IMG/VR virus record: IMGVR_UViG_3300005253_000034
Location: 1 to 54,311 of that record
Length of the DNA: 54,311 nucleotides
Reading direction: 5' to 3' (one strand)
Source of the DNA: a virus
The translations under genes were made by a program, and so were the position numbers. A model generated the notes under the pieces. That model made no database searches, had not been told where the DNA came from, and saw only the letters and a program-made list of their open reading frames with translations. Positions 1-54,311 of the stretch are shown here, one piece after another (positions within the stretch are counted from its first letter, which is position 1; each line of letters opens with the position of its first letter).

Positions 1-121
1 CAGTCTCGGATTTCCCAGCCAGCGTCCTCGATTGCACAGGCGAGGCGATGGTAGGTGCGGGTCCCGCCGAAGCAGAGTAGGAAGCCCCCCGGCTTGGTGA
101 TTCGGAGCATTTCCTTGGCCC
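1..121. repeat. terminal direct repeat (left copy)
   Basis: The first 121 bases are identical to the last 121 bases (54191-54311). This is the usual mark of an assembly of a circular or circularly permuted molecule. The methyltransferase reading frame continues unbroken across the join, which supports circularity over a real short terminal repeat, although a physical terminal redundancy cannot be excluded. Confidence 0.95.
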
Positions 122-410
122 AGACCGTAAACCATTGCTGGAACTGAGGATTTCGGGAATAATCATAAGTTCCAGCATCAGCCCCATTACCCCAAGCCGC
201 ACCTTTTCGACCATCGGTTCGAGGCTTACGTTTCGTATCAGCTATTCGATGTTGTTGTAGATAGTCTTTCTTGAAGGTGTCCCAGTCCTTGCCCATAAAG
301 CCGAGGCCATAGGGCGGATCGGTTACGATGGCGGAGATGAAGTTGGATGGCCAAGACGAGACGACCTCAAGATTACCTCCGCAGAAGATAGTGTTTTTTG
401 ATGGCATCAT
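1..410 (-). CDS. beta-class DNA methyltransferase, N-terminal part (gene wraps through the window ends)
   Basis: This is the 5' part of the gene that continues at 54190 and ends at 52930, about 556 residues in all. ATG at 410 overlaps the stop of the preceding gene as ATGA, which fixes the start; a second ATG follows directly. The N-terminal segment contains the catalytic motif IV as DPPY at residues 31-34, inside the context IVTDPPYGLGFMGKDW. The SAM-binding motif DPFLGSGTTG lies far downstream in the other part. Motif IV before motif I is the order of the beta group of N4-cytosine/N6-adenine methyltransferases (PF01555). Codons 1-100 read without a stop from 410 to 111 and are in frame with the piece at 52930-54300. 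It is the first gene of a cassette with a Cys-rich protein and a radical-SAM protein. The target sequence is unknown. Confidence 0.93.
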   Translation of the reverse strand, partial: MMPSKNTIFCGGNLEVVSSWPSNFISAIVTDPPYGLGFMGKDWDTFKKDYLQQHRIADTKRKPRTDGRKGAAWGNGADAGTYDYSRNPQFQQWFTVWAKEMLRITKPGGFLLCFGGTRTYHRLACAIEDAGWEIRD

Positions 411-709
411 TGATTCATCCTTTCAGTTATTAGTTCGTAAAGGAGAGTGTCCGGGAACACGAGTGGGGTTAGCTTGAAAGTTAATCGGTCGTTGCCTCGG
501 CAGATGTAGTATTCGTCGGAATAAAAGTTCATCTCGATGGTGTCTCCAAACTCTACACGAGGATGTTCTGAGACATAGAAGAAGAAATAATTCTTGTCCT
601 CCCCAAGGAGTTTCACGACCACGACACGATGAATGTCGTTGTGGTTATAGCTTTCTATGACGATTCCTAATTGTTCCTTGGTGTCGGGATTCTGCTCTGC
701 TGTATTCAT
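407..709 (-). CDS. hypothetical protein, 100 residues
   Basis: No family is recognised. The protein is a soluble, mixed alpha/beta-looking sequence with a beta-rich middle (HRVVVVKLLG, then KNYFFFYVSEHPRVEF) and no signal peptide or membrane helix. It is the first gene after the promoter at 728-756. An AAAGGAACC site stands before the ATG, and its stop overlaps the start of the DNA methyltransferase as ATGA, so the two are probably translationally coupled. Its position suggests an accessory role to the methyltransferase cassette, but that is inference from location alone. Confidence 0.8.
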   Translation of the reverse strand: MNTAEQNPDTKEQLGIVIESYNHNDIHRVVVVKLLGEDKNYFFFYVSEHPRVEFGDTIEMNFYSDEYYICRGNDRLTFKLTPLVFPDTLLYELITERMNQ

Positions 710-727
710 TTGGTTCCTTTCAACAGT

Positions 728-756
728 ATTTTAACATACCCTGCGGGGGAAGTCAA
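728..756 (-). promoter_or_regulatory. sigma-70 promoter TTGACT-17-TAAAAT
   Basis: The -35 TTGACT lies at 756-751 and the -10 TAAAAT at 733-728 with a 17-base spacer, predicting a start about 12 bases before the ATG at 709. It sits inside the 3' end of the C5-methyltransferase relic. It would drive the methyltransferase/radical-SAM cassette across the assembly join. Confidence 0.7.
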
Positions 757-982
757 GTAGTTTTTCCATAATTGCTGAAATTACATTGTCGATTTCGGAG
801 AAACCAACACAAGTCGGGGATGGTTGTCTATTATATCGCATATTGCATTCGGTTTCATTATGGAGTAACCTTGAATCTCCGATTTTTTCTTGTCGTTCCG
901 ATGTGCTCGAAACTTGTTGGGAAGCTCTTTGTATTCCAAGTTCAAATCCTCCAATCCCGCTAAATAGCGAAAAATACTTCAT
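731..982 (-). pseudogene. N-terminal relic of a C5-cytosine DNA methyltransferase
   Basis: The 83-residue product starts with FSLFSGIGGFELGIQ, the motif I (SAM-binding FxGxGG) of Dcm-type 5-methylcytosine methyltransferases. After a spacer it continues with CVGFSEIDNVISAI, which matches motif II. It then stops. The catalytic PCQ loop (motif IV), ENV (motif VI) and the target-recognition domain are all absent, whereas the family is normally over 300 residues. The start keeps a good ribosome site (AAAGGATTAAAG before the ATG at 982), so the fragment may still be translated. The last codons coincide with the promoter at 728-756, so the gene appears to have been cut off there. A functional stand-alone peptide is possible but unlikely. 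Confidence 0.75.
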
Positions 983-1030
983 CTTTAATCCTTTCAGATG
1001 GTATAGGTGTTATAGTAGGAACCCCTCTTT

Positions 1031-1234
1031 TCAGTTTGTAAATTGAGGGATTACAACAAGAGCTATGAAAATCAGCAAAACCACCACAACGACAAAAATG
1101 TTCACAAGCAACGACCCTGAGTTTTCTTCCTTTATTGGCCAGCCACACCGAGGACACGGCTTAATTACTACCTTTTGTGCTGGCTCCCGATTCCGCTGAT
1201 GTTCGGCCAGCATTTGTTCAAAATTCAAATTCAT
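1031..1234 (-). CDS. small zinc-ribbon/membrane protein
   Basis: The 67 residues comprise an N-terminal helix (MNLNFEQMLAEH), a CxxC pair (KPCPRCGWP, residues 27-30) and a C-terminal hydrophobic stretch of about 20 residues (LLVNIFVVVVVLLIFIALVV) that should span the membrane. The start is set by AAGGAGACAAACCT before the ATG. The first twelve residues are nearly the same as those of the DUF669-like protein at 10532-11074, an otherwise unrelated protein. Function unknown. Confidence 0.75.
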   Translation of the reverse strand: MNLNFEQMLAEHQRNREPAQKVVIKPCPRCGWPIKEENSGSLLVNIFVVVVVLLIFIALVVIPQFTN

Positions 1235-1270
1235 AGGTTTGTCTCCTTATAAGTGTTGTAATCGTTACAA

Positions 1271-1456
1271 TCAGAATCCAGACCGCCAATATCCCAGACC
1301 GCCAGTTGCGGAGCATAGGGAGGGGTTTTGGCGGTGTGGACTGGCGTTTAAGAGTAAATAAACCAGACCGCCTTTATCTCTTTCATAGAGGTCTGCGGTC
1401 ACGATTGTAGGGATTATAAGGGTGTAGGTCGTAGTGGTTATAGGGATTATAATCAC
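1271..1456 (-). CDS. possible small protein downstream of the RepA-like gene
   Basis: A 61-codon frame opens with GTG overlapping the stop of the upstream gene as GTGA, and GGAG stands six bases before it. The first half is rich in Ile and Thr; the second half resembles no family. The frame also contains three copies of CCAGACCGCC (plus strand), so the stretch may instead be a regulatory region between the ATPase gene and the gene at 1234. Coding status is uncertain. Confidence 0.35.
   Translation of the reverse strand: MIIIPITTTTYTLIIPTIVTADLYERDKGGLVYLLLNASPHRQNPSLCSATGGLGYWRSGF
1278..1372. repeat. three direct copies of CCAGACCGCC
   Basis: The 10-mer occurs at 1278-1287, 1294-1303 and 1363-1372, the first two 16 bases apart. 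Related TTGGCGGTGTGG words lie at about 1328 and 1484. They could be binding sites for a regulator of the RepA-like gene or simply low-complexity drift. Confidence 0.5.
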
Positions 1457-2550
1457 GGAAGTCTCCATTCCCACCGCACAATATTGGCGGTGTGGTTTTT
1501 TACAGGAATACCGAGGATTCCTACTGACTTCTTGGCTCGTTCTAAGGTGCGTTGAGAGTAGCCAAGGTGCTTACCTTCCTCGAAAATGAGCTTAGAATCC
1601 ACACCGCCATCGGACAGGAAAGATTCGAGCCAGTCCCCGGCGTCGGTTTGTTTGCGAGGACGGCCTGATTTTTTTGGGCGAGGAGCCATTAGTTCATCGG
1701 CGGTTAGATGGACCGGTTCCTTTTCAAAGTTGCAGGATGGATAGAAAGATGTTCGATTCTTGAAGGTAACAGGAGTATTTACAAGACGATAAGCGAGACC
1801 TGAACATCGTGCCGCCATATTACCCTTGGCCCAGATCAGGTAGCGGCGATCTTCAGCGTCGGGGTCGTGGAGAACGTACCAGCACATACGGGCGGCATTT
1901 TGTTGACCAACAGAGCCGAGGATGCGTAAGGCTGCGGATGAGTCCTCTTTTTTATTGAAGTGGGTAATTCCAATTACGGTTAGGTGAAAGTCAGCGGCCA
2001 TCTCGCCGAGGGGTCGGAGGAAACTACGGACGGCTATATTGTCGTTAGAGTCGGCTTGTTTACCCGTCATAAAGCCGGTGTAGGGGTCTATGATTACGAG
2101 TAGAGGATTGGGACATTGTTTTATGACCGCAACGAGCATATCGAGGTCGCCTTCATTTTTAGAGAGATTCGTGACTCCAGTGATTCCGGTTTGACCTCCT
2201 TCTAAAGTAACTTTTATGGCCTTGAGGATACAGATTCTCTTGGTATCGGCTCCCATAGCTATTAGTCGAGGCATTATTATATTACCAGGGCTGTCCTCGG
2301 CAGAGAGGATAACCACGTCGCCGGGTTCTCGGGTTGTGCCGGGGGGGTCGTCTATAAAGGGCCGGCCTGTGGTGATTTGGGCAGCCATATAGAGGGTAAG
2401 GGTTGATTTACTGACTCCGCCGAGTCCTGCTATGATAGAAAGCATTCCGAGAGGGAAACGATTAGGCCAGAGCCAATCAACGTGCTCAAGCTCAACCTCG
2501 TGGCCCCAAACAAAAACAGGTTCTTTTTTAACTACTTTAATATTCCCCAT
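1453..2550 (-). CDS. RepA-like P-loop ATPase/helicase with C-terminal winged-helix region
   Basis: The 365-residue protein belongs to the RecA-fold AAA_25/RepA group of hexameric replication ATPases. The Walker A is GLGGVSKST at residues 42-50, with Ser in place of the usual third Gly, and the Walker B lies in LLVIIDPYTG. A GITHFNKK segment follows, as in RepA/KaiC-type enzymes. The C-terminal part after a GRPRK linker looks like a helix-turn-helix (DWLESFL to SQRTLERAKKSVGI), which would suit origin or primer-site binding. Such proteins act as replicative helicases or helicase loaders in phages and plasmids. The gene is alone behind a promoter and a leader hairpin (2562-2619), so its expression may be attenuated. 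The start codon itself lies in a CCCCTAATGGGG palindrome. Confidence 0.85.
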   Translation of the reverse strand: MGNIKVVKKEPVFVWGHEVELEHVDWLWPNRFPLGMLSIIAGLGGVSKSTLTLYMAAQITTGRPFIDDPPGTTREPGDVVILSAEDSPGNIIMPRLIAMGADTKRICILKAIKVTLEGGQTGITGVTNLSKNEGDLDMLVAVIKQCPNPLLVIIDPYTGFMTGKQADSNDNIAVRSFLRPLGEMAADFHLTVIGITHFNKKEDSSAALRILGSVGQQNAARMCWYVLHDPDAEDRRYLIWAKGNMAARCSGLAYRLVNTPVTFKNRTSFYPSCNFEKEPVHLTADELMAPRPKKSGRPRKQTDAGDWLESFLSDGGVDSKLIFEEGKHLGYSQRTLERAKKSVGILGIPVKNHTANIVRWEWRLP

Positions 2551-2561
2551 TAGGGGTTCCT

Positions 2562-2619
2562 AAAAAAAGTAGGGGATGGAAGCGGACACAACCATCCCCC
2601 GAATGGCCTGTGAGCCATT
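2562..2619 (-). terminator. leader hairpins with T-tract (possible attenuator) before the RepA-like gene
   Basis: On the minus strand a hairpin with the 6-bp stem AATGGC/GCCATT (2602-2619) is followed by an 8-bp stem GGGGATGG/CCATCCCC (2572-2599, 12-base loop), then TAC and seven T (2568-2562). This lies downstream of the promoter at 2674-2701 and upstream of the ATG at 2550, so it would stop transcripts before they reach the gene unless it is relieved. Confidence 0.6.
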
Positions 2620-2673
2620 TTGATATGTATGGTAAGAGTCCCTGTCCGCATATTCATCTTTCTCATATACTGC

Positions 2674-2701
2674 ATTATAGCAGATTGGAAGGATATGTCA
2701 A
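2674..2701 (-). promoter_or_regulatory. sigma-70 promoter TTGACA-16-TATAAT
   Basis: The -35 TTGACA lies at 2701-2696 and the -10 TATAAT at 2679-2674, with a 16-base spacer. Its -35 overlaps the last codons of the gene at 2698-3027. It should drive the RepA-like ATPase with a leader of about 115 bases. Confidence 0.8.
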
Positions 2702-3027
2702 GGGGTTTTTAATTGGTAGGCAGGACAATCCTCGCAAGTCCCATCCATATAACGAGTGCAGCTTCCTTTCTTTTTACATTCTTTTTTTGGCTTTCGGCAG
2801 CGGGGGCAGGGACGATATGTAAGGTCTCCATCGGATTCAATATCTCTAAACTCCTCTACCCCACTACCACCACAGTTTTCGCAGGGGAGGAGGGCGAGGG
2901 CTTCATCAAGTAATCTTGTTCTCTTGCAAAAATCACAAGGTACAACATTCTTGTCGTGAGGGCATTTAATCATTTCACGGACTTCCTTGATGAGTTGGCG
3001 GAGTTGGATGATTTGGTCTGGGGTCAT
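2698..3027 (-). CDS. Cys-rich zinc-finger protein, 109 residues
   Basis: The sequence carries several CxxC knuckles: CPHDKNVVPCDFC, PCENCGGSG (a DnaJ-like CxxCxGxG element), RPCPRC, and a C-terminal cluster CKKKGSCTRYMDGTCEDC. It is therefore likely to bind two or more zinc ions. The N-terminus is a predicted helix (QLRQLIKEVREMI). Its ATG overlaps the stop of the upstream zinc-finger gene as ATGA. No enzymatic motif is seen; nucleic-acid or protein binding is a guess. Confidence 0.8.
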   Translation of the reverse strand: MTPDQIIQLRQLIKEVREMIKCPHDKNVVPCDFCKRTRLLDEALALLPCENCGGSGVEEFRDIESDGDLTYRPCPRCRKPKKECKKKGSCTRYMDGTCEDCPAYQLKTP

Positions 3028-3332
3028 TTTGGTTCCTTTCGGAATTTAAGTTTCTCCTCCGGGAATGTTTTTTTGTTTTTATATTCCCCCAAGATGTCTT
3101 TATGGCATATTGGGCAATCGACGGCGGTTATAAAGCATAAGGAGCAATCTAAACAAAACCAATGCCATCTGTGAAAACATCGGAGCCTATTTTTCTTGAA
3201 CTGGAGACTCCCACAGTTGGGACACTTGTCAACTTTTTTAATTATTCGCTGAACAAGATTTTGGATTCTTGTCCCCGGGCCAAACAGATGTATATCCCCA
3301 GGTAAAAAATTAAATATCCAAGCTATTTTCAT
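3024..3332 (-). CDS. zinc-finger protein, 102 residues
   Basis: The central part has regularly spaced metal ligands: CPNCGSLQFKKNRLRC, then H-x2-HWFCLDCSLC and DCPICH, a pattern like a double zinc ribbon or RING-type cross-brace. The N-terminus is hydrophobic (IAWIFNFL) but short. It is the first gene behind the consensus promoter at 3360-3388 and is coupled by ATGA to the next zinc-finger gene. Function unknown. Confidence 0.8.
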   Translation of the reverse strand: MKIAWIFNFLPGDIHLFGPGTRIQNLVQRIIKKVDKCPNCGSLQFKKNRLRCFHRWHWFCLDCSLCFITAVDCPICHKDILGEYKNKKTFPEEKLKFRKEPK

Positions 3333-3359
3333 TTTGCGTCCCCTTCATTTAACAAGTGT

Positions 3360-3388
3360 ATTATAGCAAATTTGCATACCGGTGTCAA
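3360..3388 (-). promoter_or_regulatory. consensus sigma-70 promoter TTGACA-17-TATAAT
   Basis: This is a perfect match in both hexamers: -35 at 3388-3383 and -10 at 3365-3360, spacer 17. The predicted start lies about 20 bases before the ATG at 3332. It argues against an open frame that runs across it (3329-3553). Confidence 0.9.
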
Positions 3389-3428
3389 GGGAAATTTGGG
3401 GGAATTTGAAAATATTTTCGAGATTATT

Positions 3429-3562
3429 TTATCGGATGGAAACAGAACTCGGCATACCTTATCGGACTTTGTTGGCAACGGGATTCTGGACTGCGTGAAT
3501 TTTGGCTCGGAATCCAAAATGAGTTTTAACAGGTGAGGTCTTTCCACTAACATTATCGGACT
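3429..3562. repeat. TTATCGGACT words and ACTGCGTGAATTT (copy A)
   Basis: TTATCGGAT lies at 3429-3437, TTATCGGACT at 3459-3468 and 3553-3562, and ACTGCGTGAATTT at 3490-3502, all on the plus strand. The same two words occur in the same orientation at 6942-7022. Confidence 0.7.
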
Positions 3563-3623
3563 CGCCCGGGGGCCGATGGGGGGTCTCCCTCCGCAGGTTG
3601 TTGGCGGTGCAGGAGTTAGCGTT

Positions 3624-3680
3624 TGGACACTTAGTTATTCAGACTTTCCCTACTTGACTGGACACTTAGTTATTCAGACT
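3624..3680. repeat. 22-bp direct repeat, two copies
   Basis: The word beginning TGGACACTTAGTTATT and ending CAGACT is exactly repeated at 3624-3645 and 3659-3680, 35 bases apart. The second copy ends directly before a TATAAT. Confidence 0.9.
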
Positions 3681-3687
3681 ATATAAT
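3659..3687 (+). promoter_or_regulatory. possible plus-strand promoter TGGACA-17-TATAAT
   Basis: TGGACA at 3659-3664 (start of the second 22-bp repeat) stands 17 bases before TATAAT at 3682-3687. No plus-strand gene follows, so an RNA such as a replication primer or antisense transcript would be its only product. Confidence 0.35.
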
Positions 3688-3775
3688 CCGAGTCAAGTGG
3701 GAAATTGAGGATCGGCGGAGTCCTGACGTGCCCTGTGCTGGACGAAGTGATTAGGCTAAGTGCTATTGGTGGTTG

Positions 3776-3820
3776 GGTTTATGACCTTTTTAGTGATCTC
3801 GATGATTAGGTTTATGACCT
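3776..3820. repeat. 12-bp direct repeat GGTTTATGACCT
   Basis: Exact copies lie at 3776-3787 and 3809-3820, 33 bases apart. The second copy runs directly into a CTGCGGAGG motif. Confidence 0.8.
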
Positions 3821-3838
3821 GCGGAGGTAAATAGGGGA

Positions 3839-3879
3839 GGCCCTCATCTTGTTGGCTGGAGGTGGAGCCGATGAGGACC
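3839..3879. other. strong hairpin
   Basis: GGCCCTCATC (3839-3848) pairs with GATGAGGACC (3870-3879) with one mismatch. Inside, GGCT (3854-3857) pairs with AGCC (3866-3869). There is no T-tract, so it is not a simple terminator. Confidence 0.55.
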
Positions 3880-3940
3880 TCGGTGAAGTGAGTTATTTGA
3901 TTTTTCTTATTGGAAGGACTATAACCACGTCCCATTCATT

Positions 3941-4195
3941 CTACGGCTTATTTATTCTGTCTACAATAATCACCAATCGACCAATAGCAGTATCGTTTCC
4001 GTATTCTCCGTCAAAACCAGTTTGTAGCACCTCTCCATAATTGTCAAAGTCGGATACTATCTCTCTTGCTACATCCAGCAGATTATCCCGCTGCGTCTTT
4101 AGAGTAGTTATCAGTTGACAATCCTGCTCAATAGTCTGTAATAAATCGTTTTCCGTTTGCTTGATTATCCTCTTAATTCTCTGTTCCATTGTCAT
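3941..4195 (-). CDS. small coiled-coil protein, 84 residues
   Basis: The N-terminal 50 residues are helical with heptad-like spacing (MEQRIKRIIKQTENDLLQTI and on); the rest is acidic. No family is recognised. GGAGGATAATAG stands before the ATG at 4195. It is the last gene of the small-gene operon that starts at the promoter 6282-6310. Confidence 0.7.
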   Translation of the reverse strand: MTMEQRIKRIIKQTENDLLQTIEQDCQLITTLKTQRDNLLDVAREIVSDFDNYGEVLQTGFDGEYGNDTAIGRLVIIVDRINKP

Positions 4196-4198
4196 CTA

Positions 4199-4387
4199 TT
4201 ATCCTCCTACCACATCAAAAGGCTGGTACTTATACTCCGGGGTTTCTATTACGCCACCACCATCATCTTCATAATAGCACGTATCCCCGGCAACAAATTC
4301 CTGGCTGGTACAAACAAACACTCCGTCTTTGTTTCTCTCAAAGTATTGTTGAACCCAACCCGTTGTAATCTTCACAAAATTATCCAT
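4199..4387 (-). CDS. small hypothetical protein, 62 residues
   Basis: I prefer the ATG at 4387 because GGAGGATAACA stands correctly before it; an in-frame ATG 18 bases upstream lacks a site. The product is acidic and aromatic (CYYEDDGGGV, EYKYQPFDVV). No family is recognised. It is in the operon of very small genes. Confidence 0.65.
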   Translation of the reverse strand: MDNFVKITTGWVQQYFERNKDGVFVCTSQEFVAGDTCYYEDDGGGVIETPEYKYQPFDVVGG

Positions 4388-4397
4388 TGTTATCCTC

Positions 4398-4676
4398 CTA
4401 ACCATAAACTACATAACCACAATCTGGACATTCATATTGACAAGTCTCAATCTCATCGTGCCCGTTATATAACATCGCTTCACCACGAACCATAGGAATT
4501 TTACATTCCGGACAGTCCCCGCCACAAATACCAATGGTACAATTCTCTACTGATTCATAGGCCTCAAGTCCTTGTTCAATCCATTCCTTGAGGACAGATA
4601 TATCATCCGGCAAGACATTATCATTACCAACCGTCTGGTCGATATACTCCGCCAAATACTCAGCTAATGTTTTCAT
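4398..4676 (-). CDS. zinc-ribbon protein, 92 residues
   Basis: The N-terminal half is helical and acidic. The C-terminal half has CGGDCPECK and, 27 residues on, CQYECPDCG, the two knuckles of a zinc ribbon. CGGAGGATTAAA precedes the ATG. It may be a nucleic-acid-binding accessory protein; its place in a block of tiny early-type genes fits, but no function is shown. Confidence 0.75.
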   Translation of the reverse strand: MKTLAEYLAEYIDQTVGNDNVLPDDISVLKEWIEQGLEAYESVENCTIGICGGDCPECKIPMVRGEAMLYNGHDEIETCQYECPDCGYVVYG

Positions 4677-4688
4677 TTTAATCCTCCG

Positions 4689-4919
4689 TTAAACTAAAAG
4701 ATTTCTATACACTTCTACCGATCCAATCCAGTTAAATCTAACTCCGTCTCGCAAATCGTTAATAACGTGGTCGATTTGTTTTTGTTGGTTGTGAGGTAAA
4801 TCTTTTAACACTACGGCCAATGAAGATAGTAGTCTTTTGGTTTTTGCATTGTTGGACCGCTTGTCTTTTTTCGTGTTATAATTGGCTATTTGTTCAAAGT
4901 ATCTATCGTTAAAACTCAT
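4689..4919 (-). CDS. small basic protein, 76 residues
   Basis: I place the start at 4919 (MSFNDRYFEQ), preceded by AAAGGGAAAAA; an in-frame ATG at 4943 lies in a 14-base tandem repeat (CAGTTAAACTCATT on the plus strand, 4931-4956) and lacks a site. The product is Lys-rich and helical. No family is recognised. Confidence 0.6.
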   Translation of the reverse strand: MSFNDRYFEQIANYNTKKDKRSNNAKTKRLLSSLAVVLKDLPHNQQKQIDHVINDLRDGVRFNWIGSVEVYRNLLV

Positions 4920-5024
4920 TTTTTCCCTTTCAGTTAAACTCATTCAGTTAAACTCACAAGCTCAGGCCGTCTGGTAGTACCGGACCACTATGCCGGACAT
5001 TGCAAACGACCCTCGCTTTCAAGT

Positions 5025-5165
5025 TTAATGAGTTTCCCAAATTGGGAGTGATATTTCAATATTCCAGCCGCAGTTAGTTTTGTGTTTCCATCTTATATTA
5101 AGCTCAGTTAGCAGATGACAAACTCTTTCAAACTCTTTTTTGCTTCGTGCTACATATACCACCAT
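5025..5165 (-). CDS. 46-residue hypothetical protein
   Basis: ATG at 5165 is preceded by AGTGAGGATAAT. The product (MVVYVARSKKEFERVCHLLT, then a Trp-rich tail) has a beta-strand/helix/strand look with codon use like its neighbours. No family is recognised. The 80 bases between its stop and the next gene hold only a 12-codon frame and a short CCGG hairpin. Confidence 0.6.
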   Translation of the reverse strand: MVVYVARSKKEFERVCHLLTELNIRWKHKTNCGWNIEISLPIWETH

Positions 5166-5235
5166 ATTATCCTCACTTTCTGAAAATTTTAGGTCCTCAC
5201 GTCCGCTGTAAAGGCCAAACGTAAGACAATCAATA

Positions 5236-5547
5236 CTAAACTACTACTGTATCTTCGACAAAACAATCGGCATTTTCACCTGTTCCCTGTAATAGTCTGT
5301 CTCTGATTATTATGCTTAATCCTTTTTGTTTTGTGATTTCCAAGACTGCAAATCTAATCTCGCAATGCTGAAAATCGCCATCGTTGGTAATATGCAATAA
5401 TGCATCACGCAAACAATCTATTTGATGGCGAAATGGTTTCTCCTCATAATCACAATAAAGGTCAAATTTCTTAGTGCATATTGCACCAACAGGCCACCAA
5501 ATTGGTCCTTGTAATTCTCCATAAATCTTAATCTTAATCGTTTTCAT
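5236..5547 (-). CDS. hypothetical protein, 103 residues
   Basis: The protein is mixed alpha/beta, with a beta start (MKTIKIKIYG), a helix around residues 40-55 (IDCLRDALLHI) and a C-terminal beta segment. No family is recognised. Its ATG overlaps the stop of the 49-residue gene upstream as ATGA, with GAGGAGGAAAAACTT before it, so the two are coupled. Confidence 0.7.
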   Translation of the reverse strand: MKTIKIKIYGELQGPIWWPVGAICTKKFDLYCDYEEKPFRHQIDCLRDALLHITNDGDFQHCEIRFAVLEITKQKGLSIIIRDRLLQGTGENADCFVEDTVVV

Positions 5548-5693
5548 AAGTTTTTCCTCCTCGTAGATTCCGCTGCCAGATTTCGCTTAACCTGGGTAGC
5601 TATTTTCTTAGCATCTTTTAATCCGACCGAACACAACAGTTTATCCGATTCCGTCTTAGCCATATTCTCAACATTTTTCTTAGACAGTTTCAT
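5544..5693 (-). CDS. 49-residue basic protein
   Basis: This short gene is linked at both ends by ATGA overlaps, to the zinc-ribbon gene upstream (stop at 5690) and to the gene at 5547 downstream. The product (MKLSKKNVENMAKTESDKLL onward) is Lys-rich and helical with one Cys. No family is recognised. The double coupling makes it a real member of the operon. Confidence 0.7.
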   Translation of the reverse strand: MKLSKKNVENMAKTESDKLLCSVGLKDAKKIATQVKRNLAAESTRRKNL

Positions 5694-5908
5694 TCTTCCC
5701 CCTGCAGGCCGCAAGGTAACGCCACAGCCTCCCCGCTTATCGCAATCCCGTTTGGGGGAGGATCATCTACAATATATACGCCCATTCCACAATCTTTACA
5801 TTCGGAATCCCACCAATGGCGATATTTCCGACTAAAAGATTTCATTCTATGGCCTCGAAAATTACAACTTTCAAGTGCCTCTCGTCTTAATCGTTCTATT
5901 TTCTTCAC
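5690..5908 (-). CDS. zinc-binding protein, 72 residues
   Basis: It starts with GTG at 5908 behind GGAGGTAAAAA. The middle (C-x3-GH-x3-F, about 15 residues, then W-x3-CKDCGM) is the C...H...CxxC pattern of small zinc proteins that are common in phages and of unknown function. The C-terminus is Pro/Gly-rich. Confidence 0.7.
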   Translation of the reverse strand: MKKIERLRREALESCNFRGHRMKSFSRKYRHWWDSECKDCGMGVYIVDDPPPNGIAISGEAVALPCGLQGEE

Positions 5909-5919
5909 TTTTTACCTCC

Positions 5920-5997
5920 TCAACAAAGTGATATATAAGCCCAAAACGCCAAAAACGTAATCACTTGCCAGTTATCGTCAAATAATAATCGTCTCAT
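5920..5997 (-). CDS. 25-residue membrane-type peptide
   Basis: ATG at 5997 follows GGGGGATTAAAG. The product has an acidic start and a hydrophobic stretch (VITFLAFWAYISLC). Its stop (TGA) runs into the GGAGG used by the next gene. The frame is short, so support rests on its ribosome site and packing. Confidence 0.45.
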   Translation of the reverse strand: MRRLLFDDNWQVITFLAFWAYISLC

Positions 5998-6042
5998 CTT
6001 TAATCCCCCGACTTGTCTCTTAATAGCCAATACCAAGCAGAC

Positions 6043-6237
6043 TTAATAAGCACAACTATAAATAGTCGGTTGTGCTGTCACGTTGTAGATATAACTCCCG
6101 CAATGCACCAATAAAGCTTGTTTGCCATAAAACTGGTTTTTCATTCCCCGGATACTGCCGGTTGCAGAGAAGCTTGGGAACCTATCTATAGATAACCTTT
6201 TTCCGTCTTTAACTTTCAGATATTTTACTCGTGCCAT
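6043..6237 (-). CDS. hypothetical protein, 64 residues
   Basis: First gene of the small-gene operon, behind the promoter at 6282-6310. The ATG at 6237 is chosen because GGAGGTATTGAAA spaces it well; a TTG six bases earlier is too close to the site. The product is basic with a beta-rich C-terminus (QALLVHCGSYIYNVTAQ). No family is recognised. Confidence 0.7.
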   Translation of the reverse strand: MARVKYLKVKDGKRLSIDRFPSFSATGSIRGMKNQFYGKQALLVHCGSYIYNVTAQPTIYSCAY

Positions 6238-6281
6238 TTTCAATACCTCCGAAAAGTGAAAACCTCCGATTCTCTATGTAA

Positions 6282-6310
6282 AGTATAACCTATTCCAGCC
6301 GACAATGCAA
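6282..6310 (-). promoter_or_regulatory. promoter TTGCAT-17-TATACT
   Basis: The -35 TTGCAT lies at 6310-6305 and the -10 TATACT at 6287-6282, spacer 17. The upstream context TTTTTTACTTGCATT is shared with the promoter at 6822-6850, so these two may form one regulatory class. It drives the small-gene block down to 3941. Confidence 0.7.
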
Positions 6311-6434
6311 GTAAAAAATGATAATTATTAGAAAATACCTGTCTTTTTTCACAATATACTGACACAATACCTATTTCCCCCATTCCCGACAAGTCCTATA
6401 ATCGGCATAACCGAAAACCCCCCATAATCAGGAC

Positions 6435-6468
6435 AAAAAATGGCCGGTAAGCGTATTGCCGACCGGCC
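6435..6468 (-). terminator. rho-independent terminator
   Basis: On the minus strand GGCCGGT (6468-6462) pairs with ACCGGCC (6448-6442) across a 13-base loop and is followed by A and six T (6441-6435). It ends the transcript of the gene at 6492-6815. Confidence 0.85.
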
Positions 6469-6491
6469 AGGGAGGAGTAGAAAGGGAATTT

Positions 6492-6815
6492 CTACTTGAA
6501 CATTTTAAGATAATCCCGCCATAACTGATTCGCCTGGCCCTGAGATATACTGCCCTGATCCACAAGCATTCTCAGCCGATTCTTCTTATATATTTTTGGC
6601 GTTGGTGCATCTGCTATCTTCATTTTACTATCCTCCACAATATAATATCTTAACCAGTTCACTATCAGCCCTATAACTTCGTTTTGTTGGATTATTTTTC
6701 TAACAATAACGGAATTACTTTTATTCCATATATCTTCAAAAGTTATAGGGGGTAAACATAGTCTATTGCGTTCCCGATAAAACGCATCAAACTCTTTTTC
6801 GTTTACTTGTCTCAT
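6492..6815 (-). CDS. hypothetical protein, 107 residues, possibly leaderless
   Basis: No family is recognised. The product is helical with a Trp/Arg/Lys-rich C-terminal segment (LRMLVDQGSISQGQANQLWR). The promoter at 6822-6850 predicts transcription to begin at about 6815, which is the first base of an ATG, so the mRNA would have no leader. An in-frame ATG at 6830 lies inside the -10 box and cannot be used from this promoter; no ribosome site precedes either ATG. A terminator follows, so this is a one-gene unit. Confidence 0.65.
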   Translation of the reverse strand: MRQVNEKEFDAFYRERNRLCLPPITFEDIWNKSNSVIVRKIIQQNEVIGLIVNWLRYYIVEDSKMKIADAPTPKIYKKNRLRMLVDQGSISQGQANQLWRDYLKMFK

Positions 6816-6821
6816 ATATAA

Positions 6822-6850
6822 ACTATACACTATTTAATGGGGAAATGCAA
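6822..6850 (-). promoter_or_regulatory. promoter TTGCAT-17-TATAGT
   Basis: The -35 TTGCAT lies at 6850-6845 and the -10 TATAGT at 6827-6822, spacer 17. Its upstream sequence matches the promoter at 6282-6310. Confidence 0.65.
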
Positions 6851-6879
6851 GTAAAAAATAAGAAAACCCAAAAATTTTA

Positions 6880-6908
6880 TTGTCTATCCTTTACTTATAT
6901 GCTACAAT
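6880..6908 (+). promoter_or_regulatory. possible plus-strand promoter TTGTCT-17-TACAAT
   Basis: TTGTCT at 6880-6885 stands 17 bases before TACAAT at 6903-6908, reading toward the TTATCGGACT repeats and antisense to the gene at 7031. No plus-strand gene follows. Confidence 0.35.
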
Positions 6909-6941
6909 GATAATGGAGTTTTTGCCGATACCACGAAAAGG

Positions 6942-7022
6942 TTATCGGACTCTTGGGGGGAAGGGAGAACTATCGGACTCAAAAGATTATCGGACTATAC
7001 CCCCCCGATACTGCGTGAATTT
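6942..7022. repeat. TTATCGGACT words and ACTGCGTGAATTT (copy B)
   Basis: TTATCGGACT lies at 6942-6951 and 6987-6996, CTATCGGACT at 6970-6979, and ACTGCGTGAATTT at 7010-7022. The same words in the same orientation occur at 3429-3562, on the other side of the small-gene block. Confidence 0.75.
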
Positions 7023-7030
7023 CCACTCGC

Positions 7031-7261
7031 TCAAGTAAGAGGCTTACAGTCCTTAAACTCCCGTTTCACCCACTCGGGGTAGCCCGACTCCATTTCTTGA
7101 GAGATAGTATCCCCCCCAACAAGTTCCTTGAGACCTGCCTCATACTCCTCGTAAAGCATATCGTAGTTTAGGTCGGTAATAGTGGGCCGAAACAAGATGT
7201 AATACCGGTAATCGTGCCGAGTCAATTCCTTTTTTAGTTCCTGCAATTCTTTTAGTGTCAT
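7031..7261 (-). CDS. stand-alone NAD-dependent DNA ligase domain Ia-like protein
   Basis: The 76 residues match the N-terminal domain Ia of NAD-dependent DNA ligases (LigA): ELTRHDYRYYILFRPTITDL then NYDMLYEEY, compared with the family pattern HDYRYYvlDxPxIsDxEYDxLxxEL. In LigA this domain binds the NMN half of NAD and precedes the nucleotidyltransferase domain, which is absent here and not found elsewhere in the window. It could be a degenerate remnant, a partner for host ligase, or a domain reused for another role. A ribosome site (GAAGGGG) and neighbours in the same direction suggest it is expressed. Confidence 0.7.
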   Translation of the reverse strand: MTLKELQELKKELTRHDYRYYILFRPTITDLNYDMLYEEYEAGLKELVGGDTISQEMESGYPEWVKREFKDCKPLT

Positions 7262-7293
7262 CTTAAACCCCTTCCTGCGGAGGTAATCTGTTG

Positions 7294-8202
7294 CTAAAGG
7301 ATTGGATAACTTCGGATTTCGATTTTGGGAGATACATATTCCCGGCCTCCCACGAATTGCTCATAAAAAGGCCACACTACTATTTTGGCGGTCATAAATG
7401 CTCTTGCGGGATAACACCCATTGGATTCATAAGTACCTCTCCCAATAGAATGACTATCAAGCCAACAGCCTGGGTTAAGAGCAAACCGATGTTTCCATAG
7501 CAAACCGGTTGGCATTTTCCCTCGAGAAGGTATCCACGCCAAAGGTTGCGGGGGTAGGATACAGAAAGTATGAGTGTGCCCACTAATACAAACATCTGCT
7601 TGGCCCCACTCATCCAGCATAGCCTTTAGTTTCATAGGCTCGGCCCCAGCACTTCGGCCTCCCCCATAACCGTGACGAGCATTGATAATAATGAATGAGC
7701 CGCTTCCGTATCCCCGATTAAATCTAAATCGCAATAATACCTCATCGGACAAATCAGGGATGCCAAGTTTCTCACATAATGCCGTCTGCACGTCCTGATT
7801 AACCCTTTTGCGAATAGTTTTCTCGTGGTTCCCTTCAAGTGCTCCTATAATCAAATGTTTAATTGGGGAAAGGATTTCCGCTGCCCTCTTAATCTCCTGT
7901 GTCGTCATATTGGACAACTTATCCTTTATATCTGCCACTTTCCCGGCCAAAAGCCAATCCGCCACGTCTGAGAAATCGAACCTTTTTATATCCTTTGGAT
8001 TAACGGCATTTAAGACATCCCCGCCAAGCAAAACTCGGACGTGCCTCCCCTTCATTGCATCCCGTTTCACGATTTCGGCCACTTCCTTTTTCAATGCCGA
8101 CTCATTGCAATTATGTTTCCCGATATGAATATCCCATAGTGGGAAAATCTCCACTCTATCCCCACGCCCATCGCATCTAATCTCAACATCTAATAGTTTC
8201 AT
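7294..8202 (-). CDS. calcineurin-like metallophosphoesterase
   Basis: All metal-binding motifs of the superfamily are present in order: D24-x-H26, GGDVLNA (D62), GNHE (residues 124-127), H177 in ARHGYG, and GHTH at 208-211. The length (302 residues) suits a single-domain phosphoesterase. Phage members are usually near replication or recombination genes and may act as nucleases or phosphatases; no SbcC-type partner is seen, so the substrate is unknown. Its ATG overlaps the stop of the HD-domain gene upstream (ATGA), pointing to a joint nucleotide or DNA-processing role. Confidence 0.88.
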   Translation of the reverse strand: MKLLDVEIRCDGRGDRVEIFPLWDIHIGKHNCNESALKKEVAEIVKRDAMKGRHVRVLLGGDVLNAVNPKDIKRFDFSDVADWLLAGKVADIKDKLSNMTTQEIKRAAEILSPIKHLIIGALEGNHEKTIRKRVNQDVQTALCEKLGIPDLSDEVLLRFRFNRGYGSGSFIIINARHGYGGGRSAGAEPMKLKAMLDEWGQADVCISGHTHTFCILPPQPLAWIPSRGKMPTGLLWKHRFALNPGCWLDSHSIGRGTYESNGCYPARAFMTAKIVVWPFYEQFVGGREYVSPKIEIRSYPIL

Positions 8203-8786
8203 ACCCCTGTCCTCTTGAGTTTAAGCATTTGATACACAGCCAAGAATATTTGTTCCGAAGCATCAGGAAGCCAAGGAATTATAGTCTCCTCTACGGGATT
8301 ACTGACATCGACTCCCCACACAAAGCCTGGGGGCATTACCGGCATCAGGTCCCGAACCTCCGTCGCCATCATCCGAATATCGGATTCCTTAACCTCCGCA
8401 GAATGGGAAAGGGCAACTCCCAACGCCAACCCAATTACGTCCTGAATCTTGGCCTCAAAAACTTTAACGGGTACAGCGGGTAAATGGGGTGCACCAAAAT
8501 TCCCCACAAAAAGAAGGTTTTTCCAGGGCTTTGCGATGTCCCCAATATAGGTTTCAGCCGCATCGTGTAGCAGCTTTACCATTGGATCACCGGGTAAATC
8601 CTCATTCATTGCCATCAATGCACAATGTTGGGCAACTGAATAAAACTTCCGAGTGTGTCCCGTGTATCTACATTGATACGCCAACGAGCGGGCAATGTCC
8701 TCGATACACACCATCTCGGGTTCAGGATTTAAGAGGTCAAAAGACTTCCCGGTAAAGGTTGCAATATGATTAATGCTCTTGTTCAT
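8199..8786 (-). CDS. HD-domain phosphohydrolase
   Basis: The sequence has the HD-superfamily ligands: H54 in YSVAQHC, HD at 74-75 in KLLHDAAE and a following E78, then a KPWKN segment, like YfbR-type 5'-deoxynucleotidases and other phage HD hydrolases. The likely role is hydrolysis of nucleotides during phage DNA synthesis. It is coupled to the metallophosphoesterase downstream and overlaps the membrane-protein gene upstream by 17 bases. Confidence 0.85.
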   Translation of the reverse strand: MNKSINHIATFTGKSFDLLNPEPEMVCIEDIARSLAYQCRYTGHTRKFYSVAQHCALMAMNEDLPGDPMVKLLHDAAETYIGDIAKPWKNLLFVGNFGAPHLPAVPVKVFEAKIQDVIGLALGVALSHSAEVKESDIRMMATEVRDLMPVMPPGFVWGVDVSNPVEETIIPWLPDASEQIFLAVYQMLKLKRTGV

Positions 8787-9048
8787 TTCGCCCCTTTCTT
8801 AAATAATAAATTGTCATGGACGCCCAAATGGTGTGGGCCAACGTAGTAAACGCCCCGCCACCAAAACTCCACCATTGATGAAGGTGGGGGTAATAATGTA
8901 AATTCCAATAACTCCAAGCGGTGAAGAAAATTACCGCCAAGATACTTACTCCTTGTACCTTTTTATCCCGAAACATCTTAATACAATGTAGCAAGATAAA
9001 AAATCCACTACAAAACTCAAATAAACCATTCATATTATCTTGCCACAT
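8770..9048 (-). CDS. small membrane protein, PQ-loop/SemiSWEET-like
   Basis: The 92 residues contain three hydrophobic helices (around 8-23, 33-48 and 65-83) with basic/polar loops. The segment RDKKVQGVSILAVIFF recalls the PQ-loop/SemiSWEET family of small transporters, in which a loop ending in GxS precedes the second helix; the PQ dipeptide itself is not present. Its ATG overlaps the stop of the gene upstream (TAATG). Function unknown; membrane insertion is the firm part of the call. Confidence 0.65.
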   Translation of the reverse strand: MWQDNMNGLFEFCSGFFILLHCIKMFRDKKVQGVSILAVIFFTAWSYWNLHYYPHLHQWWSFGGGAFTTLAHTIWASMTIYYLRKGRNEQEH

Positions 9049-9581
9049 TAGTTCTCCTTTTTGTGCTGTGCCTCTTGGTAAAGGATAATTGCCAGTAGGG
9101 AATATACAGCGTTATCCATTAAAGTATCAATCACGGACTCATCTTTAACCATAAGTTGACCACTTTTTACAAACTCCTCGAGCCGCGACCATTTATCTTG
9201 CAATCGTACCAATACTCCTAAAAACGGTTCAAGATTCAGCCGTTCACAAGCCCGAAGATTTTTGAGTGGATCGCTCCTTCCGGCATAATCGTGATTTTTA
9301 CGAGAGTGCAAATCGGCCATTTGCTTGAGAAGTTTATAAAAGTCAGGATGTCCCCATTGTTTTTTATCCTGGGGAGGCTCTACTGCGGAGGTTTTTTCCT
9401 CATATAATGCAGCCGCCGTCTTAGCTTCATCTTCGGTATCATACCCATAAACCGACCCATCACTTCCATCTGGCTGAACATACCCAGTCACAGCACATGA
9501 GTCCTCCACAATATCCACAATCCATTGGTTGCAATGGAGGCTGGAATAATGTTTTCGTACCATAGTTGTTTTATTTGTCAT
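9048..9581 (-). CDS. Nmad1/DUF1599-like (MazG-type) protein
   Basis: The start is put at 9581, where AAGGAGAACGAAA precedes the ATG. The C-terminal 90 residues carry the DUF1599 (nucleotide modification associated domain 1) pattern: HSRKNHDYAG, DPLKNLRACE, GVLVRLQDKWSRLEEF, DESVIDTLMDNAVYSLLA. The fold is all-alpha and related to MazG-like pyrophosphatases. Nmad1 proteins were linked by genome context to modified nucleotides. The N-terminal 80 residues look like a small separate beta domain. It sits with HD and metallophosphoesterase genes, fitting a dNTP-pool role. Confidence 0.75.
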   Translation of the reverse strand: MTNKTTMVRKHYSSLHCNQWIVDIVEDSCAVTGYVQPDGSDGSVYGYDTEDEAKTAAALYEEKTSAVEPPQDKKQWGHPDFYKLLKQMADLHSRKNHDYAGRSDPLKNLRACERLNLEPFLGVLVRLQDKWSRLEEFVKSGQLMVKDESVIDTLMDNAVYSLLAIILYQEAQHKKEN

Positions 9582-9674
9582 TTTCGTTCTCCTTCTGTCC
9601 ATGATAATGTTAAAGGTTTCACAGTATATTTTACCCAAGTCCAAGTAATATTGCCCAAACCCTTTTGGTCTTTG

Positions 9675-10112
9675 TCATTTCAACTCCTCTCTACCTAACA
9701 AGACCCCACCTGTTAGCTTGGGAATCTCCAAATAATAGACGCTAAAGCCAGGAGCCTCATATTTCCTGAAGATTCCAATGCCTTCAATCCTACCAGGCTT
9801 CTCCGCCTTCAGGATATGTTCGGGTAAGTACACCTTAAATCCCCCCCGCAGTAAATATTGATGAACTGACCCAAGCCATATAATACTCCTATCATCCATT
9901 ACCTGAATACGCTGGGCTATCTTAAAGGTCGTGTTGTTTTCTGGAGGACGTACAACGGTCACGAACAAAAATCCATTAAATCCTACAAACTGCTGCCTCA
10001 CGAGAATAGGCTGTTCCGTAAGAAATAACCTTTTCGCCAATATGTAATGGCCTCTTGGTTCCCCCTGACTAAAATGAGGACAAATCGAAATAGGAATCTT
10101 AACAGCTTCGAT
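9675..10112 (-). CDS. hypothetical protein, about 145 residues, unusual start
   Basis: The frame is open and coding-like (EAVKIPISICPHFSQGEPRG) back to a well-placed AGGAGGA at the end of the upstream zinc-ribbon gene, but the codon at the proper distance is ATC (10112-10110) where an ATG would be expected. The first ordinary start codon is a TTG at 10040, which has no good site. Either ATC is used, as AUU is in infC, or a base is miscalled. The protein is beta-rich with no recognised family. Confidence 0.6.
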   Translation of the reverse strand: MEAVKIPISICPHFSQGEPRGHYILAKRLFLTEQPILVRQQFVGFNGFLFVTVVRPPENNTTFKIAQRIQVMDDRSIIWLGSVHQYLLRGGFKVYLPEHILKAEKPGRIEGIGIFRKYEAPGFSVYYLEIPKLTGGVLLGREELK

Positions 10113-10273
10113 TAATAATCCTCCTCATTCTCGGCTGCGGCTTCTTCCATATCAGCAATCTCACTATCTGTAAACTCATTACTGTGACCACAATCGCAGG
10201 ACACATCATCGCCCATAAAAGGCTGCCAACTCCTGCAACCTTCACAAAAATAATACTGTCCATCTATTTTCAT
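10112..10273 (-). CDS. 53-residue zinc-ribbon protein
   Basis: ATG at 10273 follows AAAGGATACTAAT. The product (MKIDGQYYFCEGCRSWQPF onward) has CEGC at residues 10-13 and CDCGH at 26-30, the two halves of a zinc ribbon, and an acidic tail (EEAAAENEEDY). It is the first gene after the structured RNA region at 10300-10497. Confidence 0.8.
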   Translation of the reverse strand: MKIDGQYYFCEGCRSWQPFMGDDVSCDCGHSNEFTDSEIADMEEAAAENEEDY

Positions 10274-10299
10274 ATTAGTATCCTTTCTGATTCCGTAAA

Positions 10300-10414
10300 T
10301 GCTGGTAGGTTGAGTTGCCTACATTATTAGCATCAGATACTTGATGGTATCCTAATAATGGACGGTCTCGACCCGCCATTCACCAGTATCGGCATACTCA
10401 AACTACCATTAGCA
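10300..10414 (-). ncRNA. structured RNA element (three-stem junction), family not recognised
   Basis: On the minus strand a long stem is formed by TGC-TAA-TGGTAGTTTGAGT-AT-GCC (10414-10391) with GGC-A-ACTCAACCTACCA-GCA (10319-10300). It has about 18 pairs, one T-C mismatch, and small bulges. It encloses two hairpins: AATGGCGG/CCG-T-CCATT with a GTCGAGA loop (10380-10357), and ATTATTAG/CTAATAAT (10359-10323), whose interior can pair either GATAC/GTATC or CATCA/TGATG. The two hairpins share the bases ATT, so they may be alternatives. It ends 27 bases before the ATG at 10273, so a cis-acting leader or an independent small RNA are both possible. Confidence 0.5.
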
Positions 10415-10440
10415 CTATTCACTTGTCAGTCCACGACAAA

Positions 10441-10497
10441 AGGATAGGCAGGAATCGAACCTGCCGCAAGCCTTGACCTTGCGTCACCTACTATCCT
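10441..10497 (-). tRNA. truncated tRNA-like element lacking a D-arm
   Basis: Read on the minus strand: a perfect 7-bp acceptor stem AGGATAG/CTATCCT, then TA, a 5-bp arm GCAAG/CTTGC with loop GTCAAGG (anticodon position reads CAA), a single linking base, and a perfect T-arm GCAGG-TTCGATT-CCTGC. Only six bases (GGTGAC) stand where the D-arm should be and the variable loop is one base, for 57 bases in all. TGAC/GTCA can pair instead of GCAAG/CTTGC. It could be a decayed tRNA, a tRNA mimic or a processing signal. Confidence 0.55.
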
Positions 10498-10531
10498 TAA
10501 CCAAATCCTAAACCAAATCCTAATAACGTCC

Positions 10532-11074
10532 TCAAGCTATGGGGACTGCGGGGACCGTCTCAGGAGCCGCACCGACAACAAGAGTTTCAACCGAAGCCGG
10601 TGTATCTGCATTTGATACATCTTCTGCGGAGGTTTCTGTAGTCGTGTTGATGACTTCTTGGATGTAGCAGTTGGTGAACTCTTTCTTGTACTTGTCGCTG
10701 AAAGCTGTGGAGATCCTAATCCGGATAACTGAACCAATCGATGCCTCAAGAACCTCATAGGCTTCCTTGAGGTCATCCAAAAGAGAATTCCCGGAAAGAA
10801 TCCTTGCATCGCCTTTCATAATCCCATAAGCCGATGACCTGTAAAAATTGACAAGGAATTCCTTACCGTTCAGCTTTTCGTTCTGAACATCCTCGATTCG
10901 GCCCGTAAGTTTATACCACGCAGTCTTAACGTTGTCTTTCTCTTTCTGTCCTGAATCAAATTTGACGAGGGATGCAATATAATCCCCATCCGGCGGCATC
11001 CAATTACTGTAAACCTCCGAGTCCTTAAATGCCTGATTATGCTCGGCCAACAACTGTTCAAAATTTAAGTCCAT
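10532..11074 (-). CDS. DUF669-like single-strand DNA-binding/recombination accessory protein
   Basis: The 180-residue protein has a beta-rich body (GDYIASLVKFDSGQKEKDN, then AWYKLTGRIED and VIRIRISTAFSDKYKKEF) and a low-complexity acidic/Ala/Val tail, the layout of OB-fold ssDNA-binding proteins and of phage DUF669 proteins. DUF669 genes commonly stand next to an AAA_24 ATPase and a Cas4/lambda-Exo-like nuclease, as here. The N-terminal MDLNFEQLLAEH is nearly the same as in the membrane protein at 1031-1234. The call rests mainly on context. Confidence 0.55.
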   Translation of the reverse strand: MDLNFEQLLAEHNQAFKDSEVYSNWMPPDGDYIASLVKFDSGQKEKDNVKTAWYKLTGRIEDVQNEKLNGKEFLVNFYRSSAYGIMKGDARILSGNSLLDDLKEAYEVLEASIGSVIRIRISTAFSDKYKKEFTNCYIQEVINTTTETSAEDVSNADTPASVETLVVGAAPETVPAVPIA

Positions 11075-11092
11075 AACTGTTCTCCTAAAAAA

Positions 11093-12076
11093 TTAGTTTC
11101 GTTGCTTTTTTGCCGCCACGATGGCGGTATTATAGTTCTTCTTGAACACATCCCACGCCTTGATGTGGGGAATTTCAAACTTACGAATCATCCCGGGTGC
11201 AGCCCGACCCTTACCTTCTCGCTCGGCGGTGGTATAGGAATCAAGGTAATATTTTGAGATCATCTCTGTACCACAAGGAACCGTAATCTTCTGTCCCCCA
11301 GGCAGTATTCTTTGCTCTTTTTTCTCGATTTCCTTGTTGATGCAGTAAATCGTGAGCTTAAAATCACTACTGCGAACAATCTTGGCGGCAAATGAGGGGA
11401 ACGCTGCGTCACGAATAACGGTTCTCTCCTTATGTGTTACCGGATTTGTCTCGGTCTTGGTAATCATATGCCCCACACAAGACCATACAAAACCAGCCTC
11501 CTCTAATTCCCGCAGTCTTGAAAAACACCGCTCCCGAATCATCGACCATCCATGTCCTTGTGCTCCAAAATCCGTAATATCCGGGACGCCCTTTTCGACT
11601 TGAAGTCTATTAGTAATCATACCAAGCCACTCATCCGTAGTGTCAATGGATACCCGATGGACAATATGCTTCCCTTTCTTACCCTCATCAATGAGCTTCT
11701 GCGTAACCTCCATATACCGCTCATAGCTCCCGATAGGAACCCGCATCGCCCTTGGTCCAATAATACTCTCTGCCGATTTATCGAAATCCAGAATCAGGTT
11801 GTCGGGAATACTGGAATCAAATGTGGTTTTACCCTCACCACTCGGCCCGACAATATATAGGTTCAAGTCCTCCGCAGGTTTAGGATCATAACCAGCCACG
11901 ACTCCGAGCTTGGCCCAGTCAGCGGGGATAACCGGCACAGTATTAGGAGTCGCAGCCAGCACAACATTCCCTTGGGGAACTTGTGCTTTGAATGCGGCCC
12001 CTTGAATTGGAGAAGTCTGGCCTTGTGGTTGAACTGCCTCTCGAATGGATTTTCTTTGTGCATCACTAACTGTCAT
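11093..12076 (-). CDS. AAA_24-type P-loop NTPase (phage recombination ATPase)
   Basis: The 327-residue protein has a Walker A GPSGEGKTTF around residue 84, a short acidic Walker-B-like LILDFDKSAE, and a second conserved VSIDTTDEW segment, the features of the AAA_24/phage nucleotide-binding family (Sak4-like RecA relatives). These work with a single-strand binding protein and a nuclease in phage homologous recombination. The first 60 residues are Gln/Pro/Ala-rich and probably unstructured. Its neighbours, a DUF669-like protein and a Cas4-like nuclease, complete the expected set. Confidence 0.8.
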   Translation of the reverse strand: MTVSDAQRKSIREAVQPQGQTSPIQGAAFKAQVPQGNVVLAATPNTVPVIPADWAKLGVVAGYDPKPAEDLNLYIVGPSGEGKTTFDSSIPDNLILDFDKSAESIIGPRAMRVPIGSYERYMEVTQKLIDEGKKGKHIVHRVSIDTTDEWLGMITNRLQVEKGVPDITDFGAQGHGWSMIRERCFSRLRELEEAGFVWSCVGHMITKTETNPVTHKERTVIRDAAFPSFAAKIVRSSDFKLTIYCINKEIEKKEQRILPGGQKITVPCGTEMISKYYLDSYTTAEREGKGRAAPGMIRKFEIPHIKAWDVFKKNYNTAIVAAKKQRN

Positions 12077-12090
12077 TTTCTTCCTTTCTC

Positions 12091-12513
12091 TTATGCCGGA
12101 ACTGATTTTTCAAGCTCAACTTCTTTCTTGGATTTATCCCCGGGACGTTTGATAAGCATAGCACCTAATGTCCCACCAAATAGCGTGGGGAGTAGTAAAC
12201 CTATTGGTCCTTCCGGGGAAAACACCGTCGCCTTAATCTCTTCCCCCGCCAATATAGCAATGTTCGTTATGCCTTTATAGTACCCCCCTTTAATTTTTTC
12301 AATCGTGAGCTTATAATCTATAGCTCGGCCAACCCGCTTGGCATCAAACAGTGTAGTATAAGGCATAAGCAGTCTCGTCGTAGTATTTGCCCACGCCGCC
12401 GCATTTTCATCTACAAAAGTAGGCGTAAGTACATCTTGAATCGCAGAACATCCAAACATTACCGCTAAACCCATCACCATCAAAACCGTTAGTGTCTTTT
12501 GTTTCTTATTCAT
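12091..12513 (-). CDS. predicted lipoprotein, 140 residues
   Basis: The start at 12513 (GAGGATAAA before the ATG) gives MNKKQKTLTVLMVMGLAVMF followed by GC, a basic N-terminus, hydrophobic core and Cys at about residue 22: a lipoprotein signal with a slightly unusual lipobox. A second hydrophobic segment (GPIGLLLPTLFGGTLGAML) lies near the C-terminus, followed by a Lys/Glu tail. It could be a surface-exclusion or spanin-type protein, but its position inside the recombination operon is odd. It is coupled (ATGA) to the 47-residue gene upstream. Confidence 0.7.
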   Translation of the reverse strand: MNKKQKTLTVLMVMGLAVMFGCSAIQDVLTPTFVDENAAAWANTTTRLLMPYTTLFDAKRVGRAIDYKLTIEKIKGGYYKGITNIAILAGEEIKATVFSPEGPIGLLLPTLFGGTLGAMLIKRPGDKSKKEVELEKSVPA

Positions 12514-12653
12514 TTTATCCTCATTAGTAGTCGTTGTTTCCACATACTTTTTGGTTTTCGCCCACACAGGCGACACCGTACATATCTCTTTTCACCTGGA
12601 TAGCCCTTCCACCAATGCTGCCCAAACGTAATTATCCAACAAAAGATTCTCAT
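12510..12653 (-). CDS. 47-residue Cys/Trp-rich zinc-knuckle protein
   Basis: This short gene is joined by ATGA overlaps on both sides, to the 67-residue gene upstream (stop 12650) and the lipoprotein downstream (start 12513). Its product has FGQHWWKGYPGEKRY followed by VRCRLCGRKPK, giving a CxxC pair and upstream Cys/His that can bind one zinc. The tail is very basic (WKQRLLMRIK). Probably a small nucleic-acid-binding protein; no family is recognised. Confidence 0.7.
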   Translation of the reverse strand: MRIFCWIITFGQHWWKGYPGEKRYVRCRLCGRKPKSMWKQRLLMRIK

Positions 12654-12853
12654 CTCGGTTTCCTAAAAACCCCGGTTCTTCGGCATCTCTCGCAGGTAAC
12701 TCCCCGTCTGTTCCCAGCAATTTCACCAAAACCCGACCACGCAGGTAGGTACTTGCCAAAACAGTTACCGGCAGGAACTCCACCGTCCCCCCCAGTAGTT
12801 CCTCCTTTACGGTCGATATTAGGCACAAAATGTTTAATTTGTTTCTTCTTCAT
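12650..12853 (-). CDS. 67-residue Gly-rich basic protein with CxxC
   Basis: ATG at 12853 overlaps the end of the Cas4-like gene by 20 bases; the stop overlaps the next gene as ATGA. The purine-first codon pattern and the overlaps favour this frame over a competing one (12592-12828, TTG start). The product has a Gly-rich middle and ends VTCERCRRTGVFRKPR, a CxxC element of the type seen in many short phage proteins. Function unknown. Confidence 0.6.
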   Translation of the reverse strand: MKKKQIKHFVPNIDRKGGTTGGDGGVPAGNCFGKYLPAWSGFGEIAGNRRGVTCERCRRTGVFRKPR

Positions 12854-13904
12854 TTTTTTCTTCTGCTATCCGATATTTTGTATCGAACAATTCCGGCCAC
12901 CGCGACATCGGAGCCGAACATAGGTCAAGGTAGATACACGGCGAGTCATATAGGAAGCAATGAAACCTCGAGGGGTCTCGATAATAAAAAGCAGGATTGT
13001 TGCCTCGCTTACCAAGGTCGTACATTTTACACAATTCAGATGAAAATCCCATAGAAAACAAGGGTTCGTTGAACACTATGGCTCGGGATTCAATGGATTT
13101 TCTACCATCGTTTTTCTCGGAATAATCCGCATACCACTCCTTAACTCTGCGGAGGTAGGCTTCTTCAACGGAGCAATTCCAGAGCTTTGAATTTTTATCA
13201 TCCTTGCCACAGAGCTTAATCCCCGGCTTCATAATCCCATCCAGAATAAACCCTTTGACGTGCTCCAAAGCCCATTTTGCATCCTGACCCTCTTTCTTGA
13301 CCATATAATCCCCAGCCAAGATTCGATACATCCGAGCTTGGGGCGACCAAGGAAACCCAGCAAAGATGACATCCAGTGTTTTCATTCCTGTACTTTTGTG
13401 GTCTCGAATCCAAATGCCTCCGCAGTCTTTGCGGGTATCTTCAACGAGTTTATCAATGGTTCCCTCTAATACCATTCCAGCTAAAGGGCCACTCAGAATT
13501 GTCATTGAGTGGTTGACTTCGGTTCTGAGTGTCCTGAGATAGCTTGGAGTCGGGTAGCGTTCCCAGAATAGGTGGGCCATAGCCTCGGCTTTGTTGTAGA
13601 GCATCGTGAGTAGGTTTGCCAACCGGAATATTTGGCCGTCCAAGTCCTCACCTTTCTCGACCCGAGCCATCAATTCCAGTTGCATCTTACTAACCCAAGG
13701 CTTGACTAAATCCTGTTTGTCCTGCCCAAGTGCTTGAAACTTGTGATAAATCTTCCCAAGTGATGCTCCTTCTTTCACCTTAATGCCCCGTAGCTCCACG
13801 CCCCATCGTTCCTTAAAAAACCAACACCTCTCACAACCGTGAGCACAGCTAATGCTCGACTGATGGCACACAAATGGTTTCATCTGAATTTCTTCAATTT
13901 TCAT
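12834..13904 (-). CDS. PD-(D/E)XK nuclease, Cas4/AddB-like
   Basis: The 356-residue protein has the core of the PD-(D/E)XK superfamily: E at the start of the fold (LRTEVNHS), GTIDKLVE supplying the metal-binding Asp, and WIRDHKST supplying the D-x-K catalytic pair, followed by a QARMYRILAG helix like the Q-x3-Y motif of Cas4/RecB nucleases. Cys residues near the N-terminus (ISCAHGCERCWF) and near the C-terminus could hold an iron-sulphur cluster as in Cas4 and AddB. With the AAA_24 ATPase and DUF669-like protein downstream it forms a phage recombination set; its likely role is 5'-end resection. Confidence 0.8.
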   Translation of the reverse strand: MKIEEIQMKPFVCHQSSISCAHGCERCWFFKERWGVELRGIKVKEGASLGKIYHKFQALGQDKQDLVKPWVSKMQLELMARVEKGEDLDGQIFRLANLLTMLYNKAEAMAHLFWERYPTPSYLRTLRTEVNHSMTILSGPLAGMVLEGTIDKLVEDTRKDCGGIWIRDHKSTGMKTLDVIFAGFPWSPQARMYRILAGDYMVKKEGQDAKWALEHVKGFILDGIMKPGIKLCGKDDKNSKLWNCSVEEAYLRRVKEWYADYSEKNDGRKSIESRAIVFNEPLFSMGFSSELCKMYDLGKRGNNPAFYYRDPSRFHCFLYDSPCIYLDLCSAPMSRWPELFDTKYRIAEEKNEEETN

Positions 13905-14227
13905 TTCTTGACCTTTCGTATTCGGTTTAGCCGAAGGAGTTCTTTGTAGAATTTAACGGGGCTGGTCTTATGGCTATAACGGGCATCATAACAACTAAAA
14001 GAAGGATTGATTAAGACCCCTGGACACTGTTTACAAGCCCCTATGTCTTTCTGAAAGTGACAAAAGAAACAATCAGACGCTATAGATACTCCTCCAAATC
14101 CATTTTCGCTTAACCATCTCATCTTGAGTTGGGAAACAGCGGGACCATTTGGATACCATACTTTTGCAACCCATCGCCACATCCGCAGGCACAACATCCA
14201 AGTTTGATTAAGTGTTCTTTTTTTCAT
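13901..14227 (-). CDS. Cys-rich basic protein, 108 residues
   Basis: I use the ATG at 14227 (CGGAGAAAGAAA before it), which overlaps the stop of the upstream gene. The N-terminus is very basic and Trp-rich; the middle has CFFCHFQKDIGACKQC, a plausible zinc knuckle. It ends overlapping the Cas4-like gene start as ATGA. Function unknown; the position suggests an accessory of the nuclease. Confidence 0.65.
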   Translation of the reverse strand: MKKRTLNQTWMLCLRMWRWVAKVWYPNGPAVSQLKMRWLSENGFGGVSIASDCFFCHFQKDIGACKQCPGVLINPSFSCYDARYSHKTSPVKFYKELLRLNRIRKVKK

Positions 14228-14469
14228 TTTCTTTCTCCGTGCAGTAAATTTCTTAGGCCACCTGCGAGCATTGACCACATCGAACCACGAACTTTCGGAG
14301 TAGGAGTTTCTAACAATGCTAAAGCTCTTAGAGGTGTCGGCGTTAGAGATGCCCGGATAAATTTCCAAAGTTTTGAGTCCGCCTTCTCGTGCATCGCTAT
14401 CCGCTTCCTGATTTTATTAGGAACCCAAATCTCAAAGGGAACCGCTGGATTTTTTTTGTAATCGCCCAT
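14224..14469 (-). CDS. hypothetical protein, 81 residues
   Basis: First gene behind the promoter at 14512-14540, with GGAGTAAACTA before the ATG. It contains FEIWVPNKIRKRIAMHEKA, a basic helix, then a Pro/Leu/Thr stretch. No family is recognised. The stop overlaps the next start as ATGA. Confidence 0.65.
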   Translation of the reverse strand: MGDYKKNPAVPFEIWVPNKIRKRIAMHEKADSKLWKFIRASLTPTPLRALALLETPTPKVRGSMWSMLAGGLRNLLHGERK

Positions 14470-14511
14470 TAGTTTACTCCGCTAATTTTCATTTTCTTCA
14501 TCACAAATAGT

Positions 14512-14540
14512 ATTATAGCAAATCCCGAATCCGAAGTCAA
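14512..14540 (-). promoter_or_regulatory. sigma-70 promoter TTGACT-17-TATAAT
   Basis: -35 TTGACT at 14540-14535, -10 TATAAT at 14517-14512, spacer 17. It starts the recombination/nucleotide operon that appears to run to about 7031. Confidence 0.85.
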
Positions 14541-14558
14541 GTCTTTTTTGGAAAAATA

Positions 14559-14873
14559 TTAAGTTTTTGTCCAAGGCTCCCGAGGGCGAAAGATAATATA
14601 CGGTTCACAACTGAAAATATGAGCTATTTCATTTAGGACTGCAAGAGGAATATTGACTTGAACACATAATTCTCTGGTTCTTTCTGCTCTCGTTGTAGGA
14701 AACAATATGCCGTTATCTACTCCAAGCAATAGGCCTAAATCGTCCCAAGTCATGTCGAAGTCTTTCATCAGCAATTCGATGGTACATTTCAACTCGACCC
14801 GCATTCGCTCGTAGGAAGCCTCTTTCAACCTCCGCAGAACATCTTCACTTGTGTTACGATTTGGATTTGTCAT
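14559..14873 (-). CDS. putative helix-turn-helix protein, 104 residues
   Basis: The ATG at 14873 is spaced 10 bases from AAGGA; upstream ATGs are too close to the site or lack one. The segment LLMKDFDMTWDDLGLLLGVD has the look of an XRE-type helix-turn-helix start, but the recognition helix is not clear. It could be a small regulator. It overlaps the end of the upstream gene by 20 bases. Confidence 0.55.
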   Translation of the reverse strand: MTNPNRNTSEDVLRRLKEASYERMRVELKCTIELLMKDFDMTWDDLGLLLGVDNGILFPTTRAERTRELCVQVNIPLAVLNEIAHIFSCEPYIIFRPREPWTKT

Positions 14874-15138
14874 CTTTTGCATATCCTTGGAAGATTGCAC
14901 TTATAACAGAACTGCTGAGAGGATTACACTCAAAAGAGGTAATACACGCAGCACTTTTTGATACATCAACTATTGTTAGATTCGGATATATAAGGGTTAA
15001 AATATCCTCGACTTTTTCTTGGATTTTGTCGGATGATTCTATTATTGTTTTTAGAGGAACCCCCGCAGCACGTTTTATCTCCTCTAAGTCCAGTGATATT
15101 TCTAATGTGACTAATGGTTTTCTTCCTTTTAGTGTCAT
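14854..15138 (-). CDS. hypothetical protein, 94 residues
   Basis: A mixed alpha/beta protein (PLVTLEISLDLEEIKRA at the start). The 97-residue protein at 23701-23994 also begins with a strand ending in LEISLD, a weak hint that the two are distant relatives. Stop-start overlap with the upstream gene (ATGA) shows coupling. Confidence 0.65.
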   Translation of the reverse strand: MTLKGRKPLVTLEISLDLEEIKRAAGVPLKTIIESSDKIQEKVEDILTLIYPNLTIVDVSKSAACITSFECNPLSSSVISAIFQGYAKDDKSKS

Positions 15139-15353
15139 CCTTCTATGATTCCTCTCTGGCCGGGGACACCCATCGGTTCTTTACCCCAAGCACCTAAAAT
15201 AGCATTCATTTTCTGATACATTACCAGGTCGGAAATAAGTATAACGTCCATAGGTATTATATTACCTGTATCGTCTATATAGGATTTGTCGGGTACGATT
15301 ACGATTGGCAGCAGTTTCGGCATTGACTTTCTCTGTGTACGTTTTGTAGTCAC
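15135..15353 (-). CDS. hypothetical protein, 72 residues
   Basis: It begins with GTG at 15353 behind AAAGGAAACCCC. The product has a basic start, then KLLPIVIVPDKSYIDDTGNI, and a helical middle (ISDLVMYQKMNAILGAW). No family is recognised. It is the first gene after a leader that contains a strong hairpin and T-tract (15434-15489), so it may be controlled by attenuation. Confidence 0.65.
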   Translation of the reverse strand: MTTKRTQRKSMPKLLPIVIVPDKSYIDDTGNIIPMDVILISDLVMYQKMNAILGAWGKEPMGVPGQRGIIEG

Positions 15354-15433
15354 GGGGTTTCCTTTCTCAAAGAAAAACGGAAGCCCACCAAGGAGGTAGT
15401 TGCCTCCTCGATGAGCGTCCTGCGGAGGTCTAT

Positions 15434-15489
15434 AAAAAAGGGGCTAAGTTTCTTTATAGGGTTTGCGGGTTCGCCGCTAAACTTGCCCC
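15434..15489 (-). terminator. strong terminator in a leader (attenuator or end of the polymerase operon)
   Basis: On the minus strand GGGGC-AAGTTT (15489-15479) pairs with AAACTT-A-GCCCC (15451-15440), enclosing an inner GCGG/CCGC hairpin, and is followed by six T (15439-15434). It lies downstream of the promoter at 15504-15531, so that promoter alone would make an RNA of about 64 bases unless termination is bypassed. A second hairpin AGGAGG/CCTCCT follows nearer to the gene. Confidence 0.75.
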
Positions 15490-15503
15490 TATCATCAATT
15501 ATC

Positions 15504-15531
15504 ATTATAGCACATTTCATAAATTAGTCAA
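15504..15531 (-). promoter_or_regulatory. sigma-70 promoter TTGACT-16-TATAAT
   Basis: -35 TTGACT at 15531-15526, -10 TATAAT at 15509-15504, spacer 16. It overlaps the last codons of the gene at 15528-15809 and is followed at once by the terminator at 15434-15489. Confidence 0.85.
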
Positions 15532-15809
15532 GTCTTTTTTACTTTAATTCTATTTTTTCTTCCTGCCATAAATCCTTCTATATATGCTTTTGCTTCCTGC
15601 ATTGTGGGGTAACTCTCAATCAATCTAACAACTGCCACCTGACAACCACTGCCAATTTTGGTTTTCATCACTTCATCCACTCCCCAAAACCCAAAATAAG
15701 GTGTGATTGATAATTCTGCTAATGCGTCAGTTATTATTCTAATTTCTTCCCCTATGGTAATGGACACACTACTCGGCAGTTCTTTTGGATATTTCATACT
15801 GGTTGCCAT
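15528..15809 (-). CDS. hypothetical protein, 93 residues
   Basis: The product reads as a compact alpha/beta domain: SSVSITIGEEIRIITDALAE, a Gly/Trp loop, CQVAVVRLIESYPTMQEAKAYIEGF, and a basic tail. No family is recognised. GGAGAAAAATAA precedes the ATG. Last gene of the polymerase operon. Confidence 0.7.
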   Translation of the reverse strand: MATSMKYPKELPSSVSITIGEEIRIITDALAELSITPYFGFWGVDEVMKTKIGSGCQVAVVRLIESYPTMQEAKAYIEGFMAGRKNRIKVKKT

Positions 15810-16391
15810 TTATTTTTCTCCTAACAATACTGGGGGGACATCAAATGTTTTTTGCAGCACAAAGCCCATCATCAGGTGTAGGAGCAAGTGTCCAGCCTTT
15901 CGACGGGTATTGGCACATCGGGATTTCCAGGGCAAGAAGATGACGTGGAAACCATATTTGGCGATAGCGAGAGACAGGCGATGTGGGACTAACTCGGGGT
16001 TCTTGATGCGAGGATCATTGCTAAAGAGTTCCTGTGGAGAAGCCTCAACTAACAAAATAGGATGCTCACAAGAAGCAGCCAGCTTCCTAAATGCCTTGGC
16101 CTGTCGGATACGGTCGTGAGAATCATTGAGATTTTTCCATATCTCAAGTTGGCTTGCCTTACGCTCGGTGATACAAATGCTTGGATACTCTTTTATACGA
16201 TAATCTCCACAGTCGAGCTTAGTTCGTTCTGTCTTGACAGCGATTGGAATCATCTTGTACGTCAATTCTGGATGCCCTATCTGAATCATCGCCGGGAACA
16301 ATAATGGAAATTGCTCCCGAGTATCTTCTTGCATCGTAATCTCGGCAGGGATTTTATACCGCCAGTGAATATCAAGTTTTCTTGGTTTCAT
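15810..16391 (-). CDS. ERCC4-type nuclease
   Basis: The 193-residue protein carries the ERCC4 (XPF/Mus81) nuclease signature: EDTREQ at 22-27, KLDCGDYRI with GD at 62-63, and ITERKASQLEIW with ERK at 76-78. It continues with helix RIRQAKAFRKLA and strand PILLVEAS. Such enzymes cut branched DNA structures. There is no helix-hairpin-helix domain, as expected for a minimal phage version. It overlaps the genes on both sides and is in the same operon as the DNA polymerase. Confidence 0.85.
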   Translation of the reverse strand: MKPRKLDIHWRYKIPAEITMQEDTREQFPLLFPAMIQIGHPELTYKMIPIAVKTERTKLDCGDYRIKEYPSICITERKASQLEIWKNLNDSHDRIRQAKAFRKLAASCEHPILLVEASPQELFSNDPRIKNPELVPHRLSLAIAKYGFHVIFLPWKSRCANTRRKAGHLLLHLMMGFVLQKTFDVPPVLLGEK

Positions 16392-16569
16392 CTTCTAATT
16401 CCGTTTCTATATAAGGAAAATGGTCATACGCTTCATTAATATCAACAGAATATGTAGATAACATCCATTTCAAAGCCGCCCTAAATCCTAAACCAAAGTC
16501 AATTTCATCTGGGGGGCGATTAGGCATTCTCTTCTTGCACTTCAGATATTCTATCTTAACCTGTTTCAT
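16372..16569 (-). CDS. hypothetical protein, 65 residues
   Basis: A short protein with a basic start (VKIEYLKCKKR) and an acidic end (IETELEDETKK). AGAGGCAAAAA precedes the ATG. It overlaps the DUF4326 gene (14 bases) and the ERCC4 gene (20 bases). No family is recognised. Confidence 0.65.
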   Translation of the reverse strand: MKQVKIEYLKCKKRMPNRPPDEIDFGLGFRAALKWMLSTYSVDINEAYDHFPYIETELEDETKKT

Positions 16570-16930
16570 TTTTTGCCTCTCTATTTCTGATATATTCTAT
16601 ATAGGTATCCCCGTGACAGGCCAGTGGCTTGCAGGAGCAGCCTATTATATCGCCTCTCAATTCATTCCACACGGCCTCTTGTAGTTCCCGGTCCTCGTAG
16701 AAATCCTTTTTGTGTTTTGCTATTACATCTTCACGAGTGCCATCCAACCCAATTTGATATTTGTTCCCAAATTTAGTTCCCCGACCGATATATACTGAAT
16801 AAGGTTTATGGTGTCGATTGACAACGATAGTTTCCATTTTTTTACATTTTTCAAAAGGACAACCCTTACAGCCAACATTCATTCCGTAATCAGGATTTTC
16901 GCAAGTGTCAAGTCCACAATTTTCAATCAT
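16556..16930 (-). CDS. DUF4326 protein with N-terminal Cys cluster
   Basis: Residues 35-115 match the DUF4326 pattern: VVNRHHKPYSVYIGRGT, KFGNKYQIG, then GDIIGCSCKPLACHGDTYIEYI. The Cys/His residues of the last motif suggest metal binding. The first 30 residues add C-x3-C and CKGCPFEKC. DUF4326 is widespread in phages and has no settled function. Coupled by ATGA to the Cys-rich gene upstream. Confidence 0.8.
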   Translation of the reverse strand: MIENCGLDTCENPDYGMNVGCKGCPFEKCKKMETIVVNRHHKPYSVYIGRGTKFGNKYQIGLDGTREDVIAKHKKDFYEDRELQEAVWNELRGDIIGCSCKPLACHGDTYIEYIRNREAKNETG

Positions 16931-17130
16931 ATTTGCTCCCTATACTGAAAAGGACAATGTGGTTCTTTCCCGGAAATATCAACCCAATAATTTTTGTTGT
17001 ATTCTATATCACAACTTCCTTCTTTCCCTAAAGCCCAAGGACATTTCTCGTGGTAATGCCTACATATACTCCAACAACTTCTATATTGTAAATCCCCTGG
17101 AATAATACGTTTCCCCATCATATCAATCAT
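16927..17130 (-). CDS. Cys-rich small protein, 67 residues
   Basis: The product has CWSICRHYHEKCPWALG and SGKEPHCPF, giving several Cys and His suited to one zinc or iron-sulphur site. Both ends overlap neighbours as ATGA, including the DNA polymerase gene upstream. Function unknown. Confidence 0.7.
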   Translation of the reverse strand: MIDMMGKRIIPGDLQYRSCWSICRHYHEKCPWALGKEGSCDIEYNKNYWVDISGKEPHCPFQYREQI

Positions 17131-19754
17131 ATATTATACCTCTCTTTTTCGACTATCCAGGGAATCTCTCGGCCAACCCACCTGTAGAGAATTTCAAGTA
17201 CAGGGGCGTGTTCCATATTCCTGATTATTATTTCATCCACGACTTCTTCCTCGCCGGGATATATGTCGGCAAAGAGGGCATCATAAATCTGCAAACAAAT
17301 CAAAGTTTTTAGATGCAGGTCTCGAAATTCCTGAATTATTTGGAAGTGGGCCGACTGGAGAAGTTGAGCACACGGAGTCTGGTGCATAAAGTTACATATT
17401 TCACTAATATAATTCGCTACCCCACTTGGTCCCAACCCAAAAGTCCGACTCCATCCAGTAGGTAGCATAAGATACCCCTGTTTAGCCGCCAAATCAATTA
17501 TGCTATCTTGCCATTTCTTATAGACAGGATGCTTCTCGTACCACACCTTTATAGATTTATCACAAAAAGCCAAATCTAATTCTACCCCAGTATCCCTAAG
17601 CACCAAAGATTGTAAGGCCACTGGGCCACCTTTGAAAACAACCAAGAAATTTAGACTTTTAGTTGCCTTATATTCTTTAGGGTATTTTTCCTTAAAATCA
17701 GGACAAAATATATCTGGGAAAATAGCCGCCGCCGTTTCGAGATGAATACTTTCTCCCTCTTTTTGATAAACTTCCATCAATGCAGGGTCACCCGACAACA
17801 ACGCCGCCATCCTCAAATGGTCTTGATTATAATCATACTCGGCTAACTTTCCCCCGACCCAACGAGAAGTTGAACATTCTCTAATGGAAGGGGGTTCAGT
17901 TTGCCTTGCAGGTTTTTTACAACTAAAACGTCCTTGTGTTTGCCCACCAACTTTGTCGTCTGAACTACCTCCCCGTTCAAAATAACTTGGAATTGGATAC
18001 CATGAGGGGTAAACCATACCCACATTTCCTGTTCGGATAACGATTCCCCGTCTGGGATTTTCGAGCAATGGTTTTGTGTAGGTGTTGACAATTTTGCTCC
18101 TTTCCTTAAATTCCTGAAACTTAGATACGATGTCCAGATGAATCCCACCCGGCAAATGTTTTTTCAACAGATTAGCATTCTCGACTCCGATAGAAATGTT
18201 TCTCGTCTTGTCCGTGTACTGAACCCGGCTGTCTCCGAGTAAATCTGCTTCAACTACACACTCCGAGAAGAACTGCCGCAAGGGTTTATCTGAGCCTTTC
18301 CCTTTTAGTTTTATTCCGTGTTCTGTTTCGGTTTCCTGCACGAGTTCCTCACATCGAGCAGCTTCTTGGTTGTGGAAACCAGTTAGCTTCTGGATGTCCA
18401 GAGCACTCCCGTTCATATCCAAATCGAAAGTATCCCACACGATTACATTTCTCATCCACGCACATTCGTTACTGATTTTCGGAGAGGTTGGGCCATACCG
18501 CTCAACCATCCTCCGCAGTATTTCTTCTCGCAACTTCAAAGTGGTGACACCATCGACCCCGTTGTACTTATGTAAGTCTTTATCCCAAGGGGACTTAGCA
18601 CTGCCAGATTTCGCAGTAATCATCACTTTACTGTAATCGGAAATCCCCATCAGCATCGACAATTCCTTGAGACCTTTCTCCGGCTGTTGTTCATATAAAA
18701 GAAAACTCAAAATCAAGGTGTCATCTACTTTTAACCTGCGAGGGTCAATCCAGTATCGAAGCTCCGTATCTGCGGAGGCCAGATACATCAAATCAAATTT
18801 TATATTCTGCCCGACAAGAGTAATATTTTGCCGACAAATTACCTGGAACCACTGCCGAATAATCCCCAGATGCTTTGGGTCGCTGAATACATATTCCGCC
18901 GAGTGTATTTTCCCATAAGACAAATCTCGCCACGAAAAATTGACGCAAACTACTTGGTCGGGGAAATCAATTCCATCAATATATTTTGATTTAACGGGAT
19001 TAAAAACTGTTTGTTCTACCTCCTGCAAAATTCCATAGGTTTCAATGTCGCAGGAAACTACTCCCGGTAGCTCCCAAGCCCAAGGGACAGGGATCCCCAG
19101 TTCCGGCTCCTCGATTTCCTCATTAGGAATAAACTTGCCTTCCAGATACCTCCGCAAGAGCAAGAAATGAGCTTCAACCGCTCGTACCAATGCAGGTTTC
19201 CTCAAAGGATGCAACATCGCCAAGTGAAAAGTGCTAAAGACCCGAACCATCGGGAAATCTGGCATCTTTGCCCCCTGTTTCTTAAATGTCTCTTTTAATG
19301 AGCTAATGTTTGTGACGCTATAGGCTCCCTTAGCTCCAATGGCAAAGATAATAACTTCCTCGTACTTGCTCAATAGATATATTATATCCTCAAATAGATA
19401 ATCCCGACAGGCTCTCACCTGTGCTTGAGATACGTCACCGCCTTGAGGATGCCGACAGCGACAAGCATTCGCCAAGTAAATATCACAGTATTTTTCCAGT
19501 TTAGAGGCTTCAATCAATTTGGCGAGTAGCTGTCCGGTATATCCAACCCAAGATTTCCCCTGTTTATCTTCATTCACACCGGGATTTTGACCGACAACCA
19601 AAAGAGCTTTGTCTTTCTCAACCCAAGGATTTTCATTTACATCCCGCGAATTACTAACCAAGGGACCTAATCTTCGGGTCGGTATCCCCACATTCGTCGC
19701 CGAATCACAGAGCGTACATTTCGTACAATCAGGATGTGCTTGGAATTCAATCAT
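17127..19754 (-). CDS. family-4 uracil-DNA glycosylase / family A DNA polymerase fusion
   Basis: An 875-residue fusion. Residues 1 to about 215 are a family-4 (Fe-S) uracil-DNA-glycosylase-like domain: CTKC at 13-16, VVGQNPGVNED at about 54-63, NACRCRHP and C117 as the other cluster ligands, and STFHLAML near the end. Then comes a 3'-5' exonuclease with all three motifs (SCDIETY; GQNIKFD; YNGVD), so proofreading should be intact. The polymerase part has motif A YDYNQDHLR with catalytic D641, motif B YKATKSLNF and motif C QIYDALF with catalytic D825. Compared with E. coli Pol I, the Glu710 position is His646, His881 is Tyr824 and Glu883 is Ala826. UDG-like N-terminal domains on phage polymerases have precedent. 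Replicative polymerase is the likely role. Confidence 0.9.
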   Translation of the reverse strand: MIEFQAHPDCTKCTLCDSATNVGIPTRRLGPLVSNSRDVNENPWVEKDKALLVVGQNPGVNEDKQGKSWVGYTGQLLAKLIEASKLEKYCDIYLANACRCRHPQGGDVSQAQVRACRDYLFEDIIYLLSKYEEVIIFAIGAKGAYSVTNISSLKETFKKQGAKMPDFPMVRVFSTFHLAMLHPLRKPALVRAVEAHFLLLRRYLEGKFIPNEEIEEPELGIPVPWAWELPGVVSCDIETYGILQEVEQTVFNPVKSKYIDGIDFPDQVVCVNFSWRDLSYGKIHSAEYVFSDPKHLGIIRQWFQVICRQNITLVGQNIKFDLMYLASADTELRYWIDPRRLKVDDTLILSFLLYEQQPEKGLKELSMLMGISDYSKVMITAKSGSAKSPWDKDLHKYNGVDGVTTLKLREEILRRMVERYGPTSPKISNECAWMRNVIVWDTFDLDMNGSALDIQKLTGFHNQEAARCEELVQETETEHGIKLKGKGSDKPLRQFFSECVVEADLLGDSRVQYTDKTRNISIGVENANLLKKHLPGGIHLDIVSKFQEFKERSKIVNTYTKPLLENPRRGIVIRTGNVGMVYPSWYPIPSYFERGGSSDDKVGGQTQGRFSCKKPARQTEPPSIRECSTSRWVGGKLAEYDYNQDHLRMAALLSGDPALMEVYQKEGESIHLETAAAIFPDIFCPDFKEKYPKEYKATKSLNFLVVFKGGPVALQSLVLRDTGVELDLAFCDKSIKVWYEKHPVYKKWQDSIIDLAAKQGYLMLPTGWSRTFGLGPSGVANYISEICNFMHQTPCAQLLQSAHFQIIQEFRDLHLKTLICLQIYDALFADIYPGEEEVVDEIIIRNMEHAPVLEILYRWVGREIPWIVEKERYNI

Positions 19755-19948
19755 ACTTTAACTTGAAATTTCTCAGGCAAGTCGCATTGATTTATGTCGC
19801 CATCACAGTTACAAGCAATATGGGAATCCCCGGAGACTTCACACCAATATTTCTCCGAAACGCCACATTGGTGTTCGTCTCCTTCGAAGTAACGACAAGT
19901 TATTCGCAAACAAGACAACAACAATTTTAACTTAAAAGAACCAGTCAT
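19751..19948 (-). CDS. Cys-rich protein, 65 residues
   Basis: The product contains nine Cys in patterns such as C-x3-C near the N-terminus and ACNCDGDINQC later, with an acidic middle; it probably binds metal. The stop overlaps the polymerase start as ATGA, so it is co-translated with the polymerase. Function unknown. Confidence 0.7.
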   Translation of the reverse strand: MTGSFKLKLLLSCLRITCRYFEGDEHQCGVSEKYWCEVSGDSHIACNCDGDINQCDLPEKFQVKV

Positions 19949-20166
19949 TTTTTTACCCTCACTAAATTGGCAGCCTCAAAGAAAGATATTTTTCGTCCCA
20001 ATATTCTCTCGGCCTTCTTCCTAAACCTTTCAATTTTTTGAAGAGCCTTGAGTGTTTGGCAGTTTCTAATATGCTGCCGATGTTTCTTCTTGGCTTTTTC
20101 GAGCGACCTCGAACAGAATATTTGGTCACAAGCCCGACAACTAATTCGGTATATTTCTATTTTCAT
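19945..20166 (-). CDS. C2H2-like zinc finger protein, 73 residues
   Basis: CRACDQIF followed by KKKHRQHIRNC makes a classic C-x2-C ... H-x3-H or H/C finger in the first 35 residues; the remainder is a basic helix (LQKIERFRKKAERILGRK). Probably DNA binding. ATGA overlaps at both ends. Confidence 0.75.
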   Translation of the reverse strand: MKIEIYRISCRACDQIFCSRSLEKAKKKHRQHIRNCQTLKALQKIERFRKKAERILGRKISFFEAANLVRVKK

Positions 20167-20249
20167 TTCTTAGTAATTTGGAGGATGTGTATAATAAGGC
20201 TCACGGTCAACATAAAGCTAACTATAGTCAGACAAATTTTTATTATCAT
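20163..20249 (-). CDS. 28-residue single-span membrane peptide
   Basis: ATG at 20249 follows AAAGGAAGAAAA; the stop overlaps the next start as ATGA. The product (MIIKICLTIVSFMLTVSLII and a short tail ending TKK) is one hydrophobic helix with a basic C-terminus. Such peptides can be membrane regulators; no function can be given. Confidence 0.6.
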   Translation of the reverse strand: MIIKICLTIVSFMLTVSLIIHILQITKK

Positions 20250-20260
20250 TTTTCTTCCTT

Positions 20261-20485
20261 TCAATGTGATTCTATGGTTATATCTTCTATTCGATGAGGT
20301 GGAATTGCCAACACTTCCGAAGAACTCATTTCCTCAAAAAGACCTGTGGCAAACATTTTCGTTGCGGTGTTTTTGCCTATGCTGATTCGTTCTTTTTCCG
20401 AGGTATAAGGATAATTATTTGTAATTATCACAACATCAGGAGGATTTACAATTCTAACTATTAATCGAACATAATTCGTAGCCAC
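20261..20485 (-). CDS. hypothetical protein, 74 residues
   Basis: Begins with GTG at 20485 behind GAAAGGATAGAGA. The product has strand-like VRLIVRIVNPPDVVIITN and a later IEDITIES. First gene of the DNA polymerase operon, 18 bases after the predicted transcript start. No family is recognised. Confidence 0.65.
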   Translation of the reverse strand: MATNYVRLIVRIVNPPDVVIITNNYPYTSEKERISIGKNTATKMFATGLFEEMSSSEVLAIPPHRIEDITIESH

Positions 20486-20509
20486 TCTCTATCCTTTCAA
20501 TATGTGTGT

Positions 20510-20538
20510 ATTATACAAAACCTGTGGGGGTAAGTCAA
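20510..20538 (-). promoter_or_regulatory. sigma-70 promoter TTGACT-17-TATAAT
   Basis: -35 TTGACT at 20538-20533, -10 TATAAT at 20515-20510. The spacer (TACCCCCACAGGTTTTG) resembles the one at 728-756. It starts the polymerase operon. Confidence 0.85.
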
Positions 20539-20552
20539 GTCTAAAATAAATT

Positions 20553-23500
20553 TTATTGGAGATATTTTCTGAGACCGACATCACCCACGTCGATGTCTTG
20601 GGTGATATTGGCGAGCGAGGCTTCGCCGAGGATTTGACTAAAAAGTGGACGATATGCTGAGGGTAGTCCTTTCTCGATTCGATGTAGTCGGGATACTTGT
20701 CGGCGGTTCTCAAGAGCTTTAATATCGGACTTCTTTACCTGCAGAGGCCCGAGTTCGGGATATGCTTTCGTCCATTCTCGTTGAACAGTTTCAGCCTTTC
20801 GGGTGTCATTCTCGGATAGAGCTTGAAGATAATCCCGCTTATATGCTCGTATTTTCTCCCGCTGTGCCAATAACCACTGAGCCGCCCCCTGCTCCGCAGC
20901 AACGCCACTGGGACGCAATCCTAACGATTTAAGGGTAAGTTGTAGAGGAGTCAAAGCTCCTATTAAGGCGTGTTTGTTGTTGTAAATAGGTATCCGACCA
21001 TCCGGGGTTTTGTTCCGATAATCTGCATATTTAGGATGCAAGGCTCGATATGCTTTCCTTGCCCCTATGCCGCCTGGAACCAACAGGGCTGCTGTGGCTC
21101 CTAAGTTCTTGGTTTCACCTGTCAGGAGGGCTTTAGCCGCAGTTCCAAGGACTCCGACTGCTGGAGGTACAAGAGGCCAGGGATAAAAAGGAGCACCCTC
21201 GTATGTAGGTACTGGTAAAGCCCCTGTCATCAATCCTGCCGATAAATCGACCCCTAATAGGTTCTTTGCCCCCACATACATCGCCGTAGAGCCTGCCAGA
21301 GTCCTACCAATCGTCCCCCAGTCCAATTTAGAGGGGTCTGGCCCCATCCTGAGCGACCCGTGTAGCATAGCCCCAAATCTCAATGGGAAGTGCATAAACT
21401 GTCGCCAAGGAGTCCAGACATTAATCAGGGCTTTTGGTATCCCCAGCGGTCCACCCGTGAACTGAGTCGTCATAGTAAGAGTCTGCCCAATCTTACCAGC
21501 CTCTCGAAATATCGTATCCTTCACTGCGGAGGTAGCTCCAGCCAATTTATGAGCATTTTGATACAGGTGTTGATTTCTTCCGGCGTAGTAGGTTATGATC
21601 CTATTGAAGCCTTCTGAGGTACTAAAAGGCATCAGCATCGCAGTCTTGACTTTTTCCCAAGCCCCACCACTAATCAGCTTTCGGGCAAAGCCCTCCTTGG
21701 CGATGTCTCCTGCAAGAAGAGACTCTACAATCTGAGAGGCATCCCCCATATCCGCCACATATTCTGGGAAGGCGGCACGAAAAGCTGCCTTTGTGGTTTT
21801 TCCATCAACAACAACTGCTTTGACGTAGTTTTGCATCTTGGCAAGTGCTCCCGGCCCACCCGGAACACCCTTGAGACCTCGATACATTCCCTGTGGTCCA
21901 ACCACGTTCAGAGTTGTCAGCAAAGTCTGTAGGCTATTCTTACTTGCCGGGGAGATATTAGCTCCAAGGGTCGAGAGATGGAACCAGTGGGAAATATTTG
22001 CACCCAAACCCTCCGCAGAGAGAGAGCGTGTTGCATCTCCGGTGTAGTTCATTATCCAATCTTTCCCTTTTGGCCCGAGAAGTTTATCCACCATTGGGTG
22101 TGTACTAACGAATTGATGCACTTTAGCTTTTTTCAGCGAGAACGAAATAGACCTTTGGAGTTCTTGGTAGGATTTCAATCCCATTACATGAGGCACTAAA
22201 TCATCATATACATAGGATTCAAGATGGGGTTGGTTTCCCCATACCCCAGGTTGCTTGGTGATGTCGTTTATTTTTTTCCCCGCTCCTGACCCGTGCCAAG
22301 AATGAATGGTAGCCGAGGAATTGGCATATCGCTGGGTGGCATCCCAAACATTGAGTGTATATTGACGGGGCGTTCCCATTACCCGCCCGACTTCTCGTAG
22401 TTCATCTTGGAAAAATCCACTCCCCTTGATATTTGCTTCCGAGAGAGAATCCCCCATAGCAAATAAAGTGTCCTTGGCAGTATTATGCCCTCCAAATCGG
22501 CCTGCAAAATCAAGTTTTTTCCCGGCTCCTTTCGTGAAGTAATTTTCCATTCTCCGTACAAATTCGACATTAGTTCGCCCCGGGTCCAATCCTAAGCGAC
22601 TAATTTCGTGCCAAGTCTTTCCTACTTCACGGGCAGCATCGTCTCCCCAACGACGAAACACAGAAGTTGCTGCCGCTGTATAGCCTTGGGGAATTACCCC
22701 TTGGGATTCCAGTAGTTGCAAGTGTTCTATACTGGGCATACCTCCACCTTTTCTGGCAATGGTGTGTCCCGAAATTGGCCCAGTCGCAGCCTCTTTTCGC
22801 ATAAACTTTGCATAACGCTTCCGGGTGGTTCCTCTTACAGCTTTTAGGTAGTATTTATCATACTGAGTATTTCTCGGAAAATAATGCTTTACATCATCTC
22901 CATAAGTTAAACCCTGTTTTGCCAAAGCGTCTCTTATTCTATCCTCTCCTCCCGGAGTATTCTTTAATGTGGCTCGGACTTTGTTCAGCCATCCCCGGAG
23001 ACCTCCAGCAAGTCCAGAGGTTTCTTTCCTCATTCCAGCCCTAAGACCCACTGCCACAGGAATGTTTTTCCCTCCCAATACAGCGATTATTTCCGGCTCA
23101 TTGCCAAGCATCTTTACCAGAGAATGCCCGGGAGTATGTAGTCCATCTAACCGTGCCGCCACCATATACCCTTCGGCTTTTGAGAGTCGCCCCGCCTTGG
23201 AGAATAAGCCGTTTATGTCATCTATATACTTCCCGATAAATCTCGTCTTGGATTCCACAACATCTGCTAAACCTTGATACAATCCCGGGACACTGCGGAG
23301 GTTATTGATGGCCGGATGCAATCCCGACATCATCTTCCCCATTGCAACGGATTTTGGCAAAAGTCCGGCAGCTAAATCCATCAGGGGTTTAGTCGAACCG
23401 ATTGGGAATTTCCACAATCCCACAGCCAGTCCGATGATGACGAGAGGATTGGTTGCCATATCCGTGATTGTTTTGAGAAGTGGATTTGGTTTCTTGCCCT

Positions 23501-23696
23501 TGAATAAGGCATTTTTGAAGGCCTGTATTTCGTGAGGAGTCAATGTTTGTGGAGCAAAAATAGATCGAGTCATTGCATCGACATCTCCCCGCAACAAATT
23601 AGCAAAAGCCAACTGTGGGCGGTCATAGAAAGTGATAGGGAAATCCGCTGATGCGATACCAAAGGGAACATCTGTATCGGGACTATATTTAGGCAT
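20553..23696 (-). CDS. large internal virion (ejection) protein
   Basis: The 1047-residue protein is basic and rich in Ala, Gly and Lys, with long helical stretches and a few hydrophobic segments (NPLVIIGLAVGLW near residue 85; LLVPGGIGA near 880) and no enzymatic motif I recognise. Together with four smaller Ala/Gln-rich proteins upstream it forms the block that in podoviruses encodes proteins carried in the head and ejected with the DNA. The assignment is by length, composition and place after the tail genes. Confidence 0.6.
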   Translation of the reverse strand: MPKYSPDTDVPFGIASADFPITFYDRPQLAFANLLRGDVDAMTRSIFAPQTLTPHEIQAFKNALFKGKKPNPLLKTITDMATNPLVIIGLAVGLWKFPIGSTKPLMDLAAGLLPKSVAMGKMMSGLHPAINNLRSVPGLYQGLADVVESKTRFIGKYIDDINGLFSKAGRLSKAEGYMVAARLDGLHTPGHSLVKMLGNEPEIIAVLGGKNIPVAVGLRAGMRKETSGLAGGLRGWLNKVRATLKNTPGGEDRIRDALAKQGLTYGDDVKHYFPRNTQYDKYYLKAVRGTTRKRYAKFMRKEAATGPISGHTIARKGGGMPSIEHLQLLESQGVIPQGYTAAATSVFRRWGDDAAREVGKTWHEISRLGLDPGRTNVEFVRRMENYFTKGAGKKLDFAGRFGGHNTAKDTLFAMGDSLSEANIKGSGFFQDELREVGRVMGTPRQYTLNVWDATQRYANSSATIHSWHGSGAGKKINDITKQPGVWGNQPHLESYVYDDLVPHVMGLKSYQELQRSISFSLKKAKVHQFVSTHPMVDKLLGPKGKDWIMNYTGDATRSLSAEGLGANISHWFHLSTLGANISPASKNSLQTLLTTLNVVGPQGMYRGLKGVPGGPGALAKMQNYVKAVVVDGKTTKAAFRAAFPEYVADMGDASQIVESLLAGDIAKEGFARKLISGGAWEKVKTAMLMPFSTSEGFNRIITYYAGRNQHLYQNAHKLAGATSAVKDTIFREAGKIGQTLTMTTQFTGGPLGIPKALINVWTPWRQFMHFPLRFGAMLHGSLRMGPDPSKLDWGTIGRTLAGSTAMYVGAKNLLGVDLSAGLMTGALPVPTYEGAPFYPWPLVPPAVGVLGTAAKALLTGETKNLGATAALLVPGGIGARKAYRALHPKYADYRNKTPDGRIPIYNNKHALIGALTPLQLTLKSLGLRPSGVAAEQGAAQWLLAQREKIRAYKRDYLQALSENDTRKAETVQREWTKAYPELGPLQVKKSDIKALENRRQVSRLHRIEKGLPSAYRPLFSQILGEASLANITQDIDVGDVGLRKYLQ

Positions 23697-23700
23697 ATAT

Positions 23701-23994
23701 TTATTTTTCTATAACTCGACCGGCATCTATTCGGGGAACGGGCGAAGGGTAAACCATACAAGCAGCTAAAAGAGTGTCCCCTACTCCTTGTTTGGAAATT
23801 CCCCCCAATCCGAATAAAGAGCCCCCTGTTATTTTTCTGGAACTTACAATCGCTTTGGTGGGAGCTAACAAAGATAGAACAGCCTTCATTTTATCTTCCA
23901 GTTCTTTTTGAAAGGCTCCCCCTCTGAAATTTTCTATTCGGGTTACTGCGTCTAACGAAATTTCTAAATATAAAGTTATTTCAGGCTCTTGCAT
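23701..23994 (-). CDS. hypothetical protein, 97 residues
   Basis: An alpha/beta protein (EITLYLEISLDAVTRIENF, helix KELEDKMKAVLSLL, then a Gly-rich loop). Its start resembles that of the protein at 14854-15138. It has its own promoter just upstream and precedes the largest ejection protein, so a virion role is possible. Confidence 0.65.
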   Translation of the reverse strand: MQEPEITLYLEISLDAVTRIENFRGGAFQKELEDKMKAVLSLLAPTKAIVSSRKITGGSLFGLGGISKQGVGDTLLAACMVYPSPVPRIDAGRVIEK

Positions 23995-24031
23995 TATTCT
24001 TCCTTTCTAAAAAAAAATAATTTGTAATCGC

Positions 24032-24060
24032 AGAATAACATATCTATAGGAGAAAGTCAA
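24032..24060 (-). promoter_or_regulatory. promoter TTGACT-17-TATTCT
   Basis: -35 TTGACT at 24060-24055 and a weaker -10 TATTCT at 24037-24032, spacer 17, in an 82-base gap. It would drive the genes at 23994 and 23696. Confidence 0.55.
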
Positions 24061-24076
24061 GACAAAAATAAAAATT

Positions 24077-24457
24077 TTATCCCCCTATCATATATTCCCC
24101 CTTGGCCAAACTTGGGCCAAGTACGCCCCCACTAAGTTGAGAATATAACGCCTGTCGTGCCATACTTTCTTCCTCTTGAGCTTGAGGCTGAGCCGCCTGA
24201 AAGTAAAGCGATTCGGGTGTAATCATTTCGGCTTGGTTTTGGAGACTTGCTCGCTGAATGCCCCTCATTCCAGATTCGTGGCCCGCTTGCAATAACTTAT
24301 TCAAAAGCCAATATGCAAATATACCTCCAGCGGCCCCCTTTACTTTTGGATTGGCCGATAATTTGTCAAACCAAGAAACATCCCCCCCAGGAACCCCACC
24401 GATTCCGACTCCCGGTCCCGCTCCTGGCCCGATTGGCATACCTGTAGGTCTTGGCAT
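24077..24457 (-). CDS. putative internal virion protein, 126 residues
   Basis: The N-terminus is Gly/Pro-rich (PGAGPGVGIGGVPGG), followed by one hydrophobic segment (GAAGGIFAYWLLNKLLQ) and a Gln/Ala-rich helix. Placed among ejection-type proteins. No family is recognised. Confidence 0.6.
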   Translation of the reverse strand: MPRPTGMPIGPGAGPGVGIGGVPGGDVSWFDKLSANPKVKGAAGGIFAYWLLNKLLQAGHESGMRGIQRASLQNQAEMITPESLYFQAAQPQAQEEESMARQALYSQLSGGVLGPSLAKGEYMIGG

Positions 24458-24922
24458 CTAAAATCCCCCCCGCATAAGTCCCATCATTCCTGCACCACCT
24501 GCTCCGGGTTGTCGCTGTCCGATAGCTTGCATCGCCTGAAGCACCAAAGCCATTTGCCGGTCTTGACTTGCCGTAAAAGACCGCATAGCCTCCATATCTC
24601 GTTCCTCTCGACGTTCTTCTCTTTGAGCTTTCATCAGAGCGGTAATATATTTTTTTGTGTTTGCCCGAGACTCCTTAACAGTTCTCTTGGTAGCCTCCCC
24701 AGAAGCCTTCGCCATTAAGGTCTGGAGTTTTAATTGTTCCCGAGTCAATCCCCGCTCTCCCCGTTGACCTGCGGCTCCTAATAACATCGAACCACCTAAG
24801 AAACCATATCCAAGTCCGGGGACAAAAGATTTAGATTTATAAGCCGTCTTACCAAGTTTCAAGAGTTTCATTAAATATGGGAGAGCAGTGGCTCCTATTG
24901 CGGCGGCGGTAGCTATAGCCAT
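24458..24922 (-). CDS. putative internal virion protein, 154 residues
   Basis: Starts with an Ala-rich hydrophobic segment (AIATAAAIGATALPYLMKLL), has a second Gly/Leu stretch (GLGYGFLGGSMLLG), then long charged helices (KAQREERREERDMEAM) and a Gly/Met tail. This fits a small membrane-interacting ejection protein. Overlaps the next upstream gene by one base. Confidence 0.6.
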   Translation of the reverse strand: MAIATAAAIGATALPYLMKLLKLGKTAYKSKSFVPGLGYGFLGGSMLLGAAGQRGERGLTREQLKLQTLMAKASGEATKRTVKESRANTKKYITALMKAQREERREERDMEAMRSFTASQDRQMALVLQAMQAIGQRQPGAGGAGMMGLMRGGF

Positions 24923-26220
24923 TATTCAACTCCTTCATCAAATTGGGATTGGAATTTCTGATATAAAGGAAGGATAGAATTATTATAAAAATTCCAATTT
25001 TCAATATCGTACTGATTCATATCCGGCGTAATCTCCATTGGTTCGTATGGGTCTAATGATTTGGAGAAATCAGACACCATAGTAACAGCATCTACGTCCC
25101 CCTCCTCTGCTCTATAACGAGAAACTTGATTCCCAAGAGACGACCTTCGAATAGTTCTCAGGGAATATACAATTTTCTTCCCAACAGTCTCTGTCTTTGA
25201 GTCTTTTATAGGTTTGGTACTATCTTCAAGCCCTGTAAGACTTCTTATAAATTGAGACACATCTATATGTTTATCGTTCCAAAAATCCCACTCATCGCTT
25301 TTTCTATTGAAAGAATCTCTCCTCTCGGCAATGGAATCTCGCATTGCGTGCAATGCCCCGAAAGTACTATTAATATTTTCAGTGTCCACTTCCCCATTTA
25401 TCATCCGCTCTTCTACTTTATGTATATTAGCTGAGGACAAATTTTCCACAGATATTTTTCCCTCTTCCCGGGTAATGAGGTCTTGAAGAACGCCCATTGG
25501 ATCTGCCAAAGTCTCTTGGCGTTCCGCTGGAGCAGGATAAGTCATCCCCGCTCCCGCCCCCCGGAAAACCCCTCTTGGTTTCCGTGCCGGTAAATCCATC
25601 CGCTTATCATTCCTGATAGTTTCTCCTATATTTTCCTTTGCTAAGTCATATACTTCCTTATAGTCATCAAATTCATCTGCTTGGCCAAGCATAGTTGTTT
25701 TAATTTTTTCTGCCTTTTCCTCTTTTTTCGTCATAGTCCCAAACATCGACATCATTGCATTCGTATCTCGTATTTGTGCTTTTTCCCCTAATATTGCTCT
25801 AAATCTATCGAGAGATAACTGCCTTCCCATAGTTTCTTTTTTGACTTTTATATTCTTCTCAAACATAGCACGTTGCATATCTCTATCAAGTCCTGCTTCT
25901 TTAGATTGCAATTCTTGATTTATTTTTGTCATAGTTTTAGTAAATTCCATATCTTCCCGCCTCGCTGTTTCAGCTTCGGCAGCACGTCTATCTTCCGACG
26001 CTAATCTGGCTCCTGCTATAGTCCGCTGTGTTCCAGCTTGTATTCCTGCCCGTTGTGTTGCCCCGGCCTCTTGCATCCCCGTCCGCTGTGTTGCCCCAAC
26101 TTCCTGCATAGCAGCAACAAGGCGACTTTCAGCTTGTTGTTTACTCTGTTGTATAGACCGTTGAACATAAGGGTCTATTTGTCCACCAACTCGTGTAGGA
26201 GCATCTTTTGCTCTTGGCAT
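24922..26220 (-). CDS. coiled-coil internal virion protein, 432 residues
   Basis: The first 190 residues are almost pure helix with Gln/Ala/Arg/Glu (SIQQSKQQAESRLVAAMQEV) and four near repeats of the unit GATQRTGMQEA/GTQRT around residues 40-70. The rest is more globular and acidic. It is likely part of the ejectosome, judged by composition and neighbours. Confidence 0.6.
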   Translation of the reverse strand: MPRAKDAPTRVGGQIDPYVQRSIQQSKQQAESRLVAAMQEVGATQRTGMQEAGATQRAGIQAGTQRTIAGARLASEDRRAAEAETARREDMEFTKTMTKINQELQSKEAGLDRDMQRAMFEKNIKVKKETMGRQLSLDRFRAILGEKAQIRDTNAMMSMFGTMTKKEEKAEKIKTTMLGQADEFDDYKEVYDLAKENIGETIRNDKRMDLPARKPRGVFRGAGAGMTYPAPAERQETLADPMGVLQDLITREEGKISVENLSSANIHKVEERMINGEVDTENINSTFGALHAMRDSIAERRDSFNRKSDEWDFWNDKHIDVSQFIRSLTGLEDSTKPIKDSKTETVGKKIVYSLRTIRRSSLGNQVSRYRAEEGDVDAVTMVSDFSKSLDPYEPMEITPDMNQYDIENWNFYNNSILPLYQKFQSQFDEGVE

Positions 26221-26237
26221 ATTTACACCTTAAATTT

Positions 26238-27278
26238 TTAATATACTGGAGTTCCCCGTGCTCCGATATTCATAAATCCCCGGGAAAATGTTCTTGGTTT
26301 TTTAGGGGTAGGCTGTTGTGCTGTTAAAGCTCTGGCAGCCATAACTTCCTTCTGTTGAGTCTGAACCAAATCAGATAATAGTGTTATAAGTGGAGTAGCG
26401 TCCATTGAGAAAGTTGGAGTCTGGATAACCCAATTAGCAAGATTTTCCATTCCAGCCGACCGAAGTTGCTCAACTCCAATTTCAAATTGGGCCACCTGCA
26501 AGTTATAGGCATTTTGAGCATCGGCTTTATACTTCAACATATCAACGTGCTGTTGTTCCTGAAATCCTAAATACATATTTTGTTTAGTATAGGCTTCGGT
26601 AACAACATTAAGATAAGTTTGACCCTGCTTTTCCTGCAGCTGTTGATAAGAGGCGTGTATATTACTTTGAACAGCCCCCAAAGTTTGCATCTTACTTAAT
26701 TGAAATTGCTCAAATTCTTTACTATCGGAACCATAGGTCTCGACAATATTCCTTTCCTCAGCCCTCATTGAACCAATCGTGGCCTGCACCGAAGCCTGCA
26801 TTGCGTGAGCCTTCGAGAAATCTCTATCTACTCCTATCTGTTTATTTATATCATCGAGTTTAGCGAGAACCTCTCCCACTCTACTACGAGCGGCTTGCAC
26901 ATATTCATCAGCTTTTTCTGGGGCTGCTGCCCAAGCCTCCTGAGCCGCAGCGGCTTTAGTGGTTACACCCTCTCGTATCTTATCTAATCTCTGCAAATAA
27001 TCTATTGTGGCTCCGCCTTGCATCTCAAGAGCGGATGCAGCTTTCTCTGCCTCTTTCGTCTTAACTTCGGCCTGTTTGCCGTACTGAGATATGGCAGTAT
27101 CACCTATTCCTTTATAAGCCCCACCTAATTGTCCAACAGTGGCTTTTGCCCCAGACGGAACAGCCACATCTCCAATATCCCGAGTCTGGGCCGCCGTTTC
27201 CTGTATCTTCGTCCGATAGGCTTCATAATCAAAGCCGCCAGTCGGAGTAGTCGGATTTAATACATCAGGTATCGCCAT
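26238..27278 (-). CDS. coiled-coil internal virion protein, 346 residues
   Basis: An Ala/Gln/Glu-rich helical protein with an N-terminal Pro/Gly segment and a C-terminal basic tail (PKKPRTFSRGFMNIG). First gene behind the promoter at 27313-27340, starting at ATG after TTAAGGAATGACTG. Likely ejection protein. Confidence 0.6.
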   Translation of the reverse strand: MAIPDVLNPTTPTGGFDYEAYRTKIQETAAQTRDIGDVAVPSGAKATVGQLGGAYKGIGDTAISQYGKQAEVKTKEAEKAASALEMQGGATIDYLQRLDKIREGVTTKAAAAQEAWAAAPEKADEYVQAARSRVGEVLAKLDDINKQIGVDRDFSKAHAMQASVQATIGSMRAEERNIVETYGSDSKEFEQFQLSKMQTLGAVQSNIHASYQQLQEKQGQTYLNVVTEAYTKQNMYLGFQEQQHVDMLKYKADAQNAYNLQVAQFEIGVEQLRSAGMENLANWVIQTPTFSMDATPLITLLSDLVQTQQKEVMAARALTAQQPTPKKPRTFSRGFMNIGARGTPVY

Positions 27279-27312
27279 CAGTCATTCCTTAAAGACATAT
27301 TTCCTTACTATT

Positions 27313-27340
27313 ATTGTACCATATTTCTCAATTTTGTCAA
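27313..27340 (-). promoter_or_regulatory. sigma-70 promoter TTGACA-16-TACAAT
   Basis: -35 TTGACA at 27340-27335 and -10 TACAAT at 27318-27313, spacer 16. It overlaps the last codons of the nozzle-like gene and drives the ejection-protein genes. Confidence 0.75.
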
Positions 27341-29973
27341 GATGCAGATACGTTGCGAGAATCGGTGTAACTTACTGTGAATTCGGCATCTGTTAGCTCG
27401 AATTTGACTCCCACCGCTATTTGCTCGATATAGGGTTCCAAGTCAATACCTTCCAGATTCAGAACCTCCGCAGAATCAGCGGGGTTGGAATCAACGGTGG
27501 GATAAGCCACTGTACTCTCAATCGAGGTTCCCCCATTCCTGTAGGCTCCAACACGCCATTTATTATTCGAGATATTAGTAAATCCCGACAGTTTTCGTAC
27601 CTTCAAGGCCACCCCGGATGTAATCCATCTATTGAATCGAGACAGTTCTTCGTGTTGCAAAGCCCAGGCTCTTAGGGAAACCGGCACGGGACTAACCGCA
27701 TAGGTATCCCCAGTGGCTATGTCGTTGTCGAAGTTAGACGTAAAGGTTACGACTTTTGTACCGTTATCTATTGTCGCAATTTCACGACTGTCCCCCGCAT
27801 TCTCGCCAGTTACCATATATAATCTTGACCCAACCATATCAGCGTTCAAGGTCGCATTGTCGTCTGTGAGGGTTGTGGATGATGTGGCGGTGGCTGTGCC
27901 ATTGAGTGTATAGGAATCACTCAAATCCCACATCGATCCACTTCCAGTCTCCAAATTATCGGGGCTTACGATGAGGCCGGTAGCGGTAACAAAGAAAGCA
28001 CGGTCGTTCTTCCCAGACGAAATATCCGGCCCGGAAGTCGCTGCCACGAAATTAGCCCCGTCAATCATTGTACTTACTTGGGTAGTGTGCCACAAAACAA
28101 GCATTTCTTCTCGGGTTGGATTTAGGAAAAAGGAAGCATTCATTAGGGAATCATAACAACTCTTAACGGTTGATATTTCTGATTTCCAGTCATCGAATAT
28201 AACCCGGTCAGCCGATGTTATACTACCCATACTCCCATCTGTAGCATTTAGAACTACAAGTCCCAGACCTGTAATCATAAAGACACTATTGCCGGACGAG
28301 TGAGCGACTTCTTTCCCCACAATCCCTCTTTTCTTATGTAGTCTTGAAAATTGCAAGGGCTTGAGTTTCCCGGACTTGAAGATATGAATCACGGCATTAT
28401 ACCCAAGTTGGAACAGTGAATCCCCCGCAGGAATAAATCTCAGAGGCCTTCCGTCCTCGGGGTCTCCTATCCGTTTATTATAGGTACTGAAATACTCCGG
28501 CGAGCTATGCTCGGGACTACTTGAGAGAGTATCATATCCACCATCAACACTCGATGCCTGAGCCATAAAGGTAACACCACCATATCGTCCAATAGACCCA
28601 CTCTGCGGAGGAGCCACGATTATATCTTTTTCAGAATCATACATAGTCTGGAAAGGAAGAGCCTCATCCACAAGAGTTCCCACATCAACTGTCATAGAAT
28701 CCCACGCCCCCGACGTTGCCCAAGAATCAGACTTAGCGATTGTCTGTTCCAGATAGAATATAGCTCCTTGTGTAACATTTATATTCCCCAAGTCGATTGT
28801 ACGGAATATATCAACTGTGTCAAATAAGGCACTAAAATCGGTATAATCCTCACCAGATACAACACTGGCGTGGGCAGGAAAATCCAGCGTAATTTTAACC
28901 TGAGTTTCAGCCTCCGCAGTAACAACCCCGCCCCCGGATAAGGTACTCCCCGAGACAGAAATATCGTCTGCATTTGGCTCAACTTCCACTACGCTAAGAT
29001 CATAAGCATTCCCAGCCGTGCCTCTCACTTTAGATTCCAACAATACGCTCGATGCCTGTGCAGAAGCAGTAACGTCCGCTGAACTATCCCCATTAATTGC
29101 ATCTGCTAAAGCTGTAGCGTGAGCAGCCGTTGTCGCAGCCGACGCAACTGCAATCGTAACATTTGAACCGGAATCAATGTATTCATAAGTCCGACTGTTT
29201 ATCGTAAAGACATCTCCGGCAATCATCAAACCACTATCCCCCCCCGCAGTAGAAAGGCTAATGGTTCCAACTGCTTTAGTAGTTTTGAGATGGTCTAAAT
29301 GCACGACAAGAGGAGCACTGAGAGCACTATATATTCCTCTCGTGGAATCATAAAATCGGTAGGCTATTTGATAAGTTCCAGTCCCCCGTAACTGAAAACT
29401 TGTATCCACTGCGGAGGTGTTCAGAGTTGGAGCAGTGAGTTCGGTATCAAAATTTCCCGGGCCAGAACTCACAACGGTTAAAGCGGAACCTGTCCAGTAA
29501 ACAGTTTTTGTGGCCTTTGTATCTACGGCTATAAGTAAGTACCCAAGAGAAGCAGTAGTATCAATTTCAAGACTTGCAGTAATACTATTTCCAGCCGCCC
29601 ATATAGCAAGCCTCGTCCAGTTATTTCCATTGTCTGATGTATAGACTAAATCAATCTGTTGGTTGGCGGTATCATTCTGACTGTCCCACCGGACTACAAA
29701 CCCACGATAAACTGTGGATGTATTTCTTTTCTGGAAGGTAACGTGGCGTACAAAGTCGGGGCCAGCATAGGTGTCAATGTCTCCCATCCCTGTTACATCG
29801 TCTAAATCCAAAACCTCTTTCATACCATAGAATTTACGGAGACCCCCATAAAACCTACCATCTATCCCCGACAGTCTCCCGAATGACCCCGGCTTAACCT
29901 GATTAGGCGGGACGGATTGATCCATCCTCGGGGAACGAAAACCATACGGGATATAAATTCTGTCTTCAGCCAC
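27337..29973 (-). CDS. tail structural protein, nozzle/tubular-protein-like
   Basis: The 878-residue, beta-rich protein begins with IPYGFRSPRMDQSVPPNQVK, then GRLSGIDGRFYGGLRKFYG, which recalls the N-terminus of T7 gp12-type nozzle proteins, where a strand pairing with the tail hub precedes a conserved Arg/Gly element. The middle contains an inserted domain of Thr/Ser/Ala-rich strands (around residues 230-345) such as are found in host-contact modules. GTG start behind GGAGAATAAA. The exact place in the tail is inferred. Confidence 0.6.
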   Translation of the reverse strand: MAEDRIYIPYGFRSPRMDQSVPPNQVKPGSFGRLSGIDGRFYGGLRKFYGMKEVLDLDDVTGMGDIDTYAGPDFVRHVTFQKRNTSTVYRGFVVRWDSQNDTANQQIDLVYTSDNGNNWTRLAIWAAGNSITASLEIDTTASLGYLLIAVDTKATKTVYWTGSALTVVSSGPGNFDTELTAPTLNTSAVDTSFQLRGTGTYQIAYRFYDSTRGIYSALSAPLVVHLDHLKTTKAVGTISLSTAGGDSGLMIAGDVFTINSRTYEYIDSGSNVTIAVASAATTAAHATALADAINGDSSADVTASAQASSVLLESKVRGTAGNAYDLSVVEVEPNADDISVSGSTLSGGGVVTAEAETQVKITLDFPAHASVVSGEDYTDFSALFDTVDIFRTIDLGNINVTQGAIFYLEQTIAKSDSWATSGAWDSMTVDVGTLVDEALPFQTMYDSEKDIIVAPPQSGSIGRYGGVTFMAQASSVDGGYDTLSSSPEHSSPEYFSTYNKRIGDPEDGRPLRFIPAGDSLFQLGYNAVIHIFKSGKLKPLQFSRLHKKRGIVGKEVAHSSGNSVFMITGLGLVVLNATDGSMGSITSADRVIFDDWKSEISTVKSCYDSLMNASFFLNPTREEMLVLWHTTQVSTMIDGANFVAATSGPDISSGKNDRAFFVTATGLIVSPDNLETGSGSMWDLSDSYTLNGTATATSSTTLTDDNATLNADMVGSRLYMVTGENAGDSREIATIDNGTKVVTFTSNFDNDIATGDTYAVSPVPVSLRAWALQHEELSRFNRWITSGVALKVRKLSGFTNISNNKWRVGAYRNGGTSIESTVAYPTVDSNPADSAEVLNLEGIDLEPYIEQIAVGVKFELTDAEFTVSYTDSRNVSAS

Positions 29974-29982
29974 TTTATTCTC

Positions 29983-32900
29983 CTATGCAAATCTATGAAC
30001 AGTTAAAAATGTTATGTGGTTAGTACCAGAAATATTTAAATTACCACTCGCACTATGAAATGCAAATACTTCAATATAATCAGAATCTAATAAATACATA
30101 TCTGCACTTATAACTCTGGAGCAGGTGGCAATGCTACCTGCTCCCCAAACACCCTGATTCCAACCAGTACCATTTTTATAAATTGAAATAGCTAAATTTT
30201 CTCCATCGGCTGGGGACTCAATATGCACACCAGCACTAACGTGATAATATCCAGTTGTATCGGGTGAAAACCTATAATTAGTAATATTATCAAATTCGCC
30301 ATCGGTATCATAATCTTTAGTAGCAAATTGGATTTTTCTAAAAGCTGTTCCTGATATAACTTGTACAGTGCTTCGATAAACTGAACATTTAGAAGTGAAA
30401 CTACCACCAGGAGCAGCACCAAACTCTAACCCATCCTCACCAACATTAACTACTACAGTATTACCAGCTTGTCCTGTATAATTTGCGGGGTCTGTATCCG
30501 TTAAACCAATCCAAGTAGTCACCCCGGTAACGGCAGCTTTGAATATAGCATTACCTGTCCCCGTATCTTTAGTAAGTACATGTTCATTAGTAGCACCGGA
30601 TACGGCAGACAAAGCATCAATAGCGGCTTGTGCTGTTCCTTGTCCAGTTCCACCATCCGCTATTGGTACATCTGTTCCTCCTGCTCGATAGACGATGTTA
30701 CCTTCAATATTAACATCACCAGCAGATGCTCTGGCTATCGTAGTATCGCTGACGTGTCCCAATTCAATACCTGTAACTTGAGGACTATCGCCAGTACCTA
30801 ATCCTAATGATGTTCGTACTACTGTAGTAGCCTCATACTGAAATACACCTGCCCCAGTAGCTACTATAAATTGTCCATCCGAGGCAGGAACACCCAATGA
30901 ATTTAAATCATCAAGTATAGCACCCTGGGTCTGACCACCTATATCAGATAATACCTGTGCTCCTGTACGGTATTTAATTACGCCTGTAGAACTGACAAGA
31001 AACTTGTCTACGTCAGAACCTTCTGCTGCGATTACAGCAAGGGTAACATTGCCAGCAGCATCAATAGTCACCCTGTTCACGTTATTTGTTTTGAAGTGCA
31101 TTTTTGCATTTTGGCGATTAATAAAAGCAATGTCATTATGTGAACTTTCTGATGTACTTCCTAAACGCCAAAGCTGTGTATTTGTATTAAAAGAGTTATG
31201 CCCTGTAATAACTGAACCAGAAAATTCAGTACTCCCGTCACCAGTTACATGGAGATGACCACTGGTAAAACCACCAATACTCCCAGGCAAAGAACCTTTA
31301 ACTTCTAATGGAGCGTTTGGAGCAGTTGCCCCTGTCCCAATGCCGACGTAACCACTCTGTAATATCGTTAATTTAGGAGTGCCCAGTATTGAGCCTGTTG
31401 AAATTATAAATTCATCATTTGAGGCATCATTTCCAAAAGTCCATTTACTACTTGAACCGTTTCTTAGTCTTATTGTTGCATCTGTAGTTGCTAATGATTG
31501 CAGAAGCAGTTGTGCCTCGCCCCCTGAATTTTTAATATGAAAGTCTACTTCTGGACTCGCCGTGCCGATGCCTAATCTATCGTTAGTATCATCCCAGAAT
31601 ATGTTTGAGTTATCTTGTGAAATTACACCACTTGCACCGGCGAATAGAACTGAACCTTGTGTTAGACCAGATGAGGCAATAGATTGGCTGAATGTTACCG
31701 TCCCAGTTGTAGTGAAGCTAAATGCTCCTCCGTCACTATTTACAGCATCGTGTTGAAGCGTTTGAGTATCGTGTAAATGAGCCGATGCCGAAGCTCCTAT
31801 ATCAGATAATACCTCTGCTCCTGTCCTATACTTTATGTCTCCGGTTGAATCCACCAGAAATTTATCGACATCCGACCCCTCCGCAGCAATGGAAGAAAGC
31901 GTAAGGGTGTCGTGTGTTACCGCATCCCCCGTACCAAGTCCAAGAGTGGTAGCCTGTGCAGCCGCAGTGGCATCATCCAATATTGCCCTACCTGCGGAGG
32001 TTAAAGCCGATTCCGCCCAAGTAGCCTCGGAATAAAGAGTGGTATCTATCCCTGTATATAATCTCCCCCCATCTACACCTACTATATAATTAGTTCCGTC
32101 TGAATCTATTGCTACTCCATGCCATTTCTTGTCGAAATCCCCAGCAGGTTGTTCTTCTCCCCAAGTCACCCCGAAGTCGGATGATATATATAATCTTCCA
32201 TTCGATATAGCAGCTATTAAATGACTTCCATCAGAATCCGAAGCCGCCTCATACCAACTTTTATTAGCATCTCCGGCTGGTTGTCTCTCTGTCCAAGTAG
32301 CTCCACTATCATCCGAGGTATATAGCCTCCCACCTACAACTCCAGCCATCAAATGACTTCCATCATCATCAGATGCCACACAGTTCCACCATTCATCTGA
32401 GGCTCCGGCTGGTTGTCTCTCTGTCCAAGTTACACCGGAATCAGCCGATGTATATAATCTTTTTCCAGATATTGCGGCTATCAAATTAGTTCCATCTAAA
32501 TCTGATGCTACAGCCCACCACCACTCATTCGGTGCTCCTGTTGGTTGTCTCTCTGTCCAAGTAGCTCCACTATCATCCGAAGTAAATAATCCTCCTCCAT
32601 TTGCAGCAGCTATTAAATGACTTCCATCAGAATCCGAAGCTGCCGCAACCCATTGTTCATTACTGGCTCCGGCTGGTTGTCTCTCTGTCCAATTCACACC
32701 AGAATTAGCTGATGTATATAATCGCCCATTATTTACTCCAGCTATCAAATGACTCCCATCAGAATCCGAAGCTGCCGCAACCCATTGTTTATCCGAGGCT
32801 CCGGCTGGTTGACGCTCCGTCCAAGTAGCTCCACTATCATCAGAAGTATATAACCTCCCAATATCGACTCCTACCAATAAATTCGACCCATCCGAATCAG

Positions 32901-33423
32901 AGGCCATACATTCCCAATTTTTATTAGCATCTCCGGCTGGTTGCCTCTCAGTCCAAACAAGTTCAGTAAAGGTACTATAGGTATCTGTATAGATTAGTTT
33001 ATCTACAGCCGTCCCAAGTTGATTTATTTGGTCTATATCGTGAGGAAGTGTCGTCAAAAAATTAGAATTCTGGGGTAGATTCAAACCCATAACGGTGATT
33101 ATACCGTCAAGCCCATCCCGACCGGGGACACCCTGAATACCTTGTAGCCCAACTATACCACTAAGATTAAAATCAGCCCATCCCTTCCCCTCCGCAGGGA
33201 TAAAAGCACTCGCTAAATCATTTAGTTGAGTGTTCCCTCCCGGGGTGTACCCATAATCGGTATATTTTCTTATTGTGCTCCCACCCCCCCAAGGAATGAC
33301 TACTCCAAATCCATCTGTGGCAAGGGGATTATCTATTCCGGGGAGGAATAATCCTTGGAGATTAGGAATCGGGGTACTGAAACTATTGGGGTCCTCTCCA
33401 GAATTGACAAATATCTCGGACAC
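29983..33423 (-). CDS. tail fibre with Asp-box propeller and C1q-like tip
   Basis: A 1146-residue fibre in four parts. An N-terminal segment with a collagen-like patch (GIVGLQGIQGVPGRDGLDG) is followed by seven 44-residue repeats that each carry an Asp-box (S-x-D-x-G-x-T-W), then by a long stalk with a repeated unit (IAAEGSDVDKFLV ... KYRTGAEVLSDIG occurs twice). The last 135 residues have the beta pattern of a C1q/TNF-like domain (FSPDTTGYYHVSAGVH). GTG start behind GAGG. The propeller and C1q domains are the likely receptor-binding parts. Confidence 0.8.
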   Translation of the reverse strand: MSEIFVNSGEDPNSFSTPIPNLQGLFLPGIDNPLATDGFGVVIPWGGGSTIRKYTDYGYTPGGNTQLNDLASAFIPAEGKGWADFNLSGIVGLQGIQGVPGRDGLDGIITVMGLNLPQNSNFLTTLPHDIDQINQLGTAVDKLIYTDTYSTFTELVWTERQPAGDANKNWECMASDSDGSNLLVGVDIGRLYTSDDSGATWTERQPAGASDKQWVAAASDSDGSHLIAGVNNGRLYTSANSGVNWTERQPAGASNEQWVAAASDSDGSHLIAAANGGGLFTSDDSGATWTERQPTGAPNEWWWAVASDLDGTNLIAAISGKRLYTSADSGVTWTERQPAGASDEWWNCVASDDDGSHLMAGVVGGRLYTSDDSGATWTERQPAGDANKSWYEAASDSDGSHLIAAISNGRLYISSDFGVTWGEEQPAGDFDKKWHGVAIDSDGTNYIVGVDGGRLYTGIDTTLYSEATWAESALTSAGRAILDDATAAAQATTLGLGTGDAVTHDTLTLSSIAAEGSDVDKFLVDSTGDIKYRTGAEVLSDIGASASAHLHDTQTLQHDAVNSDGGAFSFTTTGTVTFSQSIASSGLTQGSVLFAGASGVISQDNSNIFWDDTNDRLGIGTASPEVDFHIKNSGGEAQLLLQSLATTDATIRLRNGSSSKWTFGNDASNDEFIISTGSILGTPKLTILQSGYVGIGTGATAPNAPLEVKGSLPGSIGGFTSGHLHVTGDGSTEFSGSVITGHNSFNTNTQLWRLGSTSESSHNDIAFINRQNAKMHFKTNNVNRVTIDAAGNVTLAVIAAEGSDVDKFLVSSTGVIKYRTGAQVLSDIGGQTQGAILDDLNSLGVPASDGQFIVATGAGVFQYEATTVVRTSLGLGTGDSPQVTGIELGHVSDTTIARASAGDVNIEGNIVYRAGGTDVPIADGGTGQGTAQAAIDALSAVSGATNEHVLTKDTGTGNAIFKAAVTGVTTWIGLTDTDPANYTGQAGNTVVVNVGEDGLEFGAAPGGSFTSKCSVYRSTVQVISGTAFRKIQFATKDYDTDGEFDNITNYRFSPDTTGYYHVSAGVHIESPADGENLAISIYKNGTGWNQGVWGAGSIATCSRVISADMYLLDSDYIEVFAFHSASGNLNISGTNHITFLTVHRFA
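32030..32952 (-). repeat. seven tandem 132-bp repeats coding for Asp-box blades
   Basis: Each unit encodes TERQPAG-x5-W-x5-SDSDGS-x8-GRLYTSDDSGATW with variation; six are close copies and the seventh is diverged (GEEQPAG). The copies differ at many synonymous sites, so this is not an assembly artefact. Confidence 0.85.
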
Positions 33424-33425
33424 GG

Positions 33426-35003
33426 TTAATACCTCAAATAACGTCTATTATTACCCGAGTCCGACCTATCTATTGGGGCTTCCGGCATATAGGAATAATA
33501 GGCCGTTAATCTAACATTCCTGAGTTCATTTCGATAGGTCTTGAGAATACTTGAGGCTCTTTTAGCATTTCCTTCCGTAGATACAAGTCTCCAAGCTGCA
33601 TACAAAGCAACAACGGTATCCATCCCTTTGTTAACCGCTGGAGCAATCTCGTAGTAGATATTTCCATCATCCGTTGTCGGGATTGGAGAAAGAGGCGAAT
33701 CAAGAGTAGCTTCCCGAGTGGTTTCATCGTAGGTAGTTATTACTCGTTCTTGTAGGTAATTTCCGGTAACGACTGTTCCATCGGCTCCAAGACTTCGGAA
33801 AATGCTACCGGCGTAGGCTTCATTGTGGGTATCGAGTACGCCGGCATTTGGAGTCGCCCCAAACGTGACCACATCTCCAGCCGCATTTACAGTATAGGTT
33901 CCGTTGTGAAGCCTGGCAACTCCTGATGGGACATATTCTATCGTTATCGCTGTTCCGATACCATATAGGTCAGTAGTTTGTATATGGAGTGTTTGATTTT
34001 CAAGCCAGATTCCTCTTCCGAAGGCATTAAATTTACTACGAGAATCGTAGAAAACTTTCCCCCCAGATGTATCTCCCTTGTAGATTCCGTGAACAGACCC
34101 CACCGTATGAGGCAGCGGATATGTAGTCGTCCCTTGGGTTATTGTTTTCTGAATCTTGGCAACAGCCGGGGTCCGGGAATTTCTGTTTATCTCGTTAAGG
34201 ATAATAATGTATGCTTTTTCCAGATGCTCAATGATCCTCGCATCCGAATATTTTGCCTTCTGGGTCGGCTCATCGGTATCCTCTCGCACATCGACTATTG
34301 CTCTCGATAAAAAGCTGTCGGAGTAGAAAGAACTTGAGCCAGCACTTGTGGCCGTCGCTATGTTTTTTGTAAACGTAACACTTCCTGATGCGGCGGTAAA
34401 TGATGCTGATGCGAATGTATAATTACTCAAATTTGCGAATAAATAGTAAGTTCCGTAGGTCAGATAAAATACGACTTCCCCATTCGTATCTGAAACCTTG
34501 GTTCCAGCCACCGACCCCGATCGACTATTAGAAGAATTTACCCACACCGAGACTCCAGAAACAGGAGTCTCCCCAGTAGTTCGTATAGTTAATGTTATGG
34601 CATAGTCTCCAACCCCAGATGGATTTACTCGATTTTGAATCGAGAATGTAGCCACACACATCTGTACCGCTTGTCCATTAATTGTTATGGAATTAATCAC
34701 TATCGCATAATCGTGACCCACAGCAAAGAATCCAGCAGTAGTATTATCGCTTAAATCAATCGAGAATCCGTGCACCCCTGTTGTGGAATCTAAATCAATT
34801 CCAGTCGTATTCAATAAAGCATATCCAGCATCAGAGGCTCTCTGAGTCATCGACTCGTCTTTATATATTTCAATATCACTTGTGGTTAATCCTGTCAGTG
34901 TTATAGACTCATCCGATACTCCAAAAGAATTGAACCATATATAAACCGCCGAGTCGGCCTGATAATCACCAAGATATTGTGGTAAAACAATAGGATTTGC
35001 CAT
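33426..35003 (-). CDS. head-tail adaptor-like protein with N-terminal Ig-like/tail-baseplate domain
   Basis: The 525-residue protein has two parts. Residues 1-225 are beta-rich, with an opening segment like upper-baseplate or fibre proteins (ADSAVYIWFNSFG) and a carboxypeptidase-regulatory/Ig-like repeat (ETPVSGVSVWVNSS ... GEVVFYLTYGTYYLFANLSNY). Residues 230-525 contain a helix pair (KYSDARIIEHLEKAYIIILNEI), QKTITQGTTTYPLP and a C-terminal helix (AALYAAWRLVS-type), as in P22 gp4/T7 gp11-type adaptors. The adaptor call rests on this layout and the position between fibre and capsid genes. Confidence 0.5.
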   Translation of the reverse strand: MANPIVLPQYLGDYQADSAVYIWFNSFGVSDESITLTGLTTSDIEIYKDESMTQRASDAGYALLNTTGIDLDSTTGVHGFSIDLSDNTTAGFFAVGHDYAIVINSITINGQAVQMCVATFSIQNRVNPSGVGDYAITLTIRTTGETPVSGVSVWVNSSNSRSGSVAGTKVSDTNGEVVFYLTYGTYYLFANLSNYTFASASFTAASGSVTFTKNIATATSAGSSSFYSDSFLSRAIVDVREDTDEPTQKAKYSDARIIEHLEKAYIIILNEINRNSRTPAVAKIQKTITQGTTTYPLPHTVGSVHGIYKGDTSGGKVFYDSRSKFNAFGRGIWLENQTLHIQTTDLYGIGTAITIEYVPSGVARLHNGTYTVNAAGDVVTFGATPNAGVLDTHNEAYAGSIFRSLGADGTVVTGNYLQERVITTYDETTREATLDSPLSPIPTTDDGNIYYEIAPAVNKGMDTVVALYAAWRLVSTEGNAKRASSILKTYRNELRNVRLTAYYSYMPEAPIDRSDSGNNRRYLRY

Positions 35004-35006
35004 ATA

Positions 35007-35534
35007 TCACTTTACTAAGAAATTCCAAGTTTCTTTTTTTATAATTAGAGATATTGTACGATGTGTTACCTTGAAAATTCGTGCAATTTCTCTTAAACCT
35101 TGAGATTTTTTGTGGTATAAATAACGAATTCGTTTTACTTGATTATTTGTTAATTTTGAATTCCCATTTTCCTCTCCCAAACAAGCAGTTCCATGAGACC
35201 GCCTATCGACTTGATTTTCCTGATGTGTTCCCCAAGCCAAGTTCTCAAGTCGATTATCAGATGGATTGCCATTTAGATGGCGGCATTCCATTCCTTTAGG
35301 ACACGGGCCGATGTAAGTTTCTAAGACGAGGCGATGAACTTTACAAGTACATTTTAGAGAATTAACAGATAAATCAGTAATCCAGTATCCCTTGCTATTA
35401 TTACTTAATTTCAACCATCGACCTTTCCTCTCGTGTCCCAAAGTATCTTTACGAGGTTTGCTCCAAATTCTACCGTCTCTCGTGATAGCGTAGTCTGGAA
35501 ATCTCGGAATAGTTTTTATATTAGGAGTAGGCAT
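35007..35534 (-). CDS. NUMOD4-HNH homing endonuclease with C-terminal HTH
   Basis: Residues 10-25 (RFPDYAITRDGRIWSK) form a NUMOD4 motif. The HNH core follows (VHRLVLETYIG ... ECRHLNGNPSDNRLENLAWGTHQEN), and the last 50 residues form a helix-turn-helix (NNQVKRIRYLYHKK ... LREIARIFKVTHRTISLIIK). This is a free-standing homing endonuclease inside the structural module, expected to cut and spread into related phages. No intron is visible. Confidence 0.9.
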   Translation of the reverse strand: MPTPNIKTIPRFPDYAITRDGRIWSKPRKDTLGHERKGRWLKLSNNSKGYWITDLSVNSLKCTCKVHRLVLETYIGPCPKGMECRHLNGNPSDNRLENLAWGTHQENQVDRRSHGTACLGEENGNSKLTNNQVKRIRYLYHKKSQGLREIARIFKVTHRTISLIIKKETWNFLVK

Positions 35535-35544
35535 TTATTTATCC

Positions 35545-35700
35545 TTATCGAAACCAACTTAAACCGATAGCGATTATGGTGGTGATGAAATAGTATATAT
35601 ACCGAGAGTGCGTCTGCTTGTGCTCGACAGTCCAGGCCTTTATCCAGCGGACATCGTTGGCGGTCTCAATTATTAATTTATCTCGTTGGTCATCGGTCAT
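35545..35700 (-). CDS. 51-residue XhlA/holin-like membrane protein
   Basis: The ATG at 35700 overlaps the stop of the upstream gene as ATGA. The product has a soluble helix (DKLIIETANDVRWIKAWTVE), then HKQTHSRY and a C-terminal hydrophobic helix (IYYFITTIIAIGLSW). This is the layout of XhlA-type haemolysin/holin-associated proteins, in which a coiled coil precedes one membrane helix. It may be part of the lysis cassette; no endolysin is recognised beside it. Confidence 0.6.
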   Translation of the reverse strand: MTDDQRDKLIIETANDVRWIKAWTVEHKQTHSRYIYYFITTIIAIGLSWFR

Positions 35701-35945
35701 CTGATTTTTCTAATCCATTTGAGCGGAATATTCAAAACACCCATTAAGGAATTATCTTTACTATTTCCACAAGTATGACAAACTACCAAAAAGAGTTTAG
35801 TTTGTCCAAGGTAAAAAGCATTTGTCTTGCAAAAAGCATTAGACGATTCTTTCATAGCTGCCTCAAAAGTAGTCCAACCATCCGTTGTATAAGCATCAAG
35901 CCATTCAATGTAAATTTTCTGTCCAAAGGACTTATTAATCTTCAT
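35697..35945 (-). CDS. hypothetical protein, 82 residues
   Basis: Starts with MKINKSFGQKIYIEWLDAYT and contains CHTCGNSKDN near the end, a motif seen in small phage proteins of unknown function. The ATG overlaps the stop of the 41-residue gene upstream (TAATG). No family is recognised. Confidence 0.65.
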   Translation of the reverse strand: MKINKSFGQKIYIEWLDAYTTDGWTTFEAAMKESSNAFCKTNAFYLGQTKLFLVVCHTCGNSKDNSLMGVLNIPLKWIRKIR

Positions 35946-36070
35946 TATTTATGAACGCCTTTTATCGTTCCGGCATTTTCCGAAGCATAGAAAACACCTT
36001 TGCCTTTTTTCTTGCCGTATTGCTTAATCATTGCCGCAACGATTTTAGCACCTTTCTTGGTCTTAGGCAT
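35945..36070 (-). CDS. 41-residue basic phage protein
   Basis: The product (MPKTKKGAKIVAAMIKQYGK, then KKGKGVFYASENAGTIKGV) matches a pattern seen in many phage genomes, a Lys-rich protein ending in FYASxNxGTIKG, of unknown function. Stop-start overlaps (TAATG) with both neighbours fix its limits. Confidence 0.75.
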   Translation of the reverse strand: MPKTKKGAKIVAAMIKQYGKKKGKGVFYASENAGTIKGVHK

Positions 36071-36819
36071 TACTCGTAACCCCGATAATAATCATCCTCC
36101 CCACTATAAATTTTTGTTTCTTCGACTTTGTACTTCTCGAAAGCAAACATCAACTTAATAATTTCAATATCGTTGAGGAACAAATCAGACGGCATACTAC
36201 AATTCAGTACCGGGCTAAACATTCCCACTAAAAGACCCCTAACAACCCCATCCATACTAAAAACAGGACCACCGCTATTACCCGGGTGGATACTGGAATC
36301 CGTAGTGAAAGCAACTTTCCACCCGTACTGTTCCCCACTTGGGGATGTGGCATCCCAATCCCTATCAAGACCAGAGATGATACCCAACGTAATATTGTTG
36401 AAATTAATTTTTCCGTAGGGACTACCAATTATGAATATGGGTTGTCCTAATACACAATCTTTAACGCTCCCAAACTTTGCGGGTTTCAGCACGGGCTTAT
36501 CCACTTTAATAAAACCAACATCATAATCTTTATGGGTAATCGCTTGAACGCTTTTAACGATTGTACCATCGTCCATTGTAATGGTATAACGAGTACCGTC
36601 TATAACGTGACGTGCAGTGACAACTATAGCCTCCGTAAGTGCCACTCCCGAACCCTGCCACTGGTCTCCCATAATATGAACAACACTCGGCAATACTTCC
36701 TGTATCCTATTAGGAAACTGAATAGTTATTGCTGGTTTATCCACTGGTAAAACAAGAGCAACCGTTCCGACCCATAATGAAATCATTACTATCCATACTA
36801 ATTGATATTTCCATTTCAT
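36070..36819 (-). CDS. membrane-anchored trypsin-like serine protease
   Basis: The 249-residue protein has an N-terminal hydrophobic helix (YQLVWIVMISLWVGTVALVL) acting as signal or anchor, then a trypsin/DegP-type (S1C) domain with the full triad: H71 in VVTARHVI, D100 in HKDYDVGFIK and S182 in HPGNSGGPV. No PDZ domain follows. GGAGAATAAA precedes the ATG. A secreted or periplasmic protease in a phage structural region is unusual. It may serve lysis, virion maturation or defence against superinfection; none of these is shown. Confidence 0.85.
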   Translation of the reverse strand: MKWKYQLVWIVMISLWVGTVALVLPVDKPAITIQFPNRIQEVLPSVVHIMGDQWQGSGVALTEAIVVTARHVIDGTRYTITMDDGTIVKSVQAITHKDYDVGFIKVDKPVLKPAKFGSVKDCVLGQPIFIIGSPYGKINFNNITLGIISGLDRDWDATSPSGEQYGWKVAFTTDSSIHPGNSGGPVFSMDGVVRGLLVGMFSPVLNCSMPSDLFLNDIEIIKLMFAFEKYKVEETKIYSGEDDYYRGYE

Positions 36820-36820
36820 T

Positions 36821-37210
36821 TTATTCTCCTATTGCAACCCGTTCCTGTCGCTCCGTTTCTTCTGCGTCCTCGTCTTGGAGGTTGTGGTGATAATCACTAT
36901 CCCCCAGAATAATAGCCCTCGAAGTATCCTCCGCAGAAAGGGGTTTAAACAATCTTCGGCGTAATTCCCGAGCTTCTTCTGGTCCAAAATTCCCCAGAGA
37001 TTTGCCGAGGTTCAAAACGTCAACGAAAACATCTCCGGGTTTAGCTAACCACTCGCAGATGCAGAACACACCAAGTTTATTATAATGTACCACAAACAAC
37101 CTATTTTTCCGTTGTGGGTCTCCTTCTACAAGCCGGGAGACCCACCTCGATATTTCACCGTTGATAATCGTGTGTTCTGCGGAGGTATAGTTGGAAACTA
37201 ATCCCAGCAT
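36821..37210 (-). CDS. hypothetical protein, 129 residues
   Basis: A mixed protein with FVVHYNKLGVFCICEWLAKPG and an acidic C-terminal tail (QDEDAEETERQERVAIG). No family is recognised. The ATG overlaps the stop of the upstream gene (TAATG), and the stop lies just before the protease start. Confidence 0.65.
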   Translation of the reverse strand: MLGLVSNYTSAEHTIINGEISRWVSRLVEGDPQRKNRLFVVHYNKLGVFCICEWLAKPGDVFVDVLNLGKSLGNFGPEEARELRRRLFKPLSAEDTSRAIILGDSDYHHNLQDEDAEETERQERVAIGE

Positions 37211-37455
37211 TACTTTTTCTCCGGTTGCTTTATTGGGACGATATTAGATTTCTTCTTCGGCTCTTTTGGCTCCTTCTGCTTGGCAAGGAGTTCGTTGGCG
37301 GCATCAAGTTGAGATGCTTTCGCAAAAAGCAGCTGCTCTCCCTGAATGATGACTCCCAATTCATTCCCGGTCAGAGACAATCCATTTACTAATATCCGAC
37401 CATTCAGTAGGAGATTCCGTAAATCTTTGTGGGCCTGTTCGGTCTGTGCGTTCAT
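37210..37455 (-). CDS. hypothetical protein, 81 residues
   Basis: The first half is helical (TEQAHKDLRNLLLNG), followed by GNELGVIIQGEQLLFAKASQLDAAN and a Lys/Pro/Glu tail, resembling small phage chaperone-type proteins, but no family is certain. Confidence 0.6.
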   Translation of the reverse strand: MNAQTEQAHKDLRNLLLNGRILVNGLSLTGNELGVIIQGEQLLFAKASQLDAANELLAKQKEPKEPKKKSNIVPIKQPEKK

Positions 37456-37477
37456 TTTGTTCCTCTCAAAAAAGTTT

Positions 37478-37765
37478 CTATTTCTTTATTCCAAGACTTC
37501 GTAAATCATCTTCACTAAGTCCTGCATCAATAAGACGCTGTTCATCGGATTTACGCTTCATCCCTCTGAAATATACAGGTTGAGTCTTTTTCTTTGGTTT
37601 ATATCTTCCCTCACCCTTCAAATATTTTTTTCCTTCGGGGCTATGTTTCATTCCCAACAATGCACGAATTAAACGATGCTTCTTTGAACCGTGTTTAGCC
37701 ATACCAATTCTCCTTGGCAGTTTTTCTTTTGTTAAGTTATCAAGGGCTGCTATTGCTTGAGCCAT
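37478..37765 (-). CDS. basic protein whose first 20 residues copy the capsid N-terminus
   Basis: The frame opens with MAQAIAALDNLTKEKLPRRI, close to the major capsid protein's MAQAIAALDSLVREELPMMI. A second ATG at codon 22 (37702) has AAGGAGAATTGGT before it and begins a very basic protein (MAKHGSKKHRLIRALLG ... KGEGRYKPKK). So the true product may be the 74-residue basic protein, with the upstream stretch a relic or leader; the TAATT-ATG link to the preceding gene would allow the longer form. Function unknown. Confidence 0.6.
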   Translation of the reverse strand: MAQAIAALDNLTKEKLPRRIGMAKHGSKKHRLIRALLGMKHSPEGKKYLKGEGRYKPKKKTQPVYFRGMKRKSDEQRLIDAGLSEDDLRSLGIKK

Positions 37766-37767
37766 AA

Positions 37768-38784
37768 TTAAACATAGGAACCAATGAAACCATACAGTTC
37801 CAATCCAAAAGCCCCATCAGTTTCATCAATACGAATTGGATTGTTCCGGCCAATCTTAATGGCGTGGGGCAAAGTAACAACAGTATTTCCCATTACACCA
37901 TTCGTATTCAGAATCCCGGTATTGTACTTTATGGTTTTCTTGAGAGTATGAGGATCAACCGGGAATCCAACTCCGTCTATCCAAGCCGTACTGGAAGATG
38001 TCCCATCGTTACTGGCAACCAAATCAGCGTGAGCAGTTCCAGTTCCTTCATCTATATTCCAAGCAGCCGACAATCCCGTTTCGGTTCCAATGAATTTACT
38101 TCCAGCCCCACCAGCCCAGAGAGTATCCATTTCTGCGGAGGTAAGAATTTGGCTATACAAACCGAAAACGCTAATATCGAATGTCTTAGACGTTCCACCA
38201 GTAATCACCAAATTAACTGCACCGCCAATGTTGCCTACAGCCGAAATATCCCCAGCAGTAGCAACAGAAACATTATCGACATACATAGTAAGGCCATCGG
38301 TTTCTCCCGCTTCAATATTGATAACAACCCAATGCAACTTATTATCGTTGATAACATTTCGACTTGTAATCGTTACCGGTGCAGCCGATCCATCGTCGAC
38401 AGTACAAAATAATTTACCGTTTGCATCTATCCCGACAAGCCAACCATCTCCGCCATTGTCCTTATCTATCATAGTTGACAAGGAAATAGCATCGGCGGCA
38501 GCTTTAATTCCAAATACAATGGCAAAGTCGCCTGCCCCAGGCTCAAGGGCGGAATTGTCTGTGACTGTAAAAGTGTCTGTATTTCCATTAAATCTCAGAG
38601 AAGCCCTCCGCAGGAAGCTAAAACCATCTGCGGTTCCACCTCCTGTGAGGATGAATCCCGTGAGAAACCAACTCTGATTTGCACCGGGGGAGTCTATAAG
38701 ATGAGTGAAAGCTGCTGAACCGGCATTGAGATGGGAATATGGAAATCCATCGTCAGGCCGCATCGGGCGAGTTTCATTTGGCAT
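37768..38784 (-). CDS. LamG/concanavalin-like virion protein, 338 residues
   Basis: The start is placed at 38784 (AAGGATACTAAA before the ATG). The N-terminal 60 residues are an attachment segment. Residues 65-255 form a LamG/concanavalin-A-like jelly roll: [51 protein letters not shown] and [18 protein letters not shown], a typical carbohydrate-binding sandwich. The C-terminal part is another beta domain. It is probably a capsid or tail decoration that binds host glycans. Confidence 0.75.
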
Positions 38785-38800
38785 TTTAGTATCCTTAAAG

Positions 38801-38837
38801 AAAAAACTGTGCCTCCCCATATCCTCGGCGAGGCACA
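38801..38837 (-). terminator. rho-independent terminator
   Basis: On the minus strand TGTGCCTC (38837-38830) pairs with GAGGCACA (38815-38808) over a 14-base loop, then G and six T (38806-38801). It lies between the repeat-fibre gene and the LamG gene. Confidence 0.75.
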
Positions 38838-38854
38838 CAATTAGATATTCAAAC

Positions 38855-41503
38855 TTACGCAGCAACGATTGTTGCACCAGATACGAGAGGCTCATAACGG
38901 ATATACCATTCAATAGAATCGTCTGCATCTCCATTAGCATCAAGATTCATTATGATACTACCATCATCGGTTACAAAATCAAATCCCATATCTCCTATTA
39001 CGCCGTTGGCAGTTAAGACTAACGCTGCTCCAAACGTAGCACCAGGGGTAAGAGTGCTCCCTACTGCTGCGGCATTAATATCGACTGTTCCTGTAACATC
39101 AACAGCATTTCCAGGAGTAGTAGGTTTAGTAGTTACTTTACAGTTGATTGCAACAGCTTTGATTACATTAGCAACAACAGCAACAATACTTGTAACTTTA
39201 ACCGGGCCACCGCTAACGGTAAACAGAATTGTTTCTCCTGAAGCAGCAGTGAGGTCGGTTTTAGTTTTGGTTGCCGATTTTGCTATTAACGGGTCAATAA
39301 CAGAAGTATCGGCCAGAATAGCGTCAAGGTCAGTATGAGCCAAATCAAGCGAGGCTTTCGCACTATCGTCTTGGGCGGCTCCACCGTCGCCTGAAAATGC
39401 ACCTGACTTATCTGAAATAGCTTGGAGTGAATCAGTGGTACACTTATAATCAGTTGCATCTTTCGATTTAGATAAGATATGAGCTACTAAGGAACCAGAA
39501 ACACAGTGTGGTTCTAAATCACCATCAGCCACTACACCAGTGTCTGTACCTGTAAGAGTATCAAGTTGGTCTGCCGCTAAAGCTGTGGTCACACCTGTAC
39601 CAGCCGCTAAAGCAACCGCTATTGCTTCCAGCGAATCGGTAGAACACTGATAGGTACTCGTATTTGCTGTGGCGGACAGAATATGAGCCAATAAAGTCCC
39701 ATCAAGGCAGTGTGCTGTCAAATCACCATCAGCCGCAACGGTAGTATCCACACCTGCTAAAGTGTCAAGTTGTATTCCGGTTAAAACAGTCGAGCCAGTT
39801 CTGAGAAGGTCAGAAATAGCCTCCAGCGAATCAGTTGAATTATCAAAAGATGTTATATTCGCCGGATTTCCTTTAGCCATTAGAAAAGCCAATACACTAT
39901 CGTTTACTACGGAATCTGGGTACAAATTGCCACCACCATCCGCAGCCGAAGCTAAGAAGTGAAGTAAATCAGCTTCAATCGCAGTGGTAACACCGGTTCC
40001 AGCCACTATATAATCTCGAATAGCCTCCAGCGAATCAGTTGTGTTGTCAAAGGTATAGGAACCATCTTTGTGGAGAATATCGTGGAGTGATTTTTGAACA
40101 GGAGGTTCATCAACAGCGGCAGAAGTATTAGCTTCCACCAGAGTAAGAAGGTCTCGAATAGCTTCTAAGGAATCAGTAGTATTGTCAAAGGTGTAACTAC
40201 CGTCCTTATGTAAGATGTCGTGGAGTGACTTTGCTGTAGGGGGTTCATCAACAGCAGCACTTACATTATCAGTAATCGCCGTTACCTTATCCGAAATAGC
40301 CTCTAAGGAGTCAGTAGTATTATCATAGGTATTTGCACCATCTAATTTCGACAAAATATCCTGTAGAGAGTTACCAGTTGGGGTATCCGGTACGGCATCG
40401 GTTACATCTGTCGGAGAGCTAATTCCACCAACAGCATCCGCTATGGCTTCAAGACTGTCAGTTGTGTTGTTATAAGTGTAGCTACCGTCTTTGTGTAGCA
40501 TATCGTGCAGTGAATTTGCGGTCGGAGGTTGTGAAACGGCTGTATTAAGAGCAGCCTGAACTTCTCCACCGCCAATTATAGCAGCAGCAGTACCGTCAGC
40601 GGTAACACCGTAGGTTTTGAACCAACTCATTTTTGCCGCCACAATCATACTATCGACTGCAAGTCCTGTGGATTCAATATAGGCATTTCGGATGATCCCC
40701 GTACAATCAGCGTGTACCTCAATGCCGGGTTCGTTGTCCTTGACTTTACAGGTAAGGTCGTCAATTAAGAGGTCGGTACAGGCTGCGGTATCGTTGACGA
40801 TTGCAGCCGTACTGTAGTTACCGATGAATCGGCATTTTTCAACGATACAGTTGTCGGATGCACCGTTGAAGTAAACAGCGGCGACCGCTTCTGCGGAGGC
40901 AACTTTTGTACGTCCCAGACAACCCTTAATTTTGGTGTTGTCACAACCAGACTTTACTTCTATCCCGGCAATGAATTCATCAGCAGCCGCATCACCCTCC
41001 GCAAAATCACAATCTTCGAGTTTTGTACCGGTTACACCCGTTTCAATATCGACACCGATAAGGACGGCTGTGATGCTGGGTACAAATCGTAGGTTAATGA
41101 GATGAATATTGTTGGCTCCAATATCGACACTGGAATTGGCGTGGCCAAAGTTTACAGCGGCTTTGTTATCTCCCTCACCAATACCTATACAGGTAATGTC
41201 GGATACGTCGAAGTCAACTTGAGCATTGACTATTGTATCGACGTGACCGGGGGCTGCGAGGATAACACTTCTTTCCCCCGCCGTACACAAACCGATTGCG
41301 TAGTCGATTGTGGCGAGGGGTTTTTCAAAAGAATGCCCGTGTTCGGTATCATCGACATCAGAGGCATTTGTGTGTCCTGAATCAACGAACAGGACTTGGG
41401 CTTCAGATAAAAGTCGTGGGCCGAGGTTGGAAAGATAAATTATTGCTTTCCACCCGTATTTTGCTACGAGGTCTGAAACTCTAAATGGATTTGTTGCTGG
41501 CAT
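38855..41503 (-). CDS. virion fibre/decoration protein with beta-helix and seven TDSLEAI repeats
   Basis: The 882-residue protein starts with an attachment segment, then residues 45-310 read as a right-handed beta-helix ([54 protein letters not shown]). After this come seven copies of a unit centred on TDSLEAI (four as [10 protein letters not shown]-type plus NTTDSLEAI, three more diverged), and finally a beta-rich tail domain. The place directly after the capsid gene and between two terminators suggests a highly expressed head fibre or decoration. The repeats are probably a trimeric stalk. Confidence 0.65.
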
Positions 41504-41552
41504 CTTAATAATCTCCTAAAAACTAAGCTAAACTATCAATTATTAATGGTTC

Positions 41553-41609
41553 AAAAAAACCGAGAGGTCAAACACATACAGAGAAAGGAAGAAAATGACG
41601 ACCTCTCGG
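41553..41609 (-). terminator. terminator after the major capsid gene
   Basis: On the minus strand CCGAGAGGTC (41609-41600) pairs perfectly with GACCTCTCGG (41569-41560) over a 30-base loop, followed by seven T (41559-41553). Confidence 0.8.
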
Positions 41610-41645
41610 CTATTCACTTTTTCAAAGAACTACAAATACAACGAC

Positions 41646-43217
41646 CTACAGCATAGTCGCCTCCAACAAATTTGTGAGCTTTACGCCTCTCGGATCCTTT
41701 GGTGCAATTAAGCAGTAATACCAGAACGGAGCCTCAAGTAACTCCTGTGGAGCACCAGACGAAGCGTGGGCGACCATAAATACACCCGAGTGGCCACCGA
41801 GGGGGGCAAGGAATTCGATTTCCTGACCCATACTGGCTTCCATTCCGCCTAATCTCGGGGGACTGAATCTCTGGATATTTTCCCCAGCGAATTTCAAGGC
41901 ATATAAGGTCTTGGTTAGACACATCGGACTCATAATCCACTCATAAGAACGTCCGCCGAACTCGTAGGCAATTTGAGACCAACCACCCTTGAAACTCAGG
42001 GCTTTGCCGGTACGCTCGTAGTTTTGTCTATTGTTATACAGACCGGGCTGTTGGAGCCATTTCAACTGAACTCCCTGAGTGGTAATAATGGTGTCGAGGG
42101 TTTCACCTGGATAAGCGTCCAAGTATCCACCGATGTAACCATTAATTACGTCGTCAGTAAGAGGCCCATTAACGGCTTGGACTTGGGACTTGAACTGAGG
42201 ATATACTCCTAAGTCAAGAGCCGCAGCCCCGCTTGCACCGCCTAAAATCACACCAGACGATTTAATCCAGTCATTGATTCCCCAACTAAACTGAGGACGG
42301 GAGCCAGAAGTATAACGACTTGTCTTGGAAAATACCAACCAATCATTGGCAACCCCCGGAACCGTTGCCGAGCCGTATCCGGCTGTAAAATCAGGTAATC
42401 CGCCTGTATCGGCATTAACTGGTGCGAGGGTTATCTTTTTCCCCAAGTAATCGACACTGCTGATTATTAGGTGGACATATTTTGCAGTCGAATCGGTATA
42501 GTTACGAACATGTGTCGCATCGGTATTCACACCATCTTGAAGCACCCCGGCACTATCCTTGACAATATCAATCCGCATACTCTGGCGGAAGTTAGCTATT
42601 CGACCATATACCTCGTCAAGAGTAATGACAATATAATCGCCCTCTCCAGACTGTGTGCTCTCGGCTATCGCCGAAATCCTGCCGAGAACTTGATTTATGT
42701 TCCCGGAAGCATTCGTGACGCTGTGGCTGAAGAAACTGGAGGCCTCATATATAGCCTTCAGCTTAGCCACCGCCTTCATATCTCGTGCCACCTTCTTAAT
42801 CTGGGCAGCGTTCAAGAGGTCAGCCTGTTTCCAAGCAGCGGGAATACTGAAGTTCCCGACAACCTTATGTAGAACCAACTCCCTCTTAATATCGCCCATG
42901 TGGGGAGATTCCGCAGCAGTTGGGAAAATCGTGAGGCCAGCAGCAGCCGACCCTTGTGCCAATAAACGAGTCTGATTCCCGACAATCGTGGACATTTCCG
43001 GGCCAAGAGGATCACCGGACTCAATTAAACCAGCTACCCCGGTTTCGTACAAATGTATTACTTTATAGCCCCGACCGAGACCTGTTTGGCTTTTAACACC
43101 AAATGCCGTCCGCTTGATCTTATCGAACACCGGAGCTATTTCAGGCCCGGCCTCGTCAATCATCATTGGTAATTCTTCACGCACTAACGAATCTAATGCA
43201 GCTATAGCTTGAGCCAT
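41646..43217 (-). CDS. major capsid protein
   Basis: The 523-residue protein lies directly after scaffold and portal genes and before a strong terminator. It has the length, Gly/Ala-rich loops and mixed composition of HK97-fold capsid proteins, though no short diagnostic motif exists; the helical N-terminus (SLVREELPMMIDEAGPEIA) matches the N-arm and the C-terminal half has strand-rich segments (FLAPLGGHSGVFMVAHA). Site AAGGAGTAAATAACG precedes the ATG. Capsid identity is inferred from order, size and one-per-genome logic. Its N-terminal peptide recurs at 37765. Confidence 0.8.
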   Translation of the reverse strand: MAQAIAALDSLVREELPMMIDEAGPEIAPVFDKIKRTAFGVKSQTGLGRGYKVIHLYETGVAGLIESGDPLGPEMSTIVGNQTRLLAQGSAAAGLTIFPTAAESPHMGDIKRELVLHKVVGNFSIPAAWKQADLLNAAQIKKVARDMKAVAKLKAIYEASSFFSHSVTNASGNINQVLGRISAIAESTQSGEGDYIVITLDEVYGRIANFRQSMRIDIVKDSAGVLQDGVNTDATHVRNYTDSTAKYVHLIISSVDYLGKKITLAPVNADTGGLPDFTAGYGSATVPGVANDWLVFSKTSRYTSGSRPQFSWGINDWIKSSGVILGGASGAAALDLGVYPQFKSQVQAVNGPLTDDVINGYIGGYLDAYPGETLDTIITTQGVQLKWLQQPGLYNNRQNYERTGKALSFKGGWSQIAYEFGGRSYEWIMSPMCLTKTLYALKFAGENIQRFSPPRLGGMEASMGQEIEFLAPLGGHSGVFMVAHASSGAPQELLEAPFWYYCLIAPKDPRGVKLTNLLEATML

Positions 43218-43219
43218 CG

Positions 43220-43687
43220 TTATTTACTCCTTAAAGTTCTACCTTCTTCTGTCTCTACGACATTATTTTTATAATCCGTAAAAACATTAGTTTGCAGGAA
43301 CCTATTAATTTCGTCAAGAGATGTTACATTTTCCACCCAAGCAATCATGTTATTACATCTTTTACAAACAAGTCCTCTAATTACACCCGTCTTATGGCAG
43401 TGCTCAACACACATAGCATGACGGATAGCTGATTGTTCCTCGCCACAGATAGCACATTTCTCACCTTGAATACGTAAAATCTGTTCGTATTCGGGGACAG
43501 TTAAAAGAATCCCTTGGGCTAACCAATGAGATTCTCTTGTACTATTTGGCATGGCAGACAGATACAAAGAACCATCCACTCTGTGTTTACAACAAGTGCT
43601 ATGTTCCCGATAGTATTTTGAACCATCGGGACGCTTGAGATGGGTAAGTTGCCGACTTCGGTTACAATCCTCAATAGAGCATCGCAA
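43220..43687 (-). CDS. endonuclease VII-like HNH endonuclease
   Basis: The 155-residue protein has the recombination endonuclease VII pattern: GEKCAICG, then VEHCHKTGVIRGLVCKRCNNMIAW, giving four zinc Cys and the His catalytic centre. N-terminal Cys/His residues (CSIEDCNRS ... CCKHR) add a second possible knuckle. The best standard start is TTG at 43687; the frame is open further upstream but lacks a usual start. It is inserted between the scaffold and capsid genes and is probably a free-standing mobile endonuclease. Confidence 0.85.
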   Translation of the reverse strand: MRCSIEDCNRSRQLTHLKRPDGSKYYREHSTCCKHRVDGSLYLSAMPNSTRESHWLAQGILLTVPEYEQILRIQGEKCAICGEEQSAIRHAMCVEHCHKTGVIRGLVCKRCNNMIAWVENVTSLDEINRFLQTNVFTDYKNNVVETEEGRTLRSK

Positions 43688-43832
43688 CCGTTGATGGACA
43701 ACTCCTTCTTTGTTTGCATAAGATGTTTTACTTAAAAGCGAAATACCACAAACCCTTAACTATACATCGTTCTGTTTCACTGAATAAATCAGTACGTTAT
43801 ATAGCCTCCGGATTTCTCAATCCAACGAATTC

Positions 43833-44708
43833 CTATTTCATCTCTCGGGCAGTCTTAACCGCCCTCTGAAGATACCTGGCAACAAGATTTTTCTCGTCAC
43901 CATCTTCATTTGAAGGAATTCGCTTAATTGGTTCGTTGGCTTGGATTTCGGATGAAAGGCCTTCACTCGGCCCCAGGCCCAAAACGATGGGGTGCTGGTT
44001 GAGTTTCTTTGGGATACCAAGTTTAGTCAACTGCGACCGTACCCTCTGTACGCTTGCTGCTACCATCTCGGCTCCAAACGGTTTGCCATCTTGAATCTTC
44101 CTAAGAACATCCTCAGCTACCATATTCCTAACTTCGGCGAAAGTATCGTCTTTGTCCTCGCCTACTATCATTTTACCAAATATCTCATCTTTGTCAACCG
44201 CTTTGTCCGATATTTCTCGAATTTCTTTTCTGGCATCATTGACGTGCCGCTGTTGCGAGAAATCCAAAATAGCCCGGACCTCCGCAGGAGTGGCGTCAAA
44301 TTGCTTCTGGAATTCAGCACTAAAATCAGTCTCTGTGGCTTTTTTCTGCGGAGGGTCATTTTCTTTTAGAGATTGCATAAACTCAGCAGGCTCAATTTCG
44401 AGTAATCCGGCCAATTCCCGAACATTGGATTCGGATGGAGTATCTTCTTTGGAAATTGATTTCACGAGGGTTTCTATCCGAATCCCCCGCTCTGCGGTTT
44501 TTGTAGCCTCTGCAGATTCCCGGAATCTATTGTCGGCTCCAGTTGCTTTCTCGGCTCTTATTTTTAGCTCGTCAATAGTTAAGGCAACATCTTGGCCGTC
44601 CACCTTAATTGTGTGAGTTTCGACCTTCTTTTCTTCTTGCTTCTCCTCTTGCTTTTCTTCCTGCTTCTGCTCTTCTTGTTTCTCTTCTTGTTTTTCTTCT
44701 TCGGGCAT
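43833..44708 (-). CDS. capsid scaffolding protein
   Basis: The product starts with a Glu/Lys/Gln-only stretch of about 28 residues, then an acidic, helical protein with coiled-coil segments (DFSQQRHVNDARKEIREISD) and a basic C-terminus (VARYLQRAVKTAREMK), the typical build of a scaffolding protein with a capsid-binding tail. It lies between portal and capsid genes. The start at 44708 is spaced well from GAAAGG; an ATG six bases before it is too close. Confidence 0.75.
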   Translation of the reverse strand: MPEEEKQEEKQEEQKQEEKQEEKQEEKKVETHTIKVDGQDVALTIDELKIRAEKATGADNRFRESAEATKTAERGIRIETLVKSISKEDTPSESNVRELAGLLEIEPAEFMQSLKENDPPQKKATETDFSAEFQKQFDATPAEVRAILDFSQQRHVNDARKEIREISDKAVDKDEIFGKMIVGEDKDDTFAEVRNMVAEDVLRKIQDGKPFGAEMVAASVQRVRSQLTKLGIPKKLNQHPIVLGLGPSEGLSSEIQANEPIKRIPSNEDGDEKNLVARYLQRAVKTAREMK

Positions 44709-44721
44709 TTTCATTCCTTTC

Positions 44722-44799
44722 TTAATTAAAGTTTAAGTGTGCAAATTCACCGTGTTCTCTTATAGTAAATTGGCCTTGTGTAAGCGGTATCTGCTTCAT
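44722..44799 (-). pseudogene. 25-codon relic of an AP2/HNH homing endonuclease
   Basis: The frame starts with ATG overlapping the portal stop (ATGA) and reads MKQIPLTQGQFTIREHGEF and a short end. The phrase IPLTQG followed by an acidic DxDFExLN-like stretch is the usual N-terminus of phage AP2/HNH endonucleases (IPLTqGk-aLVDdeD), but the rest is missing. It sits between portal and scaffold genes, a typical insertion point. Confidence 0.5.
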
Positions 44800-46817
44800 T
44801 GGACAGGCTCCCCCCCCTGCGGAGGTTGTTCTAATTCCATTGCTGCACTGTCTTCCATAGTCTCCATACCTTCGGGCATTATACCCAAACCTATATTATG
44901 TTCGCTGTAGTGCTCTACGAACTTCTCCCGGACAGCCGGACTTGCAGCATAGAATTCAGGGCGAGCCATAAATGCGTTGAGTACACTTTGATGAATTAGG
45001 TGCATGTCCCTTTCACTGACAATAACCCCCCCTGGTTTTTCCCCGTCTCCAAAGAGAGCAATATTTTCAAGTATAGCCCTTCGACGATTCTGATAGGCAA
45101 CTTCGTTCCCCACCGGAGAGTTTAATCCTCTTTTACGAATTTCAAAACCATATTCATCCAGAGTAATTATTCCCTTCTCGAGGGCTTCTTTTAATTCCAT
45201 TTTCTGCTGCTCTTTGGAAATTGGAACCTCAGAAGCCACGTTGATGTTGACTTCATCGGGGCTGGGGATTGCGTTTTTGGCAAGACTAATTTCCCCGGTT
45301 TCTATGTCAAAAGCGATTCCGGCTAAGGAGTCGTCAAGAGTACTGATGCTTACAACTTTCTCGGGAGGCCAAATATCCTGAATAATTCCTAACATAGAAC
45401 GATAGATTCCCGATACTGCTTCGGCCACATTTTTCGCTGTCGGAGTTAGTGGAATTCCACTTGTTTCATAAAGGAATCCTAAACCAGAAGCCGAATCGAC
45501 ACGGCCAGGAGCACCGCCTTTCAGCATCTCTGTTGGCTGATTAGCCAGCTTATCCATCAAGCCACCAGCGACCATAGCTCCCTCTATATTGGATTTTGTT
45601 AGCTTCGCAGGCATTATACTGAAAGGTTTCAGGTCCGGGGTTGAGTAATCTGGTTCATAAGTTATCCTCTTGACGCCATCTCGGCCTCTAAGAGCCTCTG
45701 GAGGTGTTCCCAAGGATGCAGGCCACATCTGTAGCCCATATAACTCGAAATCGGTTATGTTCTGGAAAAGACTACTGAGACTATACTCTGCTTCCGTGTT
45801 CAGGGGGATTAGTTGGTCAACAAAGGAACGGCCATAAAATCCACCAACGGTAACATCCCGTGCAATTTTTACGGGCATATAATATTTATTTTGAGAATGG
45901 TCGTGGCGATATAATTGATTCAGCTTACTATAGGAGCCGGCAAAAATAAGATATTCTGCCAAGTATCCATCAGACGTTTCCGTCCAGACCTCGACAAGGA
46001 GAGTGACATCCATTTGGGATTTATCTGTTTTAGGGTATCGTCCTTTCCACTGAGTCTCGACTTGGCTCTGTCCACTCCTGATATAAAAACCCCCCCCGGT
46101 ATGGGTAAGAGAAGCTATCCCTTGAAATTTAGAGGTCACGTCCGAAGGTAAGTCCCCAAATGGAACCTTCAAATCATCCAGCCCCTTGTAAACTTTATTG
46201 CCTTTGCCAGGGGTTATCGAGAGTCCTTTTATGTAGTCTGTAGGTACATATCGTACCCGAATCAGCCCCCGCACATCAGATGGGACAGCGACATCTATTG
46301 GAATCGGAATTAACTCCCAAGGATTAATGACCTCAATCCCAATACTATCCTCCCCCTCTACCCACAATCCAAATCCGATTGTCCCAAAATGTAGTAGAGG
46401 CGGGAAAGCATTGAGGGCTAATTTAGAAACTTTTTCCTGCGGGAATGCTGAATCCAAGACTACCTGTGCCGTACTTGCTTTTCGTAAACCATCAAGACTC
46501 GTACCCCTCCGAGACACTGTGGGGGCAAGATTTATAGACAATAATCTACCAAGTTGAGCTTGGTATTTCGATACGATGTCCTCATATCTGAACTTTAATA
46601 CTCCTGATTCATCCAGATATGACGCATTAAGAGTTCCGCCTCCATAATTTATGTTACTGAAATTTCGGATACCCCTCATATAGTAGTGGTTTATCCACCA
46701 GTTGATTGAAATTGGATTCATCCTTGACTTGCCGGTAGAGACAAGATATTGGAACATCTGCTCAACTTGCTGTTTGTTGGCAGATGTATTTGGAGGCAAC
46801 TGAAATCTATAGCCCAT
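44796..46817 (-). CDS. portal protein
   Basis: The 673-residue protein follows the terminase large subunit and precedes scaffold and capsid, the standard order. It has the portal-like succession of an N-terminal helical region (NKQQVEQMFQYLVSTGKSRM), a large alpha/beta clip and wing region, a helix-rich stem (SGIYRSMLGIIQDIWPPEKV) and a C-terminal helical/unstructured tail ending in Gly/Gln/Pro. Size suits a short-tailed phage portal. No catalytic motif is expected in this family. Confidence 0.8.
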   Translation of the reverse strand: MGYRFQLPPNTSANKQQVEQMFQYLVSTGKSRMNPISINWWINHYYMRGIRNFSNINYGGGTLNASYLDESGVLKFRYEDIVSKYQAQLGRLLSINLAPTVSRRGTSLDGLRKASTAQVVLDSAFPQEKVSKLALNAFPPLLHFGTIGFGLWVEGEDSIGIEVINPWELIPIPIDVAVPSDVRGLIRVRYVPTDYIKGLSITPGKGNKVYKGLDDLKVPFGDLPSDVTSKFQGIASLTHTGGGFYIRSGQSQVETQWKGRYPKTDKSQMDVTLLVEVWTETSDGYLAEYLIFAGSYSKLNQLYRHDHSQNKYYMPVKIARDVTVGGFYGRSFVDQLIPLNTEAEYSLSSLFQNITDFELYGLQMWPASLGTPPEALRGRDGVKRITYEPDYSTPDLKPFSIMPAKLTKSNIEGAMVAGGLMDKLANQPTEMLKGGAPGRVDSASGLGFLYETSGIPLTPTAKNVAEAVSGIYRSMLGIIQDIWPPEKVVSISTLDDSLAGIAFDIETGEISLAKNAIPSPDEVNINVASEVPISKEQQKMELKEALEKGIITLDEYGFEIRKRGLNSPVGNEVAYQNRRRAILENIALFGDGEKPGGVIVSERDMHLIHQSVLNAFMARPEFYAASPAVREKFVEHYSEHNIGLGIMPEGMETMEDSAAMELEQPPQGGEPVQ

Positions 46818-47095
46818 TATCTGACACCTATTGTCATTTTATAATCAACATTTTCAGACTCTTTTTCTTTCTTCTTATCCACAATACCGGGGAGGACTTT
46901 CTTCGGGGGTTTATTTGATGCCACCAATGCCCTCAAGGATTCTGGTTTATCATCTTTCCCAGCCACTACAATGAGCAGTTGCTTATTTGTCTCAGTCAGT
47001 TGATTAATGACTTTAAGCAATATCAGTAAATAGGCAAGAATTCCAAGTAATCCCACCGTAATAACAATGCAAACAAGTGGTATCCAAATATTCAT
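46817..47095 (-). CDS. single-span membrane protein, 92 residues
   Basis: The N-terminus is one long hydrophobic helix (IWIPLVCIVITVGLLGILAYLLILLKVI), followed by a soluble Lys/Glu-rich tail. Behind the promoter at 47123-47150. Its place before the portal gene is unusual for a holin, but a lysis or membrane role is possible. Confidence 0.65.
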   Translation of the reverse strand: MNIWIPLVCIVITVGLLGILAYLLILLKVINQLTETNKQLLIVVAGKDDKPESLRALVASNKPPKKVLPGIVDKKKEKESENVDYKMTIGVR

Positions 47096-47122
47096 TTAAG
47101 CCTTCCTTTCGTACTATCATTT

Positions 47123-47150
47123 ATTATACCAAAAAGTCACTCCTTGTCAA
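47123..47150 (-). promoter_or_regulatory. sigma-70 promoter TTGACA-16-TATAAT
   Basis: -35 TTGACA at 47150-47145, -10 TATAAT at 47128-47123, spacer 16. It overlaps the 30-residue gene upstream and drives portal, scaffold and capsid genes. Confidence 0.85.
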
Positions 47151-47229
47151 CCCAATATTTCCTAAAAATGCCATATATCCTCCGCAGGATATAGGCCACA
47201 AATAGGAAAGTTATTAAATATCTAAACAT
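47137..47229 (-). CDS. 30-residue membrane peptide
   Basis: ATG at 47229 overlaps the terminase stop (TAATG). The product (MFRYLITFLFVAYILRRIYG and KYWVDKE-type end) is one hydrophobic helix with a basic/aromatic C-terminus. A CTGCGGAG(G) motif lies in frame as LRR. Supported by coupling only. Confidence 0.5.
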   Translation of the reverse strand: MFRYLITFLFVAYILRRIYGIFRKYWVDKE

Positions 47230-49076
47230 TATCCCACAATATTCCTTTGACCCCGAACCACACGCCGGTTATTCGGGTCTATAGCTGATTTACGAGCATT
47301 TTTACTCAAGACATCAAGCATCTCGTCGGTTATCTCGGATGGGGATACCCCCGAGAGTAAAGGTGTCCCCTTAACAAGAGGCAGGTTTCGGCGAATACGC
47401 TCCAAAAGGCTTGGTTTCCCTTTTTCCTTCGTAAATATCCCACCTCTATTTTTCACAACGTATTGGGACATCGAGAGGGTATCAACAGCATCGTCGTGGG
47501 GCAATAGGGCTAAGTCTGGGGTATAGTCCTCGGTCTGTTGATATAGCTGGTCAAAAGGCCATTTACCTGCAAGATGGGCTGGATATTTTATTCTACCAGG
47601 ACGGAATCGCCACTCCATCCCGGATATTCGTTGACTCTTGGAGACTCTGGCCGGATATGTAATCGGGAAAACTCTTGCCCTCCAAGGCTGTGAGATTTTC
47701 TGCTCCATTTCCTCAATATATTCCTTGACAGCCTCCGCAAAACTCATCTGGATGCTCACGGCCTCAATTCCGAGGACCCGGGGCCGCCACGCTAATCCGT
47801 ATTCATAGATTAATCGCAACAATGTCGCATCCTTGGCTCGGCCAAGCCACATATCCAGAATCCATAAGGTATTCAAGGTGTCAAAGCCAAGGATCATGAT
47901 ACAGGAATAATCATTGTATTGAGAAAGACCACACCCATAATCGAATAGCAAAATCCGATACATCGGAAGTACCAATTCTCGGAAGGGTTTCTCAAAATCC
48001 TTATAGACCCTGCGACCCGGCTCCATATATCGTTCCGACCACTTTATGTTTCCGATATGAGCCAGTGGATTTTTCCAGTCAAATTCCCCCTCAACACTAT
48101 ACTCATTCTTACGAGGGTCAATTACGAGAATACGGTCTTGAGCAGAGATTGGTTCGTTGCAGTATTCACTGGCAAATGCGGATGGGCCAATTTCTTCTCG
48201 CCGAGCCTCAAGAATTTCCTGTGACCATTTCTCCGGCCATAAAACATAGACTTTCTTGGGGTCCTCCTTATCGTATTCGATTGCCTTCAAGACCTTACGG
48301 TTCCAAAAGTCAAATCGAGAGTCGTCACTTGTTGTGGCGTGATAGAGAAAAGACCTCCTATTAATCAAAGTCCCTATCCAATAAATAGACGACCCGGATT
48401 CAAGCATCGGGATTATCTGCCGAAACAGAATCATCTCGAATTTCTCAACTACAACTTGTGCAGCGGCTTGAGAGTCTGAATCCGGGTCATTTTCAGGATC
48501 ATCAAGTATAAATAATCTTGGTCGCCCCCCTCGCTTCTTCCCCATTACACTGAGACCTTTTATAACCGCCCCATTCATCAAAGACAGTTGGTGATGATTC
48601 CAAATCTTCTGGCCTCTTGGGGGCTTCACCTCACCAAAGTCTTGAATTATTAATTCGTTCTCAACAAACTGCTGTATCAATTTGTCAAACCGTTCCTCAA
48701 CTTGTCTATCAGTAGCCAATCCTAAAGTTATTTCGTAATGAGGACGAGTTAGAGCCAATAGCATTGGGGCCTCAAGACCTATCACGGTTGACTTAGCCGA
48801 ACCTCGGGGAGCCGCACTTGCATTTCGGGCGTGTTCCCCCAAATCAAGAATCATCTCGTAGTGAAAATCTGGGGATTCCTCAAAACCGTTTTTATAGAAC
48901 AACTTCCCCGCACCAGCGAGGTAGCACCTGCGGAAGAAATCCCAAGCCACTACCAAATCAAAAGGAGTTGATTGATTGTGCAAGACAGCCAACCTCGCCT
49001 GTTTCTGAGCATCAAGCGATAGCGAATCATAATCTCTCGGCAGAGGCCACAGAGGATAAGGACGCTGAATCCACAT
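47229..49076 (-). CDS. terL: terminase large subunit
   Basis: The 615-residue protein has the packaging ATPase Walker A SAAPRGSAKST at 87-97, Walker B RLFILDDPE at about 187-195, a coupling segment IYWIGTLI, and a C-terminal RNase H-like nuclease with LLFDYG and a late acidic pair HDDAVDTLSM. These are the motor and nuclease parts that translocate and cut DNA at the portal. The ATG overlaps the stop region of the zinc-finger gene upstream (GTAAATG). Confidence 0.93.
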   Translation of the reverse strand: MWIQRPYPLWPLPRDYDSLSLDAQKQARLAVLHNQSTPFDLVVAWDFFRRCYLAGAGKLFYKNGFEESPDFHYEMILDLGEHARNASAAPRGSAKSTVIGLEAPMLLALTRPHYEITLGLATDRQVEERFDKLIQQFVENELIIQDFGEVKPPRGQKIWNHHQLSLMNGAVIKGLSVMGKKRGGRPRLFILDDPENDPDSDSQAAAQVVVEKFEMILFRQIIPMLESGSSIYWIGTLINRRSFLYHATTSDDSRFDFWNRKVLKAIEYDKEDPKKVYVLWPEKWSQEILEARREEIGPSAFASEYCNEPISAQDRILVIDPRKNEYSVEGEFDWKNPLAHIGNIKWSERYMEPGRRVYKDFEKPFRELVLPMYRILLFDYGCGLSQYNDYSCIMILGFDTLNTLWILDMWLGRAKDATLLRLIYEYGLAWRPRVLGIEAVSIQMSFAEAVKEYIEEMEQKISQPWRARVFPITYPARVSKSQRISGMEWRFRPGRIKYPAHLAGKWPFDQLYQQTEDYTPDLALLPHDDAVDTLSMSQYVVKNRGGIFTKEKGKPSLLERIRRNLPLVKGTPLLSGVSPSEITDEMLDVLSKNARKSAIDPNNRRVVRGQRNIVG

Positions 49077-49979
49077 TTACTTTTTTAACTCTTCAAGGGC
49101 TGGGAGAGTACGAATCACATCGAAGAAAGCTATCGTCGTGGCGATTCCAGCACACCAAATATCGTTTCCAATGTTGCTACCCATCACGACTTTAAGGCTT
49201 GGCCAAATCCCCTCAAGATACCCGGGTTGTCTAAGCAGAGTAAAGACCATCTCGGGAATCACGGCTCTATCCTCGAAATCCCAAGTGGTCGTCGATGGTG
49301 TCGTCATTGGCTGAGAACACAAGGCAACGATATGAAAAGCAACCCCCGCCGCCACAAAACCAGCGTCCATAATATGATTCCGCAGAGCCGTGAATTCAAT
49401 GTCCTCCGCAGGGGGTTTGGGGCGTGTAATCTCAAGTGCCTGGGATGGAAATGTTTGACCACTACCAGTCACCTGCGGGGGGTGGGGAGATTCAAATTCG
49501 TGAATTAGGTTGTCGATTTTAATCTTATCTTTTGGGGTGGGACATTTATGAGCTATAAGTTCTGAGTTGAATTCAAAACGAACACCACAATCAACACAAT
49601 GACTTTTAACTTCCTGTGGAAAAGATTCAAACTCTTCGGGGGATTCCTCGGCTAAATTAGAATCTGTTTTAGAATTAATCCCCTGCGGAGGAGATTCCAG
49701 GGAAGAGTTTTCGGTCACAGGTTGGGGGTTTGGTTTTGATACAGGGATTATCGGGACTTTCGGCACTGTGTGAGTCACCGCTACTGGCTCCTCCGGGTAC
49801 TGGTCTTGAAGTCTCTTCTCCGTCTGGTGGTTTAGTTCCTCCAGAGTCGCCATCTCGTCCCGAGTTAGTGGTTGGTCGGGGACATCCCTCAGAACTTGAG
49901 GAGGTGTCTTGGGTGTCTCGGCTCTCTTGCCTATCGCATTCTCGATTAGGTTCGGTTGGGCTTTCTTCTTTTCTGTCAT
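49077..49979 (-). CDS. C2H2/C2HC zinc-finger protein, 300 residues
   Basis: Start at 49979 with AAGGAATCTAAAA before the ATG. The first 130 residues are Pro/Glu/Thr-rich and overlap the terminase small-subunit candidate in another frame for about 305 bases. A single zinc finger (SHCVDCGVRFEFNSELIAHKC) lies near residue 130. The C-terminal third has hydrophobic segments (HIMDAGFVAAGVAFHIVALC and DIWCAGIATTIAFFDVI) that could be membrane or buried helices. No family is recognised. Confidence 0.65.
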   Translation of the reverse strand: MTEKKKAQPNLIENAIGKRAETPKTPPQVLRDVPDQPLTRDEMATLEELNHQTEKRLQDQYPEEPVAVTHTVPKVPIIPVSKPNPQPVTENSSLESPPQGINSKTDSNLAEESPEEFESFPQEVKSHCVDCGVRFEFNSELIAHKCPTPKDKIKIDNLIHEFESPHPPQVTGSGQTFPSQALEITRPKPPAEDIEFTALRNHIMDAGFVAAGVAFHIVALCSQPMTTPSTTTWDFEDRAVIPEMVFTLLRQPGYLEGIWPSLKVVMGSNIGNDIWCAGIATTIAFFDVIRTLPALEELKK

Positions 49980-50340
49980 TTTTAGATTCCTTAATAGTAG
50001 CTTCAATTTGTTTCGTTGGATTCAACATATTTGCTAAACGCTTTGCTTGAAAAGTCGTATGACCCCCTTGGGCATTTGGATAAGTCTGGGACACATTTGC
50101 AACATAACCGGATGTCTCCGCAGCCTCACGAAGTAGCTCACGAAGATGCTTAATTGCCTTGAACTTTATCGAGAGATTGGCATTCTGCTTGGCCATAATA
50201 AGAGTCTCTCGAATTTCAAGAGAATAACTCCAGCCGAGTTCACGGAAGATATTCGTGATGATAGTGGGGTCGTTGAAGGACTGAATCGCCGCCAAGACAT
50301 CATCGGGACTTGGCTCAGGTTTTTCAATTTCGTTATTCAT
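49675..50340 (-). CDS. terminase small subunit candidate
   Basis: The 221-residue protein has a compact helical N-terminal half (SYSLEIRETLIMAKQNANLS, IKHLRELLREAAETSGY, QGGHTTFQAKRLANML) like small-terminase DNA-binding and oligomer domains, then a 100-residue low-complexity tail rich in Ser, Pro, Asp and Gly. It is one gene away from terL. The tail is exactly the part that overlaps the downstream gene, so it may be a by-product of overprinting. The ATG overlaps the SLOG gene stop (TAATG). Confidence 0.6.
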   Translation of the reverse strand: MNNEIEKPEPSPDDVLAAIQSFNDPTIITNIFRELGWSYSLEIRETLIMAKQNANLSIKFKAIKHLRELLREAAETSGYVANVSQTYPNAQGGHTTFQAKRLANMLNPTKQIEATIKESKNDRKEESPTEPNRECDRQESRDTQDTSSSSEGCPRPTTNSGRDGDSGGTKPPDGEETSRPVPGGASSGDSHSAESPDNPCIKTKPPTCDRKLFPGISSAGD

Positions 50341-50699
50341 TATATATACACTATGAATGTGGGCTTTTTTGCTTTCTTTGCCTTTTCAATAGTATCTTGA
50401 GTCCCTTTTGATACCCCTTTCCAGAAGGCGAGAACCATATCACAATTATCAACTATTGTTTGGTTACGAAGATACCCCGCCCTCTTGCCATATTTATCCC
50501 ACTCCGCAGGGAATTCAAGATAAGGAACTGATTCCTCCGTAGCGTATTTTTTAGCAAGAGAATCTGCTCCTTTAGCTCCACCAGATATAATAGTATCTTG
50601 GGGAATAGTTCCCCTTCTTATACGGAGAAAGTCCCACAAGATACCTTCAAACAAAATAGAATCATTAAATGTTCTTGAACCTACGATTGCGAAACGCAC
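50340..50699 (-). CDS. SLOG-family (DUF2493, YspA-like) protein
   Basis: The preferred start is GTG at 50699, correctly spaced after GGAGGAAACAATC; an ATG upstream contains the GGAGG itself. The product has the SLOG nucleotide-binding signature: FAIVGSRTFND, ISGGAKGADSLAKKYA, then EFPAEWDKYGKRAGYLRN and DMVLAFWKGVSKGT, as in YspA/DUF2493 proteins. These bind nucleotides or nucleotide-derived ligands; in phages their role is unknown. Confidence 0.85.
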   Translation of the reverse strand: MRFAIVGSRTFNDSILFEGILWDFLRIRRGTIPQDTIISGGAKGADSLAKKYATEESVPYLEFPAEWDKYGKRAGYLRNQTIVDNCDMVLAFWKGVSKGTQDTIEKAKKAKKPTFIVYI

Positions 50700-50782
50700 G
50701 ATTGTTTCCTCCATAAATGTTTCCAAGTATGTTTTTTTACAATTTTGCTAATATTCGATTGGTCAATTTGGAATTGGTTTTT

Positions 50783-51208
50783 TCATTTTTTGTCCTTTTT
50801 TAGTAAGGGAATAGAATGAGCCACCAGTTTTTTTATCATCGAGGCATCCCGTCCCTCAGATGCTACCATCTCCGCCATTATCTGAGGGGATGCGGCTTGG
50901 GCTAAGATGTCGTCAGTTACTTCGACGAGGAAATTTCCTGTTTTCCTGAGAACAGTATTACCTTTCGCTTTGCTGGCCGGAAACAAGAAACCTGGGCTGC
51001 CGGGACGGCTCAAAACGTACATTATTTTTTTGAATGTGGGTAGGGAAAAGAAAACGTCATCGCCAATATACATAGGCCGGATTCTTAAAGCCTTGAGATA
51101 TAGCAATGCAACTCGACGGGGTATGCTAAAGGTTGTCTCAAGATACCTTAACTCAACAAGGTCTCCGCCACCAAAATCGTGAACTTTCGGTACGTTTAGA
51201 ATTGTCAT
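50783..51208 (-). CDS. hypothetical protein, 141 residues, possible HTH
   Basis: The segment FSIPRRVALLYLKALRIRPM with following YIGDDVFFSLPTFKKIMYVL resembles a winged helix or MerR-like DNA-binding start; the C-terminal half is helical. No family is certain. The position before the terminase genes allows a packaging or regulatory role. Confidence 0.6.
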   Translation of the reverse strand: MTILNVPKVHDFGGGDLVELRYLETTFSIPRRVALLYLKALRIRPMYIGDDVFFSLPTFKKIMYVLSRPGSPGFLFPASKAKGNTVLRKTGNFLVEVTDDILAQAASPQIMAEMVASEGRDASMIKKLVAHSIPLLKKDKK

Positions 51209-51215
51209 ATCCTTA

Positions 51216-51536
51216 TCAGCTTCTTCCTAAATACCGAATAGCCTTCATAAAGAAACCCCGACTGTCATTAAAATAACCCAATATCTGATTACATCTTTGG
51301 CAAAGTAATCCCCGTATCATGCCGGTTTTGTGGTCGTGGTCAACAGCAAGATGAAAATTAAAGTCACTTTGATGTCGTTCACATATAGCACAGCACCCTT
51401 TCTGTTTTCTAAATAATACATCATAGTCCCGAAGGGTCATCCCATAGTTTTTTTTCAAATTGTATTTCCGCTCATAACCCTCTGAATATTTCTCTTTTGC
51501 AGTTAGAGGAGATTGTCGTTTCCGTAGATCGGCCAT
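51216..51536 (-). CDS. endonuclease VII-like HNH endonuclease
   Basis: Start at 51536 with GGAAGGATATATAT before the ATG. The 106-residue product has GCCAICERHQ and AVDHDHKTGMIRGLLCQRCNQILG: four zinc Cys and the DHDH catalytic part of endonuclease VII. It is the first gene behind its own promoter. Probably a free-standing homing-type endonuclease, the second of this family here (see 43220). Confidence 0.9.
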   Translation of the reverse strand: MADLRKRQSPLTAKEKYSEGYERKYNLKKNYGMTLRDYDVLFRKQKGCCAICERHQSDFNFHLAVDHDHKTGMIRGLLCQRCNQILGYFNDSRGFFMKAIRYLGRS

Positions 51537-51558
51537 ATATATATCCTTCCTCATTTAT

Positions 51559-51586
51559 ATTATAGCAGATACTCAATAAGTTTCAA
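51559..51586 (-). promoter_or_regulatory. sigma-70 promoter TTGAAA-16-TATAAT
   Basis: -35 TTGAAA at 51586-51581, -10 TATAAT at 51564-51559. It starts the packaging operon. Confidence 0.8.
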
Positions 51587-51789
51587 GTGGATTTTTTCCA
51601 GAAAGAATGGTGATATTTATAAGGCGTTACTTGCCCCCCGCAAACAACGACTATGCAAAGGGTATTTCTCCTAAATCGACCATAAGCTGTTCCCAAACAA
51701 ACCCCCTTACGATGTTTCGGGAATATATTTTTCTTTATAGCCAACGGTGTTGTCTCCACTGGCATTCCCCATTTGATTCTATGTCTCAT
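51583..51789 (-). CDS. hypothetical protein, 68 residues
   Basis: The product has GVCLGTAYGRFRRNTLCIVV followed by TPYKYHHSFWKK, a strand-turn-strand pattern ending in a YHxSFW element that recurs in short phage proteins of unknown function. The ATG overlaps the radical-SAM stop (ATGA) behind AAGGAGCAAGAA, so it belongs to the same cassette. Confidence 0.7.
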   Translation of the reverse strand: MRHRIKWGMPVETTPLAIKKNIFPKHRKGVCLGTAYGRFRRNTLCIVVVCGGQVTPYKYHHSFWKKST

Positions 51790-52466
51790 TTCTTGCTCCT
51801 TAACATTTCCGGGTCAATTCCGAAGTTTACGAGTTGATTATGTTTTCGTACCCGTCTGCGGAAATCTTTTATTTGCCTTGCTCCCCATCCGATAGGTTCT
51901 ATGTTGGGAGAGACCTGACCATCGAAGTAGCAGTCGGCCACCTTCACCGACCAGATGGCACACAGATACAGTTTCTTGAGACATTCCTCGTAGGGAATTT
52001 CCCAGTTGCAAATCATAAAGACCATCATATCCCTCGACCTGTATCCAGATGCCATTAATGATTTCAGGGCATTCCTTATTCTGATCTGGTCAATGTATCC
52101 AAAATCCCACGCCAAGCGGATTTTCTGGAATCGTGCTTCTTTAAGAGCCTCCGCAAGATCAGAATTTAGAAATCGGTGGTCAACACCACAAACGAGTTCG
52201 TAATGCACGACTTTGTTGTTGACTTTCTGATTCCCTAAGTATTGAATCCTTTCGAGGACACACTCTTGGGACAATATATTCATATCCATTATCTTAACAA
52301 GATTCCGTTCTATTGGTGGAATAGGAAAAACAATCCTCTGTGGAGGTTCATAGCAGAAATCGCACCTATTTGGGCAACCTTGGGAGATGCGAATCCATTG
52401 CTCGGTGTCGTTCATTTTGTTGTAGGGGCCTGTGGAATAGGACCTGATTATACCTCGTTTTTTCAT
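51786..52466 (-). CDS. radical-SAM protein
   Basis: The 226-residue protein has the 4Fe-4S/SAM signature CxxxCxxC as C31-PNR-C35-DF-C38 in the context RISQGCPNRCDFCYEPPQ. Later segments (HYELVCGVDHRFLNSD, KIRLAWDFGYI, MMVFMICNWEIPYEEC) fit successive strands of the partial TIM barrel. It is compact for the superfamily. It is coupled by ATGA overlaps to a Cys-rich metal protein upstream and a 68-residue protein downstream, in one cassette with a DNA methyltransferase. Substrate unknown; modification of DNA or a nucleotide is a reasonable guess. Confidence 0.85.
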   Translation of the reverse strand: MKKRGIIRSYSTGPYNKMNDTEQWIRISQGCPNRCDFCYEPPQRIVFPIPPIERNLVKIMDMNILSQECVLERIQYLGNQKVNNKVVHYELVCGVDHRFLNSDLAEALKEARFQKIRLAWDFGYIDQIRIRNALKSLMASGYRSRDMMVFMICNWEIPYEECLKKLYLCAIWSVKVADCYFDGQVSPNIEPIGWGARQIKDFRRRVRKHNQLVNFGIDPEMLRSKK

Positions 52467-52933
52467 TTCTTTACTCCGATAATGGCTACCTTATAGACTA
52501 CTGTTTCTGGGGGCCATTCCAATTTAACATCTAAGTTTTTCATTGTGGCGGTTACGTTGATGCCCATAGCCTCGGGACAAAAAGATACGTGCCAATTCCC
52601 TCGGCCTTCCAGATAATATACCGTATCTGCAACTACTTCTCTCAGCATTTTATTGGCTGTACCCTGCCAATATAGACAACAATCTATTTGCCGTTGAGAC
52701 CAATCAGGATGTTTCCTTCTCATATTGCGTCGATGGGCGGCAAAGTCGAAGATAATCCAGTTTACCCAAAAACCTTTTGAGATGTTGAACCAATCTTCTA
52801 TTCGGGGGCATTTTGGAGGACAGAAGCCACGTTTGCCATAGTTGGGGCATCCCTTGGGGTGATTAGGATAAGGTCGGAAGCAAAGGTCTCGCACGGAATA
52901 GTCAATTACGATTTCTTTAGTAAAGGCGTTCAT
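52463..52933 (-). CDS. Cys-rich metal-binding protein (DUF2284-like)
   Basis: The N-terminal part has CFRPYPNHPKGCPNYGKRGF followed by CPPKCP, six Cys in a layout like DUF2284-type predicted metal-binding proteins, suitable for an iron-sulphur cluster. The remainder has helices (SQRQIDCCLYWQGTANKMLR) and a late Cys (SFCPEAMGI). ATGA overlaps join it to the methyltransferase upstream and the radical-SAM gene downstream. It may serve as an electron or cluster partner of the radical-SAM enzyme. Confidence 0.75.
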   Translation of the reverse strand: MNAFTKEIVIDYSVRDLCFRPYPNHPKGCPNYGKRGFCPPKCPRIEDWFNISKGFWVNWIIFDFAAHRRNMRRKHPDWSQRQIDCCLYWQGTANKMLREVVADTVYYLEGRGNWHVSFCPEAMGINVTATMKNLDVKLEWPPETVVYKVAIIGVKK

Positions 52934-54311
52934 TTTTGGTTTCTCCTGAGTGCTGCAGAGGCGGCGTCAATAATGCTCTGCCTGCTTTCAGAGACGTGCG
53001 GTGAGTTCTCATTTGGACAACCGCCACCACTCACGAAGCCTGTTGTTGTCCTGACCGTCTCCACGTTCTTAGTAACAGGCAGAGTAGTTTCCAGCGTGAT
53101 TTCTTGTCCCTCCACTGCTGCGATGCGTTTTACGGCGATTTCACAATATTCTCGTTCCTTCTCGATACCGATGAAGCTGATGCCAAGTTCCTTGCAGGCT
53201 ATTCCAGTTGTGCCGGAGCCAAGGAAGGGGTCAAGGATTATCTGGTCTTGGCCGGGCATCTTGAGTAGAGTACAGAGATACTTCATTAGCGTGAGGGGTT
53301 TGACTGTAGGATGGTTATTTTTCACGACAGCGACTCGATTGAGTCCGATGTGTTTTTGCAGATATTCTTTCTCTCCTCGGTTTTCGGCTCCTTGTGCCCC
53401 GCCAGAACGAGCCAAGAGTTTGTCCTCACAATCTTCCATTCCCATATTCCGTTCCTTGCGAGAAGTTTTGGCACAATAAAAAAACCTCGAGGCTCCCCCG
53501 GAATCACCGTAGGTGTCGTTTCGCACCGTGTCAGGATTGAACTTGCCGTAGGTATTTTTGTTGGGGTTATCAGACATCTGACGTTTCGTGCCTGCAGCCA
53601 TAAATCCACTTTTCTTGGTTCCGGTTTGTTCATCCAGCATTCTCACGGAGCATTCGGGATGGCAGGATATTTTTCCGTTTTCATCTCCCCAACAATCAGG
53701 ATGATGAGAAAAGAGTAAATTGGCAGGCCAGCGACCTTGAACTTCGTGTGGAGGATTGTCAGGTTTATTTTTGTCGGCAGAACCAAAAACTTCTTCCTCC
53801 GTTCTGCCACGTCTAATGAATCCTGCTTCTGGATTTTTACGAATTTCTGTGCCTATTTTGCCGCCGTTGATGTTGAGTCCGGCGACTCCGTGTGCCTCGG
53901 CGTTGTGGGCGAATGTGCCGTCCAAAGGTTTCATTGCCACGATGATTGGCTCCCACGCAGGCTTGAGGGCAGTGCCGTAGCCGTCCCAGAGTTGGGCGAG
54001 GGCGGTTTGCGTTTCTGGCATAATTAAAGCATTGTTGATATTATTCCAACCCCGATTATCAATAAGTTCACGGCTTGCAATCGCTCCATACGCAGGTTTC
54101 TTCCCCACTGGTTTTACGCCTTTAGCCTTTTCGATGGCTTTGCTGATGTTATGGGACTTTGGGAAGCCTGAGCCGTAGAGCCACATCATGCAGTCTCGGA
54201 TTTCCCAGCCAGCGTCCTCGATTGCACAGGCGAGGCGATGGTAGGTGCGGGTCCCGCCGAAGCAGAGTAGGAAGCCCCCCGGCTTGGTGATTCGGAGCAT
54301 TTCCTTGGCCC
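52930..54311 (-). CDS. beta-class DNA methyltransferase, C-terminal part (N-terminus at 1-410)
   Basis: The frame is open to the window end and joins the 100 codons at 410-111. The N-terminal side of this part contains MLRITKPGGFLLCFGGTRTY (motif-V/VI-like region), a long insert of about 200 residues that holds Cys/His (SHHPDCWGDENGKISCHPEC) and probably the target-recognition domain, and then the late TVKPLTLMKYLC and DPFLGSGTTG (motif I, about residue 450 of the full protein) and GIEKEREYCEIA. The gene is the start of the radical-SAM cassette. About 556 residues in total. Confidence 0.93.
   Translation of the reverse strand, partial: AKEMLRITKPGGFLLCFGGTRTYHRLACAIEDAGWEIRDCMMWLYGSGFPKSHNISKAIEKAKGVKPVGKKPAYGAIASRELIDNRGWNNINNALIMPETQTALAQLWDGYGTALKPAWEPIIVAMKPLDGTFAHNAEAHGVAGLNINGGKIGTEIRKNPEAGFIRRGRTEEEVFGSADKNKPDNPPHEVQGRWPANLLFSHHPDCWGDENGKISCHPECSVRMLDEQTGTKKSGFMAAGTKRQMSDNPNKNTYGKFNPDTVRNDTYGDSGGASRFFYCAKTSRKERNMGMEDCEDKLLARSGGAQGAENRGEKEYLQKHIGLNRVAVVKNNHPTVKPLTLMKYLCTLLKMPGQDQIILDPFLGSGTTGIACKELGISFIGIEKEREYCEIAVKRIAAVEGQEITLETTLPVTKNVETVRTTTGFVSGGGCPNENSPHVSESRQSIIDAASAALRRNQK
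54191..54311. repeat. terminal direct repeat (right copy)
   Basis: Identical to 1-121; see the left copy. Features in it are counted once. Confidence 0.95.

Follow-up and report, generated by a model that had tools for sequence, protein, structure and literature searches.

A probable mosaic accessory slot of an uncultured tailed phage holding a DNA methyltransferase, a DUF2284 protein and a predicted radical-SAM core protein

The region around the joined ends of the window, i.e., the whole stretch of 54,311 nucleotides of viral DNA analyzed here (IMG/VR record IMGVR_UViG_3300005253_000034), is probably a mosaic accessory slot of an uncultured tailed phage, lying between a gene for a 100-aa protein (407-709) and another for a 141-aa protein (50783-51208), both on the minus strand. 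An earlier note, made from the sequence alone, had taken the DNA methyltransferase (MTase), the Cys-rich protein (here DUF2284), the radical-SAM protein (rSAM) and the 68-residue protein encoded there as one coupled DNA modification unit. Such a fixed four-gene pathway is not supported, because the contents of the slot vary among sister phages. The comparison of those phages shows that DNA methyltransferases and small cofactor proteins enter and leave the slot singly, and rSAM is an independently conserved enzyme, with MTase and DUF2284 missing in most of the phages that carry it.

The window starts and finishes with an exact 121-bp direct repeat (1-121, identical to 54191-54311), where the contig ends join, and the MTase gene was read with the ends joined once over this repeat. 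Its reading frame crosses the join from 410 to 122 and then from 54311 to 52930 (5′ part, 122-410; 3′ part, 52930-54311), stop-free for 1671 bp and 556 aa. The stop and start codons of successive genes share an ATGA at 52930-52933 (MTase TGA with DUF2284 ATG), at 52463-52466 (DUF2284 TGA with rSAM ATG) and at 51786-51789 (rSAM TGA with the ATG of the 68-aa ORF). So, the overlaps and the read-through contained in the four-gene chain of the earlier note were confirmed, while the chain itself grows to five genes, because the 100-aa gene likewise overlaps the MTase start by ATGA. The order, all on the minus strand, is: 100-aa gene, MTase (556 aa), DUF2284 (156 aa, 52463-52933), rSAM (226 aa, 51786-52466) and 68-aa ORF (51583-51789). 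The acceptance of the latter as a gene depends on the ATGA overlap only, because no relatives were found outside one near-identical contig. The ATGA overlaps point to co-expression, which does not prove by itself a common pathway.

Concerning the single promoter proposed for the chain, a sigma-70-like match does exist on the minus strand at 728-756, upstream of the 100-aa gene (TTGACT and TAAAAT with a spacer of 17 and a TG; 10/12 consensus bases), but the stretch that holds it contains two promoter-like matches when 2.1 were expected by chance. A better one (51586-51559) precedes the accessory endonuclease-VII (HNH) gene located at 51216-51554 on the same strand (PF02945, E 7.8e-24).

The assignment of the MTase to the beta class was upheld. 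In beta-class amino-methyltransferases, motif IV (DPPY) precedes the target-recognition region and motif I (FxGxG) follows it, and the 556-aa translation displays TDPPYGLGF near the N-terminus and DPFLGSGTTG near the C-terminus. It also scored over the PF01555 cut-off (E 1.8e-24) and matched phrog_67. Judging from its family, the enzyme would most likely methylate the phage DNA at N6-A or N4-C, thus masking restriction sites.

Sister phages were defined as those with a terL 80-89% identical to that of the window. The borders of the slot are kept in them, with homologues of the 100-aa gene upstream (38-53%) and of the 141-aa gene downstream (48-69%, including cousin phages), but none of MTase, DUF2284 and rSAM was found in all of them. 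The slot contains rSAM alone in L004, where it overlaps the 100-aa gene by ATGA; MTase with an internal insert followed by rSAM in L005; a Dam gene plus rSAM in L006 and L014; MTase alone in L033 and L037/L038; and MTase plus DUF2284 in L034, where rSAM was not detected. In L051/L052, what lies between the 100-aa and 141-aa homologues is a relic of the beta MTase that keeps parts of both ends. At its end, the Dam gene of L014 carries the beta-MTase C-terminal tail (35/54 identical residues), which reads as a scar of replacement. When 25 rSAM-family loci were considered, this MTase adjoined rSAM only in the contig near-identical to the window (its twin) and in L005, and DUF2284 did so only in the twin; no DUF2284 was found in the rSAM-family records searched apart from the window and the twin. 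Conversely, leaving aside one distant rSAM, the rSAM family occurred in 2/23 of the MTase-bearing records besides the window. The comparison of slots is a stronger test than co-occurrence in records, because many records are fragments. For the cassette as a unit, the co-occurrence check that the earlier note had proposed gave the outcome that the note had named as refuting it: the rSAM and DUF2284 genes are mostly encountered in the absence of this MTase, and sister phages lack each gene independently of the others.

Several other genes of the neighborhood deserve mention. The C5-methyltransferase relic to which the earlier note had drawn attention is real (731-982, minus strand). L014 carries the complete gene in this position (992-1990, upstream of the 100-aa gene); about its first 60 and last 18 residues are left in the window, which amounts to an internal deletion. 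The Nmad1-like gene placed at 9048 gave a weak match, below the cut-off (PF07659, E 0.015). Directly downstream of the slot, a SLOG/YspA-like protein (PF10686; 50340-50726, minus strand) is conserved in most sister phages. Farther away, a single ORF (17127-19754, minus strand) combines a uracil-DNA-glycosylase domain with a family A DNA polymerase domain. In L005, the MTase ORF (1606-3765, 719 aa) is broken by an in-frame insert, and the stretch can also be read in a different frame (2361-2855) as an HNH-like protein rich in Cys, which may be a homing element.

The identification of rSAM stood up to analysis. The window protein contains the cluster motif CPNRCDFC, which fits CxxxCxxC, and it matched phrog_9298 (E 4.9e-13), although the score with PF04055 was 20.6 bits, below the gathering cut-off of 29.5. 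Within the family, PF04055 matches were obtained at E ≤ 0.1 in 19/23 members. The AlphaFold2 model (pLDDT 88, pTM 0.83) is a partial (beta/alpha)6 barrel, for which the structure-based search suggested in the earlier note returned AprD4, MiaB, MgmA, TsrM and LipA (lipoyl synthase) with Foldseek probability 1.00. A search of solved structures by sequence with the rSAM family gave no match at E ≤ 1. The 226 residues make up the core only, and the cobalamin-binding domain of the B12-dependent radical-SAM class is absent. By motif and predicted fold, the protein belongs to the radical-SAM superfamily, the cleavage of SAM being a prediction. In the INDEPENDENCE of parts, the rSAM family comprised 20 viral contigs, four contigs binned in Cloacimonadota or archaeal MAGs, and vir520, with mostly unrelated neighbors. 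The gene is under strong purifying selection, with a dN/dS of about 0.09 and nearly saturated synonymous sites.

The motif CxxxCxxC is retained in 19/24 members of the family and missing from 5/24. A histidine replaces the middle cluster cysteine (CxxxHxxC) in five members (L020, L025, L026, L028 and L012), with a two-residue insertion in the case of L012, and the rSAM tree is compatible with either a single or several origins of the change. With a core resembling those of MiaB and AprD4, rSAM would most likely act during infection as a stand-alone modifier, be it of a nucleic acid, a nucleotide or a protein, a role that is proposed tentatively.

The Cys-rich protein belongs to PF10050/DUF2284 (44.3 bits versus a cut-off of 25), its best match being mainly N-terminal (profile positions 5-64 of 161); there was no significant PHROG match. 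A scan with the single protein recovered only the twin contig, while an alignment-based scan recovered 81 encoding stretches; 80 viral contigs were retained from these. The contigs reach 331 kb, and another member occurs in a 735-kb phage. In an alignment of 51 phage members, 46 of which matched PF10050 at E ≤ 0.01, the invariant residues are C18, Y22, H25, G28, C29, P30, N31, W78, YWQ (88-90), E121 and G124, and C38 is conserved in 49. The conservation of C18, H25, C29 and C38 suggests binding of a metal or an Fe-S cluster. DUF2284 can be described as a small metal-site protein, probably of the Fe-S kind. The predicted fold is confident (AlphaFold2 pLDDT 95, pTM 0.87), and the fold search of PDB and BFVD gave nothing significant. 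The only match by sequence to solved structures, a tagged VemP construct, was discarded, since its tag region had matched by chance. Among the cellular DUF2284 members there are selenoproteins in which a fusion with an arsenite methyltransferase has taken place (PMC13188914). In the literature, nothing was found on phage DUF2284 or on the rSAM family of the window, and the mentions of DUF2284 found concern non-phage settings. The nearest relative of the window DUF2284 is that of the cousin phage L063 (61%; terL, 59%), where it sits elsewhere, between the homologue of a 309-aa protein and terL, while the DUF2284 of L034 falls in another, well supported clade. Because the window protein groups with that of L063 and not with that of L034, DUF2284 most likely entered twice behind this MTase.

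The relationship of DUF2284 to radical-SAM genes in general was evaluated in the 80 contigs, 31 of which contain a PF04055 gene (E ≤ 0.01). The nearest one was less than 1 kb away from DUF2284 in 8/31 contigs, versus 1.5 expected from random placement (P 5e-5), and less than 500 bp away in five, versus 0.8 expected (P 5e-4); since one contig is the twin of the window, the independent counts are seven and four, respectively. DUF2284 lies close to, or overlaps, unrelated rSAM genes in the window, L073, L077, L079, L091, L127 and L136. The adjacent rSAMs represent at least four lineages (window-like, 170-aa short form, PA0069/Rv2578c-like and MoaA-like), and the adjacency label changes at least five times on the DUF2284 tree. 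As a control, MTases were counted near DUF2284 in the same contigs, and they were also enriched (five within 1 kb versus 1.7 expected; 15 within 5 kb versus 7.5), so part of the adjacency signal is due to the clustering of accessory genes. The signal of rSAM was nevertheless tighter than that of MTases (8/10 versus 5/15; Fisher P 0.03). Three-way co-location of rSAM, DUF2284 and MTase gave P 0.06, and no such clustering is claimed. In L073 (5426-5938) and L077 (5484-5987), rSAM proteins of 167-170 aa are encoded immediately before DUF2284, and of the rSAM profiles they match the N-terminal half alone, after which they continue into a tail rich in Cys. In L127 (3262-6639), an unrelated phage, a C5-methyltransferase, a PA0069/Rv2578c-like rSAM and DUF2284 are contiguous, the last two overlapping by ATGA.

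What has to be weighed against the slot interpretation is that MTase, DUF2284 and rSAM are translationally coupled in the window, and that the two entries of DUF2284 behind this MTase, together with the L127 trio, could hint at a functional link. The coupling and the trio also speak for a single pathway, in which rSAM would act on bases with DUF2284 as its Fe-S partner to give a modification beyond plain methylation; the presence of MTases in about 8/25 neighborhoods of the rSAM family, and their frequency near DUF2284, go in the same direction. Nevertheless, each gene occurs without the others in sister phages, the rSAM and DUF2284 families meet in no contig but the window and its twin, and no base-synthesis genes appeared among about 25 window proteins scanned, so this pathway is very unlikely. 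Even less credit can be given to its most far-reaching version, in which phage DUF2284 would be an Fe-S partner of new fold, repeatedly recruited by unrelated rSAMs, the pair would modify phage DNA beside the MTase to an undescribed product, and the rSAM family would tolerate His in place of a cluster Cys, departing from the radical-SAM rule.

A better possibility, though one somewhat short of even, is a facultative enzyme system of two proteins, DUF2284 and rSAM, in which the MTase has no part; it is compatible with the slot interpretation. DUF2284 would give electrons or a cluster, or present the substrate, to whichever rSAM adjoins it. Its repeated placement by unrelated rSAMs, and the label changes on its tree, are in agreement with this; in view of that adjacency, DUF2284 located beside an rSAM would most likely act as its electron donor or cluster partner. 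On the other hand, no PF04055 gene shows in 49/80 DUF2284 contigs (many of them fragments), L034 carries DUF2284 with rSAM not detected, and MTases cluster near DUF2284 too. The idea of the earlier note that the Cys-rich protein is a possible iron-sulfur partner of rSAM gains support from the above-random adjacency; a pathway shared with the MTase is not supported. It could also be argued that the rSAM family is a derived cluster- or RNA-binding protein rather than a working radical-SAM enzyme, as would fit the Cys to His change of five members and the low PF04055 score of the window protein. This is unlikely, given the motif kept by the window protein and 19/24 members, the fold matches to active enzymes at probability 1.00 and the purifying selection.

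Under the preferred interpretation as a mosaic slot, the cassette as such is ordinary phage mosaicism, with MTases and other accessories exchanged in one place. The slot leads, however, to two widespread phage families that are uncharacterized so far as libraries and papers show: a minimal rSAM enzyme, in which the three-Cys motif is altered in some members, and DUF2284, with a confident predicted fold lacking a match among solved structures and a repeated location beside unrelated rSAM genes. Should DUF2284 turn out to partner phage rSAMs in general, it could be used as a marker to find these enzymes in phages that have not been cultured.

With respect to known systems, the phage pathways of base hypermodification (7-deazaguanine, modified thymidines) include in some cases rSAM enzymes, and no companion base-synthesis or transfer genes were seen among the roughly 25 window proteins scanned. 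The MTase resembles the orphan beta-class DNA methyltransferases of phages (PF01555, phrog_67) in motif order, domain match and phage context, but it has a long variable middle region and, among those found, only in the window phage does it share an operon with DUF2284 and rSAM. With the B12-type and MiaB-like enzymes (AprD4, MgmA, TsrM, MiaB), rSAM shares the partial-barrel core (TMq 0.48-0.63), whereas it carries no cobalamin, TRAM or other extra domain and its identity to them is only 9-14%. Marinitoga camini virus 1 encodes a longer, weak homologue. The 'radical SAM domain protein' of phrog_9298, e.g., that of vir520, a virus of Methanofastidiosa, is of the same family (42% identity), but in vir520 the cluster motif is disrupted (GCPWSDIHDYC) and the neighbors are different. 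Finally, the phage DUF2284 proteins share with the predicted metal-binding proteins of PF10050 the N-terminal Cys-rich part, with scores over the cut-off, and differ from them in carrying a C-terminal signature of their own (YWQ, PEAMG).
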